Source of the DNA: Planctomycetota bacterium
Lineage (GTDB): Bacteria > Planctomycetota > MHYJ01 > JACQXL01 > JACQZI01
Reading direction: 5' to 3'
Assembly (NCBI GenBank): GCA_016207825.1
Contig: JACQZI010000038.1
Location: forward strand, 1 to 64,000
Length of the DNA stretch: 64,000 nt
A program made the position numbers and the translations under genes. Under the pieces are notes generated by a model. It was given only the letters and a program-made list of their open reading frames with translations. It did not search any database and was not told where the DNA came from. The stretch's first letter is position 1, and each line of letters begins with the position of its first letter. Of the stretch, positions 1 to 64,000 are shown piece by piece.

Positions 1-1010
1 ATTACGCCGGTTGCTGTATTCGTCTCCGTTATGAGGTTCCCTGCCCCATCGTATTTATCCACGAAGCCCACGCCTGATGAATCTGTCCAGCTCACGCACT
101 GGTTCGCGTTATTATACGTATAATATGTGTAACTGGTAATCATCCCGTTATCCACGGTCATCATCGTCCGGTTGCCCGGCGCGTCATAGGTATAACCTTT
201 CTGCTGCCACATCATCCCGCTCTGCATCGTCTCGGTCAGGACGCGGTATATCGCCCCGTAGGTATACGTCACCGCAATAGATGAGCCGCCGTTGTATTCA
301 GCCATCGTCACACGGTTGCCCACCTTGTCGTGCGTGTAGGTGAAGGTTGAGATTGAGGTTGGGGTTGAGGTTGAGTTATAAACGCCCGTCAGCCACCTGG
401 TCGTCGCGTCATAAGTATAGGTGACATAGGAGCTGTTGCCCAGAGTGATGGCTGTCCTTTGCCCCAGGGCGTTATAATCATATCCAGAGATATTGCCGGG
501 CATGCCCGCAATCGCGATGGTTTTCAGGCGCTTGGCCTTGTCGTAGGTGTAGTTCTCCGTCGAGCCCAAAGCGGACAGCGTCTTCCTCGTCCCGTCATTC
601 CAATATGTATAATCAATCACCTTAGCCGGATTATACATATAGTCGGTGACTTTTGTCAAGCGATTTAAGGCGTCGAACTCGTTCGCCGTCGAGGTATTGG
701 TATCACTTATGTTGATAAGGTTGGAAACCGCATCATAAGAAGTTGATACCGTTGATAAGTCGGGATAAGTCTTCGTTATCAACCTATTATTCTTATCATA
801 CGTAGATTGTATGTTTATTCCCGCCCCGTCTGTTCGGCTGGTAACATTCCCATTAGCATCATATCCCGTATACGTGGTATTCGTGATTACCCCGGTGGGA
901 TTCGTGATGTCATATCCGGGCTGGTCGGTGCGCACTAAGCGGTGCTGGCTATTATATGTATAAATGGTCGGCACACTCGTCCCGCCTTTGGTATAGGTGA
1001 GCGAGGTCAT
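1..1010 (-). CDS. RHS/YD-repeat protein, second reading frame (runs off left edge)
   Basis: The minus strand is open from an ATG at 1010 to the window edge (about 336 codons, no stop) and encodes tandem RHS/YD repeats such as YDANGNVTSRTDGAG, YDALN-like and YDKAKRLKT. It directly continues the YD repeats of the upstream minus-strand frame, whose TGA stop overlaps this ATG (AAATGACC). I infer that both frames were once, or still are, one RHS protein separated by a frame change. RHS repeats form a hollow beta-shell that often encloses a C-terminal toxin or adhesive domain; that C-terminus lies outside the window, so cargo cannot be judged. A coupled second gene is the alternative. Confidence 0.75.
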   Translation of the reverse strand, partial: MTSLTYTKGGTSVPTIYTYNSQHRLVRTDQPGYDITNPTGVITNTTYTGYDANGNVTSRTDGAGINIQSTYDKNNRLITKTYPDLSTVSTSYDAVSNLINISDTNTSTANEFDALNRLTKVTDYMYNPAKVIDYTYWNDGTRKTLSALGSTENYTYDKAKRLKTIAIAGMPGNISGYDYNALGQRTAITLGNSSYVTYTYDATTRWLTGVYNSTSTPTSISTFTYTHDKVGNRVTMAEYNGGSSIAVTYTYGAIYRVLTETMQSGMMWQQKGYTYDAPGNRTMMTVDNGMITSYTYYTYNNANQCVSWTDSSGVGFVDKYDGAGNLITETNTATGV

Positions 1011-4000
1011 TTATCGAAGTAGAAATAGGTTTGTTCGTTTAAGGTGCCCATCGGGTCTAAAGCGGTCAGATACACCTGCTTATTCTTATTATATTGGGAG
1101 GATACCATCTGGTAAGAGGAGGTCGCGGAATCAACCAATGTTTCCACATAGTGGATGGAGCGATCGCCCATGGCGTCGTAATAATATTTGGCGTCGGTCG
1201 TGGAGGTATTATTGATATAGGTTCGCGTTACCCGGTCTGCCGGGTCGTATTCGGTATAGGCCGTGGGCGCGGATATCGTGTTGCCCGGATTGACGTATTC
1301 GCCCGCATCGGCAACACCGTCGCCGTCGGTATCATACCAGGGGCCAATGACCTGGTTTCTTCTGCCGACTGCGTCATAGGCATAGGCAACGGTGATATTG
1401 CTCTGCGCCGTCCGGACATATTTCACCTGGTTCAGGTTGTCATAGGCAGTAACCGTGGCATAGCCGCGCGCGTCTATCGTCGCTGTCTGGCGGTCGAGGA
1501 GGTCGTAGACACTGCCGGTCGTATTGCCGGAAGCGACGTCGGTCGTGGTAATCAGGCGGTCTATTGAATCGTAGGTCATGGAAATGGCGTGGCCGCCGGA
1601 GTCGAGGATGCCGGTCTGGTTGCCGTTAGAATCGTAATAATAAATGGTTTCCGCATAGGACGGCGCGGAGGTCAACTGGCGCTTGGTCTTCCAGAGGCGT
1701 GCGTTTGTGTAATAGTAATATTCGGTGGTGGCGCCTGCCGGGTCGGTGCGCGATATCACCTTGCCCGCGGCGTCGTAGACGGTGGAAGAGGAAATTGCCA
1801 ATCCGCTTGGGTCGGTGGTTTGGGAAGTAACGCCGCCCCAGTTATAAGTCCAGGCGGTGACCAGATTCAATCCTCCCACGGCGCTATCCACGGTGCGGGT
1901 CAGGACGCGGTCTAAGAGGTCATACTGGTTCGTGGTAACGACGCTGTAGGGGTCGGTTTCGGTCAGGCGGTTTCCGCGGTTGTCGTAGGTATAAACGGTG
2001 GCGACGTTGTTCGCGATGTAACTTGGATAATCTACGTTATAGGAAGTGGTTATCCAGCCGATGTCGTTGGTGACGCGTTCGCCGGTGACGAGTGAAAATC
2101 CGGTCGAGGTTTTGGAAACGGTTTCCTTTGTCCCGTAGCCCTTGGAGTTATATTCGTAGGTGGTAACGAGGTTCAAGTCAGCCGGGTCGCGGTGGTATTG
2201 GTAGAGCTGGCCGATGACCGCGGCATAGCTGGTGTTAGTGGAGGAATAATAATACCATGCGCTCGTGCGGTTCAAGCCGCTAGCGCCGGCATCTTCTATT
2301 TCCTGGGTGAGCTGTCCGGCGGTATTATAAGTGCGGGTGGTGGTGATGCCCAATGCGTTTAAGATGGTGGTGGGGAGATCCGGATTCGTGCTATCGGAGT
2401 AGGTATATTTGGTATTGGCGAGAGCGGCGTTGGTGGTGGAAAGGACATTGCCGCGCGAATCGTATGACCAGTAGGTCGTTGCGCCTGAGGGCTTGGTTTC
2501 GGTTATGACATTCCGGTAGCTATCAAATCCCCGGCTGGTTTCCTCATCTATCCAGCGCGTCCAGGCATCCAGCTGTGTATTGAAGTAAACCGTATCCACT
2601 TTATCATCACGGCCTGTGACGACGGCGTAATCGGGGCTCGCGTAATAAGCGATGCCGATAGCCTCGCTCAGCGGGCCGGTGATTGAAGTAACCTTGCCGG
2701 AGGTAAAGCTATAGGTGCGGCTGTCCAGGCTTCCGGGGAAGGTCTGGACGTTCATCAAGGCCGCGCTCCCGGTATAAGTCCAGCCGTATGACCATGAGGG
2801 GCTGGATTTCGTGGCGGAATCCAGACGATCGTAAGTGACGGTGAAACTGGTGGAATTGCTTTCCGGGTCAGAACAGTTTGTCATATAGTGGGAGCTGTGG
2901 GTAAAATCAATCTGCTCGCCGTTGGCGAGTGTTACATAGTCGAGGTCGCCTGAGGCATCGTAAGCGGCGGTGACGGTATGGCCGTTCAGGTCTTGGGCTT
3001 TATAGAATTTGCCGTTGGCGGCAAGGAAAGTGAGGGTGGTCCGGTCTTTATTGGTCAGGACGAAATTGCCGGTGGATGAATCTATGGCAATGGTTCGGTA
3101 TAAGCCGTAATGGGGATAGGAAACCCAATGGGCGGGCGATTCGCCGTCTTTCCAGAAAAGGATTTCCCTGCCGGATTCGGTCACCTGGATTATGGAGCCG
3201 CCGGTCTGGGTGATGAGGCGCATGTTGAAGGTATGCGTCCAGTTGGCGCCCAGGGGTGTCACGGGGTTATCGGCCGGGGCGATGCTGTTATAATAGATAA
3301 CGACGTTTGTCGGCAGTCCGTTAAATGGGATGATATTGGTAATCTGCACCGCGATATTGACGTTGCCGGAAGAGAGGTCTACGGTGGCGTTGGCATCCGT
3401 GATGCGGGGAGCCAGTCCATCCGAGCCCGCGCCGCGCGCCTGGGGCAGGGTGCCGTAACTCGAATAACCTACCCGCCAATCATGGAGGATGGGGGTATGA
3501 GAAGAGTCTTCGGTTAAAAGATTCGCCCGTAATTTTATTCCGGTGATGCCGCTGAAGGTCGAGGGGTATGCCTGGAAAAGATTAGTCCCGCTGGGGACAT
3601 CATGCACCAGCAAGGAATTATCCGATGATTTCAGGACATCCACCGTTAAAATACTGTTGATAGTTGCGCTAAACTGCAAAATGCCCCAGAAATAGACGTT
3701 TGCCGGCTCGATTGCCGTGGAGGTAAAAGTGCCGGATGACGCATAGTTGACGCATTGGTCGCTCCAGAAATCCGTGCTATAACCGCGTAAGGCATAAAGA
3801 ACCCCGTTTGCGAATGCCATGGCGCCGCCGGAATTGAGGTTCGAGGGCGTCCTGGTCAGGGTCGTCCATGAATTCCCGGAAATGGAGTAGGCCCAGAAAT
3901 TATTCACCGGCCAGCTTGAATTATAGCCCTTAAAAGCGTAGATATAATCGCCGGAGCCGGGATAGGCCATGGCGCCGCCGCCGTTGACGGCTAAGGGGGC

Positions 4001-4753
4001 ATCTTCCTTGGCGGACCAGCTATCCTGGGCTATGTCATACCGCCAGAACGTCTTGAAATTTGCGCCCCTTAAGGCATAAATATAACCGGCCGCATATACC
4101 AGCGAACCGCCTGCATTGACATTATACGGAGTCGATTCCACGGCTCCCCAAGAATTCTGGGAAATGGAATAACGCCAGAAGTCGGTGGTATTGCCGCCTC
4201 TTAATGCATAGATATAATCGCCGGAGCCCGGATAGACCAGGGCGCCGCCTGAAGCGACGTTATCGGATGTATCGCTCATGTCGGTCCATGAATTGCCGCT
4301 TATCGAATAACGCCAGAAGTCGGTAGTGGAGTTTCCCCTCAAGGCGTAGATATAATCGCCGCCCGTGGAAACCAGGGCACCGCCCCAGCCGACTTCAACC
4401 GGCGTATCTGTTTTGGCAGACCAGGAATTCCCGGAGATTGAGTATGCCCAGAAATTATCGGTTAAGTCGCCGCACAGCGCATAAATATAATCGCCCGAGC
4501 CGGGATAAACCAGGGCGCCGCCGTAATTGACCGTTGCCGAAGTAGATGCCAGGGCGTTCCAGTTGGAGCTGAGCGGGCTGGATGATAATACCACATCAGA
4601 TGCGTTATTGGCCGGTGCGGTGTTGTTGAACGTCCCTTCGGTAAAGGTGGTTTGGGACCATTCATCTGCGCAAACTAGGGAACCCGCCGCAAAGGCGTAA
4701 AGGAACACCAGGGTAATTACCAGGGCCGTTGCCACTCCGGTTTTGTTCAACAT
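1007..4753 (-). CDS. Secreted Kelch-like plus RHS/YD-repeat giant protein
   Basis: About 1248 residues. An N-terminal signal peptide (hydrophobic core, likely cleaved near VCADEW) precedes six Kelch-like repeats of about 45 residues (pattern GGALV..GDYIYALRG..FWRYSISGNSW), then a beta-rich module (residues about 330-445), an RHS N-terminal-like segment and many YD repeats. The signal region, the Kelch blades and the beta-rich module recur in the neighbouring protein at 5901-9107, so the two are paralogous mosaics. I place the start at 4753 rather than 4759 because GAGGAGG touches the first ATG and gives proper spacing only to the second. The frame ends in TGA inside an ATGA overlap with the downstream RHS frame. 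Probable role: surface or secreted adhesin or interaction protein. Confidence 0.8.
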   Translation of the reverse strand: MLNKTGVATALVITLVFLYAFAAGSLVCADEWSQTTFTEGTFNNTAPANNASDVVLSSSPLSSNWNALASTSATVNYGGALVYPGSGDYIYALCGDLTDNFWAYSISGNSWSAKTDTPVEVGWGGALVSTGGDYIYALRGNSTTDFWRYSISGNSWTDMSDTSDNVASGGALVYPGSGDYIYALRGGNTTDFWRYSISQNSWGAVESTPYNVNAGGSLVYAAGYIYALRGANFKTFWRYDIAQDSWSAKEDAPLAVNGGGAMAYPGSGDYIYAFKGYNSSWPVNNFWAYSISGNSWTTLTRTPSNLNSGGAMAFANGVLYALRGYSTDFWSDQCVNYASSGTFTSTAIEPANVYFWGILQFSATINSILTVDVLKSSDNSLLVHDVPSGTNLFQAYPSTFSGITGIKLRANLLTEDSSHTPILHDWRVGYSSYGTLPQARGAGSDGLAPRITDANATVDLSSGNVNIAVQITNIIPFNGLPTNVVIYYNSIAPADNPVTPLGANWTHTFNMRLITQTGGSIIQVTESGREILFWKDGESPAHWVSYPHYGLYRTIAIDSSTGNFVLTNKDRTTLTFLAANGKFYKAQDLNGHTVTAAYDASGDLDYVTLANGEQIDFTHSSHYMTNCSDPESNSTSFTVTYDRLDSATKSSPSWSYGWTYTGSAALMNVQTFPGSLDSRTYSFTSGKVTSITGPLSEAIGIAYYASPDYAVVTGRDDKVDTVYFNTQLDAWTRWIDEETSRGFDSYRNVITETKPSGATTYWSYDSRGNVLSTTNAALANTKYTYSDSTNPDLPTTILNALGITTTRTYNTAGQLTQEIEDAGASGLNRTSAWYYYSSTNTSYAAVIGQLYQYHRDPADLNLVTTYEYNSKGYGTKETVSKTSTGFSLVTGERVTNDIGWITTSYNVDYPSYIANNVATVYTYDNRGNRLTETDPYSVVTTNQYDLLDRVLTRTVDSAVGGLNLVTAWTYNWGGVTSQTTDPSGLAISSSTVYDAAGKVISRTDPAGATTEYYYYTNARLWKTKRQLTSAPSYAETIYYYDSNGNQTGILDSGGHAISMTYDSIDRLITTTDVASGNTTGSVYDLLDRQTATIDARGYATVTAYDNLNQVKYVRTAQSNITVAYAYDAVGRRNQVIGPWYDTDGDGVADAGEYVNPGNTISAPTAYTEYDPADRVTRTYINNTSTTDAKYYYDAMGDRSIHYVETLVDSATSSYQMVSSQYNKNKQVYLTALDPMGTLNEQTYFYFDK

Positions 4754-4827
4754 ACACATCCTCCTCTATAATATAAGTTTCAGGTTTAAGGTTAAAAGTT
4801 TCATGCTGGGAGCTTCTATGTTTGGCA

Positions 4828-4855
4828 AGTATACATCATTAATGGATTATGTCAA
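4828..4855 (-). promoter_or_regulatory. Sigma-70-type promoter for the Kelch/RHS gene
   Basis: On the minus strand TTGACA (4855-4850) and TATACT (4833-4828) are separated by 16 bp, about 75 bp before the start codon at 4753. Near-consensus sequence and position make this a plausible housekeeping promoter. Confidence 0.5.
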
Positions 4856-4899
4856 TAGTCTAAATAAGATTTCCTGAAAAAAACGTACGGGATGATCCG

Positions 4900-5238
4900 T
4901 TACAGTCTATACAAAACTATTTCCCGCACCGTGCTGAGCGCGATATTCGTTCCGTTGTCATTAACCTTTTGAGTTACCCAATGATAATTCTGGTTTTTAT
5001 CCCACAACCCTTTTATCTCATTGACGACAGATTCTTTGGTGGTCAGGGGATGGCTTTTGTGGGCGCGGGATAAATCAACTAGGCCTTCGATACCGTATTG
5101 GTCATAACGTCTTTTCCAGCGATAATAATAAGTGCGGCTTACCCCGAATTTGCGGCAGGCCTCGGAAACATTGCCGGACTTTTCCGCCAGCCGGATTAGT
5201 TCCAGGCGTTTTTGGGCTTTATTATCAAAGCCTTTCAT
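4900..5238 (-). CDS. Helix-turn-helix transposase-type remnant
   Basis: 112 residues. The N-terminal part has a clear helix-turn-helix (SEACRKFGVSRTYYYRWKRR) followed by GIEGLVDLSR, the arrangement found at the N-terminus of IS481/IS3-like transposases. The DDE catalytic domain is missing, so this is probably a truncated insertion-sequence remnant, although a small DNA-binding protein is possible. No flanking terminal inverted repeats were seen. It sits between a sigma-54 promoter (5327-5342) and the Kelch/RHS gene, as if inserted into that gene's upstream region. Confidence 0.55.
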   Translation of the reverse strand: MKGFDNKAQKRLELIRLAEKSGNVSEACRKFGVSRTYYYRWKRRYDQYGIEGLVDLSRAHKSHPLTTKESVVNEIKGLWDKNQNYHWVTQKVNDNGTNIALSTVREIVLYRL

Positions 5239-5326
5239 GATTACCTTTCAAGCCACAGAATTGCACAGAAATACACCGAAGTATTCTCTTTGTGCCTTGG
5301 TGCTTTAGTGGCGTCTATTAATATGT

Positions 5327-5342
5327 AGCAAATATCGTGCCA
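5327..5342 (-). promoter_or_regulatory. Sigma-54 promoter (-24/-12), copy 2
   Basis: Minus strand reads TGGCACGATATTTGCT, a full match to the sigma-54 consensus TGGCACG-N4-TTGCW. The same 16 bases occur at 9158-9173. It reads toward the helix-turn-helix remnant and, beyond it, the Kelch/RHS gene. The nearest start codon (5238) is about 90 bp downstream. Confidence 0.75.
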
Positions 5343-5460
5343 ACGGCGTTAGTTTTTAGCTTTTAGATATTAGTTGTTAGTTAACGGGTTGAAATGATTG
5401 GAGTTGGATTTACAAGTAGTTTTAGTTTCGGTGAAAATCCGGCAAAAACGGCCCTATTTT

Positions 5461-5501
5461 ATGCACAAGTTCTTGTGCATCGTGCACAAGAACTTGTGCA
5501 T
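5461..5501. repeat. 19-bp perfect inverted repeat with 3-bp loop
   Basis: Arms 5461-5479 and 5483-5501 are perfect reverse complements around TCG. Each arm contains a near-palindrome built on GCACAAG/CTTGTGC. It lies 118 bp upstream of the sigma-54 promoter at 5327-5342, a distance typical of activator (UAS) sites; a cruciform or transposon-end relic is the alternative. Confidence 0.7.
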
Positions 5502-5523
5502 TTTACCCCGGATAATCCGCTAA

Positions 5524-5670
5524 GGCCTAAGGACGAAAAGCAAGCCCTGTTCGGGGCAAAGGCGAAGGGAAACGGATAATTCAGGCATCAAACTTGGCAA
5601 GAAATGGCGTTTTGATGAGGCGATGCTGGTAAAATGGTTAAATAATAAAATGCTTAAAAACCTGAAATAA
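5524..5670 (+). pseudogene. C-terminal remnant of an excisionase/MerR-like DNA-binding protein
   Basis: The frame from 5524 to the TAA at 5668-5670 ends with GIKLGKKWRFDEAMLVKWL, which resembles the wing and last helix of excisionase-family (HTH_17) proteins. There is no start or N-terminal helix-turn-helix in frame; a stop lies at 5521. The upstream sequence is interrupted by the palindrome at 5461-5501. Probably a decayed gene. Confidence 0.4.
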
Positions 5671-5741
5671 TTATTTAATGCCTTATGGAAATCCGGTTTC
5701 GGTACCGTTCAGAAGTTGCTTCCAGATGTGAATTTATTTGT

Positions 5742-5843
5742 TTACTCCACCGGGCTTAGGATTTGCATGGCCTCGTTCACCGCGTCGGCTACAGGAACCG
5801 TTTTTTGCTTTGGTTGCTTGCGCCTATCAATATGTGCTGGCAT
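5742..5843 (-). CDS. Possible 33-residue small protein
   Basis: ATG at 5843 is preceded by GGAGG with 9-bp spacing and the frame ends in TAA at 5742. The product is short, basic at the N-terminus (MPAHIDRRKQPKQK) with an amphipathic tail (VADAVNEAMQIL). The strong ribosome binding site is the main support. No family recognised. Confidence 0.35.
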   Translation of the reverse strand: MPAHIDRRKQPKQKTVPVADAVNEAMQILSPVE

Positions 5844-5900
5844 AGATTAAACCTCCAGTTTAGAATAACAGGCACTGAACTCTCATCCTGAGATTCTGAA

Positions 5901-8900
5901 TCACGGCACGCCTATGCACGTGGCATTATCGAACTCAAGATAACTACTATCCGCTATTTTAACTCCCGCCCTTTGTCCGCCGCCGATATCGCCGGATAGC
6001 TTATATACAATGTAATAAGTCTTGGTTGTGGTCGTTACCTGCCAGCTTTTCATATTGAGATAACACGTGCCGTTGGTGAAACTGCCTTTGGAGATAAGCG
6101 TATCACCGATATCCCAGAACCCGTTTCCGTTATTCTCACACCAGACCTGGATTTCTATTTTGTTATCGGGCACAGGTGTAGCAACGCCGGTAACACCTTT
6201 ATCTATGCGGAAACGTCTCCACTTGGCGGTGCCGGAAATAGTTGTTGCGTTAAACTTAACAAAGGCGATTGACTGCCCCATCCTTACCGGCGTGCTGCTA
6301 TTGATTAACATCGCCCAGTTTGAGGTGGAAACAGGAATACTGCTATAATAATCAACACCCCAAGCAGACAAAGTCGGGGTTTTGGTCGTATCTGAAGTAG
6401 AAAAATTACCGCGCAGTTTGATGCCGCTAATGCCGGCAAAGGTCGTTGGATATGCGCCTTTAAGGTCGGTCCCGGAAGGGACATTGGCAACAAGAAGCGA
6501 ATCGTTTGACGAAGAGAGCACATCCACGGTTAAGATTGTATTAGTAGGCGAGGTTACGGTATAAGTTAAAAGGCTCCAATATTCGACACTGCCCGGAATT
6601 ATAGCCTGCGATATGAAAGTGCCTGTGACGGCATATCCGCCGCTTAAAACTGTAGAAGCAACCGGAGTAGTGGTAGCGGTAATAGAAGTTCCTTCTAAAC
6701 GAATACGCCCATTTCCGCCCGCTCCGCCATCATAATTACAGTTGCCGCCTGTTCCTCCGGTAGCAAGGACTAAATTATTCCCTAATGACATATTATCAGC
6801 GCATAATTTTATAGAACCGCCGGCTCCTCCTCCGCCGCCGCCTCCGAAACCATCAAAATCTCCTCCATCATAACTGTTGTTGCCATTATTCCCGCTGGCA
6901 GAAATATTACCAGAGGCATTTATTATAATAGAATTTGCGGCAACAAAAATAATTCCTCCGCCGCTGCCGCCATTTGCTCCGGCATCGCTACCGCCATCTC
7001 CACCGTTGAAAAAGCCGATGCCTCCTCCTCCCCCTCCTCCGCTGCCAAAGTATAATCTGGATAAATCCGCGACGCCATAAGTTCCGCCGCCGCCGCCACC
7101 GCCGGCATTAGCCGTGCCAGCCTGTCCATTTCCGCCTGCACCGCCATTGACACCTGCTCCCGATATCCCGTTATTTCCGCCCTGCCCTCCGCCGCCGACA
7201 GTCGCATATCCGCCGCCGCCACCGCCGGCCGCACTACCCCCTGTTGTATCTGAATAACTGCCTCCACCGCCTGCGCCGCCGCCGCCTGAATTACCGGCGG
7301 CTCCATTAGCAACAGACCAGTTATCATTATTTCCCCCTCCGCCACCGCCGCCTTGTCCTGATGTGCCAGCCGTTGCAGCATTATTTCCGCCATTCCCACC
7401 TACACCATTATAGGTTTCACCACCGCCGGCGTTAGATCCTCCATCCACCCCATTTCCTTTAGCATAACCAGTAGCCTTTATCGCTCCGTTTACGGTAACC
7501 GTACCCGTGGCCCTAAAGACAATAACTCCGCCTGTAGTCCCATTCCAAGCCGAGGCAACTAACATATTACCAGACGAATACCACAAATTACTCGAAATAG
7601 AATACCTGTAAAAGCCGGTGGCAGCGTTTCCTTGCAGGAGATAAATATCGTTATCCGCGCCATTGCGCAACATAAAACCGCCATAATTTACCGCGCCGGG
7701 CGCCGTGGTTAAGGTGGTCCAGGAATTACCCGCGATGGAATACTTATAAAAACCGGTGGAACCGTTCCCGGGCAGGACATATATGTCATTGGCCGCGCCA
7801 TTGCGCAGCATAAAGCCGCCACCGCTTACCGCACCGGGCACCGCAGTTAAGGTAGTCCAGGAATTGCCCGCGATGGAATACTTGTAAAGACTGGTCTGAC
7901 CATTTCCGCGTAGGACATATATGTCATTATCAGCTCCATTACGCAGCATAAAGCCGCCACCCCCTACCGCGCCGGGAACCACGGTTAGGGTAGTCCATGA
8001 ATTGCCTGCGATGGAATATTTGTAAAAGCTGGTGGTATTATTCGCTGCCAGGACATATATATCATTATCCGCCCCATTGCGTATCATAAAGCCGCCATTG
8101 CCGACAAACCCGGGCACCACGGTTAAGGTAGTCCAGGAATTGCCCGCGATGGAATATTTATAAAAACTTGTGCTGTTCCCGCGCAGGACATAGATATCAT
8201 TATCTGCCCCATTGCGCAGCATAGAGCTGCCAGTGTATATCGTCCCGGGTGCCACGGTTAATGCGGTCCAGGAATTGCCCGCGATGGAATACCTATAAAA
8301 ATTGTTGGTATTGCCCCCGCGCAAGAGATATATTGCATCATCCGCGCCATTTCGTATCATAAATCCACCGCTGGCTGACCCTAAAGGCTGAGGGGTTAGG
8401 GCGGTCCAAGAATTACCCGCGATGGAATATTTATAAAAACCGGTGGAACCGTTCCCGGGCAGGACATATACATCATTATCCGCGCCATTGCGCATCATAC
8501 GACCGCCGTAGGATACTATCCCAAGGACATTAGCCATAGGGGTATTATTAATGGTTACATTGGTATAATTCGGCACGCGTTGGACTACTATTTTCTGGGT
8601 TGTGCCATTATAACCGTTTGTGAGGTTGCTATCCACTGTAATAGAACTGCCTGTGGGTAATGCGGTAATTCTTTTGAATTCATATAATCCGACATTAGCG
8701 CTATCTCCGGCCGTTCCTTTGAGATTGATGATAATAATTTCGTCGCCGATATTGAATCCGGCAGTTCGGGCAACGCCGGAAGAGACAGTCGCCTGTCCCG
8801 AAGCGATATTATTCGTAATTTGCCAGATGACGCCATCAGGCGCGGTCCGCCCTCCATTTCCCACGGTATTGATATTAATGTCAAAATTACCGTCAATATT

Positions 8901-9107
8901 TGCTATTCCATCAGCACCATTGCCTTTATCAATTTGACCGCCGGATAAAAGGGTTACGTCAGCCGCGCCGGTGGTGGTTATGGTATTAGTAAAAGAGCCG
9001 TTGGTAAAAGTGATTTGTGACCAGTTGTCGGCGTAGAGAAGAGGGGAAATCACCGCAAAGACACAGAGAACACAGAGGAAACCGCTAACTAAAGTCCACT
9101 TTTTCAT
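5901..9107 (-). CDS. Secreted Kelch-like propeller and glycine-rich giant protein
   Basis: 1068 residues. A signal peptide (core FLCVLCVFAVIS) is followed by an N-terminal beta domain (about 35-190) and seven near-identical repeats of about 45 residues (GGFMLRNGADNDIYVL..FYKYSIAGNSWTTLT), consistent with a seven-bladed beta-propeller. Then come a glycine-rich stretch of about 270 residues with runs of six or seven glycines, the beta module shared with the Kelch/RHS paralogue (TILTVDVL...GIKLRGNF) and a C-terminal domain of about 150 residues. No membrane anchor or catalytic motif was seen. It is preceded by a consensus sigma-54 promoter and by a sigma-54 activator gene, so regulated expression is likely. 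Secretion through the nearby type II system is an inference from proximity only. Confidence 0.8.
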   Translation of the reverse strand: MKKWTLVSGFLCVLCVFAVISPLLYADNWSQITFTNGSFTNTITTTGAADVTLLSGGQIDKGNGADGIANIDGNFDININTVGNGGRTAPDGVIWQITNNIASGQATVSSGVARTAGFNIGDEIIIINLKGTAGDSANVGLYEFKRITALPTGSSITVDSNLTNGYNGTTQKIVVQRVPNYTNVTINNTPMANVLGIVSYGGRMMRNGADNDVYVLPGNGSTGFYKYSIAGNSWTALTPQPLGSASGGFMIRNGADDAIYLLRGGNTNNFYRYSIAGNSWTALTVAPGTIYTGSSMLRNGADNDIYVLRGNSTSFYKYSIAGNSWTTLTVVPGFVGNGGFMIRNGADNDIYVLAANNTTSFYKYSIAGNSWTTLTVVPGAVGGGGFMLRNGADNDIYVLRGNGQTSLYKYSIAGNSWTTLTAVPGAVSGGGFMLRNGAANDIYVLPGNGSTGFYKYSIAGNSWTTLTTAPGAVNYGGFMLRNGADNDIYLLQGNAATGFYRYSISSNLWYSSGNMLVASAWNGTTGGVIVFRATGTVTVNGAIKATGYAKGNGVDGGSNAGGGETYNGVGGNGGNNAATAGTSGQGGGGGGGNNDNWSVANGAAGNSGGGGAGGGGSYSDTTGGSAAGGGGGGYATVGGGGQGGNNGISGAGVNGGAGGNGQAGTANAGGGGGGGTYGVADLSRLYFGSGGGGGGGIGFFNGGDGGSDAGANGGSGGGIIFVAANSIIINASGNISASGNNGNNSYDGGDFDGFGGGGGGGAGGSIKLCADNMSLGNNLVLATGGTGGNCNYDGGAGGNGRIRLEGTSITATTTPVASTVLSGGYAVTGTFISQAIIPGSVEYWSLLTYTVTSPTNTILTVDVLSSSNDSLLVANVPSGTDLKGAYPTTFAGISGIKLRGNFSTSDTTKTPTLSAWGVDYYSSIPVSTSNWAMLINSSTPVRMGQSIAFVKFNATTISGTAKWRRFRIDKGVTGVATPVPDNKIEIQVWCENNGNGFWDIGDTLISKGSFTNGTCYLNMKSWQVTTTTKTYYIVYKLSGDIGGGQRAGVKIADSSYLEFDNATCIGVP

Positions 9108-9157
9108 GAATTACTCCTTGTTTTAGTTGCCGAAAGATATCTACTGAATAAATGTAT

Positions 9158-9173
9158 AGCAAATATCGTGCCA
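9158..9173 (-). promoter_or_regulatory. Sigma-54 promoter (-24/-12), copy 1
   Basis: Minus strand TGGCACG (9173-9167), ATAT, TTGCT (9162-9158) matches the sigma-54 consensus exactly. Predicted transcription start is near 9146, about 40 bp before the start of the Kelch/glycine-rich protein at 9107. The gene for a sigma-54 activator is immediately upstream. Confidence 0.85.
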
Positions 9174-9288
9174 ACTATTATGAATCTCACGATAATTATT
9201 TCTCATCCTAACCTCTTATAAGTTAAGACGATAGGAAGCAAGGCAGAATTGAGGCACGGAGAGGAAATGCCCGAAAACTGATTGGGAT

Positions 9289-9322
9289 ATAAACAAAGTT
9301 TATAGCTATAAACTTCGTTTAT
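9289..9322. promoter_or_regulatory. 34-bp near-perfect palindrome, candidate activator site
   Basis: The core AAGTTTATAGCTATAAACTT is a perfect 20-bp palindrome; with flanks it reaches 34 bp with one mismatched pair. Its centre is at the stop codon of the sigma-54 activator gene and about 140 bp upstream of the sigma-54 promoter at 9158-9173. A UAS is the favoured reading. It has no T-run, so it is not a standard terminator. Confidence 0.55.
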
Positions 9323-11300
9323 AAGTAATAGGATAAAGCCCTAATTGCTTTAATTTCTTGAGAAGTCCGCAGTAAGTATAACCCAACTGGCGCGCAGATT
9401 GGCTGATATTACCTTTAAACAAATCCAGGTTTTCCCTGATAAACTCTTTTTCCATTTCTCGCATTGTTAGCTTGCCCGCCTGATTACATAAACGATTTCT
9501 CATATTGGTTGACCGGTAATCCCTGATAACATTGGATAACATAGCCACATCTATCAATTTAACATCTTTATACAATGTAAGAATGCGTTTTATCTCGTTT
9601 TCCAACTCGCGGATATTTCCGGGCCAGGGATAGGCGGCCAGAAGCCGGAGAGTGTCGGGCGAGATTTCCGGAAAACCGGAGGCCATAGATTTTAGATTAT
9701 AGTGTTTTTTGAGGAAGTGTTGGACAAGGGCTGGAATATCATCTTTTCGGTCACGCAGTGGCGGGAGGTTAATAACAATCGTATTAATTCGATAAAATAA
9801 ATCTTCACGGAAAAATTTATTATTTACCATCTGTTCAACATCCTGATTGGAGGCAAAGATAAAACGGGTGTCCACCGGGGTAGGTTTCTGGGCGCCTAAA
9901 CGCCAGAGAATTTTTTCCTCGAGAACCCGCAGGAGTTTTTGTTGCATTGATGAGGACATATTTGATATTTCATCTATAAAAAGAGTCCCTCCGTCAGCTA
10001 ATTCAATATAACCCTTTTTTTCTTCGATCGCGCCGGTAAAAGCGCCTTTGGTGTGCCCGAAAAGGGTGCTTTCGACAAGCGTTTCCGGAATAGCATCGGA
10101 ATTAAAGGGTAAATACGGTTTGTTTGCCCGAAAGCTATTCTGGTGGATACTATTAGCAATAAGCTCTTTGCCCGTGCCGGTTTCGCCCTGTATCAGAACC
10201 GGCAAATCCGTAGGCGCAATCTTTTCTAACAGGGTAAAAACTTCCTGCAACAGTTTGGATTTTCCGATGATTATGGATTTATAATTTAATGTTTCATAAC
10301 GGCGGGTAAAGTTAACGGAAATGTTTTCATGATACGGCGAAGGAGAATCAGCTAATCGACGAAAGAAAGAATCTAATTCCTTTGTTTCCTCATAAAGCCA
10401 GACAGTGTCTATCTTTCTTAAAACAGGCCTGATGCCGATCTCTATTTTATTTGCTTTGTCAGGACTGTTTTTAAGGAGATAACATTTGCTTAATAACAGC
10501 GATGCGGCACAGATAATTTCATTAGATTTCATCTTTCGGGCGTCTTTTAAAACCAATTGCAACACAGTAATCGCATCATCATATTTGGTTTCCAGTAAGT
10601 CAACCTTAACAAGGTGTAATTTCGTTTCCAGTATCATTTCCACTGCTTCGCCGGAATGACCGAGTTCTTTACATATATTAAGACCCTCTTGCATCGCATT
10701 GCGGGACTGGGTGTATTGTTTTTTAAGCATTAAATATTCGCCCTTAATATGCTGATAATAGACCAATGATTTTTTTTCCCGCCATAAAATATCACGGTAG
10801 GGGGCTATTTTATCTTCTATTATCTCCCTGACCTTGTTCAAGTCATCGGCGTATAAATAACAATGCGCTAGATTAAGCAAAGTAACGAGATTCATTACCT
10901 CATCCATTGGGGGTGTCTTAGTCCCATATTTCTGAAAGTATTGCTCAACTTTCTGCAATTGGGATAATGCGTGTTTGGTGGAACGCAAGGCAAGGAAACT
11001 GTTAGACAGTATAACCGATGTGTATGCCAGATCAGCGGGAGGGAGGGAGTGTTTAAGCGCGGTCAAATACGCCTTATATGATAAGTCAATAGAACGAGAA
11101 TATGACCCTTGTATATAATAAACATGGCCTAAATAGCAATATAAAGAATATAGTTCGTATGGCGAATATGTAAAAGAAGAAATATTTTCTAAGGCGATTT
11201 CACCGTGGCGTTTTACTTTCGCCCAATCTTTGTTTTCCCGCGCTAATTTGATCAGGGCTAAACAATTAGACAACGACTTACATTTTAATCTCTTTGGCAT
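9306..11300 (-). CDS. Sigma-54-dependent transcriptional activator with TPR-like sensor region
   Basis: 664 residues. Residues 1 to about 300 are helical TPR-like repeats (LYCYLGHVYYIQGSYSRSID and similar). The AAA+ domain carries Walker A GETGTGKE (about 373-380), the sigma-54-contacting loop GAFTGA (about 418-423), and the sensor/arginine region WPGNIRELENEI. The C-terminus is a Fis-type helix-turn-helix. There is no receiver or GAF domain, so activity probably depends on a protein or ligand bound by the TPR region. It lies just upstream of a sigma-54 promoter driving the Kelch/glycine-rich gene, its likely target. Confidence 0.92.
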   Translation of the reverse strand: MPKRLKCKSLSNCLALIKLARENKDWAKVKRHGEIALENISSFTYSPYELYSLYCYLGHVYYIQGSYSRSIDLSYKAYLTALKHSLPPADLAYTSVILSNSFLALRSTKHALSQLQKVEQYFQKYGTKTPPMDEVMNLVTLLNLAHCYLYADDLNKVREIIEDKIAPYRDILWREKKSLVYYQHIKGEYLMLKKQYTQSRNAMQEGLNICKELGHSGEAVEMILETKLHLVKVDLLETKYDDAITVLQLVLKDARKMKSNEIICAASLLLSKCYLLKNSPDKANKIEIGIRPVLRKIDTVWLYEETKELDSFFRRLADSPSPYHENISVNFTRRYETLNYKSIIIGKSKLLQEVFTLLEKIAPTDLPVLIQGETGTGKELIANSIHQNSFRANKPYLPFNSDAIPETLVESTLFGHTKGAFTGAIEEKKGYIELADGGTLFIDEISNMSSSMQQKLLRVLEEKILWRLGAQKPTPVDTRFIFASNQDVEQMVNNKFFREDLFYRINTIVINLPPLRDRKDDIPALVQHFLKKHYNLKSMASGFPEISPDTLRLLAAYPWPGNIRELENEIKRILTLYKDVKLIDVAMLSNVIRDYRSTNMRNRLCNQAGKLTMREMEKEFIRENLDLFKGNISQSARQLGYTYCGLLKKLKQLGLYPITYKRSL

Positions 11301-11397
11301 GGTTATATTTATACAGAATAAAAATAGTGATTGTCAAGGGAAAAGGATTATCCCGCTTTGCGGGATTCCGAAGGCGCTCACCAACCACCTGAAGCCC

Positions 11398-12510
11398 CTA
11401 TTCCTGCCAGAAGACAATGCCGCCGCCCCGGCGGACGACACAGGTAATCTGGCGCGTCTTTTCGTTAACCGTTCCCTTTGCCTTTATCCTGAAATATCTT
11501 GATTCGACCGTAATCAAATCCTGAATAACCAAATCATTTAGTTTGGCGGATTCATCCCCGCTTAAAGGCTCAACCTGGCTCAATAGCGCCACGATTCCCT
11601 CGGTTTTCGTGACAATATTATCATCCTCTGTCCCGATGGCATTATCCTTGCCCAGCCTGAAGCGGGATATTTTCCTTATGAGAGATGCCGGCAATCCCAA
11701 TGCAATAAGGCTCTGTTCTGTGGCGGTGTTAATATTTATCCGGCCGCTGCCGTAAACCGTAATCGTATCTTTGATTTTCCTGTAAATATCTGCCGTTACG
11801 CCCTTTACCAGCATCAACTCTTCGGGAATATCAAAAGCGGCGTTTTTGCAGGAATAAGTCGCCGTGATGGATTCATATTCTTTGGCTTCCGCACCGTAAG
11901 GCCTGATAGCGTCATCCGCATCGCGCCAGTCAATAATGCAATCAGCCAGCGAAGTTGCCTGGAATTGCTCCAGCCCAACTATCTCCTTGAAAAGGGTTTC
12001 TAAAACGGTCGGTCCGGCTTTGTTTATATTAATCAAACGCTCTTCATCAGCACAGCCGTATAAGATTGTTGACCCTTCCCCTGGCGCGGGATATTCGTAG
12101 CTTACCTCGGCCATGCCGTCTCCGCCGATTTCTATGTTATTAAACTCTTCCGGATAATTGCTCCATCTTTCATTCAAGCAGTCGTATTGGGATGACGCGG
12201 CTTCCTTATGGATTTCCGCAATCTCCTTATTCAGGGCGCCTAAAGCCGACAGGTATGCACGGTTGCTATCCCGCAATATCTTAAAAGATACAATCCGGTT
12301 GGAAACTATCATGGAAAGCCCGATAACGAAAATTACCAGTGCGCTGATTATCCAGATGGTAATAACCAGGACACTCCCCTTTATCCCGCCGCTTTTAGCG
12401 AGCCTCTCGCCTCGTCTCGGCGGAGCGGGCGCCTCTGGCTGGAGCGTAGTTGAAAGCGCTCCGCTATCTGGGCAAAGAGATAATCCTTGTAATAATTTCT
12501 TCAGGTTCAT
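11398..12510 (-). CDS. gspK: Type II secretion minor pseudopilin GspK
   Basis: 370 residues with an N-terminal membrane helix (SVLVITIWIISALVIFVIGL) and the large GspK globular domain, including two helix-hairpin-helix-like segments with ININ (LININKAGPTVLETLF and RININTATEQSLIALG). GspK caps the pseudopilus tip with GspI and GspJ. It is last in the operon and overlaps gspJ by 47 bp. Odd: residues about 12-44 before the membrane helix are proline/arginine-rich and encoded by GC-rich, partly palindromic DNA that looks like an inserted repeat, so the functional leader may be disturbed or begin elsewhere. Confidence 0.85.
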   Translation of the reverse strand: MNLKKLLQGLSLCPDSGALSTTLQPEAPAPPRRGERLAKSGGIKGSVLVITIWIISALVIFVIGLSMIVSNRIVSFKILRDSNRAYLSALGALNKEIAEIHKEAASSQYDCLNERWSNYPEEFNNIEIGGDGMAEVSYEYPAPGEGSTILYGCADEERLININKAGPTVLETLFKEIVGLEQFQATSLADCIIDWRDADDAIRPYGAEAKEYESITATYSCKNAAFDIPEELMLVKGVTADIYRKIKDTITVYGSGRININTATEQSLIALGLPASLIRKISRFRLGKDNAIGTEDDNIVTKTEGIVALLSQVEPLSGDESAKLNDLVIQDLITVESRYFRIKAKGTVNEKTRQITCVVRRGGGIVFWQE

Positions 12511-13051
12511 TCTTTATTGCCTTTAATGTTATTTCGACCTTGATGGCGCTGGGTTTGGCATCTTCTTTAGCTTCATCAAGCCAGCTTGATTCCTTCGCCT
12601 CGGCATCAAAATAGCGGTAGGAAAAAGCCACTGATTTAACGGGATTAAGCAATTCCCGCGAAACCGGTTCCTCATCACGGCCGTAAACCAGGACATTCCG
12701 GTAAAGAATCTCTTTTTCCTTGTCAAATGTATAAGTAACCTCGGCAGGCATATAAATATCCAGTGTTTTCCCCTCATCGACCGGTCGGACCAGCAATGGG
12801 AAGGAAAGAGAATCCGCTCTCCCTGTAAACGTAATCGGAGAGAAAGATATTTCATTCCTTATTTCCTTTGCCAGCCGTTCGGTTGCCAGGATAGCCGGTT
12901 CTTTGGCATATACGTTACGGGTAACATCCCGCCAGAGCCTTAACCCATCGGTCAGCGCCGAATATATAGCCATAAGAACCAGCGTAATTAAAACAGAACT
13001 GACTATGAGTTCCAATAAAGTAAACCCGTTACGGCATTTTGTTAATTTCAT
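12464..13051 (-). CDS. gspJ: Type II secretion minor pseudopilin GspJ
   Basis: 195 residues. The prepilin signature GFTLLELIVSSVLITLVLMAIY lies near the N-terminus, after a short basic leader, with the conserved glutamate five residues after the cleavage site. The rest is a GspJ-like beta-rich domain. Its start overlaps the end of gspI by an ATGA, indicating translational coupling. Expected to form the pseudopilus tip with GspI and GspK. Confidence 0.8.
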   Translation of the reverse strand: MKLTKCRNGFTLLELIVSSVLITLVLMAIYSALTDGLRLWRDVTRNVYAKEPAILATERLAKEIRNEISFSPITFTGRADSLSFPLLVRPVDEGKTLDIYMPAEVTYTFDKEKEILYRNVLVYGRDEEPVSRELLNPVKSVAFSYRYFDAEAKESSWLDEAKEDAKPSAIKVEITLKAIKNEPEEIITRIISLPR

Positions 13052-13467
13052 TCGGTATTTAATGCTTTTAAATATGTGGTGGCAGTAACATTGCCTTTAC
13101 GGCGGCCATGTTCCCAGTCAAGCTTTATGGTGATTTCCTTGAGGCTTTTATAATCTTCCACGTCGTTTTCTGTAAATTCCCATTTGAAATAGCGGTTGTT
13201 TTCCTTCAGCTCTCCGGAAAATGTATCTATCTTGAATTCGTCAGGCTGCATCAGGGCTTCCTGGACTTCCCACATCTTTTCAAGAGCGAGTAGTATTGAA
13301 CGGTTATGGCTATCCATCCGGGCAAGCGTATCCGAAATGCTTATAAAAGAAGAATAAATACTAACCACCCCAACGGACACGATGATTAATGCAACCAGGA
13401 CTTCAATGAGGGTAAATCCCTGTCTCGACAAGAGGCGGGGCTTTTCAGATGTTGTTTTTCGCATCAT
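13048..13467 (-). CDS. gspI: Type II secretion minor pseudopilin GspI
   Basis: About 139 residues, with prepilin motif GFTLIEVLVALIIVSVGVVS preceded by a basic leader. I chose the ATG at 13467 because it overlaps the gspG stop as ATGA; the ATG at 13485 would give six more residues. Short GspI-type globular domain. Initiator of pseudopilus tip assembly by family knowledge. Confidence 0.78.
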   Translation of the reverse strand: MMRKTTSEKPRLLSRQGFTLIEVLVALIIVSVGVVSIYSSFISISDTLARMDSHNRSILLALEKMWEVQEALMQPDEFKIDTFSGELKENNRYFKWEFTENDVEDYKSLKEITIKLDWEHGRRKGNVTATTYLKALNTE

Positions 13468-13886
13468 TTCGGTTTGGGCGGCCATTTGACGTCGTCTTCT
13501 GTCCCGTCTTTACGGTCTTTTCCAGCAGACCAGATATCAAAATCCTTATTGGCTTCAGAAGACGGATATCTATACATATATTTTATTCCCCATGGATCTA
13601 AAGGTTCTCGATCCAGATAAGGCCCTTGCCAGTTTGGACAATCAGCAGGTTTATTTCTTAACGCATCCAATCCTTCTTCACTTGAAGGAAAACGTTCGTT
13701 TTCTATTTCAAACCTGTTTAACATTGAAGCAATAGTTGCCATATCACCTTGTGCTATTTTCTCCTTAGCCGGGCTTATAATTCCGACTAATTTAGGACCG
13801 ACCATCGCAGCCAATGCACCGATGATGATGACTACAATCATCAGCTCTATCAAAGTAAATCCCAGCGTCCTATTAGTGTATCGCAT
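13464..13886 (-). CDS. gspG: Type II secretion major pseudopilin GspG
   Basis: About 140 residues from the ATG at 13886, which has AAAGGA about 8 bp upstream; the open frame extends further but upstream residues are not pseudopilin-like. It has the cleavage motif GFTLIELMIVVIIIGALAAM and the GspG C-terminal signature (GPYLDREPLDPWGIKYMY; DIWSAGKDRKDGTEDD), the aspartate-rich calcium-binding region of major pseudopilins. It is the structural subunit of the periplasmic pseudopilus. Confidence 0.92.
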   Translation of the reverse strand: MRYTNRTLGFTLIELMIVVIIIGALAAMVGPKLVGIISPAKEKIAQGDMATIASMLNRFEIENERFPSSEEGLDALRNKPADCPNWQGPYLDREPLDPWGIKYMYRYPSSEANKDFDIWSAGKDRKDGTEDDVKWPPKPK

Positions 13887-13911
13887 ATTAATGTCCTTTC
13901 TCATTTGAATA

Positions 13912-15129
13912 CTATGACACCATCGTGCCCATGCTGAATATAGGTAATAGCATGGATATAACGATAAAGCCAACGATTGCGCCCATAACCAGTATTAAAA
14001 CCGGTTCAACCAGTGACAACCCAATCTTTATTAATTCCTCGGTATCACGTTCATAAGTCGTGGCGATTTCAGCCAATGTCTCATCCAGCCGCCCGCTTTC
14101 CTCACCGACGGCAATCAGGTTTATCATAAAAGGCGGGAAATGCTTTGCCGTATTATTTTGCTTTAATCCCGTGGCAAAAGATATCCCGCTCCTTAATCCT
14201 TCGGAAACCTTGCTGAAGGCGTTCTTGAATACGGTATTGGATAAAGTCGGGATGGTTATTTCCATCGCGGAAAGAATCGGGATACCGTTATCTATGAGAA
14301 GTCCTAGCGTCCGGCAGAACTTGCCCAGTTCCGCCCTCTGCACGAATTTACCGATAATCGGCAGGCGCAGTTTAAACTCGTCAAACATGGCTTTTTCTAT
14401 AATCACAAAACCGCGCGCCAGTATAACCAGCACAAAAAGCGCTATCAGAAGTCCCAGCCAGTAATCGCGCATAAACGTGCTTATACCGATTAATATCTGG
14501 GTGGATAAAGGCAGTGCTATTTTTATCGTATCAAACATACTTTTTATCTGCGGCACAACGAATGTCATCATGAAAATAATGGTTAAAAAACCCATAGTCA
14601 TGATGAGGATTGGGTAGACCATAGCCGAGCGCACGCGTGATTTTATTTCCTCCATTCTTTCCCTGTGTTCGGCGAGGCGGATAAGGGCGTTATCAAGCGT
14701 TCCGCTGTCTTCCCCTGCCCGTATCAGGCTGATAAAAAGCGGGGGGAAAATCTTCGGGTAGCGCTTCAGCGCCTCGGAAAACATCCGGCCGTCTTTGACA
14801 TCCCGCCCTATCTCGGAAACTATGTTCCTTAAGGTCACGCTTTCGGTCTGGTCGGAAATAACGTTGAGTGCCTTGAGCAAAGGCACGCCGGATTTGATAA
14901 GGCTGGATAACTGCCTGGTAAAAACATTCAGGTCGCGGGCTTTAATCGACCCGAAAAACGTGCTCGTATGGGCTTCGGTTTCCTTGACCGTAATTAACGG
15001 CTCCACCTGGATGGGGACACAACCGTTGTGGGTAAGTTTACCGACCACTTCATCTATGGAATCCGCTTCCATCGTGTCGGAAACCACCTTATCCGGCCCG
15101 GTTTTTGCCCTATATTTATAAATCGCCAT
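13912..15129 (-). CDS. gspF: Type II secretion inner-membrane platform protein GspF
   Basis: 405 residues from MAIYKYRAKTG at 15129. Two GspF domains (about 70-195 and 270-395) and three membrane segments (around 170-190, 220-240 and 375-395). GspF joins the ATPase GspE to the pseudopilus machinery. The frame is open for 54 more codons upstream, but these are encoded by a dispersed repeat and do not look like protein. First gene of a gspF-G-I-J-K operon; gspE, gspD and gspC are not in the window. Confidence 0.9.
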   Translation of the reverse strand: MAIYKYRAKTGPDKVVSDTMEADSIDEVVGKLTHNGCVPIQVEPLITVKETEAHTSTFFGSIKARDLNVFTRQLSSLIKSGVPLLKALNVISDQTESVTLRNIVSEIGRDVKDGRMFSEALKRYPKIFPPLFISLIRAGEDSGTLDNALIRLAEHRERMEEIKSRVRSAMVYPILIMTMGFLTIIFMMTFVVPQIKSMFDTIKIALPLSTQILIGISTFMRDYWLGLLIALFVLVILARGFVIIEKAMFDEFKLRLPIIGKFVQRAELGKFCRTLGLLIDNGIPILSAMEITIPTLSNTVFKNAFSKVSEGLRSGISFATGLKQNNTAKHFPPFMINLIAVGEESGRLDETLAEIATTYERDTEELIKIGLSLVEPVLILVMGAIVGFIVISMLLPIFSMGTMVS

Positions 15130-15140
15130 AAATGATCCCA

Positions 15141-15216
15141 CTCCTCCCGCTTTGCCCCCTTCGGGGACTCCCAATAATCGGGGTCCCGTGGAACGGGGCG
15201 GGATTCGGGGACACCC
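15141..15216. repeat. 76-bp dispersed repeat, left copy
   Basis: Identical over 76 bases to the reverse complement of 35055-35130. It is GC-rich and contains internal inverted repeats (GGGACTCCC, GGGGTCCC). It lies just upstream of gspF, between it and serS. Related shorter fragments occur near 31622-31680 and 52112. Confidence 0.85.
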
Positions 15217-15377
15217 AATAATAAGGAGTCCCAGAATGGGGTAAATTATTAATAACCTTATATTATTACTATTTATTCCTGAAATTAGCAAGCTTTTTGT
15301 TTTCTACATTATATAATATCGTCCTGCGGTATTATTTTTATTGAGTATTATAAAAGAGTTTGTTATATTTAAAAGCC

Positions 15378-16649
15378 ATGTTAGACCTTGATTTTATACG
15401 CAAAAACCCTGAAGCAGTAAAAAAGGCAATCAGTGCCAAAAACGAACGCATTAAGATTGACGATGTTTTGGCGCTTGATAAGAAACGCCGCGAGGTGATT
15501 GTCGCCAATGAAAATCTCCGTAACAAGCGTAACCAGACATCCGAGGAAATCGCCCGCTTAAAGAATGAAAAGAAAGACTCCGCTGCGCTTATCAGCGAGA
15601 TGAAATCAGTCGGGACAGAAATCAAAGCTAATGACGAAAAACTCGCTTCCATTGAAGATGAGCTCAACAAACTGCTTATCTGGATTCCCAATATACCGGC
15701 TGAGGACATCCCTGTCGGCAACGAAGAAGCAAATAAAGAAATCCGCCATTGGGGCAAGAGAAAAGAATTCGACTTTACCGCGCTTCCCCACTGGGAAACA
15801 GGAAAAACCCTTGATATCCTTGATTTACCGACCGGCACAAAGATTACCGGCTCAGGCTTTATGCTTTTGAAAGGCATGGGTGCCCAACTGGAACGGGCAT
15901 TGATTAATTTCATGATAGACCTCCATACGACCAGGCATGGATTCAAGGAAATCGCGCCCCCTTACCTGGCATCGCGCCCCACTATGTTTGCAACCGGACA
16001 ACTGCCAAAACTGGAAGGCGATATGTATCACACTTCCGAAGATGATTTATTCCTTATCCCCACGGCTGAGGTACCATTAACAAATATTTTCCGCGATGAG
16101 ATTCTATCCTACGAGCAGCTTCCGGTATATTTTGTTGCCGGCACGGCCTGTTTTCGCCGGGAAGCCGGCTCTTACGGGAAAGACACCCGCGGCATCAACC
16201 GGGTGCACCAGTTTAATAAAGTGGAACTCCTTAAATTCGTCCACCCTGATACTTCCTTTGATGAGCTGGAAAAACTCGTCACTAATGCCGAAGCGGTCTT
16301 AAAAACACTGGAACTTGAATACCGCGTAATAAAGCTTTCCACCGGCGAGATGAGCTTCGCCTCTGCCAAGACATACGATTTGGAAGCCTGGGCTCCCGGC
16401 ATAAATAAATACCTTGAAGTTTCCTCATGCAGTAATTTCACGGATTTCCAGGCAAGGCGCGGGAATATCCGTTTCCGGGATAAAGACAATAAAGTCAAAT
16501 TCGTCCACACCCTTAACGGCTCAGGCATCGCTCTGCCCCGCACCTTGATTGCCATCATGGAAAACTACCAGCAAAAAGACGGCTCAGTCATTATACCTGA
16601 TGTCTTACGGCCGTATATGAACGGCGCGAAAGAAATCAGGCTTGCATAA
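15378..16649 (+). CDS. serS: Seryl-tRNA synthetase
   Basis: 423 residues from MLDLDFIRKNPEAVKKA at 15378. Charges tRNA-Ser with serine in the cytoplasm. An N-terminal antiparallel coiled-coil arm (about 25-105) precedes the class II core with motif 2 (FRREAGSYGKDTRG) and motif 3 (NGSGIALPRTLIAIMEN). Length is normal for the bacterial enzyme. The gene is divergent from gspF; an AT-rich stretch at 15250-15377 contains TATAAT at 15312-15317 but no clear -35. Confidence 0.97.
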   Translation: MLDLDFIRKNPEAVKKAISAKNERIKIDDVLALDKKRREVIVANENLRNKRNQTSEEIARLKNEKKDSAALISEMKSVGTEIKANDEKLASIEDELNKLLIWIPNIPAEDIPVGNEEANKEIRHWGKRKEFDFTALPHWETGKTLDILDLPTGTKITGSGFMLLKGMGAQLERALINFMIDLHTTRHGFKEIAPPYLASRPTMFATGQLPKLEGDMYHTSEDDLFLIPTAEVPLTNIFRDEILSYEQLPVYFVAGTACFRREAGSYGKDTRGINRVHQFNKVELLKFVHPDTSFDELEKLVTNAEAVLKTLELEYRVIKLSTGEMSFASAKTYDLEAWAPGINKYLEVSSCSNFTDFQARRGNIRFRDKDNKVKFVHTLNGSGIALPRTLIAIMENYQQKDGSVIIPDVLRPYMNGAKEIRLA

Positions 16650-16679
16650 AAGCAATATCCGATTCAAAAGGAGATAGTT

Positions 16680-17942
16680 ATGATTAAACTATTTATTAGA
16701 CACTGGTTTCTGGTTTTCTTTCTATGTGTTCTTTGTGTCTCTGTGGTTAATTCCGATACGGAAACAAAACTACCGGACTATTTCAAGAAATATGCGGATG
16801 AAGCCGTAAAGCGGCTCGGGGCAGAAGACTGGCAGGCGCGTGAAAGTGCCATGGACGAACTGATAATGCTCGGTCCTGCTGTCATGCCTCTGGTCCAGAA
16901 AGAGATGGATAATTCCGACCCGGAAATAAAACTGCGCGCCAGGCACGTTAACCTTGCCCTGCGCTGGAAAGCAGCTTTTGCACAGAGGATTGATAAATTT
17001 ATTACCCAGGTCAGAAAAGGCACGATTGATGATATGGAACTTCTTATGCAATCACTCCAGTTCCTTAGGGGCGATGAATCTGTTTATATCCTTATTGATT
17101 TATTGAAAGATTCTAAGCAAACCCAGCAGAGCCGCCAGAAAATCGTCCAGGCATTCCAGGGAACCGGCGCCAACCTTAAACCGGTGCTGGATGACCTAAT
17201 CCAGTTATGGAAAAATGAAACTGACCCCAGTATTCGCTACGCCTTAATGCTTTCGTTTGCCAGGGCGGGCAAAGATGAACGGCTGACAACATTGTTATCA
17301 GATGCGGTTAAAAGTGAGGATTACAACACCAAAATCGGGGCGATTTCCGTCATCGGGCAGATAAAGGAAGAAACGCTTGTGCCGGAACTCTTTAAACTGC
17401 TTCAGGCGACTGACCTTAATACCAGGAATAGCGCCATTTATGCGCTGAACAGCTTCAGGACACCCCAAACCTTTGAGGCAATATTCAACGCCTGGAAAAC
17501 ATGGAATACGCCGGCAGAGGCGTGGCTTAAAAACCAGACCATAAACATACTGGCGCAATATCAGGATAAACGTTTGCTTGCCGAGCTTCTGGAAATGTCC
17601 AAGACGGAAAAAGACCCTCAGAGATTGACTGCCGTTGTCAGCACCCTATATCAATTCCGTTCCGACCCGGCAGTTTCGCCTGTGTTACTGAACCTTTTCC
17701 GCACCGGAGATGCCAATGTCAGGGCAACCGCTTTTAATATCTTGAAAGCCAATAACGACCGCTCGGTTATCCCCGACCTCTTGAAACAACTGGAAGCAGA
17801 AAACGATTTCACCTCATTCACCACGCAACTGGGGGTTCTCCAGGATTTCACCGCCCAGCGCTTTATGCCCCAGCAAATTCCGCCTGAGCTAAAAGCCAGT
17901 ATCATTAAAGCAGTTAAAGAATGGATGGAGAAAAATAAATAA
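16680..17942 (+). CDS. Exported HEAT-repeat protein
   Basis: 420 residues. The N-terminal signal peptide has the core WFLVFFLCVLCVSVVNS. The remainder is helical with HEAT-type repeats (for example NTKIGAISVIGQIKEETLVPELFKLL and NARNS-like units), suggesting a periplasmic scaffold. No catalytic motif. The LCVLCV core is encoded by a T/G-rich short repeat also seen in the signal peptide of the protein at 5901-9107. It is followed one base later by the PPC protein gene, so the two are probably cotranscribed. Confidence 0.7.
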   Translation: MIKLFIRHWFLVFFLCVLCVSVVNSDTETKLPDYFKKYADEAVKRLGAEDWQARESAMDELIMLGPAVMPLVQKEMDNSDPEIKLRARHVNLALRWKAAFAQRIDKFITQVRKGTIDDMELLMQSLQFLRGDESVYILIDLLKDSKQTQQSRQKIVQAFQGTGANLKPVLDDLIQLWKNETDPSIRYALMLSFARAGKDERLTTLLSDAVKSEDYNTKIGAISVIGQIKEETLVPELFKLLQATDLNTRNSAIYALNSFRTPQTFEAIFNAWKTWNTPAEAWLKNQTINILAQYQDKRLLAELLEMSKTEKDPQRLTAVVSTLYQFRSDPAVSPVLLNLFRTGDANVRATAFNILKANNDRSVIPDLLKQLEAENDFTSFTTQLGVLQDFTAQRFMPQQIPPELKASIIKAVKEWMEKNK

Positions 17943-17943
17943 T

Positions 17944-18387
17944 ATGAAACTTAAAAGAATCGATACGACATGGGTAATTGTCCTTCAAAGGGGAGAAAAA
18001 ATCATCGAGAGCCTGACCGCCTTTGTAAAGGCAAAGGGAATAAAATCCGGGCACTTCAACGCTATCGGTGCAATCAGCCGTGCGGAAGTCGCGCACTATA
18101 GCGTGGAACATAAAAAATACACGTTTAAAGAATTCGAAGGCGCGTTGGAGATACTGGGAATTTTGGGAAGCGCCTCATGCCTGCCTACTGGGCAGGCAGG
18201 GAAAGACAATGATATCGTCATGCACGCCCATATCACATTAAGCGATGAAAAAACGCATGTCTACGGCGGGCACCTGAAGGAAGCAGTTGTCTCCGCCACC
18301 TGCGAAATAATGTTCACAGAACTTAGCCAGAAGATATTAAGGAAACACAATCCCGAAATCGGATTAAACCTGATGGATTTGGAATAG
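17944..18387 (+). CDS. PPC/DUF296 domain protein
   Basis: 147 residues matching the PPC (plant and prokaryote conserved, DUF296) fold: GHFNAIGAISRAEVAHY, the histidine pair in HAHITLSDEKTHVYGGHL, and a C-terminal strand pair. Family members are small DNA-binding or metal-binding trimers of poorly defined bacterial function. Odd: a ten-residue insertion (SCLPTGQAGK) after ILGSA is encoded by the palindromic repeat at 18178-18201 and falls in a surface loop of the fold. Confidence 0.8.
   Translation: MKLKRIDTTWVIVLQRGEKIIESLTAFVKAKGIKSGHFNAIGAISRAEVAHYSVEHKKYTFKEFEGALEILGILGSASCLPTGQAGKDNDIVMHAHITLSDEKTHVYGGHLKEAVVSATCEIMFTELSQKILRKHNPEIGLNLMDLE
18178..18201. repeat. In-frame palindromic repeat inside a gene
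   Basis: TGCCTGCCTACTGGGCAGGC and flanking bases form a CCTGCC/GGCAGG palindrome within the PPC gene. Similar CCTGCC...GGCAGG motifs occur at 44640-44668 (in a protease gene) and 54968-54988 (intergenic), suggesting a small dispersed palindromic element tolerated in coding loops. Confidence 0.6.
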
Positions 18388-18494
18388 AGCCGCAAATTAA
18401 CGTAGTGAAAACTCCCCCGTAAGGATATGGGGGAACACAGAAACGACGCGATAATACAAATATAATCAACCCTGTGGTAAATTAGCGGATTGGA

Positions 18495-19874
18495 TCAGAA
18501 GAATAAATCCCTTTTACCCTGGCGGATTAAGGCAAGACGTTTTTCGGTTTCGGCTTTTATTTTACTGTCTTCTATCTGGCTCAGATATTCGTTAATAACT
18601 TCATTACCCATCTCTTTTATTCCATCTGAACCGTAATTGACCAGGTATTCAGCAAAGGTAAGTATGGCATTGGGGCGGCAGAATTTATGTATCTCACCCG
18701 GTTTGGCAAGCTCCATAAAACGTCCACCAGTCCTGCCTAGCCTGTAACAAGCCGTGCAAAAACTCGGGATAAGCTTGTCTTTCAAGACGTCCCCAAGAAC
18801 TTCCTTAAGCGAACGACTATCATGAATATTGAACTGGGAACTCTTGGCAGCTTTGCCGTAACCACCCGTTGTGGTAACCGAACCGGCGCTTGATTGCGAT
18901 ATCCCAATCTGGAAGGCAACTTTCCTGATAGCCGGAGATTCCCGGGTGGAAATAATCATCCCGGTATAAGGCACTGCCAGCCGTAAGATGGCAATAAGCT
19001 TTAAGAAATCTTCGTCCGAAACAGGGTGTTCCGGTTTATAAGAAACAGAATCCGCCGCGCAGAACCGCGGGACGGAAATAGTGTGTGGCCCAACTCCGCA
19101 CGTTTCTTCCAAACCTTGCGCATGTATGACCAAAGAAATAACCTCATAACGCCAGTCGTACAGGCCGAAAAGCACGCCGAGGCCGAAATCATCCAACCCG
19201 GCCTCATAAGCACGTGTGTGGGCGGTTACCTGGCGTTCGTAATCCGCCTTGGGACCGCCTTTATGAAGCCTTTCATAAGTTGCCCGGTGATAGGTTTCCT
19301 GGAAAAGCTGGTAAGTTCCGATATTCGCCTTTTTGAGCTTACAGTAATTTTCCACGGTGGTGGCGGCGATATTTACATTCACCCGGCGGATATTGCCCTT
19401 GGTCGTATGCACCGAGTAAATCTTTTCTATCGCCTCGACCACATAATCAAGGCGGTTATTTAAGTCATCCTCGCCGAGTTCTAAAAGGATCCGCTTATGG
19501 CCTTCGTTTATCAGGAATTCCGTTTGTTTGGCAATTTCGTCAAGCGAAAGCTTTTGGCGTGGAAGAGCCGTATTGCGACTGTGGAAATTGCAGTATTCAC
19601 AGTCATTGACGCAAAAATCGGAAATATATAACGGGGCAAAGAACACCAGCCGCTCTCCGTAAATTTCCCATTTTATCGCACGGGCCGCCTGGAAAAGCGA
19701 TTTAAGCTGTTCCGGTTCTTTTAGATTAACCAGATAACCCACTTCTTCCACGGTTAATCCTTTTTTAAGGCGTGCCTTGGCAATAATATTATTGATTACT
19801 TCCGCGGACGGCTCTTTGGTCCGTTCTAAAACGCCTTCTATTTTAGCCGCGTCCAAGTGTTCCACGAGTGTCAT
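18495..19874 (-). CDS. hydG: HydG-type radical SAM tyrosine lyase
   Basis: 459 residues, close to the usual HydG length. HydG cleaves tyrosine to give p-cresol, CO and cyanide and builds an Fe(CO)2(CN)-cysteine synthon for the [FeFe] hydrogenase H-cluster. The radical SAM motif CVNDCEYC is at about 87-94. The HydG hallmark CX2CX22C (CTAC...C, about 373-399) for the auxiliary cluster is intact, as is VNVNIAATTVENY. These separate it from ThiH. It is the last gene of a [NiFe] hydrogenase operon and overlaps hypA by 32 bp. No hydA, hydE or hydF is in the window, so its partner is uncertain: a distant [FeFe] hydrogenase, or possibly the [NiFe] enzyme itself. Confidence 0.9.
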   Translation of the reverse strand: MTLVEHLDAAKIEGVLERTKEPSAEVINNIIAKARLKKGLTVEEVGYLVNLKEPEQLKSLFQAARAIKWEIYGERLVFFAPLYISDFCVNDCEYCNFHSRNTALPRQKLSLDEIAKQTEFLINEGHKRILLELGEDDLNNRLDYVVEAIEKIYSVHTTKGNIRRVNVNIAATTVENYCKLKKANIGTYQLFQETYHRATYERLHKGGPKADYERQVTAHTRAYEAGLDDFGLGVLFGLYDWRYEVISLVIHAQGLEETCGVGPHTISVPRFCAADSVSYKPEHPVSDEDFLKLIAILRLAVPYTGMIISTRESPAIRKVAFQIGISQSSAGSVTTTGGYGKAAKSSQFNIHDSRSLKEVLGDVLKDKLIPSFCTACYRLGRTGGRFMELAKPGEIHKFCRPNAILTFAEYLVNYGSDGIKEMGNEVINEYLSQIEDSKIKAETEKRLALIRQGKRDLFF

Positions 19875-20229
19875 CAGTTTTTATTCCCGTAATCTTGTTT
19901 ATGATAATCTTATGGTCATCGGATTTCTTTATCACCATTTTACAACCCTTTAAGGCAACAGCGCTTTTGTCATTCTCTTTTACCATCCGGCTGATTTCTT
20001 CACTATGGTCATGGCAAGTTTCAACTCTTTCATGCTTATGTTCCGGTATTTTGGAAATATCCGCATCCTCTCCCGTAAGCGCCTGGAAACATACTTTTAA
20101 GGAATCCGGGGTAAGCTCGGACTTCCTGCCGAGCGTAATCTCAACCCGGCTGACCTTTTTAATATTATGTTTGGCCGCCTGGTTTTTAACCTCGTTAATC
20201 AAATCCTGAACGATTCCAAATTCATGCAT
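19843..20229 (-). CDS. hypA: HypA-like nickel chaperone without zinc ribbon
   Basis: 128 residues starting MHEFGIVQDLINEVKNQA, the HypA nickel-binding N-terminus (Met-His-Glu), followed by VSRVEITLGRKSELTPDSLKVCF typical of HypA. Canonical HypA then has a zinc ribbon with two CxxC pairs; here there is none. Instead residues about 55-90 form an insertion rich in His (EHKHERVETCHDHSEE), and the chain passes from GCKMVIKK straight to the last strand (KIIINKITGI). It overlaps the protease gene by 8 bp and hydG by 32 bp. Role by family: nickel insertion into the large subunit, probably with HypB, which is not in view. Confidence 0.8.
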   Translation of the reverse strand: MHEFGIVQDLINEVKNQAAKHNIKKVSRVEITLGRKSELTPDSLKVCFQALTGEDADISKIPEHKHERVETCHDHSEEISRMVKENDKSAVALKGCKMVIKKSDDHKIIINKITGIKTDDTRGTLGRG

Positions 20230-20725
20230 AGCATTTAATATATTTATTATATATTATTTCACTTACCTTGGCAACAGATTTTTCCACGGAGGATGAAAGA
20301 CCCTGCATTATTTCCTGCGGGATATTCTGCGGGTAACAGGCAACGATGGCTATTTCTACCCCGCAGATATCGCGCATCTCTTTAAGTAAATTGGAAGTCG
20401 GCCCCTGATGGAAGGAAAAATCATCCACCTTTTCTTTGCATAATTTATCCAAAGGAACATCGAATATTTCACCGGGCTTATGGTCTTCAAAGCTGACGGC
20501 ATCTACAATAACAATGATTTTAGGTTTCTTTTCAGCCAGTAATATATCAAAGATAAATCCGCGGGTACTTAAACCCAGATTAACCACAGCCGCATTCTCT
20601 GGGATATTATAATTTTTATTAAGGTAATCGGCAACGGCAGGACCGAACCCGTCATCGCCGAAAAGAATATTGCCGCAACCCAAAACAAGTGTTTCTTTGG
20701 AATGATAATCATAAAATTCTGTCAT
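20222..20725 (-). CDS. [NiFe] hydrogenase maturation endopeptidase
   Basis: 167 residues of the HycI/FrcD (peptidase A31/M52) family: LVLGCGNILFGDDGFGPAV carries the conserved first metal-binding acid and IVIVDAVSF the second; a histidine in FSFHQGPTSNLLKEM completes the site. The enzyme removes the C-terminal tail of the large subunit after nickel insertion; the likely substrate is mvhA just upstream, which ends in DPCLSCATH plus 25 residues. Coupled to hypA by overlap. Confidence 0.88.
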   Translation of the reverse strand: MTEFYDYHSKETLVLGCGNILFGDDGFGPAVADYLNKNYNIPENAAVVNLGLSTRGFIFDILLAEKKPKIIVIVDAVSFEDHKPGEIFDVPLDKLCKEKVDDFSFHQGPTSNLLKEMRDICGVEIAIVACYPQNIPQEIMQGLSSSVEKSVAKVSEIIYNKYIKCYA

Positions 20726-20746
20726 ATTTTATATATGTAAAATAAA

Positions 20747-20782
20747 ATCATCCCGTCCCGAAAGCCTTCAGGGCGGGATGAT
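20747..20782 (-). repeat. Strong hairpin between mvhA and the protease gene
   Basis: Nine-base arms ATCATCCCG (20747-20755) and CGGGATGAT (20774-20782), with further inner pairing, form a stable stem in the 81-bp gap. On the transcribed minus strand it is followed by TTTTATTTT, so it may act as an attenuator or partial terminator separating structural from maturation genes, or be a dispersed palindromic repeat that stabilises mRNA. Confidence 0.6.
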
Positions 20783-20806
20783 ATAGAGTGTTTCCAAACC
20801 TCGGGT

Positions 20807-22255
20807 TTAATTGGTCAGGGTGTCAATTACTTTCCCCTCGCAATCCATGATCGTCACCTTGACCGGCAGAGTACCGTCCAGATTGTGGGTAGCGCAGGAC
20901 AGGCACGGGTCATAAGCCCTAATCGCCATCTCCAGCCGGTTCAGAATGCCCTGGTCATACTTACCGTTTTTGATAACCAGCTGGGCAGCCTGTTTGACAG
21001 ACATATTAATCGGCGCATTATTATGGGTGGTGCCCACGATTAAGTTACAGTTGACTATCATCCCTTTATCATCCGTGGTATAATCGTGAATAAGCGTCCC
21101 ACGCGGTGCTTCCACACAGCCGACTCCGCGCAGCGCCTTGGGAGTTACCTTGGTCCAGGTATCCTTGCTGGTGATTTTCTGGTCATTGAGTAACTCCACC
21201 GCGTGCTCGGCATGGTAAAGCAATTCTATCAACCTTGCCCAATGGTAAAGCAAAGTCAGTTGGGCCGGGCGGCCGAAGTTCTTACGGAATTCCTCAAATT
21301 CTTTCTGCGCCAGAGGGGTCGCAATTTTATCGGCAACGTTTATACGAGCCAGCGTATTAGTCCTATAAATCCCTTTGGGGTTATTTAAATCCATGGAGAA
21401 ACCTTCGCCCCACTTTTTGGCATAAGGGAATTTCATATATGACCAGTTTATAACTTTCTCTGAAATATAGTCGGTGTATTCGTCATAATTAAAATCAACG
21501 TATGTGCCGTCCGGTTTCATCAGGCGGAGTTTGCCGTCATAGCAGTTCAATGAGCCGTCCGGAGCAACCGTGCCCATGAAACCAGTCTTAATCACGGCGA
21601 GTGTTTTTACCGCATCGAGGTATTTCGGAAAAACGCTTTCCTTTGACCATTTAATCGCCCATTTGGCGAACTCCAAGACTTCCTTAGCCATCTCCAAAAC
21701 CCTTTTGCGTTCATCTTCAGTCAACGGCTTGGAAAAACCGCCGGGCACTCCGGTAACCGGATGGATGCATTTACCTGAAACAACGTTCAGCATTCTGCTC
21801 CCTAGATGCCGGCAATGGACCACTCTTTTGCCTATTTCCGGATTAGCCTTGGCTATGCCTATAACATTTCGTACCGCCGGGTCGGCATCCGGTCCCATCA
21901 CGAAATCCGGTCCGCCCAAGAAGAAGAAATGTAAAGTATGTTCTTCTGTATAGGCGATACTATTGCACAAATCTCTTAGCTTAACCCCGGCTGGAGCCGG
22001 CGTTACGCCGAATACTCCATCGCATGCCTTGGCGGCTGCCAAATGGTGCGACCAGGGGCAAACCCCGCAGATTGAAGTTACAATCCGGGGCATCTCTTCG
22101 GCCGGCCTGCCCAGACAGAATTTCTCAAATCCTCTCAATTCAACTACGTTGACAAATGTATCCTGGACATTTCCTTGATCATTTAATTGAATAGTGATTT
22201 TAGCATGACCTTCTATTCTGCTTACCGGTGCAATTGTTATTGTCTTGCCTGCCAT
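20807..22255 (-). CDS. mvhA: [NiFe] hydrogenase large subunit, group 3c-like (MvhA)
   Basis: 482 residues. Nickel ligands are in L1 (ICGVC, Cys63 and Cys66) and L2 (DPCLSCATH, Cys451 and Cys454); the 25-residue tail after His457 is the peptide removed during maturation. RIEGHAKI near the N-terminus and the overall pattern fit F420-non-reducing hydrogenase MvhA. It catalyses H2 oxidation in the cytoplasm, passing electrons through MvhG and MvhD to HdrA. Its start overlaps the mvhG stop by one base. Confidence 0.95.
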   Translation of the reverse strand: MAGKTITIAPVSRIEGHAKITIQLNDQGNVQDTFVNVVELRGFEKFCLGRPAEEMPRIVTSICGVCPWSHHLAAAKACDGVFGVTPAPAGVKLRDLCNSIAYTEEHTLHFFFLGGPDFVMGPDADPAVRNVIGIAKANPEIGKRVVHCRHLGSRMLNVVSGKCIHPVTGVPGGFSKPLTEDERKRVLEMAKEVLEFAKWAIKWSKESVFPKYLDAVKTLAVIKTGFMGTVAPDGSLNCYDGKLRLMKPDGTYVDFNYDEYTDYISEKVINWSYMKFPYAKKWGEGFSMDLNNPKGIYRTNTLARINVADKIATPLAQKEFEEFRKNFGRPAQLTLLYHWARLIELLYHAEHAVELLNDQKITSKDTWTKVTPKALRGVGCVEAPRGTLIHDYTTDDKGMIVNCNLIVGTTHNNAPINMSVKQAAQLVIKNGKYDQGILNRLEMAIRAYDPCLSCATHNLDGTLPVKVTIMDCEGKVIDTLTN

Positions 22256-23244
22256 TATGCATCTCCTTTCTGAACTTGAGCCTGTGGCATTTTAGCAGTC
22301 TGATGGGAAATCGGTTTCAGCCGCCCATGACTACCCACATAACGGGTAAGTAATGCCCGGCGGTCGGCAATTTGTTTTGGATCCAATCCGATAGATGAAA
22401 TCAAATTAACCATGTCAACCAACGGATTGGAATCCTTATGAATCAAGCCGAAACAACCGCGGCATGGCATATGGCTTTTGATGCAACGCGGTATTCTTAC
22501 TTCTCCAGGTTCGGTAGTAAGCCCGGCACAACCGGCACGGGTAACCGGTCCCATGCATAAAACGCCCTGCTCGTTAAAGCAACGCGTCTGTTCCCATGGC
22601 GCATCCTGCTTAATATCCAAAGGCTGCAAAGGCCGTTTAATTTCGATACCGGCGGCTTTTTTCTCACGTTTGGTCGGACATTCATCGCAAACGCTCTTAT
22701 GCGGCAATACCAATGGTTTCCCGGTAACCACATAAAGCAAAGCTTCTCGAATCCAATCTGGTGAAGTCGGACAGCCGGGAATATATAAATCGACTTTAAT
22801 CACTTCGTTCAGAGCATAAACCCGGTTCTCCAAGGGCGGCAGGTTTTCCGTGGGCGTTGGCGAGGATTCGGTTGAGATGCTGTCACGATAAACCTTATGA
22901 AAAAGTTCATCAGTCGTCCACATATTTGCCAAGGCCGGAATCCCGCCTGTGCAGGCGCAGGCGCCCAGCGCCGCGATGACCTTGCAGCGCTTCCTCATCT
23001 CCAAAGCAACATGCCTTTCTTTTTCGGTGCGGACGCCTCCGGAAATTATGCCGACATCCGCCGCGGGAAGCTCCATTTCCTTTTTTTCTCCAGTCTGTCC
23101 AAAATATTTATTGTCGTGCAGGACCGGGATATGGACAAATTCCACGTGCGGCAATAAATCCAAAAGTTGGTCGCCGATATCAAGAATCGTAAGTTCACAT
23201 CCTCCGCAAATATTCAGCCATTCCTCGGATATTCTGATGGGCAT
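22255..23244 (-). CDS. mvhG: [NiFe] hydrogenase small subunit (MvhG)
   Basis: 329 residues from the ATG at 23244, chosen because AAAGGAG lies inside the first possible codons of the longer frame (ATG at 23259). The proximal cluster motif CGGCELTILD, GACACTGGIPALAN, PGCPTSPDWI and C-terminal cysteines (CDECPTKREK, CIKSHMPCRGCFG) give three iron-sulfur clusters as in cytoplasmic group 3 hydrogenases; no Tat signal. Carries electrons from the NiFe site to MvhD. Confidence 0.93.
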   Translation of the reverse strand: MPIRISEEWLNICGGCELTILDIGDQLLDLLPHVEFVHIPVLHDNKYFGQTGEKKEMELPAADVGIISGGVRTEKERHVALEMRKRCKVIAALGACACTGGIPALANMWTTDELFHKVYRDSISTESSPTPTENLPPLENRVYALNEVIKVDLYIPGCPTSPDWIREALLYVVTGKPLVLPHKSVCDECPTKREKKAAGIEIKRPLQPLDIKQDAPWEQTRCFNEQGVLCMGPVTRAGCAGLTTEPGEVRIPRCIKSHMPCRGCFGLIHKDSNPLVDMVNLISSIGLDPKQIADRRALLTRYVGSHGRLKPISHQTAKMPQAQVQKGDA

Positions 23245-23289
23245 AAAGTCTCCTTTCATTCACGCTGTCTGCCTGGCCGTTTCACCCGG

Positions 23290-23526
23290 TTAGGAACAGC
23301 GGCTCTGATTCTGGTCCGATATGGCAGCACCCTTTTTTTGCTCCTTATTCGTTACTGCCAATCGCCTGGTATAAAGATAGTTTTTGCCGTCTTCCTTGAA
23401 CAATTCCACCTCAAACCCGTGCTCCCTGTATTTAGCCTTGGCATTCAGGGCATCATTTTCGGTGGCGTAGGAACAGCTATCCCACATATATTTCTTATTG
23501 GCGACAATCTTATAATTAGCTGGCAT
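23290..23526 (-). CDS. Conserved-position small protein of unknown function
   Basis: 78 residues: MPANYKIVANKKYMWDSCSYATENDALNAKAKYREHGFEVELFKE and a polar tail. Two beta-strand/helix units are suggested (YKIVAN, then ALNAKAKYREHGFEVELF, then NYLYTRRL), with one Cys near the N-terminus and one near the end. It sits between mvhD and mvhG in the same orientation with short gaps, so it probably is translated and serves the complex. I do not recognise the family. Confidence 0.6.
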   Translation of the reverse strand: MPANYKIVANKKYMWDSCSYATENDALNAKAKYREHGFEVELFKEDGKNYLYTRRLAVTNKEQKKGAAISDQNQSRCS

Positions 23527-23541
23527 ATTATCTCCTCGTAT

Positions 23542-23997
23542 TTATTTCTTGCGATAAGGGCTCGGACCCGCTTTTTTCACCTGAGCAACCATATCCTTAA
23601 CTACTTGGGCAAATTTCTGCCCTTCTGAAGCGGAAACCCATTCCAGCCGGAACCGATCGCGCTCCATGCCCATATCATCCAGCATAAGCTCGATGGCTTC
23701 CCGGCGCGACTGGGTCCGGAGATTGCCGTCCAGGTAATGGCAATCACCGATATGGCACCCTAAAACGAGGACGCCGTCAGCGCCTTTGCTTAAGGCATCA
23801 ATCACCAGGCTGGGATGAACCATTCCCGAACACATGACGCGTATAATCCGGATATTGCTGGGATACTGCAAGCGCGATGTGCCGGCCAAATCCGCCCCGG
23901 CATACGAGCACCAGTTGCAGCAAAAAACCACAATCAATGGTTCAAACTCTGTGCTTGGCGATTGAGCTTTAGTATCTGCAGTCTGAGTCTGATTCAT
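23542..23997 (-). CDS. mvhD: Hydrogenase delta subunit, [2Fe-2S] electron carrier (MvhD)
   Basis: 151 residues. The MvhD/FrhD-family cysteines are present: CCNWCSYAGAD, RVMCSGMV and VLGCHIGDCHY. In the Mvh-Hdr complex MvhD holds a [2Fe-2S] cluster and joins the hydrogenase to HdrA. Its position next to hdrA supports this. The N-terminal 15 residues are low-complexity. Confidence 0.93.
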   Translation of the reverse strand: MNQTQTADTKAQSPSTEFEPLIVVFCCNWCSYAGADLAGTSRLQYPSNIRIIRVMCSGMVHPSLVIDALSKGADGVLVLGCHIGDCHYLDGNLRTQSRREAIELMLDDMGMERDRFRLEWVSASEGQKFAQVVKDMVAQVKKAGPSPYRKK

Positions 23998-24011
23998 TTT
24001 ATCGCTCCTTA

Positions 24012-27000
24012 TTATTTATTCACCGGCTCCAAAGCCGCTTCAACCATTTCCTTTAATTGGGACATCTTAAAGTTACTGACCACCACGCCGCCCTTGGGGC
24101 AGGTCGCCTGGCAAACGCCGCAACCCTTGCATAGCGCCAGGTCGCGGTCAATCGTCTTTTTGATTTCGTCTCCCTTCATATATTCCATCAAAGTCAACGA
24201 ATGGTAAGGGCAAATCTCCACGCAGTAACCGCATCCATCACAGCATTCGTCGATGATTTCCGAAACAACCGCATCCAGCTCCACTTTATCTTTGGCCAGG
24301 ATAGTTGCGGCACGTGAAGCAGCCGCAGCGCCTTGGATAATGCTTTCGTCCACGTTCTTCGGACTGTGCGCCAAACCGGCCAGGTAGACGCCTTCGGTAG
24401 CAAAATCAACCGGTCTCAACTTTAAATGCGCCTCCAGGAAAAACTTATCCTGGGTCAGGGGCACCTTAAGCTTCTGGGAAATATCCGCGTTATTGGGAAT
24501 ATCCGCCACCGTCCCGGCCGAAAGCACCAGCAAATCAACCGATAACGCTACCAGCTGGTTGAGAATCGGGTCGTTGACGGTTATCATTAGTTTATCGCCC
24601 TGCTTGACTACGTTCGGCTTTTCTTCATCTCGGAAACGCAGGAAAATCACGCCGTCCTCGCGCGCCTGGCGGTAATACTCCTCGTTAAAACCGTAGGTCC
24701 GGATATCGCGGTAAAGGACGTATACCTGCGTATCGGGTTTCATCTTCTTCAATTTCCTGGCATTCTTCACCGCCATCGAACAGCAGATACGGCTGCAATA
24801 AGGATGTTCTTTATCGCGCGAACCCACGCACTGTATCATCGCAACGGCATTAACTTTATTTAAATCCACATCCTTAACGGCTTTGGCTGACCCGGCAATT
24901 TTCTCTTCAAGCTGCACCTGCGTAATCACGTTCGAAGTTTCCCCAAATAGATACTCCTTGGGTTTATATTCTTCAGCTCCGGTAGCGACCACTACGGCGC
25001 CGTGCCGGAATTCGACCGCTCCCTTGGGCGTTTCCAGGGTAGTCTTGAAATTACCCATTGACCCTTCAACCATCTTTACGGTAGAAGAAGTATATAATTT
25101 AATCTTGAGATGCTTTTTTATCTTTTCGATTATCGTTGCCAGTTCTTTTTGCGGATTGTAATTCTCGTCCAGGAAATAGTTTAAATGCCTCATGTTTCCG
25201 CCCAGTTCCGCCGAATGTTCCACCAGATGGACAACAAATCCCTGGTTGGCCAGCTCCAATGCCGCGGTCATACCGGAGATTCCCGCTCCGATAACCAAAG
25301 CGTCGTGCTCGATTTCCAGGAAACGATTCTGGAGCGGCTCCAAGACCCGCGCTTTAGCCACGGCAATGCGCACCATATCCATTGCCTTGGTCGTCGCCTT
25401 TGCCGGCTCGTTCATATGCACCCAGGTGTTCTGGTCACGGATATTCGCCATCTCAAATAGGTATGGGTTTAACCCGGCTTCCCTTAGGGTATTCCTGAAA
25501 AGCGGTTCGTGGGTGCGCGGCGTACAAGCCGCCACCACTATCCGATTGAGTTTATGCTCCTTAATCATTTCCTTGATTTTCTTCTGCGTATCGGAAGAGC
25601 AGGTATAAAGATTATCTTCCACGTAAACCACGTTCGCCAGTTTCTTGGCGTAATCACGCACCGAAGGCACATTAGCCACGCCGCCGATATTTTTGCCGCA
25701 GTGGCAAACGAATACGCCGATGCGCGGTTCCTGCCCGCTTACATCTATCTCCGGAGGATACTGGCGCTTGGTCACCATTGTCCCGCGCGATTCGGCCAGC
25801 AATGCCATCGCCTTGGAAGAAGCAGCGCAGGATTGCATTACCGTTTCCGGAATATCCTTCGGTTCGGTCAAAGGGCCGCTTACATATATTCCGGCCTTGT
25901 TGCTCTCTACCGGACTAAATTTACCTGTCTGGCAAAAGCCGTGCTTATTCAAATCCAGCCCAAATATCTTGGTCAATCCCTTAATGGATTTGGGTGGATG
26001 CAATCCGCAGGATAAAGAAACCATATCGAATTCTTCTTCTTGAAGTTCGTTTTTATCGTCATAATACCGGACGACCAGATTCTTGGTTCCGGGGATTTCC
26101 TTGACCGACGAAGGCTTGCAACGGGTATATTTTATGCCCAGTTCCTTTGCCCTTTCGTAGTATGCTTCAAAGCCTTTGCCGAAAGCGCGGATATCAATAT
26201 AAAAAATATGGCAATCGAGGTCCGGCGCGTGCTCCTTTGCCAGAATCGCCTCTTTGGTCGCGTACATGCAGCAGACGGATGAACACCAGTTATGCTCGAC
26301 TTCACGCGATCCCACGCACTGGATAAAAGCAATCTTATGGGGATGTTTCTTGTCGGAAGGCCTCAATGTTTCACCCTGATACGGGCCGGAAGCGGAAAGA
26401 ATACGCTCCAGCTGAACGGATGAAACCACATTAGGATACCTGCCGTAACCGAATTCCTGCCTCAGCTTGGCGTCAAACAATTCAAAACCCGGCGCAAGGA
26501 TAACCGCGCCCACATCCAATGTTACAATATCATCTTTCTGTTCGAAACTGATCGCTTTGGCTTCGCAACTCTTCTCGCAAACGCGGCAGATGCCTTTCAG
26601 GAAATACAGGCAATGCTCGCGGTCAATCACCGGCACCTTAGGGACAGCCTGCGGGAACGGAATATAAATAGCCGCCCTGGGCACCAGGCCTTCGTCGTAT
26701 TCGGATTTCGGCGCGTCTTTGCGTTTCTGGACCGGGCATTTATCCACACAAACCCCGCAACCGGTGCATTTTTCCGGGTCAACGGAACGCGCTTTCTTAT
26801 TGACGCGCACCTTGAAATTACCCGGCGTTCCTTCTATCGCCTCAACATCCGTATAAGTCAGTTTATCTATATTAAGATGGCCGGCCGTATCAACCAAACG
26901 CGGCGCCAAGGTGCACATCGCGCAATCGTTGGTCGGGAAGGTCTTATCGAGCTGTGCCATTGTCCCGCCGATACAGGGACTCGTTTCCACGAGATACACC

Positions 27001-27092
27001 CGATACCCGGCTTCGGCTAAATCCAATGAAGCCTGCATGCCGCCGACGCCTCCGCCGACTACCATTACTGCTCCGATTTTCTTGCCACTCAT
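24012..27092 (-). CDS. hdrA: Heterodisulfide reductase subunit A, long double-module form
   Basis: 1026 residues. It has two HdrA-like modules: residues 1 to about 455 (dinucleotide motif VGGGVGGMQASLDLAEAGYRV, DCAMCTLAPRLVDTAGH, a [4Fe-4S] motif CTGCGVCVDKCP), then from PRIGVFVCHCGKNIGG a canonical HdrA with a second FAD motif (IGAGISGMTAALELANQG). Two C-terminal ferredoxin motifs are CDGCGYCVEICP and CKGCGVCQATCP. HdrA FAD is the electron-bifurcating site in the Mvh-Hdr complex. No selenocysteine codon is evident. Such long forms are known from anaerobic bacteria. Confidence 0.93.
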   Translation of the reverse strand: MSGKKIGAVMVVGGGVGGMQASLDLAEAGYRVYLVETSPCIGGTMAQLDKTFPTNDCAMCTLAPRLVDTAGHLNIDKLTYTDVEAIEGTPGNFKVRVNKKARSVDPEKCTGCGVCVDKCPVQKRKDAPKSEYDEGLVPRAAIYIPFPQAVPKVPVIDREHCLYFLKGICRVCEKSCEAKAISFEQKDDIVTLDVGAVILAPGFELFDAKLRQEFGYGRYPNVVSSVQLERILSASGPYQGETLRPSDKKHPHKIAFIQCVGSREVEHNWCSSVCCMYATKEAILAKEHAPDLDCHIFYIDIRAFGKGFEAYYERAKELGIKYTRCKPSSVKEIPGTKNLVVRYYDDKNELQEEEFDMVSLSCGLHPPKSIKGLTKIFGLDLNKHGFCQTGKFSPVESNKAGIYVSGPLTEPKDIPETVMQSCAASSKAMALLAESRGTMVTKRQYPPEIDVSGQEPRIGVFVCHCGKNIGGVANVPSVRDYAKKLANVVYVEDNLYTCSSDTQKKIKEMIKEHKLNRIVVAACTPRTHEPLFRNTLREAGLNPYLFEMANIRDQNTWVHMNEPAKATTKAMDMVRIAVAKARVLEPLQNRFLEIEHDALVIGAGISGMTAALELANQGFVVHLVEHSAELGGNMRHLNYFLDENYNPQKELATIIEKIKKHLKIKLYTSSTVKMVEGSMGNFKTTLETPKGAVEFRHGAVVVATGAEEYKPKEYLFGETSNVITQVQLEEKIAGSAKAVKDVDLNKVNAVAMIQCVGSRDKEHPYCSRICCSMAVKNARKLKKMKPDTQVYVLYRDIRTYGFNEEYYRQAREDGVIFLRFRDEEKPNVVKQGDKLMITVNDPILNQLVALSVDLLVLSAGTVADIPNNADISQKLKVPLTQDKFFLEAHLKLRPVDFATEGVYLAGLAHSPKNVDESIIQGAAAASRAATILAKDKVELDAVVSEIIDECCDGCGYCVEICPYHSLTLMEYMKGDEIKKTIDRDLALCKGCGVCQATCPKGGVVVSNFKMSQLKEMVEAALEPVNK

Positions 27093-27121
27093 AAATTTCT
27101 CCTGAATCTATTAATTATTTA

Positions 27122-27988
27122 TTATTTTACTGCCGCCAGGACAGGTTCCGTTGGAACCAGATGCTTTTTCATTCCGAGCTCTTTCGGCTCAATTCCCAAA
27201 GCCAATCCCATTATCTGGGTAAAATATAATATGGGCAGGCCGTATTGAGTTTGGTATTTCTCTTCTATTTCCGCCTGCCGTGTATCCAGGTTCGCATGGC
27301 AAAGCGGGCAGGCAACCGCAATAGCATTCGCTCCGACCGCCTTGGCATTTTCCAGGATTTTGTTGGTCAGTTTCAAAACCGCATCCGTCTCAGTCAGCGA
27401 AAAAGTCGCCCCGCAGCAATCCGTTTTATAAGACCAATCCAGGACTGTCGCACCGCATTTCTGCATGACCCTGTCCATGCTCATCGGGTATTCCACATTA
27501 TCAAACTGCATCACCTTGGGCGGGCGGGTCAAAAGACATCCGTAATAACAAACCACTTTCATACCGGAAAGGTTTTTCTTTACGGCGTCTTTAATGTTTT
27601 TTTCTTCCATCTTATCGAATACTTCCAAAGGATGGATGATTTTGACCTTGTTCTGGAAAGCCGAGCCGATTATTTCCTTTATTTCCTCAGAAAGCTTTTC
27701 ATTTTCGCTTAGCTCACGCAAAGACATCTTAAAACGGGAAAAACAAGCCGCGCAGGGAACCACCAGCTCGTTAATGCCGGCATATTCGGCTAAGGCCAGG
27801 TTCTTGATGGGCAAAGCCGTCGCCAGAAGGTGGGAACTGGCGTGAGCCGGGGAAGTCCCGCAACAAACCCAGCCGGGCACTTCCTCAAGCTCAATCTTAA
27901 AAGAATTACAAACGGCTTTAAACGAATGGTCGTATTCTGCTCCTGTGGAATGTAAAGAACATCCCGGATAATAACCGTATCTTGTCAT
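27122..27988 (-). CDS. hdrB: Heterodisulfide reductase subunit B
   Basis: 288 residues with two CCG domains: YYPGCSLHSTG...WVCCGT...CAACFSRF, and YYGCLL...DCCGATFS...CPLCHANLD. In the archaeal enzyme these bind two non-cubane [4Fe-4S] clusters that reduce the CoM-S-S-CoB disulfide. In a bacterium the physiological disulfide is unknown. Directly downstream of hdrC. Confidence 0.93.
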   Translation of the reverse strand: MTRYGYYPGCSLHSTGAEYDHSFKAVCNSFKIELEEVPGWVCCGTSPAHASSHLLATALPIKNLALAEYAGINELVVPCAACFSRFKMSLRELSENEKLSEEIKEIIGSAFQNKVKIIHPLEVFDKMEEKNIKDAVKKNLSGMKVVCYYGCLLTRPPKVMQFDNVEYPMSMDRVMQKCGATVLDWSYKTDCCGATFSLTETDAVLKLTNKILENAKAVGANAIAVACPLCHANLDTRQAEIEEKYQTQYGLPILYFTQIMGLALGIEPKELGMKKHLVPTEPVLAAVK

Positions 27989-28014
27989 AACAATAAATCC
28001 TTTCTTTACTGGCG

Positions 28015-28599
28015 CTAAGCCCGATGCTCCTTTTCCTTCTTTGCCACGTTGGAGAAAATCTTCCAGGTAGTCGAGGTCCTTGAAGGTGAAATACTCGGGA
28101 AAACATTCAGCTTCCCCTTAAAGAACATCTTAATGCCCATTCCGGCATCCTTGAAAAACTCAAATGTCCTCATCTTCAAATCGCCTATCATACCGAGCTC
28201 ATACATCCTGCCGAACCATTTGATATTGCGCAGGGCCGCCTTATTGAATTTATGGACCCTGGGTACGGGCGAAGAAAAGCCCTGTTTTATAGCCAGTATT
28301 TTGCAGGTATCCATTATCCGGGCGATATCCACATCCTGCGGGCAACGGGTGGTGCAGGTCTGGCATGCCGAGCACATCCACATGGTTTTAGAATTAAAGA
28401 CAAGGGCTGATTGCCCCAAGCGGATGGCATGGATAAGCTGCGCCGGCGTATAATCCATTGCCCAACTCATCGGGCACCCCGCCGAGCATTTGCGGCACTG
28501 GTAACATGTGTTGACGTTAACGCCGATTTCCTTTTCGATTTCTTTAAGCAAATCACCGGAGGGAATGATTGTTTTAACCGTGGCTGTCTGGTCTGTCAT
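28015..28599 (-). CDS. hdrC: Heterodisulfide reductase subunit C
   Basis: 194 residues with two [4Fe-4S] motifs, CYQCRKCSAGCP and CSACQTCTTRCP, passing electrons from HdrA to HdrB. First gene of the hdrCBA-mvhD-orf-mvhGA-protease-hypA-hydG operon. The 195 bp upstream (28600-28794) contain TTGACC on the minus strand at 28705-28700, but no good -10 at the correct distance. Confidence 0.92.
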   Translation of the reverse strand: MTDQTATVKTIIPSGDLLKEIEKEIGVNVNTCYQCRKCSAGCPMSWAMDYTPAQLIHAIRLGQSALVFNSKTMWMCSACQTCTTRCPQDVDIARIMDTCKILAIKQGFSSPVPRVHKFNKAALRNIKWFGRMYELGMIGDLKMRTFEFFKDAGMGIKMFFKGKLNVFPSISPSRTSTTWKIFSNVAKKEKEHRA

Positions 28600-28794
28600 G
28601 CTGCCCCCTCTCTGATTAGAGATTGTTTCAACAACTTACTGCCTTAAACGACCGTATTTAATGAGTAGAATACTTCACTTAACCATATTTTTAAAACACG
28701 GTCAAGAAAAAATTATACCGGTCAGATGGAAATCATCCAGAGGATGGAAAATGCGTAAAATAGCTCGCGGGGATTCGAATACCGCCGGAAAAGG

Positions 28795-30177
28795 TTAGTG
28801 CAACGCGCTTTCTTCTTCCTTATAGAGGGTCTCGAAGCGGGTGTATTCTTTCTGGAACTGCACTTCATAACTGCCGGTCGGGCCGTTGCGCTGTTTGGCG
28901 ATGATGATTTCGCAGATATTCTTCTTTTCCGAATTGGGGTTATAAAGCTCGTCACGGTAAAGCATCAAAACCACATCGGCATCCTGCTCGATGGCGCCGG
29001 ATTCCCTAAGGTCGGAAAGGCGCGGCTTGGGCTGTTTGGCTTCCCGGTGTTCCGGCGCGCGGCTTAACTGCGCCATGGCGACTACCGGGATACCCAGTTC
29101 CTTGGCAAGGCTCTTAAGCGAGTAGGAAATCTGGGCGATTTCCCGCTCGCGGCTGTCCGCATCCTTCATCATCATAAGCTGCAAATAATCAACCAGAATC
29201 AGCTGTATATCGTGGTCGGCTTTAAGTCGCCTGGCGCGGCTTCTCAAGTCAAAGGGCGTCAGGGCGCTCGAATCGTCTATAAAAATATTTGCCTTTTCAA
29301 ACTGGCCTGCGCTCAGCATCAGCTCCTGTATTTCTTCCGCGGAAATAAGCCCACGGCGCAATTTCTGGCTGTCAACCCGCGCGTGGCAGCATAAAAGATT
29401 GGTCACCACTTCCTGAGAAGTAACTTCCAGCGTATAAAGGACCGCCGCTTTCTTTTCAACGAGTCCCGTCTGCTCCAGGAGCCTCAAGCCAAAGCTGGAT
29501 TTTCCGCTGCCCGGACGTCCGGCAACCACGATAAGCTGTCCTCCGCGCAAACCGCCCAGGGTATCGTCCAGTTCGGCCAGTCCCGTGGATAATCCGCTTA
29601 ACCTGCCTTTCCTGTCGTGAACGGTCATGATATGCTTTTCAAAAGTCTCGGTCAGGATATCCTTTATATGGACCATTTTTATGGCCTCTTTTTTCTGGGC
29701 GACATCAAAAATAACGCGTTGGGCTTTATCCAGAAGATATTCGCTGTCTGCCGTGCTCTGGCTGGTTTCGCGCAGGATTTCGTTGCATCCCAGCATAATG
29801 GCGCGCAGGATGTATTTCTCCCTGATGAGTTTGGCGTAGTAATTGGAGTTTGCCGTGGAAGAAACGGATTCAACCAGAGTAGTCAGGTAATCAAGCCCGC
29901 CGACTTTATCAAAGAGGCCATCGCCCCGCTTTTCCAGCTCGCTTTTAAGGGTGACCAAATCAATGGGCGAGCGCTCGTCATAAAGTTTGAGCATGGCATC
30001 GTAGATAATCTGGTGGTTGGTATTATAAAAATATTCCTTATCCAGAATCTCATGGACGCTTGCCACGATGGAATCGTCAAGGATAATGGAGCCGAGTAAT
30101 CCGGTTTCCGCTTCCAGGTCGTATTGCGGCTGGAAATCATGCCCGGGGTTCTGGTTTGCCGACGGATTGTTTGCCAT
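28795..30177 (-). CDS. dnaB: Replicative DNA helicase DnaB
   Basis: 460 residues. N-terminal DnaB domain (LEAETGLLGSIILD), linker, then RecA-like domain with Walker A GRPGSGKS, Walker B LILVDYLQLM and the terminal RxxGxIEQDADVV segment (SDLRESGAIEQDADVV). Hexameric helicase at the replication fork. Full length, single gene, no intein. Confidence 0.96.
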   Translation of the reverse strand: MANNPSANQNPGHDFQPQYDLEAETGLLGSIILDDSIVASVHEILDKEYFYNTNHQIIYDAMLKLYDERSPIDLVTLKSELEKRGDGLFDKVGGLDYLTTLVESVSSTANSNYYAKLIREKYILRAIMLGCNEILRETSQSTADSEYLLDKAQRVIFDVAQKKEAIKMVHIKDILTETFEKHIMTVHDRKGRLSGLSTGLAELDDTLGGLRGGQLIVVAGRPGSGKSSFGLRLLEQTGLVEKKAAVLYTLEVTSQEVVTNLLCCHARVDSQKLRRGLISAEEIQELMLSAGQFEKANIFIDDSSALTPFDLRSRARRLKADHDIQLILVDYLQLMMMKDADSREREIAQISYSLKSLAKELGIPVVAMAQLSRAPEHREAKQPKPRLSDLRESGAIEQDADVVLMLYRDELYNPNSEKKNICEIIIAKQRNGPTGSYEVQFQKEYTRFETLYKEEESALH

Positions 30178-30364
30178 AGTTAATTACTTCCTTGATTGAT
30201 AAAGCGTCTATTTTAAAAGCTTGGAAAGAAAAGTCAACAAAAAGCGGATTGAGTCTTCAAATTTCACAAGTAATCGTTTGGCGGGACTATGTTAACCTTC
30301 CCTTTAACCAATTAACTAATCACTAATTAACTCATTGCCCCTTACTACTGTCTACTTCCCTTAA

Positions 30365-31462
30365 TTATTGCCCTTCAGCCCCGCGTCCGCCTTCCTGGAA
30401 AATAGGCAGGTATCGGTAAGGCAACTGGAGAGTCAACATCGCAAAGGCGGAATAGATGCCGCCGTAGGCGTCATTCGTCCAGAGCCCTTCATTTGTCTGT
30501 TGTTTGATTAATTCTTCGCGGATAGCGGCATACCAGCGAACCCAATCCGCTCCGCCATATTGATAAATGGCCAGCGAGGAATAAAAACAGGTATAAAGAT
30601 ACCAAGAAGTCCAGCCCTGGTCGTTCGGGTTTTTCCCGCCCAAAAACGGCGCGGAAGCCAGGAGGTTCTGTATGCCTTTTTTATACTTATCTTCATTATA
30701 TAAATCCATCGCGCCCATCATATACATCCCGGCTCCTGTCAGGGCGGAAGAGCGATGCCCTCCTCCCCGGCTGCCATAATTATACTGGTACCAGCCATCC
30801 GCCGTGGTCATCTCCTGGATATACTTTTTCGCCTTGTTGATAGTCCCGGAATTAACCCAGATACCGGCATTGCGGGCGGCGCGCAGGGCGGTAATCTGCA
30901 TAATGGCCACTGCACCGGAGCCGTCATCCGTCGCCTGTGCATCGGGAGCGGTATTCCATCCGCCAAACTGGTTCTGGCTGTTTTCTAAAAGATGCACGGC
31001 CTTTTTCAGGGCGTCATGCACTTCTTCATATAATGTCTCGTCTTCAAGCATCCCGAATGATTCGGAAAGGAAGAGCGTCGAATAACCGTGCCCGTACATA
31101 CCGGATTGCGTATCGGAGCCGGCAATGAACCCGTTTTTTAACTGGCTGCCGATAATATATTTAAGCGCCCGGCGGATGTTTTCACTATATTTGCCTCGAT
31201 GCGGTGTATGGCCTGAAGCCAGCCAGGTCAAGCCGGCCAAACTGGTGGCGGCAACTGGATACCCGCCGCCCAGGCTGCCGTTTTTGAGTTGATGGTCGGC
31301 AAAATATTTCAATCCCTTATCAATCGCCTGGATAGCCTGCGTGGTAATTTCGGGCTGGTTACTGTTTTTATTAACCGCCTCATTAACGTTCTCGGCGCCG
31401 ATAGTAAATAGGGGAATCAAACCCAGCAATAATATCCAAGAATAGACAAGATGTTTTTTCAT
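30365..31462 (-). CDS. Exported prenyltransferase/squalene-oxidase-like repeat protein
   Basis: About 365 residues from the ATG at 31462, which begins a signal peptide (MKKHLVYSWILLLGLIPLFT). The rest consists of alpha/alpha-toroid repeats (KGLKYFADHQLKNGSLGG, AVHLLENSQNQFGGWN, ADGWYQYNYGSRGGGHRSS), like terpene cyclase and prenyltransferase families. Catalytic DxDD-type motifs of squalene-hopene cyclase were not seen, so an enzymatic role is doubtful. Such proteins are abundant in planctomycetes. Confidence 0.75.
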   Translation of the reverse strand: MKKHLVYSWILLLGLIPLFTIGAENVNEAVNKNSNQPEITTQAIQAIDKGLKYFADHQLKNGSLGGGYPVAATSLAGLTWLASGHTPHRGKYSENIRRALKYIIGSQLKNGFIAGSDTQSGMYGHGYSTLFLSESFGMLEDETLYEEVHDALKKAVHLLENSQNQFGGWNTAPDAQATDDGSGAVAIMQITALRAARNAGIWVNSGTINKAKKYIQEMTTADGWYQYNYGSRGGGHRSSALTGAGMYMMGAMDLYNEDKYKKGIQNLLASAPFLGGKNPNDQGWTSWYLYTCFYSSLAIYQYGGADWVRWYAAIREELIKQQTNEGLWTNDAYGGIYSAFAMLTLQLPYRYLPIFQEGGRGAEGQ

Positions 31463-31595
31463 CAACTCTATTTTAGGAAAATTCCACCCTAAGTCAACAA
31501 AATAATTGACTACATCCCTATTGCAATATATTAAGAGCATCTAACAAAATAAATTTCTAATGCCTAAACCGTCACCATGGTCCAGACTTGCTACT

Positions 31596-31620
31596 GGATT
31601 CCCGCCTTTGCGGGAATGAC
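31596..31620. repeat. Dispersed hairpin element, copy 1
   Basis: GGATTCCCGC..GCGGGAATGAC. Near-identical hairpins are at 56039-56061 and 60983-61008; all share ATTCC(C/T)GC, a short loop, GC(G/A)GGAAT and a trailing GAC. It resembles neisserial dRS3-type elements in form. Confidence 0.75.
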
Positions 31621-31821
31621 TCCATTCTGGGACTCCCGATTATCGGGTGTACCCGAATCCCGCCCCAGCGGGAGGAACGGGGCTCACTACTTCTCCCAGT
31701 CCCTCCAATAGGCAGTCATCATTGAAGGCATTCTCAAATTCGCTATGTTCGAAGTTTGCGGCTCCTTGATGTCAGCGTGATATCACCGCGTGACTAAATT
31801 TCGTTACAGAGGGGGGAGCAT

Positions 31822-32085
31822 CCGTTAGAAGGGTGGACTATAACCGTTAGAGGCAGGGAGAGTAACCGTTAGAAGCGGGGAGTATCACCGTTAGAGGCGG
31901 GGGATTCTTCCACTTAAGATAGGGAGTATATCCGTTGGAGGGGTGGACTACAACCGTTAGAGGATCGGGTAATAACCGTTATAGGCGGGGAGTATTACCG
32001 TTAGAAACGGGGGATTCTTCCATTTAAGATAGGGAGTATATCCGTTAGAGACGGGGAGAGGTAAGGTTAGAGGCGGGGGGAGGTA
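31822..32085. repeat. 22-bp tandem array with 110-bp higher-order unit
   Basis: Twelve consecutive 22-bp units of type CCGTTAGAGGCGGGGAGTAT. Blocks of five units (110 bp) repeat: block 1 starts at 31822, block 2 at 31932, block 3 at 32042. In each full block the fourth unit ends in GGGGGATTCTT and the fifth starts CCA(C/T)TTAAGATAGGGAG. No unique spacers, so not CRISPR. Confidence 0.9.
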
Positions 32086-32099
32086 GTCCCCCCTCTTTA

Positions 32100-32520
32100 T
32101 TACTCCTTAATTTTCCTGGGGTTAGAATTTCGCTTAAATTGCTTTTTCAATGTCGCCAGACGCTGGTAAAGCGCCTCAGTCGTGCGATTCAGTATTGCCG
32201 CGGCCTTTTTTATATCCTAATCGCAGGCGAAAAAGACGCCTAACCAGTGCATGGCCGTCGAATCCGGCATGCCCAAACGGTAAAATATCCGCATAGACAA
32301 TATTATTATCCGTGTCAATCATCTAGTTCGGTAACTTTTCCCATTTAGCATCGGTCTGCATCATAACGGTACATCACCAGCGTCGCCTCCGAAATGGAAT
32401 TATTAGCATTTATCATCATCCGTATATTTAATGCAAAGCCTGGCAGGTTTTATAAGCGTCGCGCTGTTTAATAAGATAATAGTAGAGGCGGAAACCACGA
32501 ATAATCGGGACCTTCAGCCG
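32100..32520 (-). pseudogene. Decayed coding remnant, possibly sigma-factor-like C-terminus
   Basis: Reading the minus strand, short open segments separated by stops and frame changes remain: RGFRLYYYLIKQRDAYKTCQ, then NNSISEATLVMYRYDAD, then near 32207-32100 KKAAAILNRTTEALYQRLAT followed by LKKQFKRN. The last resembles the terminal helix-turn-helix of ECF-like sigma factors, but this is a weak resemblance. The pattern indicates a pseudogene. Confidence 0.35.
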
Positions 32521-32662
32521 TATGGGGTAGGATATCCCGGAATGGGGCATTTCGGGGTTTTCCCTGAAGGGACACCCGACGGTACGCCCCACGTGCGGCG
32601 CTGACAGCCGAGGGGCTAATTAGAAGTCTCCGTAGGAGTGTTTTTATCGTAGATGCTGGGCG

Positions 32663-33529
32663 TTACTTCATTTCGTGGGCGGGTGGCTGTTCCACTTCGC
32701 CTTGTTCCGGAGACGCCTCATTATTAGAATTGCCGGTAGGGAATCCCGCTCCGCTTTGCTCCGGGAACGCACCATCTTTAAGATTGTCGGTAGGTGCGGG
32801 CTCATACGTCTGGTCTATCCTGGGAACAAGGGCACGAACTATTTTATCTATGGCGAACCTTAATTGCCTGCCGGCGGCGGATTGGTCTATCTTTACCGCG
32901 CCTTTGGTATCAATATAATACCTATTCATCCCAAAGCGGAAACTGCTTGCCTTTTCCTCGCGCCGTATTTCGCCCGTTCCGGCGAAAAGGATTTCCGCTG
33001 TATCAGTCCGGATTATCCGCGCGTCCACCGCCATGAATATGGAGAGGATATAGGTTTTCTTACCGACTTCCAAAGCAGGCATCTTATTTATCGAAGGGAG
33101 CCCGACAGCAGTCCCGGACTGCGTTTCCTTTATCTCAAAATCCGTGATGGCGCCGGTGAGTATCAGGTCCACTCCCAAAATTTTTCCCGCCTTAACCGCG
33201 GTTTCCGTGTCAACAATGCCTTCCATCTTCTGCTCGACAAGGAGCGCGTCCAGCCGCTCGCGTTCGACCACTACGAAACGCCCGGTATTCACCAGAAGCG
33301 TCGTGGCAATATCCACCGAGATTGAACCGAGGTCGGAATTGGTATGAGTCTGGTTGGTTTTATCCTTGAAAGGGATTACGGCAATGCGCTTTTTGACAAA
33401 TCCTTCCGGAGGCGGTGAGTACGTGCCCACCAGTGTTTTATCCTCCCTGAATTCGCTTGACACCTCGGTCGTAGCGCAACCGGAAACAATAACAAACGCA
33501 ATAAGGGAAACAATGATTATGTATTTCAT
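32663..33529 (-). CDS. CsgG-family lipoprotein, paralogue 1
   Basis: About 288 residues from the ATG at 33529, starting a lipoprotein signal (IAFVIVSGCATTE). CsgG-like core: RIAVIPFKDKTNQ, VDIATTLLVNTGRFVVVERERLDALLVEQK, AGKILGVDLILTGAITDFE. Family members form outer-membrane pores or assemble surface polymers. The C-terminal tail (about 40 residues) is proline- and asparagine-rich and overlaps CGCTTTGCTCCGG-type repeat DNA. A second CsgG-family gene follows upstream on the same strand, so the pair may form a mixed complex. Confidence 0.8.
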   Translation of the reverse strand: MKYIIIVSLIAFVIVSGCATTEVSSEFREDKTLVGTYSPPPEGFVKKRIAVIPFKDKTNQTHTNSDLGSISVDIATTLLVNTGRFVVVERERLDALLVEQKMEGIVDTETAVKAGKILGVDLILTGAITDFEIKETQSGTAVGLPSINKMPALEVGKKTYILSIFMAVDARIIRTDTAEILFAGTGEIRREEKASSFRFGMNRYYIDTKGAVKIDQSAAGRQLRFAIDKIVRALVPRIDQTYEPAPTDNLKDGAFPEQSGAGFPTGNSNNEASPEQGEVEQPPAHEMK

Positions 33530-33584
33530 AGGATTATCCACCACCCAGGATTATTTTCACGGCGCGGGATAAGTTTTGCCAGAA

Positions 33585-34289
33585 TTATCTGGAGAATTCC
33601 TTATCCACCTGAGGGATTATTTCCTTAAGCATATCATCCAGGGCCATACGCATCTGCTTGCCCGCAACAGATTGTTCCAGCCGGACATAGCCGCCCGGAG
33701 CTATGCCTAAAATACCGGTGGATGTCACGTCTTCGTTACGACTGATTTCACCCGAGCCGGCGGCAACGATTTCCCCGCTGGTCGCATCGATAATGCGGCC
33801 GTCCACAGCGAGTTCAATATGGAGTTTTTGCATCTTGACTCCGCCGACAAGGAAAAACGTCCCGCTTTTGGTTTCCTTGACTTCCCAGTTGGTTACGGAG
33901 CCGAGGAAAATATACTGTGCGCCCAGCATTTTACCCAATCTCACGGCGGTTTCACCATCAATCAAGCCTTTGTCCGCCAGCCCCTGTTCCGCGATAAGGG
34001 CATCAATACGCTCCCGCTCGATTATCCTGAACCTGCCCGTATTAAACGCGAGTGTCGTCAGCTGGTCAACGGCAATATTGCCGACTTGCCCCTTTATGGG
34101 ACTATTTACGGTTTTATCCTTGAATTCGATTATGGCGACACGCTTAGGCTGGAAATTCGCGGGTGGCGGCGCGAATTTCGTGATGGGGGTTTCATCGGAT
34201 GAATACGAGGAAGACACCCCTGTCGTCCCGCACCCAACCATCGTTATCAAGGCTCCCGCCAACAACAGCATGAGGCTTAGCTTTTTCAT
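33585..34289 (-). CDS. CsgG-family lipoprotein, paralogue 2
   Basis: 234 residues from the ATG at 34289, which has GGGGGA six bases upstream; the longer frame lacks a signal. Lipobox MVGCGTT. Core motifs RVAIIEFKDKTVN, NTGRFRIIERERIDALIAEQG and MLGAQYIFLGSVTNWEVKETKSG match paralogue 1 closely. Likely cotranscribed with it (41-bp coding gap plus leader). Outer-membrane localisation is inferred. Confidence 0.82.
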   Translation of the reverse strand: MKKLSLMLLLAGALITMVGCGTTGVSSSYSSDETPITKFAPPPANFQPKRVAIIEFKDKTVNSPIKGQVGNIAVDQLTTLAFNTGRFRIIERERIDALIAEQGLADKGLIDGETAVRLGKMLGAQYIFLGSVTNWEVKETKSGTFFLVGGVKMQKLHIELAVDGRIIDATSGEIVAAGSGEISRNEDVTSTGILGIAPGGYVRLEQSVAGKQMRMALDDMLKEIIPQVDKEFSR

Positions 34290-34347
34290 AATTTTCCCCC
34301 TTTCTTGTCCCCCGATTAACATCGGTGAGATTTACATTATATGTATA

Positions 34348-34887
34348 TTATATCTCGAAATCAAAAAGCTTGGCAAACTGGTCTTTCAAGCCGGTTAATT
34401 CCTCGTCCGTAATAGCCATCTCAGGAACTTCATAAATTTTCCCGTCCGGAATCCGTTCGAAAACCAGATACGGCTGATTATCCCCGCCCGCCAGTGAGGC
34501 AGGCTTAACGATATTTTCCTTTATTTTCAGTATCTTTCTCCTCAAGAGCACGAGCGAAAAGAGATAAATAATCTTCGGGCGCAGCGCCTCATCAACCTCA
34601 ACAGGCTTATCCTGGACGGGAGCAATGAGGTTTTCAAAGAATTCCACCAGTATTTCGCGCGGGGTTTTAGGCTGTATTTTCTTCGTTACCTGTGTGCGCC
34701 AGAAAGAGAAAACGCCCTGGGATTTGCTTTCCCAGCAGGCGCCGCAGTAATCATTGCGCAAGAACTGTTCCGCCGATTTCTTTGTTTCATCAAGCAACAA
34801 AGCCGAAAAAAGGTATTCCCCTTCCGCCACCGGCTTAGTGCAGGAAGAACATATTTTCTTTCCTTTTCCGAATTCCCAATCCGCCAT
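34348..34887 (-). CDS. Uncharacterised protein with N-terminal cysteine cluster
   Basis: 179 residues. CSSC near residue 13 and CGAC near residue 49 could bind one zinc ion (MADWEFGKGKKICSSCTKPV; RNDYCGACW). The remainder is helical with no recognised domain; the tail (EVPEMAITDEELTGLKDQFA) is acidic. SD-like AAGGCG lies 8 bp before the ATG. The family is not identified. Same strand as the CsgG genes. Confidence 0.65.
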   Translation of the reverse strand: MADWEFGKGKKICSSCTKPVAEGEYLFSALLLDETKKSAEQFLRNDYCGACWESKSQGVFSFWRTQVTKKIQPKTPREILVEFFENLIAPVQDKPVEVDEALRPKIIYLFSLVLLRRKILKIKENIVKPASLAGGDNQPYLVFERIPDGKIYEVPEMAITDEELTGLKDQFAKLFDFEI

Positions 34888-35054
34888 ATTTCAACGCCTT
34901 CTTTAGCAAGCAAATTAAGTCCCGTTCCTTCCGTCGGGGGTACCCCCTATTATATCGAATACCCGCAGGGGACAGCTAATACAGCTGATTTAAAACAATT
35001 ATTAGTCTTTTACCTTCTGCTTAATCCGCCCTCTACGAGGAATCCCTATTTATC

Positions 35055-35130
35055 GGGTGTCCCCGAATCCCGCCCCGTTCCACGGGACCCCGATTATTGG
35101 GAGTCCCCGAAGGGGGCAAAGCGGGAGGAG
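35055..35130. repeat. 76-bp dispersed repeat, right copy (inverted)
   Basis: Exact reverse complement of 15141-15216. It lies in the intergenic gap downstream of the HEAT lipoprotein gene. Contains GGGACCCC/GGGGTCCC-type internal palindromes. Confidence 0.85.
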
Positions 35131-35162
35131 CGGGGCTAAATCAGCTTACAGGATATTTATTA

Positions 35163-36224
35163 TTATTCCAGATATTTATCCTTGTTTTCCGCCCACCATC
35201 TTTTCCACACTTCCGGCCGGCCACCCAGGCGCTTGCCGGTAATCTGGTTAAGAGAAACAAGCGCCGCGTCGATAAGTTCCGGCTTATCGGTGCGGTCAAG
35301 AAGGCTTATAAGCGTGGGCAAGCAAGCCAGGTCCCTGATAAGCCCCAGCGCCTTGATGCTGTTCTGCTTGACGAAATCATCCGGGTCGTTCAATCCTTTT
35401 ATGACATAATCATAAGATCTGTCATCCACGAATTTACCGAGCGACAGGGCGGCTTCTGCCCTGACCTGCCAGCGCGCATCTTTCAGCATCATTTCCCCAA
35501 GCTTATCAATCCAGTAATCCATGCCTGATTCACCCAGGGAATCTATCATCGTCAGTGAAACGGTCAGCGAAGAGTCGGGGGAATTTATTATATCCATCAC
35601 CGCGCCTTCGGCAATACCGCCCATTTCCGCAATTGATAAAGTAAGTTGGCGGATAATATCCGCATTCTTGATTGATTTAAGGACCATCAGAGCCGGCTTT
35701 AAAACAGCTTTTCCCGATGAGCTGATTTGCTCTCTTGCCCACGTATGTATAACCATATCCGTGGCTAAAAATTTATATGTCAAAAGCTGGACCATGGCGA
35801 TCAGGGCTTCGGGTCCCAGCTGGACCAGCGCCTGGCGCGCCTTGTTCCATTCGGAAAGCGAGGGTATTTCAAACCGCTCAAGTGCCTTGATTGTTTTCCC
35901 TTCCCTGACCAAAGCATCACGCGCCGCATCGGCAATACGCTTATCGGAATTCGTTAAATCAGACATTAAATGGGCCAGGTGCACAGGCATGGTCAGCTGT
36001 TTCAATCCTTCCTGGGCCTTTTTCCTTTCTTCCGAAGATTCGCTGCCGAGCAATATGAATAAATCAGCGGCATATTTCGCCCGTTTTGCATCGGAAAGGA
36101 TAAACGGCGTGGTGAGAATCGCTTCAGGCGGCGTTTCCGAGGCAACCGGTTTTTCAGGCGGAGCCGAACATCCGCCCAAAACCAGCACCAAACAAACTAA
36201 CGCCAAAGAAATATGCATCCTCAT
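35163..36224 (-). CDS. HEAT-repeat lipoprotein
   Basis: 353 residues with a lipoprotein signal (LVCLVLVLGGCSAPPEK). HEAT-type helical repeats include DARWQVRAEAALSLGKFVDDRSYDYVIKGL and DPDDFVKQNSIKALGLIRDLACLPTLISLL. Probably a periplasmic scaffold. The ATG overlaps the stop of the cyclodeaminase gene as ATGA, so it is the third gene of a scpB-cyclodeaminase-HEAT operon. Confidence 0.75.
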   Translation of the reverse strand: MRMHISLALVCLVLVLGGCSAPPEKPVASETPPEAILTTPFILSDAKRAKYAADLFILLGSESSEERKKAQEGLKQLTMPVHLAHLMSDLTNSDKRIADAARDALVREGKTIKALERFEIPSLSEWNKARQALVQLGPEALIAMVQLLTYKFLATDMVIHTWAREQISSSGKAVLKPALMVLKSIKNADIIRQLTLSIAEMGGIAEGAVMDIINSPDSSLTVSLTMIDSLGESGMDYWIDKLGEMMLKDARWQVRAEAALSLGKFVDDRSYDYVIKGLNDPDDFVKQNSIKALGLIRDLACLPTLISLLDRTDKPELIDAALVSLNQITGKRLGGRPEVWKRWWAENKDKYLE

Positions 36225-36838
36225 AAATAATCTTTTAACTCGTTAAGAAGCGTATTCTGCCGGTTGATTAATTCTTTTACTTCTTTTTCCGTTTTTGCGA
36301 TTACGGCCTTATCCTTGATAGAAACGAAATTGGCATTTACGTTCATCAGGCAGCCGTTGAATGCGGACTGGCTCAATAATATCGCTACGCCGAAATCGCT
36401 TTTTACATTCAGGTTAAACTTAAGGCAATCCCCTATTCCTTTAAGGCATTCAAGGTTTTCAAGGACGGCCCGCATCCCTTTTAAAGGAACATCCATTGCA
36501 CCAATTAGTGCAGATTGTATTTTTTTACTGCGCAATGTTTTCTCTTTTTCCATTTCCTTAGGGTTTTTATAAGCATTCATCACGCTTTCATAAGCTAGGC
36601 AGTCTTTTTCCGAAAGACTTAAAAGCTCCCGGCTTTTCTTACGGAAAAACCCGCTGGCTTTTTTAAGAAGCTTTGCCTGCTCTGCAGGGGATTTTTTGAT
36701 AATGATATCGCAAACCATTTTACCCAATGCCGAAGCCATCGCCCCGGCAAATGCGGAAGCATTACCCCCGCCCGGCACGGCATTTGACGAGCCCAATAAA
36801 TCCAGGTATTTCTGTAACGGCATTGGGGGATATTTCAT
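36221..36838 (-). CDS. Formiminotransferase-cyclodeaminase-like protein (FchA family)
   Basis: 205 residues of the FTCD C-terminal (cyclodeaminase) fold: SSNAVPGGGNASAFAGAMASALGKMVC followed by a helical bundle. Family members convert 5-formimino-THF to 5,10-methenyl-THF in the cytoplasm. Coupled by ATGA overlaps to scpB upstream and to the HEAT lipoprotein downstream. Substrate is inferred from family only. Confidence 0.82.
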   Translation of the reverse strand: MKYPPMPLQKYLDLLGSSNAVPGGGNASAFAGAMASALGKMVCDIIIKKSPAEQAKLLKKASGFFRKKSRELLSLSEKDCLAYESVMNAYKNPKEMEKEKTLRSKKIQSALIGAMDVPLKGMRAVLENLECLKGIGDCLKFNLNVKSDFGVAILLSQSAFNGCLMNVNANFVSIKDKAVIAKTEKEVKELINRQNTLLNELKDYL

Positions 36839-37353
36839 TTTAATTCGACCGGTTTAGGCAGATCCTGAAGGGAATTAAGACCGAGCAATTCCAGAAACTT
36901 GGGGGCGGTGCCGTAAAGAATCGGATGGCCCAATTCCTCGGAACGGCCGGCCATTTTAACCAGCCCTTTTTCCATAAGCGCCCTGACAATGGCGCTGGAA
37001 TCCACACCGCGAATAGATTCTATCTCAGCCCGGATAACCGGCTGTTTATAGGCGATGATGGATAAAACCTCCATGGCGGCATTGGAAAGCTTGGTTTCCT
37101 CGCGCTGGATATTAAGTTTGGCAAGCCACTCTCGGTAATCCGGCTTGGTGCGCATCTGGAATCCGCCGGCAATTTCCTGGATAAAAAACGCCCTGTTCTG
37201 CGCCTCGTATTCCTTATTAAGTTCGCTTATCGCCTCCTTAACCGCGGGAAGCGCTACATCGCCGATGACATTTTTAATCTTGTTGGCGGGCAGGGATTCT
37301 TCAGTGGCAAAGAGCAAGGCTTCTACGATTTTCTTGACTTCAAAAAGTTCCAT
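36835..37353 (-). CDS. scpB: Segregation and condensation protein B
   Basis: 172 residues, two winged-helix domains. VKKIVEALLFATEESLPANKI, LSNAAMEVLSIIAYKQPVIRAEIESIRGVDSS and GRSEELGHPILYGTAPKFLELLGL are classic ScpB. Works with ScpA and SMC in chromosome condensation. scpA is not adjacent. First gene of the operon. Confidence 0.95.
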   Translation of the reverse strand: MELFEVKKIVEALLFATEESLPANKIKNVIGDVALPAVKEAISELNKEYEAQNRAFFIQEIAGGFQMRTKPDYREWLAKLNIQREETKLSNAAMEVLSIIAYKQPVIRAEIESIRGVDSSAIVRALMEKGLVKMAGRSEELGHPILYGTAPKFLELLGLNSLQDLPKPVELK

Positions 37354-37512
37354 AAGACGTTATAAAACTAAAATCGCCCTGTTTTGTCAAATGAATAATA
37401 ATTTTATTTGGGCTTTCCGGGCAAGGGCGTCTAAATTACGGACAGGGAATCCCCCGAAAGGGTTCGCGGGGTATTTATTATTCGGGCGGCTCGTATTAGC
37501 TAAACGGCCGGA

Positions 37513-37791
37513 TTAATATCTTTTTCCGAAATCTTTTCTCGGACCGCCGCCGCCTTCTCTGGGCGGGCGGGCTTCATCAATTCTCATCTGGCGTCCTTTG
37601 AATTCCTGCCCGTCAAGAGCGGCTTTCGCGGCTTCGGCTTCTGCCGGAGAACCCATCTCAACAAAACCGAATCCCTTGCCCTGTATGATATTGACGCTGT
37701 TGACTGTTCCATGCGCCGTAAAAAGGCCCTTTAGTTCTTCGTTAGTCACCTCGTAGCTGAGGTTTCCTACATATAATTTATTCCCTTGCAT
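37513..37791 (-). CDS. RRM-type RNA-binding protein
   Basis: 92 residues from MQGNKLYVGNLSYEV at 37791. RNP2 is KLYVGNLSY and RNP1 is KGFGFVEM, followed by a glycine/arginine-rich tail (PREGGGGPRKDFGKRY). Such small single-RRM proteins are common in planctomycetes and cyanobacteria and are often cold-induced RNA chaperones. A hairpin lies in the leader (37843-37878). Confidence 0.93.
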   Translation of the reverse strand: MQGNKLYVGNLSYEVTNEELKGLFTAHGTVNSVNIIQGKGFGFVEMGSPAEAEAAKAALDGQEFKGRQMRIDEARPPREGGGGPRKDFGKRY

Positions 37792-37842
37792 GAGAAAACT
37801 CCTTCTTATTAACAACTTATTCGGGAAACAACTTAAACAGGA

Positions 37843-37878
37843 CCGGTTAAATTACCCGCCTCCTTTCGCTTTAACCGG
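37843..37878 (-). promoter_or_regulatory. Leader hairpin upstream of the RRM gene
   Basis: Perfect 9-base arms CCGGTTAAA (37843-37851) and TTTAACCGG (37870-37878). On the transcribed strand the 18-nt loop contains AAAGGAGG, a Shine-Dalgarno-like sequence about 70 nt before the start codon. Possibly a regulatory element or the leader of a short upstream reading frame. Confidence 0.4.
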
Positions 37879-38040
37879 GTTATGTTCAATTCCCTTTTCT
37901 TTTTAGGAGTATAACAAAGAGGATTCCCTGTGTCAAGAAGATTTTCCAGGAACAGCCAAATTAATTTGTAATCGGGAAGCGCCCGGAATTCTTAATTATT
38001 TTGACATGGCGCAGGGCGAATCGTAAAATTCCCCGATATT

Positions 38041-38676
38041 ATGGCTGCCCATCCAAAGAAACAAAATGCCATCCTGCTCATCGGACCAACCGGTTCCGGC
38101 AAAACACCGCTAGGGAATTTCATGGAAAAGAAAAGCTGGCAAGGCCGGCGATGCCGCCACTTCGATTTCGGAGAAAACCTGCGCCGTATCGCCGTCGGCA
38201 GATCATCTTCCATGTTCAACAGGAAAGAAACTGCTTTTATCCGCGATATACTCTCTTCGGGCGCGCTTTTAAAGGATAAAGATTTTCTCGTTGCCGCCAA
38301 GACATTGAAATATTTCATAAAAAAGAAACGCGTCAAACCGGATGATTTCATTATCCTGAACGGGCTGCCCCGCCATACCGGGCAAGCAAAAGTAATGGCA
38401 AAAACGGTTGATATCAAAATGCTGATTAGCCTTGTTTCATCGCCGGAAACTATCCTTAAAAGAATAAAAACCAATGCCGGCGGAGACAGGAAAGGGAGAA
38501 CGGATGATAATATAGAATCTGTAGCTAAAAAACTGGAGCTATTCAGGAAGCACACAGTCTCATTAATTGAATATTACCGTAAACTGGGCGTAAAAATCGC
38601 TTCGGTTACCGTATCCGCACGCACCAAACCTAAAAACATACTGAACACCCTGGAACAGGAACAAAACCGGCTATAA
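38041..38676 (+). CDS. Adenylate-kinase-like nucleoside monophosphate kinase
   Basis: 211 residues. P-loop GPTGSGKTPLG, NMP-binding region with DFGENLRRIA, DDFIILNGLPRHTGQA in place of the usual GFPR motif (here NGLPR), and a C-terminal GRTDDN. The LID is short without zinc cysteines. It is divergent from true Adk, so nucleotide specificity is unsure. Confidence 0.75.
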   Translation: MAAHPKKQNAILLIGPTGSGKTPLGNFMEKKSWQGRRCRHFDFGENLRRIAVGRSSSMFNRKETAFIRDILSSGALLKDKDFLVAAKTLKYFIKKKRVKPDDFIILNGLPRHTGQAKVMAKTVDIKMLISLVSSPETILKRIKTNAGGDRKGRTDDNIESVAKKLELFRKHTVSLIEYYRKLGVKIASVTVSARTKPKNILNTLEQEQNRL

Positions 38677-38793
38677 AATAATAATTAAGAAAAAATAATT
38701 ATTTGCAAAACTTTTGCCTGTTTTAGGTGTATTATATATAAGAGAGAATTATATACCAATATAACCCCATCTTCAAATAAGGAGGAGACGTTT

Positions 38794-39828
38794 ATGAATA
38801 AAAACATGCTGTTAGGGAAAAAGTGCTGGATAGCCCTGATTGCGGTTACTTTGTTTGCACTAGTTTTAACTGAAGCCAATCTGTTTGCGGAAAATAAAGA
38901 CCCGGCGGCCGGGAACAACGGGAACGTACCTCCTCTCCCACCGCGCGAGGAGAAGAAACAAAACCAGCAAAACAAGCAAAACCCACCGGTTAAAACAGAT
39001 ATGAAAGAAGTGGATGTTAAATGGCGCACGGATAAGCTTAAAGAAGCGTTTGAACTGGCGCGCAAGGAAAACAAATTCCTGTTCATTTATTTTATATTTT
39101 CGGAATTGGACAAATGCCCTCCTATTTATGACGGGAAAATATCTGCCTATTCAAGGGACAAAGCCGTGTTTATCAAAATCCATGTTGAAACGGTAAAAGG
39201 CGAAATCAAAAATAAAAATATAGCCGAATTCTTTGAAAGGTATCAACTGGAAAAAGAAGGCGTTGCCGTGGTGCTGGACCAGCATCGTAATTTTATTGCA
39301 AAGCTGCCAGTCCCTGCCGCCAATAGCAAACTGCTTGCTTTGCTGGAAAAATCGGAACAAGCAATCGAGGAAACAGGAAAAAACCTCAAAAAACAGTGGG
39401 AAAAAGCAGTTAAGCTCAAGAAAGGCGACAATAAAAAAGAACTGATCAGAGAACTAAACAAAATCATCCAAACCAATCAGCATGGATACGAGGAGTTCGC
39501 CAATGCAAAAAAAGAGCTTGAAACGCTGAATGAACCGTTTAAAACACGGCTAAAAGAAATAATCAAGCAATATATTGTAAACGGAAAAGACAAAGAAGAT
39601 ACCATAAAAGAAACTATTGAACAGATGGAAATGCTGATTAAAGACTGCAAGGAACTGCCTGCGGAAGCCGATATACAAAACGCAATCGCCAAAATAAAAA
39701 AAGGAGAAGCCTTCCCCGATGAAGAAAAAGAAGCAGAAGAAAGCAAAGTAAAAGCGGAAGAAAAAGAAGCTCCTCCTGAAATTAATATTGACGATTTATT
39801 GGAAGAACCTGCCGCGGACGACATGTAA
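38794..39828 (+). CDS. Exported thioredoxin-fold-like protein with charged C-terminus
   Basis: 344 residues. A signal peptide ends near EANLFAEN. Residues about 80-180 resemble a thioredoxin-like fold (KEAFELARKENKFLFIYFIF; VVLDQHRNFIAKLPVP) but lack the CxxC active site. The rest is highly charged and helical, likely coiled-coil, ending in an acidic tail (PPEINIDDLLEEPAADDM). GGAGGAG precedes the ATG. Function unknown. Confidence 0.65.
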   Translation: MNKNMLLGKKCWIALIAVTLFALVLTEANLFAENKDPAAGNNGNVPPLPPREEKKQNQQNKQNPPVKTDMKEVDVKWRTDKLKEAFELARKENKFLFIYFIFSELDKCPPIYDGKISAYSRDKAVFIKIHVETVKGEIKNKNIAEFFERYQLEKEGVAVVLDQHRNFIAKLPVPAANSKLLALLEKSEQAIEETGKNLKKQWEKAVKLKKGDNKKELIRELNKIIQTNQHGYEEFANAKKELETLNEPFKTRLKEIIKQYIVNGKDKEDTIKETIEQMEMLIKDCKELPAEADIQNAIAKIKKGEAFPDEEKEAEESKVKAEEKEAPPEINIDDLLEEPAADDM

Positions 39829-39875
39829 CGCGTTAAAAGAAAAGACGGTTTATCTTTCCGGAGTGATAAAAGCAC

Positions 39876-41657
39876 CTAGTTGCTTATAACAGCTGCCCCT
39901 AAAGCGTCTTCGTACTCTTTCAAAAACCTTTGCGGAGAGATTCCGCTTTCAATCACCGACCACGGCAGTATTTCATCGGGCTTCCTAGGGCGGCGGGCAT
40001 AATCATCCATCGAAAAACCGTTTTTATTAAACGCCTCCTCCCACAAGGCAAAGTTAAAAGCTTCATCCCAGGAATCAAACCGGCATCCTGACTTCCATAC
40101 ATCCAGGATGACTTTTCCCAGTTTCCTGTCTCCGCGCGCCATGGCGCCTTCTAAAACGTTGCGCGACCCGTCGTGGAATTTTAATTTTATCTTATTGGAA
40201 CGGACGAGGGTTTTTATCAATTGCTGTTTGGCTTGTATTGCCTCTATCGAATCCATCGCCACCCACTGAAAAGCCGTATGCGGCTTGGGAGTAAAAGGCG
40301 ATATTGTTACATTTATATTGCCTGCCCAGCCAGTGGCTTCTTTTCCCATCAGGGATGATTTATTAATCATTTCAGATAGCATCTTGATATCTTCCTCTGT
40401 TTCGCCTGGTAACCCAATCATAAAATACAGCTTTATCAGATTCCAGCCGTTTTTATATGCCGACTTGATGGCTTCAAATAAATCTTCATCCCCTATCGGC
40501 TTATCGATAGTCCGGCGCAAACGTGTAGAACCGGCTTCCGGCGCCATGGTAAAACCTTCCTTGCGCACCGCGGACATTATTGCAGGCAGATTCCTTAATT
40601 GTTCATCTATATGTAAGGAAGGCAAAGAAATGCTTACCTTCCGTGCCCTGAAACGGGCGTTCAGGCGGGTCAAAAGCTCGGGTAGCCAGGGATAATCACC
40701 GCTTGATAAGGAAAGAAGAGAGATTTCATCATAACCCGTGCTTTTGTATGTCTCCTCCGCCAGGTTTACCAGCGTCTCAACCGAACGATAACGCACGGGA
40801 GATTTTATCGTATTCGATATGCAAAACCTGCAGCTGTGCGGGCAACCCCTCATTATTTCCAGGTTGATTCTGTCATGCACGGCTTCGGCAAAGGGAATAA
40901 CCGGGTTGGTCGGGTAAAAGGCATTGTCCAAATCTTCCAGCACCGCCTTCTTGATGGTCGGCGGAATATCATTATCTTTTGGTTTTATTGAAGCAACTGT
41001 CCCGTCCGCATTATATATAACATCATAAAGGCATGGTGCGTATAATGCCGGCACCCTTTTTACGAGCATCTTTATCATTTCATACCGGTTTTTCAGGTGT
41101 ACCTTTTTCAGCAATAAAAATTCATCGCATAATTTTGGCAGGATATCCTCTCCATCCCCTATTACGAATATATCTATAAAATCAGACATGGGTTCGGGAT
41201 TAAATACCGCCGGGCCGCCGGCGATGACAAGCGGGTCTTCAATACGGCGCTCGGCGCTTTTCAAGGGAATTCCGCCCAGATGAAGCATATTGAGCGTGTT
41301 GGTATAACACAATTCATGCTGCAGGGAAAACCCGATGATGTCAAATTCCTTGATCGGCGTATGAGTCTCCAGCGAATAAAGCGGGATATTATTCCCCTTC
41401 AACACCTTTTCCATATCCTTCCACGGGGTAAAAACACGCTCGGCAGCCATATCGGGATTCTTGTTGATTATCCCGTAAAGAATCTGGATACCCAGGTGCG
41501 ACATGCCTATTTTATATGTATCAGGAAAAGCAAGCAATAATTTCAGCCTGACAGAAGAATGATCCTTCACAATGGAATTAACCTCACCGCCGATATATTG
41601 CGAAGGATGCTGTGCGTTCAGCAATAACGGTTCAATTTGTTTCCAGACGGATGACAT
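39876..41657 (-). CDS. Radical SAM protein of the TIGR03960-like family
   Basis: 593 residues. An N-terminal cobalamin-binding-like region (LKLLLAFPDTYKIGMSHLGIQILYGIIN) is followed by a radical SAM core with CPHSCRFC and a domain with EAGSTRLRRTIDKPI. The arrangement is that of the uncharacterised bacterial family TIGR03960, related to MiaB/YgiQ-type enzymes. The partner gene often found with it (DUF2344/TIGR03936) is not adjacent. Substrate unknown. Confidence 0.85.
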   Translation of the reverse strand: MSSVWKQIEPLLLNAQHPSQYIGGEVNSIVKDHSSVRLKLLLAFPDTYKIGMSHLGIQILYGIINKNPDMAAERVFTPWKDMEKVLKGNNIPLYSLETHTPIKEFDIIGFSLQHELCYTNTLNMLHLGGIPLKSAERRIEDPLVIAGGPAVFNPEPMSDFIDIFVIGDGEDILPKLCDEFLLLKKVHLKNRYEMIKMLVKRVPALYAPCLYDVIYNADGTVASIKPKDNDIPPTIKKAVLEDLDNAFYPTNPVIPFAEAVHDRINLEIMRGCPHSCRFCISNTIKSPVRYRSVETLVNLAEETYKSTGYDEISLLSLSSGDYPWLPELLTRLNARFRARKVSISLPSLHIDEQLRNLPAIMSAVRKEGFTMAPEAGSTRLRRTIDKPIGDEDLFEAIKSAYKNGWNLIKLYFMIGLPGETEEDIKMLSEMINKSSLMGKEATGWAGNINVTISPFTPKPHTAFQWVAMDSIEAIQAKQQLIKTLVRSNKIKLKFHDGSRNVLEGAMARGDRKLGKVILDVWKSGCRFDSWDEAFNFALWEEAFNKNGFSMDDYARRPRKPDEILPWSVIESGISPQRFLKEYEDALGAAVISN

Positions 41658-41798
41658 ATCCTTACTATAAATATATTACGTTGATTAGTCAACAATAAAA
41701 ATTCAAGGCTGCTCGTGGAGAAAGTTATTTTCTTTTATTTTGCTTTTCATAGCGTTTTCTATTAAAATCACCCTGCTTATAAAATAAAGGATAATATC

Positions 41799-42281
41799 AT
41801 GCAAATCCTGGTAATGTATTATTCAAGGAGCGGCAACACTAAAAAACTGTCTGAGGAAATCGCGCGCGGCGTAAAAGAAGTCGACGGCGTTTCCTGCCTG
41901 GTTAAATCCGTTTCGGAAGTGACCAAGGAAGATTTTCTGGAGTCGGATGGAATCATTGCCGGCTCTCCGGTATATTTCGGGACGATGGCTGCCGAGATGA
42001 AAGCGGTGTTCGATAAATTCGTCTCCGTAAGGAGAAAGATGGAGAATAAAATCGGCGCGGCATTCGCCACAGCGGGAGATTCGACAGGCGGAAAAGAAAC
42101 AACCCTTATGTCCATCTTCCAGGCAATGTTGATATACGGGATGATTATCGCGGGTGACCCTCTGGATGCCACGGGCCATTATGGGGTGGCTTGTACCGGC
42201 GCACCGGATACCAGGACTTCGGAAAATGCCGCCAAACTCGGTAAACGTGTCGCCCTGCTCGTAAAAAAGATAAAATCTTAG
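41799..42281 (+). CDS. Flavodoxin-family/WrbA-like protein
   Basis: 160 residues. FMN phosphate loop YYSRSGNTKKL near the N-terminus, aromatic loop AGSPVYFGTMAAEMKAVFD and FATAGDSTGGKETTL. Matches flavodoxin or NAD(P)H:quinone oxidoreductase folds; could serve redox homeostasis in an anaerobe. Fifteen bases separate it from the next gene. Confidence 0.87.
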   Translation: MQILVMYYSRSGNTKKLSEEIARGVKEVDGVSCLVKSVSEVTKEDFLESDGIIAGSPVYFGTMAAEMKAVFDKFVSVRRKMENKIGAAFATAGDSTGGKETTLMSIFQAMLIYGMIIAGDPLDATGHYGVACTGAPDTRTSENAAKLGKRVALLVKKIKS

Positions 42282-42295
42282 AAATGGAGTAAACC

Positions 42296-44911
42296 ATGAA
42301 AAAGATATTTTTCCTCCTGCTGTCAATCGCGGCTTTATTCGCCTATCTAGGATGCAACTCTACCGATGCGGGAACCGAAAATCCTGCCCAAAAAGAAGAA
42401 TCCAAAGACAAGGAAAAACCGTTTGCCGAAGTTATCAAGGACTATACCCCCATTACAGGCTGTTTCAATATCTATTACAAAGCAGATGAAGGCAAGGCGT
42501 TCCTGGAAATAAAACCGGAACAATTTGATAATATTTACCTGTGTTCCATCGTCCGCGAATCCGGCGACGGCGGATTCTTCGATTCCGCCTCCATGGAAGA
42601 CAGTTTCCCGTTTATCTTCAGGAAAGTAAATAAAACCATCCAATTCATCCATAAGAACGTTTATTACACGGCGGATAAATCGTCGCCGTTTTATAAAGCC
42701 ATCGAGCGCGGGGTAAGCGATTCCTTGATGGGCTCGGCTAAAATAGAATCCGCGCCCCACCCGGAAACAAAAGGAATCCTAATCGACCTGGGCAATCTTT
42801 TCCTGCAGGATTTCCCCCTTGTCTCATTTATTTTAAGCGAGTATGCCAAGCAAGATTATTCGTTCGACCGCGAGAACAGTTATTTCGCATCGCTTAAATC
42901 ATTCTCGCGGAACACGGAAATCTCCGTTATCATGACCTTCCGGAGCGGACGGCCCAAATGGGAAAATTCGGCTCTACCCGATGCGCGCGGTATGACCCTG
43001 CGTTACCATTACAGCCTGAGCGCACTGCCGGAAACCGGTTATACACCGCGCCTGGCAGATGACCGGATCGGGCATTTCATCACGATGTTCCAGGATTACA
43101 CCACGGTCCTTAAAGATACACCTTATATCCGCTACGTTGAAAGATGGCGACTGGAAAAAGCCGCTCCCGACGCCGAGCTTTCTTCGCCCAAACAGCCGAT
43201 AGTTTTCTGGATGGAAAAAACTATCCCTACCGAATTCCGCGAAGCAGTCAAAAAGGGTATTTTGCTGTGGAATAATGCTTTCGAGAAAATCGGAATCAAG
43301 GATGCGATAGAAGTACGCCAGCAACCGGATGACGCGGACTGGGATCCGGCCGATATTCGTTATAATACTATCTGCTGGATACTTAAACCAAGAAACGGTT
43401 ATGCCGTCGGTCCGAGTCAGGCTAATCCGCTTACCGGCGAAATTTACGCGGCCGATATCAGGATTAGCGCAGATATCGTGCGCTCCACTTTCCTACAAAT
43501 GGAAGAACTCATTGAGCCGGTGCAAAATAAATCCAAGCATAACCGGCATCATCAATGCGATTATGGAAACGGGTTGAATTTCCAGGCGGCTTTCGGATTA
43601 GCACTCCTTAATTCACGTGGCTCTGTCTCGCCGGATGACCCTGAAATAAAAAAATTCATAAATGATTATATTACGGACCTGGTAGTCCACGAAGTCGGCC
43701 ATACTCTCGGTTTAAGGCACAATTTCAAGGCAAGTTCAATAAGAAAAATCAAAGAACTACATGACGCCTGTATTACCGAAAAATACGGCTACAGCGGCTC
43801 TGTAATGGATTACATGCCGATAAATATCGCCCCCAAAGGAATTAACCAGGGTGCTTACTGGCAAACCGAATTAGGTTATTATGATTACTGGGCAATTGAA
43901 TACGCCTACAAACCACTTGATGCCAAAACTCTGGATGAGGAAAAAAAAGAACTGGATAAAATCGCCTCGCGCCTGGGGGAAAACGACCTGTCTTACGGCA
44001 CGGATGAAGACTCCTTCGGATTCAGCCCGGAAGGCGTTGACCCGCTGTGCAACCAGTGGGATTTAAGCGACGACCCGATTACCTTTTTCCGGCTCAGGAT
44101 AGAACTGGTCAAAGAATTATGGAAGAATATCGCCGAAGGTAAATTCGCCGAGCCGGGCATGCGTTATACGAAAATGAGGAACGCCTTTGCCGCCGGCTTC
44201 GGCGCTTATTCCGTTGCCGGATTATGCGCCTCCAAGTTTATCGGGGGGCTTTATTTCCGGCGCGACCATGCAGGCGACCCGGATAACCGCCTGCCTTTTG
44301 AACCGGTCTCCGCAGAAGAACAAAGAGCCGCCATCGCCTTCCTGCGGGAATATATCTTCGCCCCGGACGCTTTTTCCTTCCCGGCCGAATTATTAAACAA
44401 ACTCTCGCCGGAAAGGTTTCCCCAGTTTGAACATTCCAACCAAAAAATCGATTTTCCCATACATGCCTCCGTCCTGAATGTCCAGAAACCGGTGCTCGAA
44501 CGGATTTACCACCCCATGGTCTTGCAACGGATAATCGATACCCAGTTGAAATATAAGGAAAACCAGGATGTATTTACACTGGCTGAATTATTTGCCAGGA
44601 TGAGGGACGCCATCTGGTCTGAATTGCTGGTAAAATCCAACCTGCCTGCCGAAGCCTCGGCACAGGCAGGTATCAATTCATTCCGCCGCGCCCTGCAAAA
44701 AGAACACCTTGAAAAACTAATACAGCTGGCCGTCAAGCCTCCTGAAAGTATCCCCTCTGATGCCACGGCGCTTGCCCGCGCCGACCTGGTGGCGCTGGAT
44801 TCGGAAATGGCCAAGCTCCTAAATGACACAATAGATATTACCACCAAGGCGCACTTGGAAGAATGCCGTGCGCTCATCGCCGGCGCTTTGAAAGCCGGCT
44901 ACCAGAGATAA
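42296..44911 (+). CDS. Lipoprotein metzincin metalloprotease (DUF5117/DUF4953-like)
   Basis: 871 residues. Lipoprotein signal with YLGCNST. The metzincin zinc site HEVGHTLGLRH (about residues 466-476) is followed by a Met-turn SVMDYMP. The N-terminal half matches the DUF5117/5118 architecture of large planctomycete and bacteroidete zinc proteases. GGAG precedes the ATG. Residues near 784 (LPAEASAQAGI) are encoded by a CCTGCC/GGCAGG palindrome (44640-44668). Substrate unknown; probably in the envelope. Confidence 0.87.
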   Translation: MKKIFFLLLSIAALFAYLGCNSTDAGTENPAQKEESKDKEKPFAEVIKDYTPITGCFNIYYKADEGKAFLEIKPEQFDNIYLCSIVRESGDGGFFDSASMEDSFPFIFRKVNKTIQFIHKNVYYTADKSSPFYKAIERGVSDSLMGSAKIESAPHPETKGILIDLGNLFLQDFPLVSFILSEYAKQDYSFDRENSYFASLKSFSRNTEISVIMTFRSGRPKWENSALPDARGMTLRYHYSLSALPETGYTPRLADDRIGHFITMFQDYTTVLKDTPYIRYVERWRLEKAAPDAELSSPKQPIVFWMEKTIPTEFREAVKKGILLWNNAFEKIGIKDAIEVRQQPDDADWDPADIRYNTICWILKPRNGYAVGPSQANPLTGEIYAADIRISADIVRSTFLQMEELIEPVQNKSKHNRHHQCDYGNGLNFQAAFGLALLNSRGSVSPDDPEIKKFINDYITDLVVHEVGHTLGLRHNFKASSIRKIKELHDACITEKYGYSGSVMDYMPINIAPKGINQGAYWQTELGYYDYWAIEYAYKPLDAKTLDEEKKELDKIASRLGENDLSYGTDEDSFGFSPEGVDPLCNQWDLSDDPITFFRLRIELVKELWKNIAEGKFAEPGMRYTKMRNAFAAGFGAYSVAGLCASKFIGGLYFRRDHAGDPDNRLPFEPVSAEEQRAAIAFLREYIFAPDAFSFPAELLNKLSPERFPQFEHSNQKIDFPIHASVLNVQKPVLERIYHPMVLQRIIDTQLKYKENQDVFTLAELFARMRDAIWSELLVKSNLPAEASAQAGINSFRRALQKEHLEKLIQLAVKPPESIPSDATALARADLVALDSEMAKLLNDTIDITTKAHLEECRALIAGALKAGYQR

Positions 44912-44913
44912 AA

Positions 44914-45687
44914 ATGGATTACCGCAAAACGCAGGGGATCGTTATCAGGGTCATGGACTACCGCGAAAGCAGCCAGATTGTCACCATCTACACGCGCGAT
45001 TACGGCAAAGTAACCCTCATGGCGCGCGGTAGCAGGAGGCAAAGGAAGGATATGGACGGACCTTTTGACCTTTTGACGTACTGCGAGGTGGTTTATATCT
45101 CCAACCCGCTTAAACAGATGAATATCTTGACCGGCAGCAAAATTTATGATAATTTCAGTGCTTTGCGTAATACTTACGGGAAGCACCTGTATGGCTGGAT
45201 GGTGGCGGAAATGCTGAATGAAATTACCCCGCCGGAAGATTCCAATCGGTCTTTATTCAGCCTGGCCAAGGCTACTCTTAGGAATATGTGCAAAACCCCG
45301 CTCCCCGAAAGCGTTCGGGGCGGTGAACCGTCCGGGGTAAAAGGCGATGACGAAACACTGAAACTCTTGTTCTTTAATTTTCAGGTTCATGCCCTGAAAC
45401 ACCTGGGATACCTTTCGGCAAAAAACCTGAAAACAACTTCGTTTCCCCGGGGAATAATTTCCCGGAATGATTCCCGTGGCGTATTTGCGCTGGTCGAAAA
45501 CCTGTTAAAGGCCAAAACCCCGCTGGGGCACCTGAAACTTTCCAGGGAAATGCTGACCAAGCTTTACGGGTTTCTGGATAAGTATATTTCGTGTATTACC
45601 GGGCGCCAATTGAAAGTAAGGATGTATGATGAAAACAAAGTTATACTTGGCACTGCTTTGTGCAATAACCGCGCTGGCAATATGTAA
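44914..45687 (+). CDS. recO: DNA repair protein RecO
   Basis: 257 residues from MDYRKTQGIVIRVMDYRESS at 44914, two bases after the protease stop. The N-terminal OB fold and helical C-terminal domain are typical; RecO helps RecR load RecA in the RecF pathway. The zinc-finger cysteines of many RecO are missing. Odd: residues about 131-145 (PLPESVRGGEPSGVKG) are encoded by a palindromic CCCGAAAGCG/TTCGGGGCGG repeat, again a tolerated in-frame insertion. Confidence 0.87.
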   Translation: MDYRKTQGIVIRVMDYRESSQIVTIYTRDYGKVTLMARGSRRQRKDMDGPFDLLTYCEVVYISNPLKQMNILTGSKIYDNFSALRNTYGKHLYGWMVAEMLNEITPPEDSNRSLFSLAKATLRNMCKTPLPESVRGGEPSGVKGDDETLKLLFFNFQVHALKHLGYLSAKNLKTTSFPRGIISRNDSRGVFALVENLLKAKTPLGHLKLSREMLTKLYGFLDKYISCITGRQLKVRMYDENKVILGTALCNNRAGNM

Positions 45688-46567
45688 CGGCTGTTCCGGG
45701 AGCAAAACGTTCCTGGTATCGGAATCCGAACCGCCCTCGCCGGCAATAGAAGCTGAGTATGTAAAAGCCGAGGCATTATTCAATAAAGGCGATAAATCAT
45801 CGCTTAAAAAAGCCGCTTCCATACTGGAAGATAACCTCCCTATCGCGATTAATTATGACCAGAAGGAAAAAATCGCTTACCTTCAGGCGGAAACTTATTA
45901 CCGTCTGGGATGGTTTGAAAACGCTCAAGACGCCTATAAGGAATATCTCATCCATTTCACCAAAACCACCCATTTTGACCATGTCCTTGGGCGCCGTTAT
46001 GAAATCGCCTTTATGTTCATCACCGGTAAAGTAAAACAGAAGCTCTTTGGACTGCGCATCCTTTCCGCCCGGGCCAGAGGCCTTGAAATAGTCCGCGAAT
46101 TATTAAAGCAATACCCTTACGCGCCGGTTTCCGAAGGCAATCAGCTGGATATGGCCGATTATCTTTACCAGCATAACGATTTGGACGAAGCGCAGACCGA
46201 ATACGAAAGCTTCATGTCTGCTTTCCCCAAAAGCAAGTTCAAACACGTGGCTTTGTTTAGGTCTGGCGATATTTATCTCCGGCATTATAAAGGACCCCAA
46301 TACCAGCCGACCGAACTGGAAAAGGCGGAAAAATGTTTCCGGCAATATATGGAAAACTACCCCAAAGAAGAACTCGCCGTCGAGGCCACAAAAAAGCTTG
46401 CCTTGATAGATAATCTTAAAGCCGAACGTGAATTCCTCGTCGCCAAATTTTACCTTAAAACCAATCAACCCGACTCGGCGAAAATATACATGGAAGCCAT
46501 TGTCAGGAATTACCCGGAGACCAAATGGGCGGCCGAAGCTAAAAAGATGTTACCGACAATTAAGTAA
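45626..46567 (+). CDS. bamD: BamD-like TPR lipoprotein
   Basis: 313 residues. The frame overlaps recO by 62 bp. Lipoprotein signal (LAICNGCSGSK), then TPR-like repeats: AEALFNKGDKSSLKKAASILED, AETYYRLGWFENAQDAYKEYL, YQHNDLDEAQTEYESFMSAFP, ATKKLALIDNLKAEREFLVAKFYLK. The pattern and the KFYLKTNQPDSAKIYMEAIVRNYP end match BamD/ComL, part of the outer-membrane beta-barrel assembly machine. Paired with lptE next, envelope biogenesis is likely. Confidence 0.82.
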   Translation: MMKTKLYLALLCAITALAICNGCSGSKTFLVSESEPPSPAIEAEYVKAEALFNKGDKSSLKKAASILEDNLPIAINYDQKEKIAYLQAETYYRLGWFENAQDAYKEYLIHFTKTTHFDHVLGRRYEIAFMFITGKVKQKLFGLRILSARARGLEIVRELLKQYPYAPVSEGNQLDMADYLYQHNDLDEAQTEYESFMSAFPKSKFKHVALFRSGDIYLRHYKGPQYQPTELEKAEKCFRQYMENYPKEELAVEATKKLALIDNLKAEREFLVAKFYLKTNQPDSAKIYMEAIVRNYPETKWAAEAKKMLPTIK

Positions 46568-46679
46568 TCCCCGTTAGAAATACCGGTAATTAAATATGAC
46601 TGATAACCTTAAAATCAAAACAGCCTTCATAAACCACGGGAAATTTAATCACAAGCCAACTTTTCCTGACGGGGTAACC

Positions 46680-47189
46680 ATGATTAATCTTGCTAAAATA
46701 ATGACCCTCAGCGCGATTGTTTCTTTTGTCATTGCCGCCGGCTGCGGTTACACGCCGGTTTATTATTCCAAAGGCGTTAAAAATATTGCCGTCCCTATCT
46801 TTGACAACCAGACTTTATGGCGCGGGTATGAATTCGAACTGACCAACCTGGTCCAGAACGAAATAATCTCCAAGATGCCCAATTACCGGATAGTCTCCAA
46901 AAATAATGACGCGGATATCGTAATTTACGGTACCATCACAAGCCTTTCCAAACCGGTAGTGACGGAAGGCGAGTTGGACCGGACAATCCAGTCCCAATTG
47001 GCCATGACTGTAAATATCGTGGTCAGAAACCGGCGTGATTCCAAGGTGCTTTTCCAGGGGAACCGGACCGAAACCGAACCTTTCACCGGGCAAAGGTCGG
47101 AAAATGAGGATTCCGCCAAGCGCGCCGTTTATGAAAAACTTGCCCGCTGGGTAACCAACGTGCTGGGAAACCAGGAAGCCCTTAAATAA
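46680..47189 (+). CDS. lptE: LptE-like LPS assembly lipoprotein
   Basis: 169 residues from the ATG at 46680; the frame could start at 46596 but only the later ATG gives a lipoprotein signal (SFVIAAGCGYTP). The core matches the LptE (RlpB) family: KGVKNIAVPIFDNQTLWRGYEFELTNLVQNEI and VYEKLARWVTNVL. In other bacteria LptE plugs the LptD barrel for LPS transport. Lies between bamD and ftsH. Confidence 0.82.
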   Translation: MINLAKIMTLSAIVSFVIAAGCGYTPVYYSKGVKNIAVPIFDNQTLWRGYEFELTNLVQNEIISKMPNYRIVSKNNDADIVIYGTITSLSKPVVTEGELDRTIQSQLAMTVNIVVRNRRDSKVLFQGNRTETEPFTGQRSENEDSAKRAVYEKLARWVTNVLGNQEALK

Positions 47190-47209
47190 TTTTATAAAGA
47201 GGAGTCGAG

Positions 47210-49195
47210 ATGAGCAACGAGCCTAAAAAACCGAAACAAAACCGGATACCGGATGACCCGCCGCGTTCAAGGGGATTTTTATTCTTTATTCTCTTCTTTG
47301 GATTGCTTGGATTAATGGTTTACCTTGGTTATAATTTAGTCGGTCCTCAGCCGAAAAAAATCACCTTTCAAGAGCTTTATGAACAGGCAAATAATGGTTG
47401 GATAAAAAACATCGTCATAACAGGCTCGGACAAGGTCAAGGAAGCAGGGGGTGAATACAAGGATGGTTTTCCCAAAGGAGAGGATTTCAAGAAATTCAGC
47501 ACCTATCCGTTCATGGAGATGGAACTCGACAAGGAAATACTCCAGAAACTTTACATCGCGGTCGGCAAGGATAACATCCGTTTTGACCCGGGCAATTCTT
47601 TCTGGGAACAGATATTGCTTATCATGATTCCCTGGGTACTGATAATCGGCGTAATCTGGTATCTCTTTTTCCGGCAGATAAGGTCGGCCGACGGCGGCGG
47701 CCCTCCGGGTGTATTTTCCTTCGGAAAAAGCCGCGCCCGTTTTGCCTCGCGCGAACAGCGCAAAGTCACCTTTGCCGATGTCGCCGGAATCGAGGATGCC
47801 CGTGAAGAAGTCGGTGAAATAATAGAATTCCTTAAAAACCCCAAGAAATTCCAGAAGATAGGCGCCAGAATCCCCCGCGGCGTCCTTCTGGTCGGCCCTC
47901 CGGGAACCGGGAAAACGCTCCTGGCAAAAGCCATCGCCGGGGAGGCTAACGTCCCCTTCCTCTCCATGTCCGGCTCGGATTTCGTGGAGATGTTCGTCGG
48001 CGTGGGCGCCTCGCGCGTGCGCGATTTATTCAAGCAGGCGAAAAGCAATTCGCCCTGCATCGTCTTCCTTGACGAAATTGATGCCGTCGGCCGCCACCGC
48101 GGCAGCGGCTTGGGCGGCGGGCATGATGAGCGCGAACAAACACTTAACGCCATACTCGTTGAAATGGACGGATTCGATACGGATACCAGCATCATTATCA
48201 TGGCGGCAACCAACCGGCCGGATGTCCTTGACCCGGCGCTTTTGAGACCGGGCAGATTCGACCGCCAAATCGTGCTTGATATGCCGGATGTCAAAGGGCG
48301 CGAGGCAATCCTAAAAGTCCACGCGCGCAAAATAAAGCTTGACCCTTCGGTTGACCTTTCTCTTCTGGCAAAAACTACACCCATGTTTTCCGGAGCTGAC
48401 CTGGAAGCGACCATAAATGAAGCGGCTCTGATGGCGGTTATGAAGAAAAGGGAAACCGCCTTGATGGAAGACCTCGAAGAAGCCCGCGATAAAGTCCGCT
48501 GGGGCCGCCAGAAACGCAGCCGCCAGATGGCCGAGGAAGACAAAAAAATCACCGCCTACCACGAAAGCGGGCACGCGGTTGTTTCTTATGTCCTGCCGGA
48601 AGTGGAAAATGTCCATAAGGTCACCATCATCCCGCGCGGGATTTCACTGGGTTCGACCATGCTCCTGCCGGAAAAAGACCGTTACCACATGCATAAAAAA
48701 TATGTCCTGGGAAACATCACCACCCTCTTCGGCGGCAGGGTGGCCGAAGAAACTTTCTGCACGGATATCTCGACCGGTGCCCGTTCGGATATAAAACAAG
48801 CCACCGATATGGCGCGGTCTATGGTCACCGAATGGGGAATGAGCGAAAAGCTTGGCCCCATAAGCTATACGGACAGCGAAGAACACCTATTCCTGGGAAG
48901 GGAAATCACCCGCTCCAAACCCCACAGCGAAATGACCGCCCAGACAATCGATGATGAAGTAAAATCAATCATCACTTCCTGTTATAACCGCGCCAGGGAA
49001 ATAATAAACGCAAATAAAGAGGTCTGCGCCAAAATGGCCCAGGCATTATTGAAATACGAGGTTCTGAATACCGAGGACGTGGAAAAGATATTCAAAGGCG
49101 CTGATATCAATACGCTCCATGATAACGGGACCGCGCCGGCACCGGCAAAGGCAGAACCGGCCGCTCCAAATGCGCCTGAAATTAAACCAACATAA
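47210..49195 (+). CDS. ftsH: ATP-dependent zinc metalloprotease FtsH
   Basis: 661 residues. Two membrane segments (about 18-40 and 140-160) flank a periplasmic domain. AAA+ Walker A GPPGTGKT (about 224-231), SRH region with [18 protein letters not shown], and zinc site HESGHAVV (about 450-457). Membrane-bound quality-control protease. GAGGAG precedes the ATG. Confidence 0.98.
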
Positions 49196-49206
49196 AGGAA
49201 TTATTT

Positions 49207-50424
49207 ATGAAAAAGGCATCAGGGTTGGGTTTATTATGCGTCATCCTTTTTACTCTGCCCGCAATCTCGCAAAACACCCCTAAAATCGAAATCTGCGATA
49301 TGGATAATAACACCATCGCGGCAGACGGCATCTCTATTGATGCCGAAGGCAAATGCCACCTCACCTTAGCCGCGGGCGAACAGATAATCCCTTGCGACTC
49401 CGTCTTGGAAATAGTCTTTTCCCAATCCGCGCCCAGGAAATCCGCCGGCTGGGAATTCACACTCACCAATGGAGACACCGTCTGCGGGATAATCAAGGAA
49501 GCCTTAAAAGACGGCATCAAGGTGGAATCAGCTCTGCTCGGCGATGTCAACCTGGGATTTGGCTCCTTAAAAGCCCTAAGGAATTTATCCGGTTCCGCCC
49601 AGCCTGCTACGGAAAAGCAGGCAGAAGACACCATCCAGTTCTTAAGCGGTGATAGCGACAAAGGCGTCGTCGCGGAAATCACCAAAGATAGCCTGAAGCT
49701 GAATTCATCCGTCTATAAAAAGGAAAAGACCTATGCGCTCGACCAGATAGCCCTGGTCACCATCTCCCAGCTTGCACCGCCGCCCGAAGAGCCCAAAGTG
49801 ATTCTGGCGCTGATTTCCGGTATTGATAACAGCCGGCTGACCGGACAGATTAAAAAGCTGGAAGGCAAAACCGTTTCTTTCTCCGCACCGTATAAATTTA
49901 ATTCCGCCGGCAATTCAAACGAGCTCGTTATCGCGCTGGATAAAATCTCGCGGATTTCATTCAGGAACCCGAACTGCGTTTACCTTTCGGATATATCGCC
50001 CTCATCGGTAAAGGAATACCCAACCTTATATGACCCGGACCACATCATCTTTCCCTGGAATTACCAGAAAGACCGTAACGTCATGAAGACTGGTCCCATC
50101 TCAGTGAAAGGCAAGAAATTTTATAAGGGTCTCGGCGTCCACGCCAATTGCGAACTCACTTATAAGCTGGATGGCAAATTCAGGAAATTCATCGCCACTG
50201 TCGGGCTGGATGACACCGCGGAAGGCAAAGGCACGGTCCAGTTTGTTGTTTACCTTGACGGCAAAAAGGCCTATGAAAGCAAAGTCATGAAAGGCGACAG
50301 CGCTCCGGAAACTATCAATCTCGATACCTCCGGCGCCAAGGAACTGAAACTGGTCCTGAATGACGGGGGCGATTTGCATATCCTCGACCGCGCCGCCTGG
50401 GCAGGCGCCAGACTGCTGAAATGA
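49207..50424 (+). CDS. Exported NPCBM-domain protein
   Basis: 405 residues. Signal peptide (LGLLCVILFTLPAISQN). The middle has two similar beta repeats (IQFLSGDSDKGVVAEI..., VILALISGIDNSRLTGQI...). The C-terminal 140 residues form an NPCBM/NEW2 domain (KGKKFYKGLGVHANCELTYKLDGKFRKFIATVGLDD), a carbohydrate-binding jelly-roll. Probably binds cell-surface or dietary polysaccharide. Its stop overlaps the comF start as ATGA. Confidence 0.82.
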   Translation: MKKASGLGLLCVILFTLPAISQNTPKIEICDMDNNTIAADGISIDAEGKCHLTLAAGEQIIPCDSVLEIVFSQSAPRKSAGWEFTLTNGDTVCGIIKEALKDGIKVESALLGDVNLGFGSLKALRNLSGSAQPATEKQAEDTIQFLSGDSDKGVVAEITKDSLKLNSSVYKKEKTYALDQIALVTISQLAPPPEEPKVILALISGIDNSRLTGQIKKLEGKTVSFSAPYKFNSAGNSNELVIALDKISRISFRNPNCVYLSDISPSSVKEYPTLYDPDHIIFPWNYQKDRNVMKTGPISVKGKKFYKGLGVHANCELTYKLDGKFRKFIATVGLDDTAEGKGTVQFVVYLDGKKAYESKVMKGDSAPETINLDTSGAKELKLVLNDGGDLHILDRAAWAGARLLK

Positions 50425-51284
50425 ACACAGAGTGTTCACTAAAGAACGAAAAAACTGAAGGACTAAAGAACAAATCGGTTTTTCGGTTTCTCCGTTCTTC
50501 CGTTCTTCGACTTTTCCATTCTTCAGTTATTCAGTTCATTCGTTCTTACGTTTTTCAGTCTTCTCTCGACCTCGTCTACCCGCCGTATTGCCTTCGATGC
50601 CATAACGCCATCAAGCCCCTGACGCATAGCGCACAACGCGAATTTAATCTTTATCTCTGCCCTGAATGCCTCGGACAAATCACGCCCATTAATGAAAGTA
50701 ATGTGTGCCTCAAATGCGGGATGTCTCTGGGACCGCACAGCGGGAAAAGGGACAACTGTCCTTCCTGCAATACCATGCATTTCCTCTTTAGCGGAACGTC
50801 TGCCTACGGAGAATATAAAGACGCCCTCAAAGATATTATCCTCCTTTACAAATACGGGAAGCAGAAGTTGCTGGCGGAGACTCTGGCAAAGTGTCTGGCT
50901 GAACGGCTGGAAAAGGAAAAAGAGATTTTGGGGAAGATTGATATTATCGTGCCGGTGCCCCTGACCAAGGCAAAGGAAAAGCAAAGGGGCTTTAACCAGT
51001 GCGAATTGATTGCGGGATATTTGGGGAGGCATTTCGGTAAACCCGTTTCGAAAGGGAGTTTGGTAAGGATAAAAGAAACCCCGGCGCAGGCAAGCCTGTC
51101 GAGGGCACAACGGATTGAGAACCTGAAAGACGCCTTTAAGGCCATGGGGGCGGAAGAATTCAAGGGTAAAAATATATTATTGGTGGATGACGTCATGACC
51201 ACCGGCGCGACCGCGGGCGAGGTCAGCCGCGTCCTAAAACATTCCAATGCCAAAAGCATTTACGTCGCGGTGCTGGCGAGGTAA
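50421..51284 (+). CDS. comF: ComF-family phosphoribosyltransferase
   Basis: 287 residues. Two CxxC pairs (YCLRCHN, CLKCGM, CPSCNT) make the N-terminal zinc finger, and the C-terminal PRTase domain has the PRPP loop ILLVDDVMTTGAT and the IIVPVPLTKAKEKQRGFNQC signature. Related to competence ComFC; may support DNA uptake or nucleotide salvage. The first 45 or so residues (LKNKSVFRFLRSSVLRLFHS) are encoded by an 8-bp-period repeat (50433-50575) and do not belong to the family, so the functional start is probably nearer LDLVYPPYCLRC. Confidence 0.85.
   Translation: MNTECSLKNEKTEGLKNKSVFRFLRSSVLRLFHSSVIQFIRSYVFQSSLDLVYPPYCLRCHNAIKPLTHSAQREFNLYLCPECLGQITPINESNVCLKCGMSLGPHSGKRDNCPSCNTMHFLFSGTSAYGEYKDALKDIILLYKYGKQKLLAETLAKCLAERLEKEKEILGKIDIIVPVPLTKAKEKQRGFNQCELIAGYLGRHFGKPVSKGSLVRIKETPAQASLSRAQRIENLKDAFKAMGAEEFKGKNILLVDDVMTTGATAGEVSRVLKHSNAKSIYVAVLAR
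50433..50575. repeat. 8-bp-period microsatellite-like repeat in the comF start
   Basis: Degenerate units (CGTTCTTC, CATTCTTC, AGTTATTC, CGTTCTTA) follow a first half in the opposite orientation (AGAACGAA, AGGACTAA, AGAACAAA). The array therefore forms a large imperfect inverted repeat. It encodes the non-conserved N-terminus of ComF. Confidence 0.75.
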
Positions 51285-52245
51285 ACCGCAATCCTTATTC
51301 CTCATGCCAGAGTAAAGCGATTCAGCTTTAGCCCCTTATTTATTAATATCAAACATATCTCTTATCCGAAGTATTTATTGCGGAAAGAATCATATCAATC
51401 TGAACCAAATAAACTTTGGAACGGCTAGAAATTTCGCACCCTGCCGGATAGTCTAAGTTACCCCCCTCTACCCATCCCCCCTATCCCCCCTTCCCTACCC
51501 CAATTCGGGGGGAGTAGAAAAACTGGAATAGGGGGTGCGACGGAAAGTGAATTTAGTCAAAATCGAAATGTCAAGGGGAGTTTTAGAAAAGTGTGGCGCA
51601 TAACACAGGAAAATCAAGCCTTAGCAGGCATGGGAAGTACCTCGGACGTTCCTGAAATCCATTTTTCTTTAATGGGGTATACCGGCTCGCACCATGGAGC
51701 ATAGTAGTTATTAAGATGGGGTCGGGTAGCTTTTAGAATGGAGTCTGGTAGCTCTTACCTATACGTATTATAGCTTTTAGGATGGGGTCAAGTAGCTTTT
51801 ACCTATATGTATTATAGCCTTTAGGATGGGGTCAGGTAGCCTTTACCTATACGTATTATAGCCTTTAGGATGGGGTCAAGTAGCTTTTACCTATATGTAG
51901 TATAGCTTTTAGAGTGGGGTCAGGTAGCTTTTATAATGGAGTCTGGTAGCCTTTAGGGAGGAGTATACCCACCCCCTCCGGCTGAAACCGCATTTAATTG
52001 AGATATAAATCGATATATTGCTTTTCAGGGGAATTGGGTATTGGCTGATTTCCGGAAAAGTGCCCCTTAGATATCAGGAAAATCACCTAATTCTGCGTAA
52101 TATTAATCTGGAGTCCCCGAATCCCATAGGGATGAGTGGGAAGCCTTAGCAGGCGTGGGAAGCGTCCCCCTTGTCGATGTTTTACTCCCGTCTTAATTCC
52201 GGCCATTCGGGACAGCCCTCTAAAGAGGGCGTCCGGATTATAATA
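51285..52245. other. 0.96-kb intergenic region with a tandem array
   Basis: No gene seen. Contains a pyrimidine-rich tract (51460-51540), a 44-bp (2 x 22) tandem array (51728-51960) and a fragment resembling the dispersed GAGTCCCCGAATCCC repeat near 52111. Confidence 0.8.
51728..51960. repeat. 44-bp tandem array made of two 22-bp half-units
   Basis: Units start at 51728, 51772, 51816 and 51860, with a partial fifth at 51904. Each 44-bp unit has two 22-bp halves, both beginning AGC(C/T)TTTA: one G-rich (GGATGGGGTCA), one AT-rich (CCTATACGTATTAT). ACGTATTAT and ATGTATTAT versions alternate, giving 88-bp periodicity. Diverged half-units extend to about 51960. Confidence 0.9.
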
Positions 52246-52548
52246 TTATTTTTGTTCCTCTTCTTTTTTCGTTGGAATATCATTCATAGCCTGCATTGTT
52301 TTTAATAAAGGTGCTACCATTTCCGTGAATGATTCAGGGGGCTTGCTTAAGTCCACCCCTTTTATATCAAGTTCTTGAAATACCTTCTTGGCTTGGGGCC
52401 AGACTATTGCGATGGCTTCTTTTTCCCGCCTCCGAAACGCCCGGTAGGCGGCTTCGTCAGCATCACGGGAGAATCGCATATATGAATATGCCGATAGTGC
52501 CAGGGCGATAATGCTTGCCGCAAACGCGGAAATCGTCAATGCCTTCAT
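52246..52548 (-). CDS. Small single-pass membrane protein
   Basis: 100 residues from the ATG at 52548, which is preceded by AAGGAGG with good spacing; ten more residues precede in frame. One N-terminal membrane helix (ALTISAFAASIIALALSAYSY) and a charged helical tail. Family not recognised. Immediately downstream of coaX on the same strand. Confidence 0.65.
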   Translation of the reverse strand: MKALTISAFAASIIALALSAYSYMRFSRDADEAAYRAFRRREKEAIAIVWPQAKKVFQELDIKGVDLSKPPESFTEMVAPLLKTMQAMNDIPTKKEEEQK

Positions 52549-52581
52549 CTTTTCCTCCTTTTTGATAATTTGGGACACGTC

Positions 52582-53373
52582 CTATTTTTTATGATTCCCT
52601 GCGCAGTAAGCCAAAACCAGCCCTTCAAGCGTTAAATCGGGCATGATTTCATCTATCCCCTTAAAAGCACCCTTGATAAGTGCGGCATCACCGCCCGTGG
52701 CGATAACATAAGGTTTCTTTCCCAACTCCACGGTAATTCTTTCCACCAGATATTTCGTCATGCCCATCCACCCCAAATAAATTCCTGAATTCATGGCTTC
52801 TTCGGTATTCTTCCCGATAGCCTTTTTCGCCCTCTTCGGCTTAATCAACGGGAGAAGCGCGCAATCATTGTGCAACGCGCGCGCCATAGTCGCCAGCCCC
52901 GCCGCTATCGCTCCTCCCAGGAACTCTCCCCTGGCGGAAACGACATCAAATGTCACGGCTGTCCCGAAATCTATTACCAATGTGAGCTTCTTTTTCTTCT
53001 GATACGCCGCAAAGGCGTTGAGTAATCTATCTAAACCAACTTTCCCCGGCTCTTTTACCCGAACCGGCATGGGCACCTTAAAATCCCTGCCTGCCTTCAG
53101 GAGTTTCAGGCCGAATGACTTCTTCACCCATTGCGCCAGATACTTTTCCGCCTTTGGGTTAGTGGAGACCATCAAAGCCCGGTCAATCTTCGCGCGGGAC
53201 AAAGCTTTAAGATGCTTGTTGCGTGATATCTTACCGGCATCCTTGGTAGAAATAATTCCCCTGCCGACCATTTTATTGTCTTTAAATACCGCGATATGGC
53301 AGTTGGTGTTGCCGAGACTGATGGTTAAGACTGTTAGGCCGTTAGGACCGTTAGTTCTGTTAGGGTTGTTCAT
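52582..53373 (-). CDS. coaX: Type III pantothenate kinase
   Basis: 263 residues. Phosphorylates pantothenate in CoA synthesis. VGLDRLLNAFAAY, VIDFGTAVTFDVV, FLGGAIAAGL and VIATGGDAALI match CoaX motifs. The first motif, normally Asp-x-Gly-Asn-Thr, here reads SLGNTN, with Ser in place of the conserved Asp. The N-terminal residues (NNPNRTNGPNGLTVL) are encoded by a GTTA-type repeat (53325-53437), so the start and even the first motif may be altered by repeat growth. Confidence 0.85.
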   Translation of the reverse strand: MNNPNRTNGPNGLTVLTISLGNTNCHIAVFKDNKMVGRGIISTKDAGKISRNKHLKALSRAKIDRALMVSTNPKAEKYLAQWVKKSFGLKLLKAGRDFKVPMPVRVKEPGKVGLDRLLNAFAAYQKKKKLTLVIDFGTAVTFDVVSARGEFLGGAIAAGLATMARALHNDCALLPLIKPKRAKKAIGKNTEEAMNSGIYLGWMGMTKYLVERITVELGKKPYVIATGGDAALIKGAFKGIDEIMPDLTLEGLVLAYCAGNHKK

Positions 53374-53437
53374 AATGTTAAGACTGTTAATACAGTTAAT
53401 CAGTTAAGACCGTTTATACCGTTAGTCAGCTAAGATA
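53325..53437. repeat. 9-10 bp GTTA repeat at the start of coaX
   Basis: Repeats of the form GACTGTTAG, GGCCGTTAG, GACCGTTAG, AATACAGTTAAT, GACCGTTTATACC fill the 5' end of coaX and the gap to the next gene, mostly in one orientation. Confidence 0.75.
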
Positions 53438-53438
53438 A

Positions 53439-53819
53439 TTAAGATTTTTCTGCTTTTTGGTATTTTCTTAGATATCTTAAAAATCCGTCTATTAATTGCC
53501 TGCCTTTAACACATTCATCATATATCTGGTTAAATTCTTTATCGGTTATATATTTCTGGTCTAAGGCAACGTATAAACAACTCTGGACTTCCGAAGCCGA
53601 ACGCCTTGAATAAGTAAGGAAACGGATAAACTCCCTGTTTGACTGGCTGGCAAAACCTTCGGCGATATTGGTCATGATTGAAATTGCGGCGCCGGTAATC
53701 TGGTCGCGCAACCTGTAATCAGAAGAAAACCTATCTCTCTTGGCTATAGCATAAACATTTTTCACAACAAGCCTTGCCTGTTTCCAGCACTCTAAATCTT
53801 CAAAACTGGTTATTTTCAT
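53439..53819 (-). CDS. Four-helix-bundle protein (23S rRNA intervening-sequence family)
   Basis: 126 residues from MKITSFEDLECWKQARLVV at 53819. LVKNVYAIAKRDRFSSDYRLRDQITGAAISIMTNIAEGFASQSNREFIRFL is the typical four-helix-bundle (S23/IVP) signature. The open frame continues 50 codons upstream, but those residues (LTVLTALTELTVLTVITVTT) are produced by the adjacent GTTA repeats. Function of the family is not known. Confidence 0.87.
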   Translation of the reverse strand: MKITSFEDLECWKQARLVVKNVYAIAKRDRFSSDYRLRDQITGAAISIMTNIAEGFASQSNREFIRFLTYSRRSASEVQSCLYVALDQKYITDKEFNQIYDECVKGRQLIDGFLRYLRKYQKAEKS

Positions 53820-53971
53820 AGCGTTCGTTGTTACTGTTATTACTGTTAAGACCGTTAATTCAGTTAAAGCCGTTAAAACTGTTAACGGTTCAAACCGCCC
53901 CAACTGTCTCAACTGACTTAACGGAACCAACCGTCCCAACGGGCTCAACGGTCTAAACGGTCTAAACAAGA
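53820..53971. repeat. 9-bp GTTA repeat forming a long imperfect inverted repeat
   Basis: The left half has ACTGTTA, ACCGTTA, CAGTTAA units; from about 53885 (GTTAAC centre) the units run in the opposite direction (TTAACGG, CCCAACGGG, CTAAACGG). It lies between the four-helix-bundle gene and the ABC permease, whose stop codon it includes. Confidence 0.75.
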
Positions 53972-54930
53972 ATATCTTTTTTCTTCAGCACAATGAGCGA
54001 CGGAACGGAGAATAAAATAATATAGCCTATCGGAACAAGGGCGCTTTTTGCCACCATGGGCAGCCACTTTTCGAGATATAACGAGGAGTTTTTAATCTCT
54101 CCCGTTCCAAATCCGAGGAGCTGGTCAAGCACGGAAAACGCCCAGCTGTCTCCGCTATACGCCTTGGCGAGAGAGGAAAGCTGGTCCAGGTAAAAGACGT
54201 CGTAATAGGAAAAGAAATATGTGCCGGCATTATCGAATATGGAAATGATGAAGTAATCCATGATGAGATAAATCAGAATCGCCGCGGCAATCGCCACGCC
54301 TACGTTTTCTACCAGCGTGGAAATCAAAAGCCCCAGGAAGATGGTCGTGATAAAGGGCAGGATGACCAGCAAAAATGTGTATATCGTGTAGCGAACCATG
54401 AGCGCCAGCTCGCCCTGTTCAAACGGGACATCGCCATAGGTGGGGTTGGTCACCTTGCTGAATCCGTAAACGATATCAACCAAAACAAAGCTCAATAATT
54501 CTATTAAGAGGACTATCATCATCGCGACGATGATAAGGGCAAATGCCTTGGAGATAAAGAATTCACTGCGCCTGACCGGCCGGATAAGCATCATCCTGAT
54601 GGTGCCGGTGGTCATCTCACTGGAGATAGAAAGGCTGGCGCATATCAGGATAAAAATCGTCGCCAGTCCGAACCCGTTCATGCAGGCACGCGTTAAGGGG
54701 CCGAAGCCTCCGTCCGGGCGTGACGCCTCGACGGGCTTGGCGGTCTCTTCCAGATTCTCTACTTCACCGCCGCCACTTGAGGTTTTGCCGGACGGCGCGT
54801 TCCAAGAGACTTCCCAGAAGATAGAGAAAACCACCACCAGTATGATTAAGAAAAGGGCAATGTAAAATATCCGCTGGCGCATCAGCTTGCCCAGTTCCAC
54901 TCCGGTCAGGTCTATGATTCGTTTGAACAT
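53962..54930 (-). CDS. ABC-2 type transporter permease
   Basis: 322 residues, six membrane segments (about 20-38, 90-115, 135-160, 185-215, 225-245, 295-315) with a polar stretch after the first. Begins MFKRIIDLTGVELGKLMRQRIF, typical of NatB/ABC-2 permeases. Paired with the ATPase gene downstream of 55998 on the same strand, forming an exporter of unknown substrate. Confidence 0.85.
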   Translation of the reverse strand: MFKRIIDLTGVELGKLMRQRIFYIALFLIILVVVFSIFWEVSWNAPSGKTSSGGGEVENLEETAKPVEASRPDGGFGPLTRACMNGFGLATIFILICASLSISSEMTTGTIRMMLIRPVRRSEFFISKAFALIIVAMMIVLLIELLSFVLVDIVYGFSKVTNPTYGDVPFEQGELALMVRYTIYTFLLVILPFITTIFLGLLISTLVENVGVAIAAAILIYLIMDYFIISIFDNAGTYFFSYYDVFYLDQLSSLAKAYSGDSWAFSVLDQLLGFGTGEIKNSSLYLEKWLPMVAKSALVPIGYIILFSVPSLIVLKKKDILV

Positions 54931-55053
54931 ATATATATTTTTCCCCCTCCCTTAATGGGAGAGGCTAGCCTGCCTGCCGGCAGGCAGGGGGGAGGGTAAA
55001 AATCACCCCCACCTTTCCTCCCCCATCAAGGGGGAGGGATTATCCATAAACGC

Positions 55054-55998
55054 TCACATAAGTCCTATAAAATATTCCTCCAGGGTTTTGCCGGAGGATG
55101 TTATTTCCGAAACACGCACCCCATTAGTAACAAGAAGCCCATTAAGCTCGGCCATTTTTTCCTGAGGGCATTCCAGGTGTATTTCGTTTTTGATATCATT
55201 AAACGAAGCATTCTTGACCCAATCCATCTTTTCGGCCAATTCAAGCGCCTTGCCGGGAAGGTCTGCTTTAATCCGGATATTCGCGGCGCCTGCCTTGGCA
55301 ACGAGCTCGGCTATGGCACCCTGAGCGACCATGGCGCCCTGCTTTATAATGCCGACACGGTTGCAGATAAGCTCGATTTCCGATAACAAGTGGCTGGAAA
55401 TCATGAAGGTTATCTTAAACTCTTTATTCAACCGCTTGATGAGGTTCCTTATATCCACAATGCCCTGCGGGTCAAGCCCATTGGTCGGCTCATCCAGAAT
55501 AACCATTAAAGGATTGCCGGATGGCGAATGCGGAGTGCGGAGTTGGACAAGAAGCGCCTGCGCGATGCCCAATCTCTGGCGCATACCCTGCGAATAGCCG
55601 CGGACATTGTCATTGGCGCGCTTTAAAAGCCCCACCCAATCGAGAACCGTTTCCAAATCGCTCCGCTTAAACTTCAGGCCGCCGATTTTAGAGAGCGTTT
55701 TCAGGTTATTATATCCGGAAAGGTAATTATAAAAAGCCGGGATTTCGACCAGCGCGCCGACGGTCTTTTTTATCTCCAGATGCGCTTTCTTGAGTTCCTT
55801 ATCATAAAACCAAATCTTGCCGGCGGACGGCGCGATTAAAGAAAGGAGCATGCGGATGGTAGTGGTTTTCCCGGCGCCGTTTAAGCCGAGGAATCCATAG
55901 ATATCACCCTGCCGCACCTCCAGGCTGAGGGAATTCACCGCCTGCAATGAACCGAAGCGCTTGGATAAGCTTTCTGTTTTTAGTATAATCTCTTGCAT
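55054..55998 (-). CDS. ABC transporter ATP-binding protein
   Basis: 314 residues. Walker A GLNGAGKTTT, signature YSQGMRQRLGIAQAL, Walker B VILDEPTNGLDP, and a C-terminal domain typical of NatA/CcmA-type exporters. Odd: the link between signature and Walker B contains an extra stretch (VQLRTPHSPSGNPLM) encoded by GC-rich repeat-like DNA. Upstream of the ABC-2 permease in the same operon; the gap between them holds CCTCCCCC/GGGGGAGG hairpins. Confidence 0.92.
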   Translation of the reverse strand: MQEIILKTESLSKRFGSLQAVNSLSLEVRQGDIYGFLGLNGAGKTTTIRMLLSLIAPSAGKIWFYDKELKKAHLEIKKTVGALVEIPAFYNYLSGYNNLKTLSKIGGLKFKRSDLETVLDWVGLLKRANDNVRGYSQGMRQRLGIAQALLVQLRTPHSPSGNPLMVILDEPTNGLDPQGIVDIRNLIKRLNKEFKITFMISSHLLSEIELICNRVGIIKQGAMVAQGAIAELVAKAGAANIRIKADLPGKALELAEKMDWVKNASFNDIKNEIHLECPQEKMAELNGLLVTNGVRVSEITSSGKTLEEYFIGLM

Positions 55999-56038
55999 TC
56001 TTCAAACACCAAATCATTTCCGCCTATGTCTCGAGATA

Positions 56039-56061
56039 GATTCCCGCTACGCGGGAATGAC
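56039..56061. repeat. Dispersed hairpin element, copy 2
   Basis: GATTCCCGCTACGCGGGAAT followed by GAC; same family as the elements at 31596-31620 and 60983-61008. Lies between the ABC ATPase and the glycosyltransferase genes. Confidence 0.75.
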
Positions 56062-56089
56062 AAAAAGGGCGGATAATATTTTCCATATA

Positions 56090-57211
56090 TTATTTGCCGC
56101 CGCCGCGTTTCCTGAATCCATCCATGACAATACGGCAGACATCCTCGGTCGAATCCGGTCGGCCGATTCGGGCGGCGTTCCTGCCCATCTCTTTCAGGCG
56201 CGGTTTATTCTTACATATATACTTAACTTTCTGGAATACTTCTTCCGGGTCCCGGGCGAAATATCCGGCGCGGTGTTTGACGATATAATCGCGGTTGTAT
56301 ATTTCCTGGCCCGGATACGGGCGGAACATGATAACCGGAAGCCCGTAAGCGAGCGATTCGGAAACCGTAATGCCGCCGGCCTTGCCGATAACCACATCGC
56401 TCACCTTCATTATCTCGTTCACCTCTTTGATAAAACCGATTGGGACAATCTTTTTGTTTTCGCCCTTTAGTTTCTGCATCTTGGAAAGTATTTCCTTGTT
56501 GCCGCCCAGTAGGACAACCTGAACAGGAATCTCCACAAGTTTCCGGCAGATGGATTTAATATCGCTCCAGCTCTGGCCTCCACACATCAGGACCACCGTG
56601 AAGATACCATCCAGTTTATATTTCCTGCGGACGACCGCTTTATCAACGGGCTTGGCAAAGGCAAGCCTTAAAGGGATGCCGGTAACCTTTATCGCCTTAT
56701 CATCAATCTTATATTCGGCCGTCAGGTATTTTTTCACTTCATCCGAAGGCACGCAATAGACATCCGTATTCGGATGGACCCACTGGGCGTGGACGCCGAA
56801 ATCCGTGACAATCGTAGCGGTAAAAGGCTGGTGCTTAAGGACAAGGCTCGGTATGACCTTGGCGGGCGCCGGGTAGGCAAAGACCAGGATATCGGGCTTG
56901 GTCCTTTGGAGCCATTTCTCCGCCTTAGTGCCGCCGATTGTGCCCAGTTTCCCACCCAGCCTGCCGGCAAACATTTTATCGCTCGCGCTGAAGAAGAGTC
57001 CATAAACCCAGGGAAAGTGTTTGGTGCTTTCTTCGTAGAGCTTGCGCAAGACCTTATCGCGTTTCGGGGCGAAGCGTTTCATGTAATCTATGATTTTCAC
57101 CTCAGCATGGTTTGGGTAATATTTACGGAATCCGTCCGCCAGCGCGCCGGAGACGGCATGGTGCCCGCCGCCGTATGACGCGGTGAAAATGACAATCTTT
57201 ATTTTACGCAT
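56090..57211 (-). CDS. MGDG-synthase-like glycosyltransferase
   Basis: 373 residues from MRKIKIVIFTASYGGGHHA at 57211; the longer frame (57253) adds non-typical residues. The N-terminal domain SYGGGHHAVSGALADGF and C-terminal GKAGGITVSESLAYGLPVIMFRPYPGQE place it in the GT28 MGDG synthase/processive diacylglycerol glucosyltransferase group. Probably makes glycolipids in the inner membrane. Confidence 0.88.
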   Translation of the reverse strand: MRKIKIVIFTASYGGGHHAVSGALADGFRKYYPNHAEVKIIDYMKRFAPKRDKVLRKLYEESTKHFPWVYGLFFSASDKMFAGRLGGKLGTIGGTKAEKWLQRTKPDILVFAYPAPAKVIPSLVLKHQPFTATIVTDFGVHAQWVHPNTDVYCVPSDEVKKYLTAEYKIDDKAIKVTGIPLRLAFAKPVDKAVVRRKYKLDGIFTVVLMCGGQSWSDIKSICRKLVEIPVQVVLLGGNKEILSKMQKLKGENKKIVPIGFIKEVNEIMKVSDVVIGKAGGITVSESLAYGLPVIMFRPYPGQEIYNRDYIVKHRAGYFARDPEEVFQKVKYICKNKPRLKEMGRNAARIGRPDSTEDVCRIVMDGFRKRGGGK

Positions 57212-57350
57212 TTGGCTCTCAGTATATAATTCCAGCGCGGCTAATGCAACCAAAATATAAAAAAATATAGAAAAAATATCGCCTCTCCCTAACTTCTTAT
57301 ATTTTTAAATGTTACATAGAAAATATTTTTCACCTAATCTTTTTTTTCTC

Positions 57351-57403
57351 TTGACAACACTACAAATAGATATATAATACCCGCTTTACACAATATATAG
57401 TGG
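57351..57403 (+). promoter_or_regulatory. nrdJ promoter with two NrdR boxes
   Basis: TTGACA (57351-57356), 16-bp spacer, TATAAT (57373-57378). NrdR-like box 1, ACACTACAAATAGATA (57357-57372), fills the spacer; box 2, ACACAATATATAGTGG (57388-57403), covers the probable start site. They are 31 bp apart, three helical turns, as in known NrdR operators. NrdR represses ribonucleotide reductase genes when (d)ATP is high. Confidence 0.85.
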
Positions 57404-57676
57404 TCTTTGACATTTGATTTTGTGTGTTGCTGTCATGCTGTCCCGTCCCGTCTGACCGCCTACGGCGGGCTTTTCCGCCAAAGGCGGACCGGCCTCCGGC
57501 TGGGGCGAAAACCGCATTAATAAATTTGCACCATGATTTTACACTTGAGTTTCCCGCTTAACCGATTGATATAAAACACAGTGGGGGATGCATTCGAGGC
57601 GTGACGACATGTTCAGTAAGCACACAATATTGATAGTCGCAATTGAAAGGTAGTGCAATACTACCGGGAGGATTTT
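57404..57676 (+). promoter_or_regulatory. Long structured leader of nrdJ
   Basis: About 290 nt separate the predicted start site and the start codon. Hairpins are at 57456-57468 (CCGCC/GGCGG), 57474-57488 (TCCGCC/GGCGGA) and 57649-57665 (GGTAGT/ACTACC), the last abutting the GGGAGG ribosome binding site (57666-57671). A cis-regulatory RNA is possible; a cobalamin riboswitch consensus was not recognised. Confidence 0.5.
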
Positions 57677-60007
57677 ATGGCACGGGTGTTATATATTGAA
57701 AAGGAATCGGAGAGCGACCTTTCCAAAACGGCCGAAGGATGGCTCATTCCGAAGGTATCCGAAAACGCGGCGCGGGTGCTGGAACGCCGGTATTTAAGGA
57801 AAAACGAGGCGGCCGAATGCTGCGAGAACATAAGCGAGATGATTATGCGCGTGGCGCGCAACATCGCGCAAGCCGAGCTCACCTTTAACAAAGACGCCGA
57901 CTCCGAGAAATGGGTCAGGGAATTCTACAACATGATGGCGCGGCTGGAATTCGTCCCCAATTCGCCCACCCTGATGAACGCCGGGCGCGAGCTCCAGCAG
58001 CTTTCCGCCTGTTTCGTCCTGCCTGTGGGCGATTCGATTGACAGCATCTTCGAAATAGTAAAGAATACCGCGCTTATACATAAAAGCGGCGGCGGGACCG
58101 GATTTTCTTTCACCCGCATCAGGCCCAAGAACGATATCGTTTCCACCTCGCACGGATTCTCCAGCGGGCCGATTTCTTTCATGAAGGTATTCAACGAAGC
58201 GACCGAGGCGATTAACCAGGGCGGATTCCGCCGCGGCGCCAATATGGCCATCCTTAATTACGACCACCCGGATGTCATGGATTTCATCACCGCCAAACAG
58301 GACGAGGCCCAGCTTAATAATTTCAACATCTCCGTGGGCATCTCGGAAAAGTTCATGGAGCTGGTGCAAAAAGACGAGGAATACGAACTCTTAAACCCGC
58401 GCACCAAGGAAACTGTCCGTAAGATAAAGGCGCGCAAGGTCTTTGATAAAATCGTGGAAAAGGCATGGGAATCCGGCGAGCCGGGAATCGTTTTCCTGGA
58501 CCGCCTGAATAAAGATAATCCCACCCCGCATATCGGGATGATTGAAAGCACTAACCCTTGCGGAGAACAGCCGCTCCTGCCTTATGAGGCTTGTAACCTG
58601 GGTTCCATAAACCTGGGAAAAATGATTAACCATCAGGGAATAGATTTTGAGAAGCTGAAATCAGTCGTCCACAAATCAGTCCGCTTTTTGGATAACGTGA
58701 TAGAAATGAACCGGTACCCGTTATCGCAGATAGAAAAGATGGCGCGGGGAAACCGCAAAATCGGGCTGGGCGTCATGGGCTTCGCGGATTTACTCATCAA
58801 GCTCGGAGTCCCGTATAATTCCGAAGAAGCGCTGGCTATCGGCGAAGAAATAATGAAATTCATCTCGGTCGAATCCAAGAAAGCCTCGGAAGCTCTGGCC
58901 GTGGAACGGGGCTCTTTCCCCAATTTCAAGAACAGCGCCTTTGACGTAAAAGGCGAGCACCCGATAAGGAACGCGACGACCACGACCATCGCGCCGACCG
59001 GCACCATCAGCATCATCGCCAACGCCTCAAGCGGAATCGAACCGCTTTACGCAGTCTGCTTTACCAGGAACGTCCTGGACGGGACAAAGCTGGTGGAAGT
59101 CAATCCGATTTTCGAAGCGATTGCCAAGAAGGAAGGATTTTATTCCAAGGAGCTGATGGAAAAGATATCCCAAAACAGCACGATACAGGAGATGAAGGAA
59201 ATCCCGGCGGAAATCAGGAAGCTTTTCGTCACGGCGCACGATATTTCGCCCTCCTGGCACATCAGGATGCAGGCGGCTTTCCAGAAATACACGGACAACG
59301 CCGTTTCCAAGACGGTTAATTTCAAGAACAGCGCCACGCAGAGCGACGTTTCCGAGGTTTATTTCCTGGCATACAAGCTCGGATGCAAAGGCGTGACCGT
59401 TTACCGCGATGGCTGCCGCCAGCAACAGGTCTTAAGCACCAAATCAACCACGGAAAAGGCGAAAGAAGAAGCCGAGCCGGGACAGGTCGCCTTAAACCCC
59501 ACTCCGCGGCCCAGGCCGGATGTCACATACGGCACGACCAAGAAGCTAAAAACCGGCTGCGGCAACCTTTATGTCACCATCAACTACGATGAAAACGGGA
59601 AACCGTTTGAACTCTTCAGCACCATGGGAAAAGCGGGCGGTTGCGCGGCATCACAATCAGAAGCTATTTCCAGGCTGATTTCATTTACCCTGCGCAGCGG
59701 CGCCAACCTTAAAGAAGTCATCAAGCAGCTTAAAGGAATTACCTGCCACTCGATTGCCTGGAGCAAGGGCGGAAAGATTCTTTCCTGCGCGGACGCCATT
59801 GCCAACGCCTTGGAAGAAGCCGCGGACAATTTGCCGATGAACGGGATGAACGCCAAGGCGGCACCGGCAACGGGAACGGCATCACCTAAAAAGCCCAATA
59901 AATCAGTCAGCTTAAGGAAAGGCGCCTGCCCGGATTGCGGCGGCTCACTTTCTTACGAAGAAGGCTGCATGAGGTGCTATTCCTGCGGATTCTCCGAATG
60001 CGGGTAA
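57677..60007 (+). CDS. nrdJ: Adenosylcobalamin-dependent ribonucleotide reductase (class II)
   Basis: 776 residues from the ATG at 57677, six bases after GGGAGG; eight more codons are in frame upstream. Reduces ribonucleotides to deoxyribonucleotides without oxygen. Active-site stretch LQQLSACFVLPVGDS and NPCGEQPLLPYEACNLGSINL with radical-site cysteine are present. The C-terminus carries a zinc ribbon (CPDCGGSLSYEEGCMRCYSCG) characteristic of NrdJ-Z enzymes. No N-terminal ATP cone. NrdR control is predicted upstream. The 3' end overlaps the convergent DUF6498 gene by 31 bp. Confidence 0.97.
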   Translation: MARVLYIEKESESDLSKTAEGWLIPKVSENAARVLERRYLRKNEAAECCENISEMIMRVARNIAQAELTFNKDADSEKWVREFYNMMARLEFVPNSPTLMNAGRELQQLSACFVLPVGDSIDSIFEIVKNTALIHKSGGGTGFSFTRIRPKNDIVSTSHGFSSGPISFMKVFNEATEAINQGGFRRGANMAILNYDHPDVMDFITAKQDEAQLNNFNISVGISEKFMELVQKDEEYELLNPRTKETVRKIKARKVFDKIVEKAWESGEPGIVFLDRLNKDNPTPHIGMIESTNPCGEQPLLPYEACNLGSINLGKMINHQGIDFEKLKSVVHKSVRFLDNVIEMNRYPLSQIEKMARGNRKIGLGVMGFADLLIKLGVPYNSEEALAIGEEIMKFISVESKKASEALAVERGSFPNFKNSAFDVKGEHPIRNATTTTIAPTGTISIIANASSGIEPLYAVCFTRNVLDGTKLVEVNPIFEAIAKKEGFYSKELMEKISQNSTIQEMKEIPAEIRKLFVTAHDISPSWHIRMQAAFQKYTDNAVSKTVNFKNSATQSDVSEVYFLAYKLGCKGVTVYRDGCRQQQVLSTKSTTEKAKEEAEPGQVALNPTPRPRPDVTYGTTKKLKTGCGNLYVTINYDENGKPFELFSTMGKAGGCAASQSEAISRLISFTLRSGANLKEVIKQLKGITCHSIAWSKGGKILSCADAIANALEEAADNLPMNGMNAKAAPATGTASPKKPNKSVSLRKGACPDCGGSLSYEEGCMRCYSCGFSECG

Positions 60008-60786
60008 GATTTACGACTTGCGGAATGCTCATGTAGATGGGAATATAAATCCGCCCCCAGTTTAATCACTATAAGGAAAATTAGCATACTAATCTGAGGC
60101 GATACCAAAAGAACACCCAAAATCGCCAGGCTGATTAACACTATTCCGATTCTTTTGGCGGTGATTTTTGAGCCGGTTTTCACAATAGAAACTTCTTGCG
60201 GTTTTCTCTTAAGTCGATGCACAATAAGGATTATAACCACCGGCAACAGAAATACGCCCAGCATTAACATGAACTGTCCCGGAGTTTCTCTCATCGCATA
60301 CAGAAAAAATCCTGCCAACGACGCAAAGAATATGACGCCTATCCTTTCACAAGAAGTTGCTATTTGATTTTGTACAGTCATATTCCTGTATTCCTTTTGT
60401 CCGATATAATTCCATAAAAACGATATTCCGTGGCTTATGGAGTACGCGATAATCCCGCCGATAATATCATTGAGCAACTTGGGCACATCTTTTGATTGAG
60501 TTAACTGCGAATGGGAAATGCCTCCTATAATGGCAAAAGGAACAAGCAGACACATCCCATAAGCAAAAATGAATAAAGGAATGACGAATATCGCCCAAAA
60601 CTTTGCCACGATAATAAGCTTCAATACGCCGTACGCACAGATGACGGCACTCTCCACCAAATAAAGGAAGAGCACCATAACCACATCCCATCCCAGAAAC
60701 AGAACCGCAAAAAGAGGGAATATATTGGCGATGACTAATGATATGGCTGAAAATGATTTGAGGCCTTTTAATCCTAATGATTTCAT
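59977..60786 (-). CDS. DUF6498-like integral membrane protein
   Basis: 269 residues, with about six or seven membrane segments (for example AISLVIANIFPLFAVLFLGW, VVMVLFLYLVESAVICAYGVL, FMLMLGVFLLPVVIILIV) and a histidine-rich polar tail. LYLVESAVICAYGVLKL fits DUF6498. No known function. Convergent overlap with nrdJ. Confidence 0.7.
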   Translation of the reverse strand: MKSLGLKGLKSFSAISLVIANIFPLFAVLFLGWDVVMVLFLYLVESAVICAYGVLKLIIVAKFWAIFVIPLFIFAYGMCLLVPFAIIGGISHSQLTQSKDVPKLLNDIIGGIIAYSISHGISFLWNYIGQKEYRNMTVQNQIATSCERIGVIFFASLAGFFLYAMRETPGQFMLMLGVFLLPVVIILIVHRLKRKPQEVSIVKTGSKITAKRIGIVLISLAILGVLLVSPQISMLIFLIVIKLGADLYSHLHEHSASRKSYPHSENPQE

Positions 60787-60982
60787 ATTGCTGGTTTTGT
60801 CATTATTTTACCTTTGCTGTAGGCAAAGGCAAGAATAATTAAATCTATCTACAGACAACTGCAAGCACGGCGTTGCTGACAGAGTATTTTATTTGACCGG
60901 TTAGTTTATGGGATATATACTTAGGGCGTATTTCATAACCAATAAACGCCCCTTCTGTCACTATAGTCCAGAGTGGGATCCT

Positions 60983-61008
60983 GGATTCCTGCTTCCGCAG
61001 GAATGACA
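60983..61008. repeat. Dispersed hairpin element, copy 3
   Basis: GGATTCCTGCTTCCGCAGGA, then ATGACA; compensatory changes (CCTGC/GCAGG versus CCCGC/GCGGG in the other copies) preserve the stem, showing that pairing is selected or that the element spread as a hairpin. Confidence 0.75.
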
Positions 61009-61089
61009 AAAAAGAAGGTTGTGAAACAGGCTCTTAATTTATCAGTTTGATTTTATTAAGATCTCATCAGCACATTAAGGAGTTCGCAT

Positions 61090-63174
61090 ATGCTAGACGC
61101 ATTATTCAGCCCGAAATCGATTGCCGTTATCGGCGCTTCAAACCGGCCTTTAACCATCGGCTACCGTATTACCCAGAACCTTAAAGACATCGGCTTTAAA
61201 GGACCCATCTACCCGGTCCACCCGAAAGATCCGGAAATAAACAGCCTGAAAGCCTATCCTTCCATTACCCAGGTGCCGGGCGAAGTTGACCTGGCGCATA
61301 TCGTGGTGAAAAACACCATGGTGCCGGCCATGATGGAAGAATGCGGTAAAAAAGGAGTGAAGTTCGTCATCATCAACACCGCCGGATTCAAGGAAATCGG
61401 CGGCGACGGAATAGAATTGGAAAAACAGATTAAGGAAATCGCCAAGAAATACAACATCCGCATATTCGGCCCGAATTGCCAGGGCGTCATGAATTCAGAC
61501 ACAGTAAATCCCACTTATGCAAACTTTACTTTTACCAAGATTAAGCCGGGACATATTTCTATCTTAGCCCAGAGCGGCGGAGTGGGCGAAGTGATAAACC
61601 AGCGGCTTTACCAGCTTGATGTCGGTATCCGCATGTACGCCTCCAACGGAAACGCGGCGGATATCTCCATTCCGGAAATACTGGAATTCTGGGGCAATGA
61701 TGAAAAGACAAGGGTAATTGTCCTCCATGTGGAAAGCCTTTCCAATCCCAGGGAATTCATGCGAGTATGTAAAGCCATAACAAACCGCAAGCCGATTCTC
61801 GGGATGAAAACCGGCCGGACAGCCATGGGCGCCCGCGCCGTTATGTCTCATACCGGGAGCCTCATGAAAGCGGATACGTCCATCGAGGCGATATTCGATA
61901 AATGCGGAATCATCTCTTTCAAGAACCAGGAAGAAATCTGCCAGGCGGCGATTGCCTTTGCCTCCCAGCCGATACCGAAAGGACCGAACGTAGGAATCCT
62001 GACCAATACGGGCGGTCCGGCGATTATCGCCACGGATGAATGTATCGAAGGCGGCCTGAGCCTGCCTGACCTCTCTGAGGGAACCAAGAAACACTTGAAA
62101 GCGAATCTTTTCCCGGAGGCAACGGTGAGCAATCCGGTGGATGTCCTGGCAACGGCCGGGCCAAAGGAATTCGCCGTGGCCGTGGAATCCATGCTGAAGG
62201 ATGAGAATATAGATTCTCTTCTGGTAAACTTCGTGACGCCATTCTTTGTGGATTGCGCCGGTGTGGCAAAGGAAATGGTGCGCATCGCCCAAGCCGCGAC
62301 GAAACCGATTGTCATCAACACGATGACGGATAAAACCCAGTGGAAGGAAACTATGGATATCCTTAAAGCCGGAGGACTGCCGACATACGACCTGGCGGAA
62401 AATGCCGCCAAGGCGCTGGTGGCAATGACGAAATACGGCGAATACCAGCGAAAACAAGACGAACCAGTCGCCAGCTTTGCTGATACGGATAAGAAAGCGG
62501 CGCGTCAGATTATTGAGCAGGCAAAAAAGAGATGCTGCGAATTCCTGTCGCTGGGCGAGGCGCTGGGTGTTCTTTACGCCTATAAAATCCCGGCCACTAA
62601 GTTTACTATAGCGGATACGGCCGAAGATATCATGACCTCGGCTGATTATGTGGGTTATCCCATGGTTCTTAAAGTAGATAGCGCGGATATTATCCATAAA
62701 ACGGACAAAGGCGGGGTCGCCCTGAATATTATGGACAAGAAAACCTTAAAAGAAAAGGTTGATAGTTTCCAGAAACAGTTCAAAGGATGCCAATTCAAAT
62801 ACATGGCGCAGGAATATTTGACCAAAGGAAGGGAAGTCATTATCGGCGCCAGCCACGTCGAAGGATTAGGGCATCTGGTTATGTTCGGTTTAGGCGGAGT
62901 CTTTGTCGAAGTGTTAAAAGACGTGTCATTCAAAGTGGCGCCTTTGAGCGAACACGAGGCGCGCGGAATGATACAATCAATCAAGGGATTTGCAATCCTG
63001 AAAGGCACACGCGGGGAAAAAGGAGTAGATTTGAACAGGCTGGCGGAATTTCTCATGCGCGTATCACAGCTACTGACCGACTGCCCAGAAATCAGGGAGC
63101 TGGACTTAAACCCAATCATGCTATATCCGGAAAAAGATAAATGCAAGGTGGTTGACGTAAGAATAAGGATATAA
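61090..63174 (+). CDS. ADP-forming acetyl/acyl-CoA synthetase (fused alpha-beta)
   Basis: 694 residues. Domain order: CoA-binding (1-130; SIAVIGASNRPLTIGYRI), succinyl-CoA ligase-like with FGPNCQGVMN and the phosphohistidine loop MSHTGSLMK (His254), and C-terminal ATP-grasp domain with VLKVDSADIIHKTDKGGVAL. Converts acetyl-CoA, ADP and phosphate to acetate, CoA and ATP, a fermentation energy-conserving step. AAGGAG precedes the ATG by seven bases. Confidence 0.93.
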   Translation: MLDALFSPKSIAVIGASNRPLTIGYRITQNLKDIGFKGPIYPVHPKDPEINSLKAYPSITQVPGEVDLAHIVVKNTMVPAMMEECGKKGVKFVIINTAGFKEIGGDGIELEKQIKEIAKKYNIRIFGPNCQGVMNSDTVNPTYANFTFTKIKPGHISILAQSGGVGEVINQRLYQLDVGIRMYASNGNAADISIPEILEFWGNDEKTRVIVLHVESLSNPREFMRVCKAITNRKPILGMKTGRTAMGARAVMSHTGSLMKADTSIEAIFDKCGIISFKNQEEICQAAIAFASQPIPKGPNVGILTNTGGPAIIATDECIEGGLSLPDLSEGTKKHLKANLFPEATVSNPVDVLATAGPKEFAVAVESMLKDENIDSLLVNFVTPFFVDCAGVAKEMVRIAQAATKPIVINTMTDKTQWKETMDILKAGGLPTYDLAENAAKALVAMTKYGEYQRKQDEPVASFADTDKKAARQIIEQAKKRCCEFLSLGEALGVLYAYKIPATKFTIADTAEDIMTSADYVGYPMVLKVDSADIIHKTDKGGVALNIMDKKTLKEKVDSFQKQFKGCQFKYMAQEYLTKGREVIIGASHVEGLGHLVMFGLGGVFVEVLKDVSFKVAPLSEHEARGMIQSIKGFAILKGTRGEKGVDLNRLAEFLMRVSQLLTDCPEIRELDLNPIMLYPEKDKCKVVDVRIRI

Positions 63175-63178
63175 CGAG

Positions 63179-63331
63179 ATGCATAGAATAATACAGGCGG
63201 CTATCAGCACGGCATATCATCTAAGGAGAAAATGCCCGCATTGCAAGAGAATCCAGGTGGTGAAACCAAGTAACAGGAAGAAAACCGTTAATTGCAAGTT
63301 TTGCGGCGCTAAGGTTCCACCGGATAAATAA
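63179..63331 (+). CDS. Small zinc-ribbon protein (50 residues)
   Basis: Starts at ATG 63179, five bases after the acyl-CoA synthetase stop. Two CxxC knuckles (CPHCKRIQVVKPSNRKKTVN, then CKFC) spaced by about 20 residues form a classic zinc ribbon. Basic and short. Position suggests cotranscription. Ribosome binding site is weak (AACGAG). Confidence 0.6.
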   Translation: MHRIIQAAISTAYHLRRKCPHCKRIQVVKPSNRKKTVNCKFCGAKVPPDK

Positions 63332-63392
63332 CAGCCAAGCCGATTGAAAAGGCTGAAAGATTTGCACCCCCGTATTTAATAAAAAACACCCA

Positions 63393-63558
63393 CCCCTCCC
63401 TACCATACCCCCACCCCCCTATAATTGCTTGGCCGGGACGTGGAAAAGACTTGATTTAGGCGCCAAAAGCATTTAATTAGCCAAACTTATGGAATTTAGG
63501 ATACTATAGGAAAAGCCGGAGATACCCCCTCCCTACCATACCCCCACCCCCCTATAAT
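63393..63558. repeat. Duplicated 33-bp pyrimidine-rich sequence
   Basis: Copies at 63393-63425 and 63526-63558 are identical (both begin CCCCTCCCTACCATACCCCC and end CTATAAT). The 133-bp spacing is measured start to start. A similar but diverged pyrimidine tract occurs at 51460-51500. Confidence 0.8.
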
Positions 63559-63735
63559 CATTTCAAGCGGCACTCCCAATCAGTTGAAATAGGGAGTCCA
63601 AGGGGAAAAGCCATAAAACTCAAGAAAAACTATTGCCAAAGGCACAATTCCTATCGCCTTATATATTAAGAAGTTAGGAACATTCCTACCCCGCTCTAGA
63701 TGTAGGGGGTATCCTACCCCCTACCACCCTGTGGG

Positions 63736-64000
63736 ATACCGGCACGTAGCTGAAATCTACCCTTCCACGTGCCTGAATCCACCCGTCCACGTGCTTGAAT
63801 CCACCCTCCCGCGTGCTTGAATCCACCCGTCCACGCGCCTGAATCTACCCTCCCATACGCTTGAATCTACCCTCCCGTGCGCTTAAATCTACCCATCCAC
63901 GCACTTGAATCTACCCTTCCACACGCTTGAATCTACCCATCTACGTGCTTGAATCTACCCATCCACACGTTTAAATCCAACCTTCAACATGCTTAAATCT
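63736..64000. repeat. 22-bp tandem array reaching the window edge
   Basis: Twelve or so contiguous units of type GTGCTTGAATCCACCCGTCC followed by AC (22 bp), with a variant first and a partial last unit. Divergence between units is 1-6 positions. No spacers. Same period as the arrays at 31822-32085 and 51728-51960. Confidence 0.9.

Follow-up and report, generated by a model that had tools for sequence, protein, structure and literature searches.

A predicted NrdR operator of paired boxes at the promoter of a class II ribonucleotide reductase gene in a Planctomycetota bacterium

As described in PMC9110341, PMC12051234, and PMC12176259, NrdR carrying dATP together with ATP or ADP assembles as a tetramer that grips two boxes spaced by about three helical turns, introducing a sharp bend into the DNA and shutting off the promoter; with ATP as its ligand, NrdR builds larger oligomers, and these fail to bind DNA. 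Boxes separated by a gap of 14-17 bp are reported to be bound by the NrdRs of four bacteria (PMC12051234), and D15 and R17 are given as the specificity residues of the protein (PMC9110341). The nrdJ locus of a Planctomycetota bacterium resembles these systems: in the window (the whole 64,000-nucleotide stretch analysed, contig JACQZI010000038.1) two 16-bp boxes lie upstream of a reductase gene and overlap the predicted polymerase site, the genome encodes nrdR, and the 15-bp gap between the boxes falls within the 14-17 bp range, the alternative class being 24-27 bp (PMC12051234). We put at about 90% the probability that the paired boxes are the NrdR operator of nrdJ, the sole reductase gene found in the genome, with predicted binding and dATP-dependent repression; binding, nucleotide switching, and repression are what we infer from published work on the Streptomyces and E. 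coli NrdRs.

The predicted promoter consists of a -35 hexamer TTGACA (57351..57356, + strand, as are all features below) and a -10 hexamer TATAAT (57373..57378) separated by 16 bp, exactly as initially annotated; together (57351-57378) they match at 12 of 12 positions, the one other promoter listed in a scan of 57200-57720 matching at 10 of 12, and in many relatives the -35 hexamer stands in a matching position with respect to box 1. The whole 16-bp spacer is box 1, ACACTACAAATAGATA (57357..57372); box 2, the near-palindrome ACACAATATATAGTGG (57388..57403), follows nine bases after the -10 hexamer, so that the box starts are 31 bp apart. Scored against ACACWATATATWGTGT, which we take to be the NrdR box consensus, box 1 matches at 11 of 16 positions, which is weak, and box 2 at 15 of 16, in agreement with the claims that the spacer is itself an NrdR-like box and that a second, better box lies exactly 31 bp downstream; the same scan of E. 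coli nrdHIEF gives a pair score of 24 at spacing 31. Two further claims of the initial annotation held in part. The transcription start site can be predicted from the position of the -10 hexamer, and box 2 begins ~1-4 bp past the start so predicted; it is therefore close to the start site, but abuts rather than straddles it. The compact repressor architecture is present as described, but because the nrdJ promoters of relatives often keep both the pair and the box within the spacer, it is a common layout of the gene family and nothing special.

The scan for paired boxes suggested in the initial annotation finds the pair not only at this site but also, at a score of at least 22 and a spacing of 31 or 32 bp, upstream of nrdJ in 50 of 79 named relatives (the best 80 of 575, less L033, whose match lies at the edge of a contig and begins only at residue 78). 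At the same threshold, pairs were found in none of 79 gene-internal controls and none of 68 distal stretches of 500 bp, and at a threshold of 20 in 60 of the 79 upstream regions, 1 gene-internal control, and 2 distal stretches; the G+C content of the gene-internal controls may exceed that of promoters, a difference addressed by Markov-sampled copies of the site's own upstream region. When single spacings are considered at threshold 22 in these 79 best relatives, 29 regions carry a pair at 32 bp, 19 at 31, 19 at 34, and 14 at 30, the 34- and 30-bp pairs probably being shifted registers of the same palindromes. Adding 23 whole-genome nrdJ loci gives 102 regions, 57 of which carry a pair unmatched by any of 100 Markov-sampled copies, and TTGA lies 5-8 bp before box 1 in 44 of these 57 (39 of 49 named, 5 of 8 whole-genome). 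Only 8 of the 23 whole-genome phylum loci have a clear pair, and three of the 23 (L115, L133, and L134) have their start at residue 74-85, so that part of their true upstream sequence was missed, L115 being separately read directly. In 37 of 52 regions (49 named loci and 3 plus-strand whole-genome loci) box 1 is flanked by the two hexamers of the best promoter-like match, and in 9 of those 37 the -10 hexamer shares the last base of box 1. The relatives are not independent, since related genomes are included (several Syntrophaceae, for example). The box-in-spacer layout recurs in nrdJ relatives from several phyla, and is common rather than special.

The pair also tends to accompany NrdR. Among the same 79 best relatives, it is present at threshold 22 in 45 of 64 NrdR-positive genomes versus 5 of 15 NrdR-negative genomes (Fisher p = 0.0096; p = 0.0033 at threshold 21 and 0.029 at 23). 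Nineteen of the 64 NrdR-positive genomes have no pair at threshold, and the five genomes with pairs in which no NrdR was detected (L061, L063, L072, L077, and L097), perhaps explained by incomplete assemblies, count against a strict rule linking pair and NrdR. Within the phylum, where 54 of 59 genomes yielded an NrdR, three relatives (G003, G007, and G054) have both NrdR and a promoter in which a 16-bp box separates the hexamers and a second box follows; their pairs score 24, 21, and 23 at box spacings of 30, 31, and 31 bp, respectively. In G002 the promoter is present and the pair is at chance level (17); in G008, from the same order, the promoter has a 16-bp AT-rich spacer and no recognisable box 2; and no NrdR was detected in either assembly (77% and 63% complete, respectively). 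The layout thus tracks NrdR presence across these five relatives, a pattern which with five genomes only is suggestive. The sole same-genus genome (G001, 56% complete) has NrdR and no nrdJ match.

Of the alternatives to an operator with two working boxes, the one that survives best is that box 2 alone is the working NrdR contact, the resemblance in the spacer being a decayed remnant, and that repression is either weak or exerted through box 2 only. In its favour, box 1 forms only 3 of 8 palindrome pairs, has a non-canonical centre (AA rather than AT), and ends in GATA; it also has no T at position 9, which is present in 40 of 40 selected relatives, and no TG at positions 14-15, which is seen in nearly all of the 40, but these column counts lean to the TTGA-box 1 layout because the 40 were selected from the 52 regions as 39 with TTGA adjoining box 1 plus L083, excluding 10 without TTGA and two with 30-bp spacing. 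On the other hand, i) box 1, like box 2, keeps C4 and G13, which by our mapping correspond to base pairs whose inversion cut binding ~50-fold in PMC9110341; ii) the 31-bp phase is kept; iii) box 2 of E. coli nrdAB also has a non-canonical centre, and that pair is reported to bind well (PMC12176259); and iv) tight binding at E. coli nrdHIEF is reported to need both boxes (PMC12051234). We judge the single-contact alternative unlikely, and read box 1 as a candidate weaker box that would act within the pair.

The initial annotation had held that absence of nrdR from the genome would speak against NrdR control. The genome assembly (2.89 Mb in 42 contigs, 97.6% complete) encodes one intact NrdR, the only one above the family cut-off in a profile search (TIGR00244, E 9e-57), with a Zn-ribbon (PF22811) and an ATP-cone (PF03477) both above cut-off, and this objection accordingly falls away. 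The translation has C3, C6, D15, R17, R26-R29, C31, and C34, and its closest solved relatives are the NrdR chains 9fxk and 9gex, to both of which it aligns without gaps. The gene is on a different contig from nrdJ, and autoregulation through a box pair was rejected, no pair above 18 being present in the 500 bp upstream of nrdR. The ATP-cone of NrdR is the only one found in the genome. Searches of the genome found neither an anaerobic reductase (PF13597; the control matched 6 of 14 genomes) nor a class I small subunit (PF00268; the control matched 7 of 14), and a search with NrdJ matched only NrdJ itself; nrdJ is therefore the only reductase gene found. NrdR control of nrdJ is thus supported by the presence of nrdR, the 15-bp gap, and the pair conserved in relatives, with binding predicted. 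It is very improbable that a different regulator uses the palindromes at the nrdJ promoter: binding by NrdR is a prediction, but the box sequence, the phase, the target gene, and the co-occurrence with NrdR all fit NrdR.

How often might such a pair arise by chance? The pair scores 26, the runner-up at spacing 31 in the 64-kb window scoring 20, and none of 2000 copies Markov-sampled from the 500 bp preceding nrdJ attained 26. In a null model of genome size (order-3 Markov, 84 kb of the same genome as training sequence, 20 replicates), pairs of at least 24 numbered 0.0 per strand at spacing 31 and likewise at 32, but this null may be too lenient because the real genome has at least one other pair of 24, at C10:163113. 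A paired pattern derived from the site, which the site matches by construction, has its only genome-wide match at 0 mismatches here and one other at 3 mismatches, the control having 1 match. Across the genome, single boxes at 3 or fewer mismatches show no enrichment (253 and 259 matches versus 311 and 320 for a reversed-pattern control), so that the signal comes from the pairing and location of the boxes and not from isolated loose matches. That the boxes are merely chance AT-rich sequence around a strong promoter is hardly credible, for although promoters are AT-rich, single matches are not enriched, and conservation could not be shown for the other pair of 24, the score at nrdJ was absent from all 2000 randomised copies and relatives have the pair at the same position.

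Two other single boxes with one mismatch occur in the genome. One, at C1:11095, sits in what by eye is an apparent coding stretch and was rejected as an NrdR target. The other, at C10:163113, belongs to a second NrdR-like pair (G000:C10:163113-163159; L160 5114-5160) in which boxes matching at 14 and 10 of 16 positions lie 31 bp apart and sum to 24; it follows a gene that by eye is methyltransferase-like, and precedes a promoter-like TTGACA and a gene for a 137-aa protein (G000:C10:163239-163649). Of 22 genomes searched, 18 contain a match to the protein (its own included, hence 17 others), and Pfam gives none at E up to 0.01; among 7 relatives of the gene, one of them represented by a locus of only 188 bp, no pair above 19 was found at spacing 31 or 32.

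The gene downstream of the operator is, as initially annotated, a class II (adenosylcobalamin-dependent) reductase, matching NF006417 at 1217 bits (cut-off 961) and TIGR02504 at 743 bits (cut-off 400). The best start is the ATG at 57677, which lies 5 bp after a Shine-Dalgarno-like GGGAGG (57666..57671) and gives a product of 776 aa (57677..60007) with a TSCPD domain; a domain search matched no ATP-cone in NrdJ. Four nrdJ relatives at 57-60% identity come from records titled archaea (L057, L064, L105, and L111) in which no NrdR was found, and are possibly mislabelled bins or cases of transfer.

The predicted leader (57385-57676, ~290 nt) has several features of its own. Together with 24 coding bases its folding is somewhat better than that of shuffled sequences (z -2.41; 1 of 100 shuffles did as well), and the predicted fold pairs the end of box 2 with the beginning of the coding region. 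A hairpin at 57649-57665 with a 6-bp stem (GGTAGT-GCAAT-ACTACC) lies directly 5′ of the Shine-Dalgarno-like sequence and includes an alternative GTG start at 57653. A GC-rich stretch at 57431-57512 has segments of 25, 34, and 26 bp in common with three other sites in the genome, and resembles a short dispersed repeat. No Rfam element, a cobalamin riboswitch included, was found in 56900-57900 at E up to 1, and such an element was rejected as a feature of the promoter region.

By analogy with the published systems, control of nrdJ by NrdR would operate as follows. At high dATP, NrdR loaded with dATP and ATP (or ADP) would form a tetramer with one of its two Zn-ribbon dimers on box 1, between the -35 and -10 hexamers, and the other at a distance of three helical turns on box 2, immediately beyond the predicted start site; the bound tetramer would bend the DNA and block RNA polymerase; and when dATP falls, ATP-loaded NrdR would pass into higher oligomers and leave the operator unbound, allowing nrdJ to be transcribed. 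With such an operator, a lineage related to Planctomycetota would join the standard scheme of NrdR regulation, itself a known type of control, as a simple example with one reductase found, one regulator, and one operator. The recurrence of the layout suggests that nrdJ promoters frequently follow a rule whereby box 1 lies within the spacer, and if this is true, NrdR-induced bending could be linked testably to open-complex formation. We regard as evenly balanced the broader proposition that the -35 hexamer, box 1 as the whole spacer, the -10 hexamer, and box 2 make up a conserved nrdJ promoter-operator module across several phyla, in which NrdR would distort the very spacer that RNA polymerase reads, and that in lineages like this one, where nrdJ is the sole reductase found and NrdR the sole protein in which an ATP-cone was found, dATP feedback through an ATP-cone would be left to NrdR alone.

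Three described systems may be compared with this locus. The nrdRJ operon of Streptomyces coelicolor is alike in its class II target, in its pair of 16-bp boxes spaced by some three turns of the helix, and in an NrdR with D15 and R17 (PMC9110341), but nrdR is reported to be co-transcribed with nrdJ there (PMC4409342) and is on another contig here. Pseudomonas aeruginosa nrdJ is likewise class II, and its expression is reported to rise in an nrdR mutant in aerobic culture and not to rise anaerobically (PMC4409342); that organism is described as having all three reductase classes, whereas one class was found here. E. coli nrdHIEF and nrdDG share the 15-bp gap between boxes but encode class I and III reductases on which further regulators are reported to act (PMC12176259), and the nrdHIEF pair, with the score and the 31-bp spacing given above, is recovered by the scan used here.
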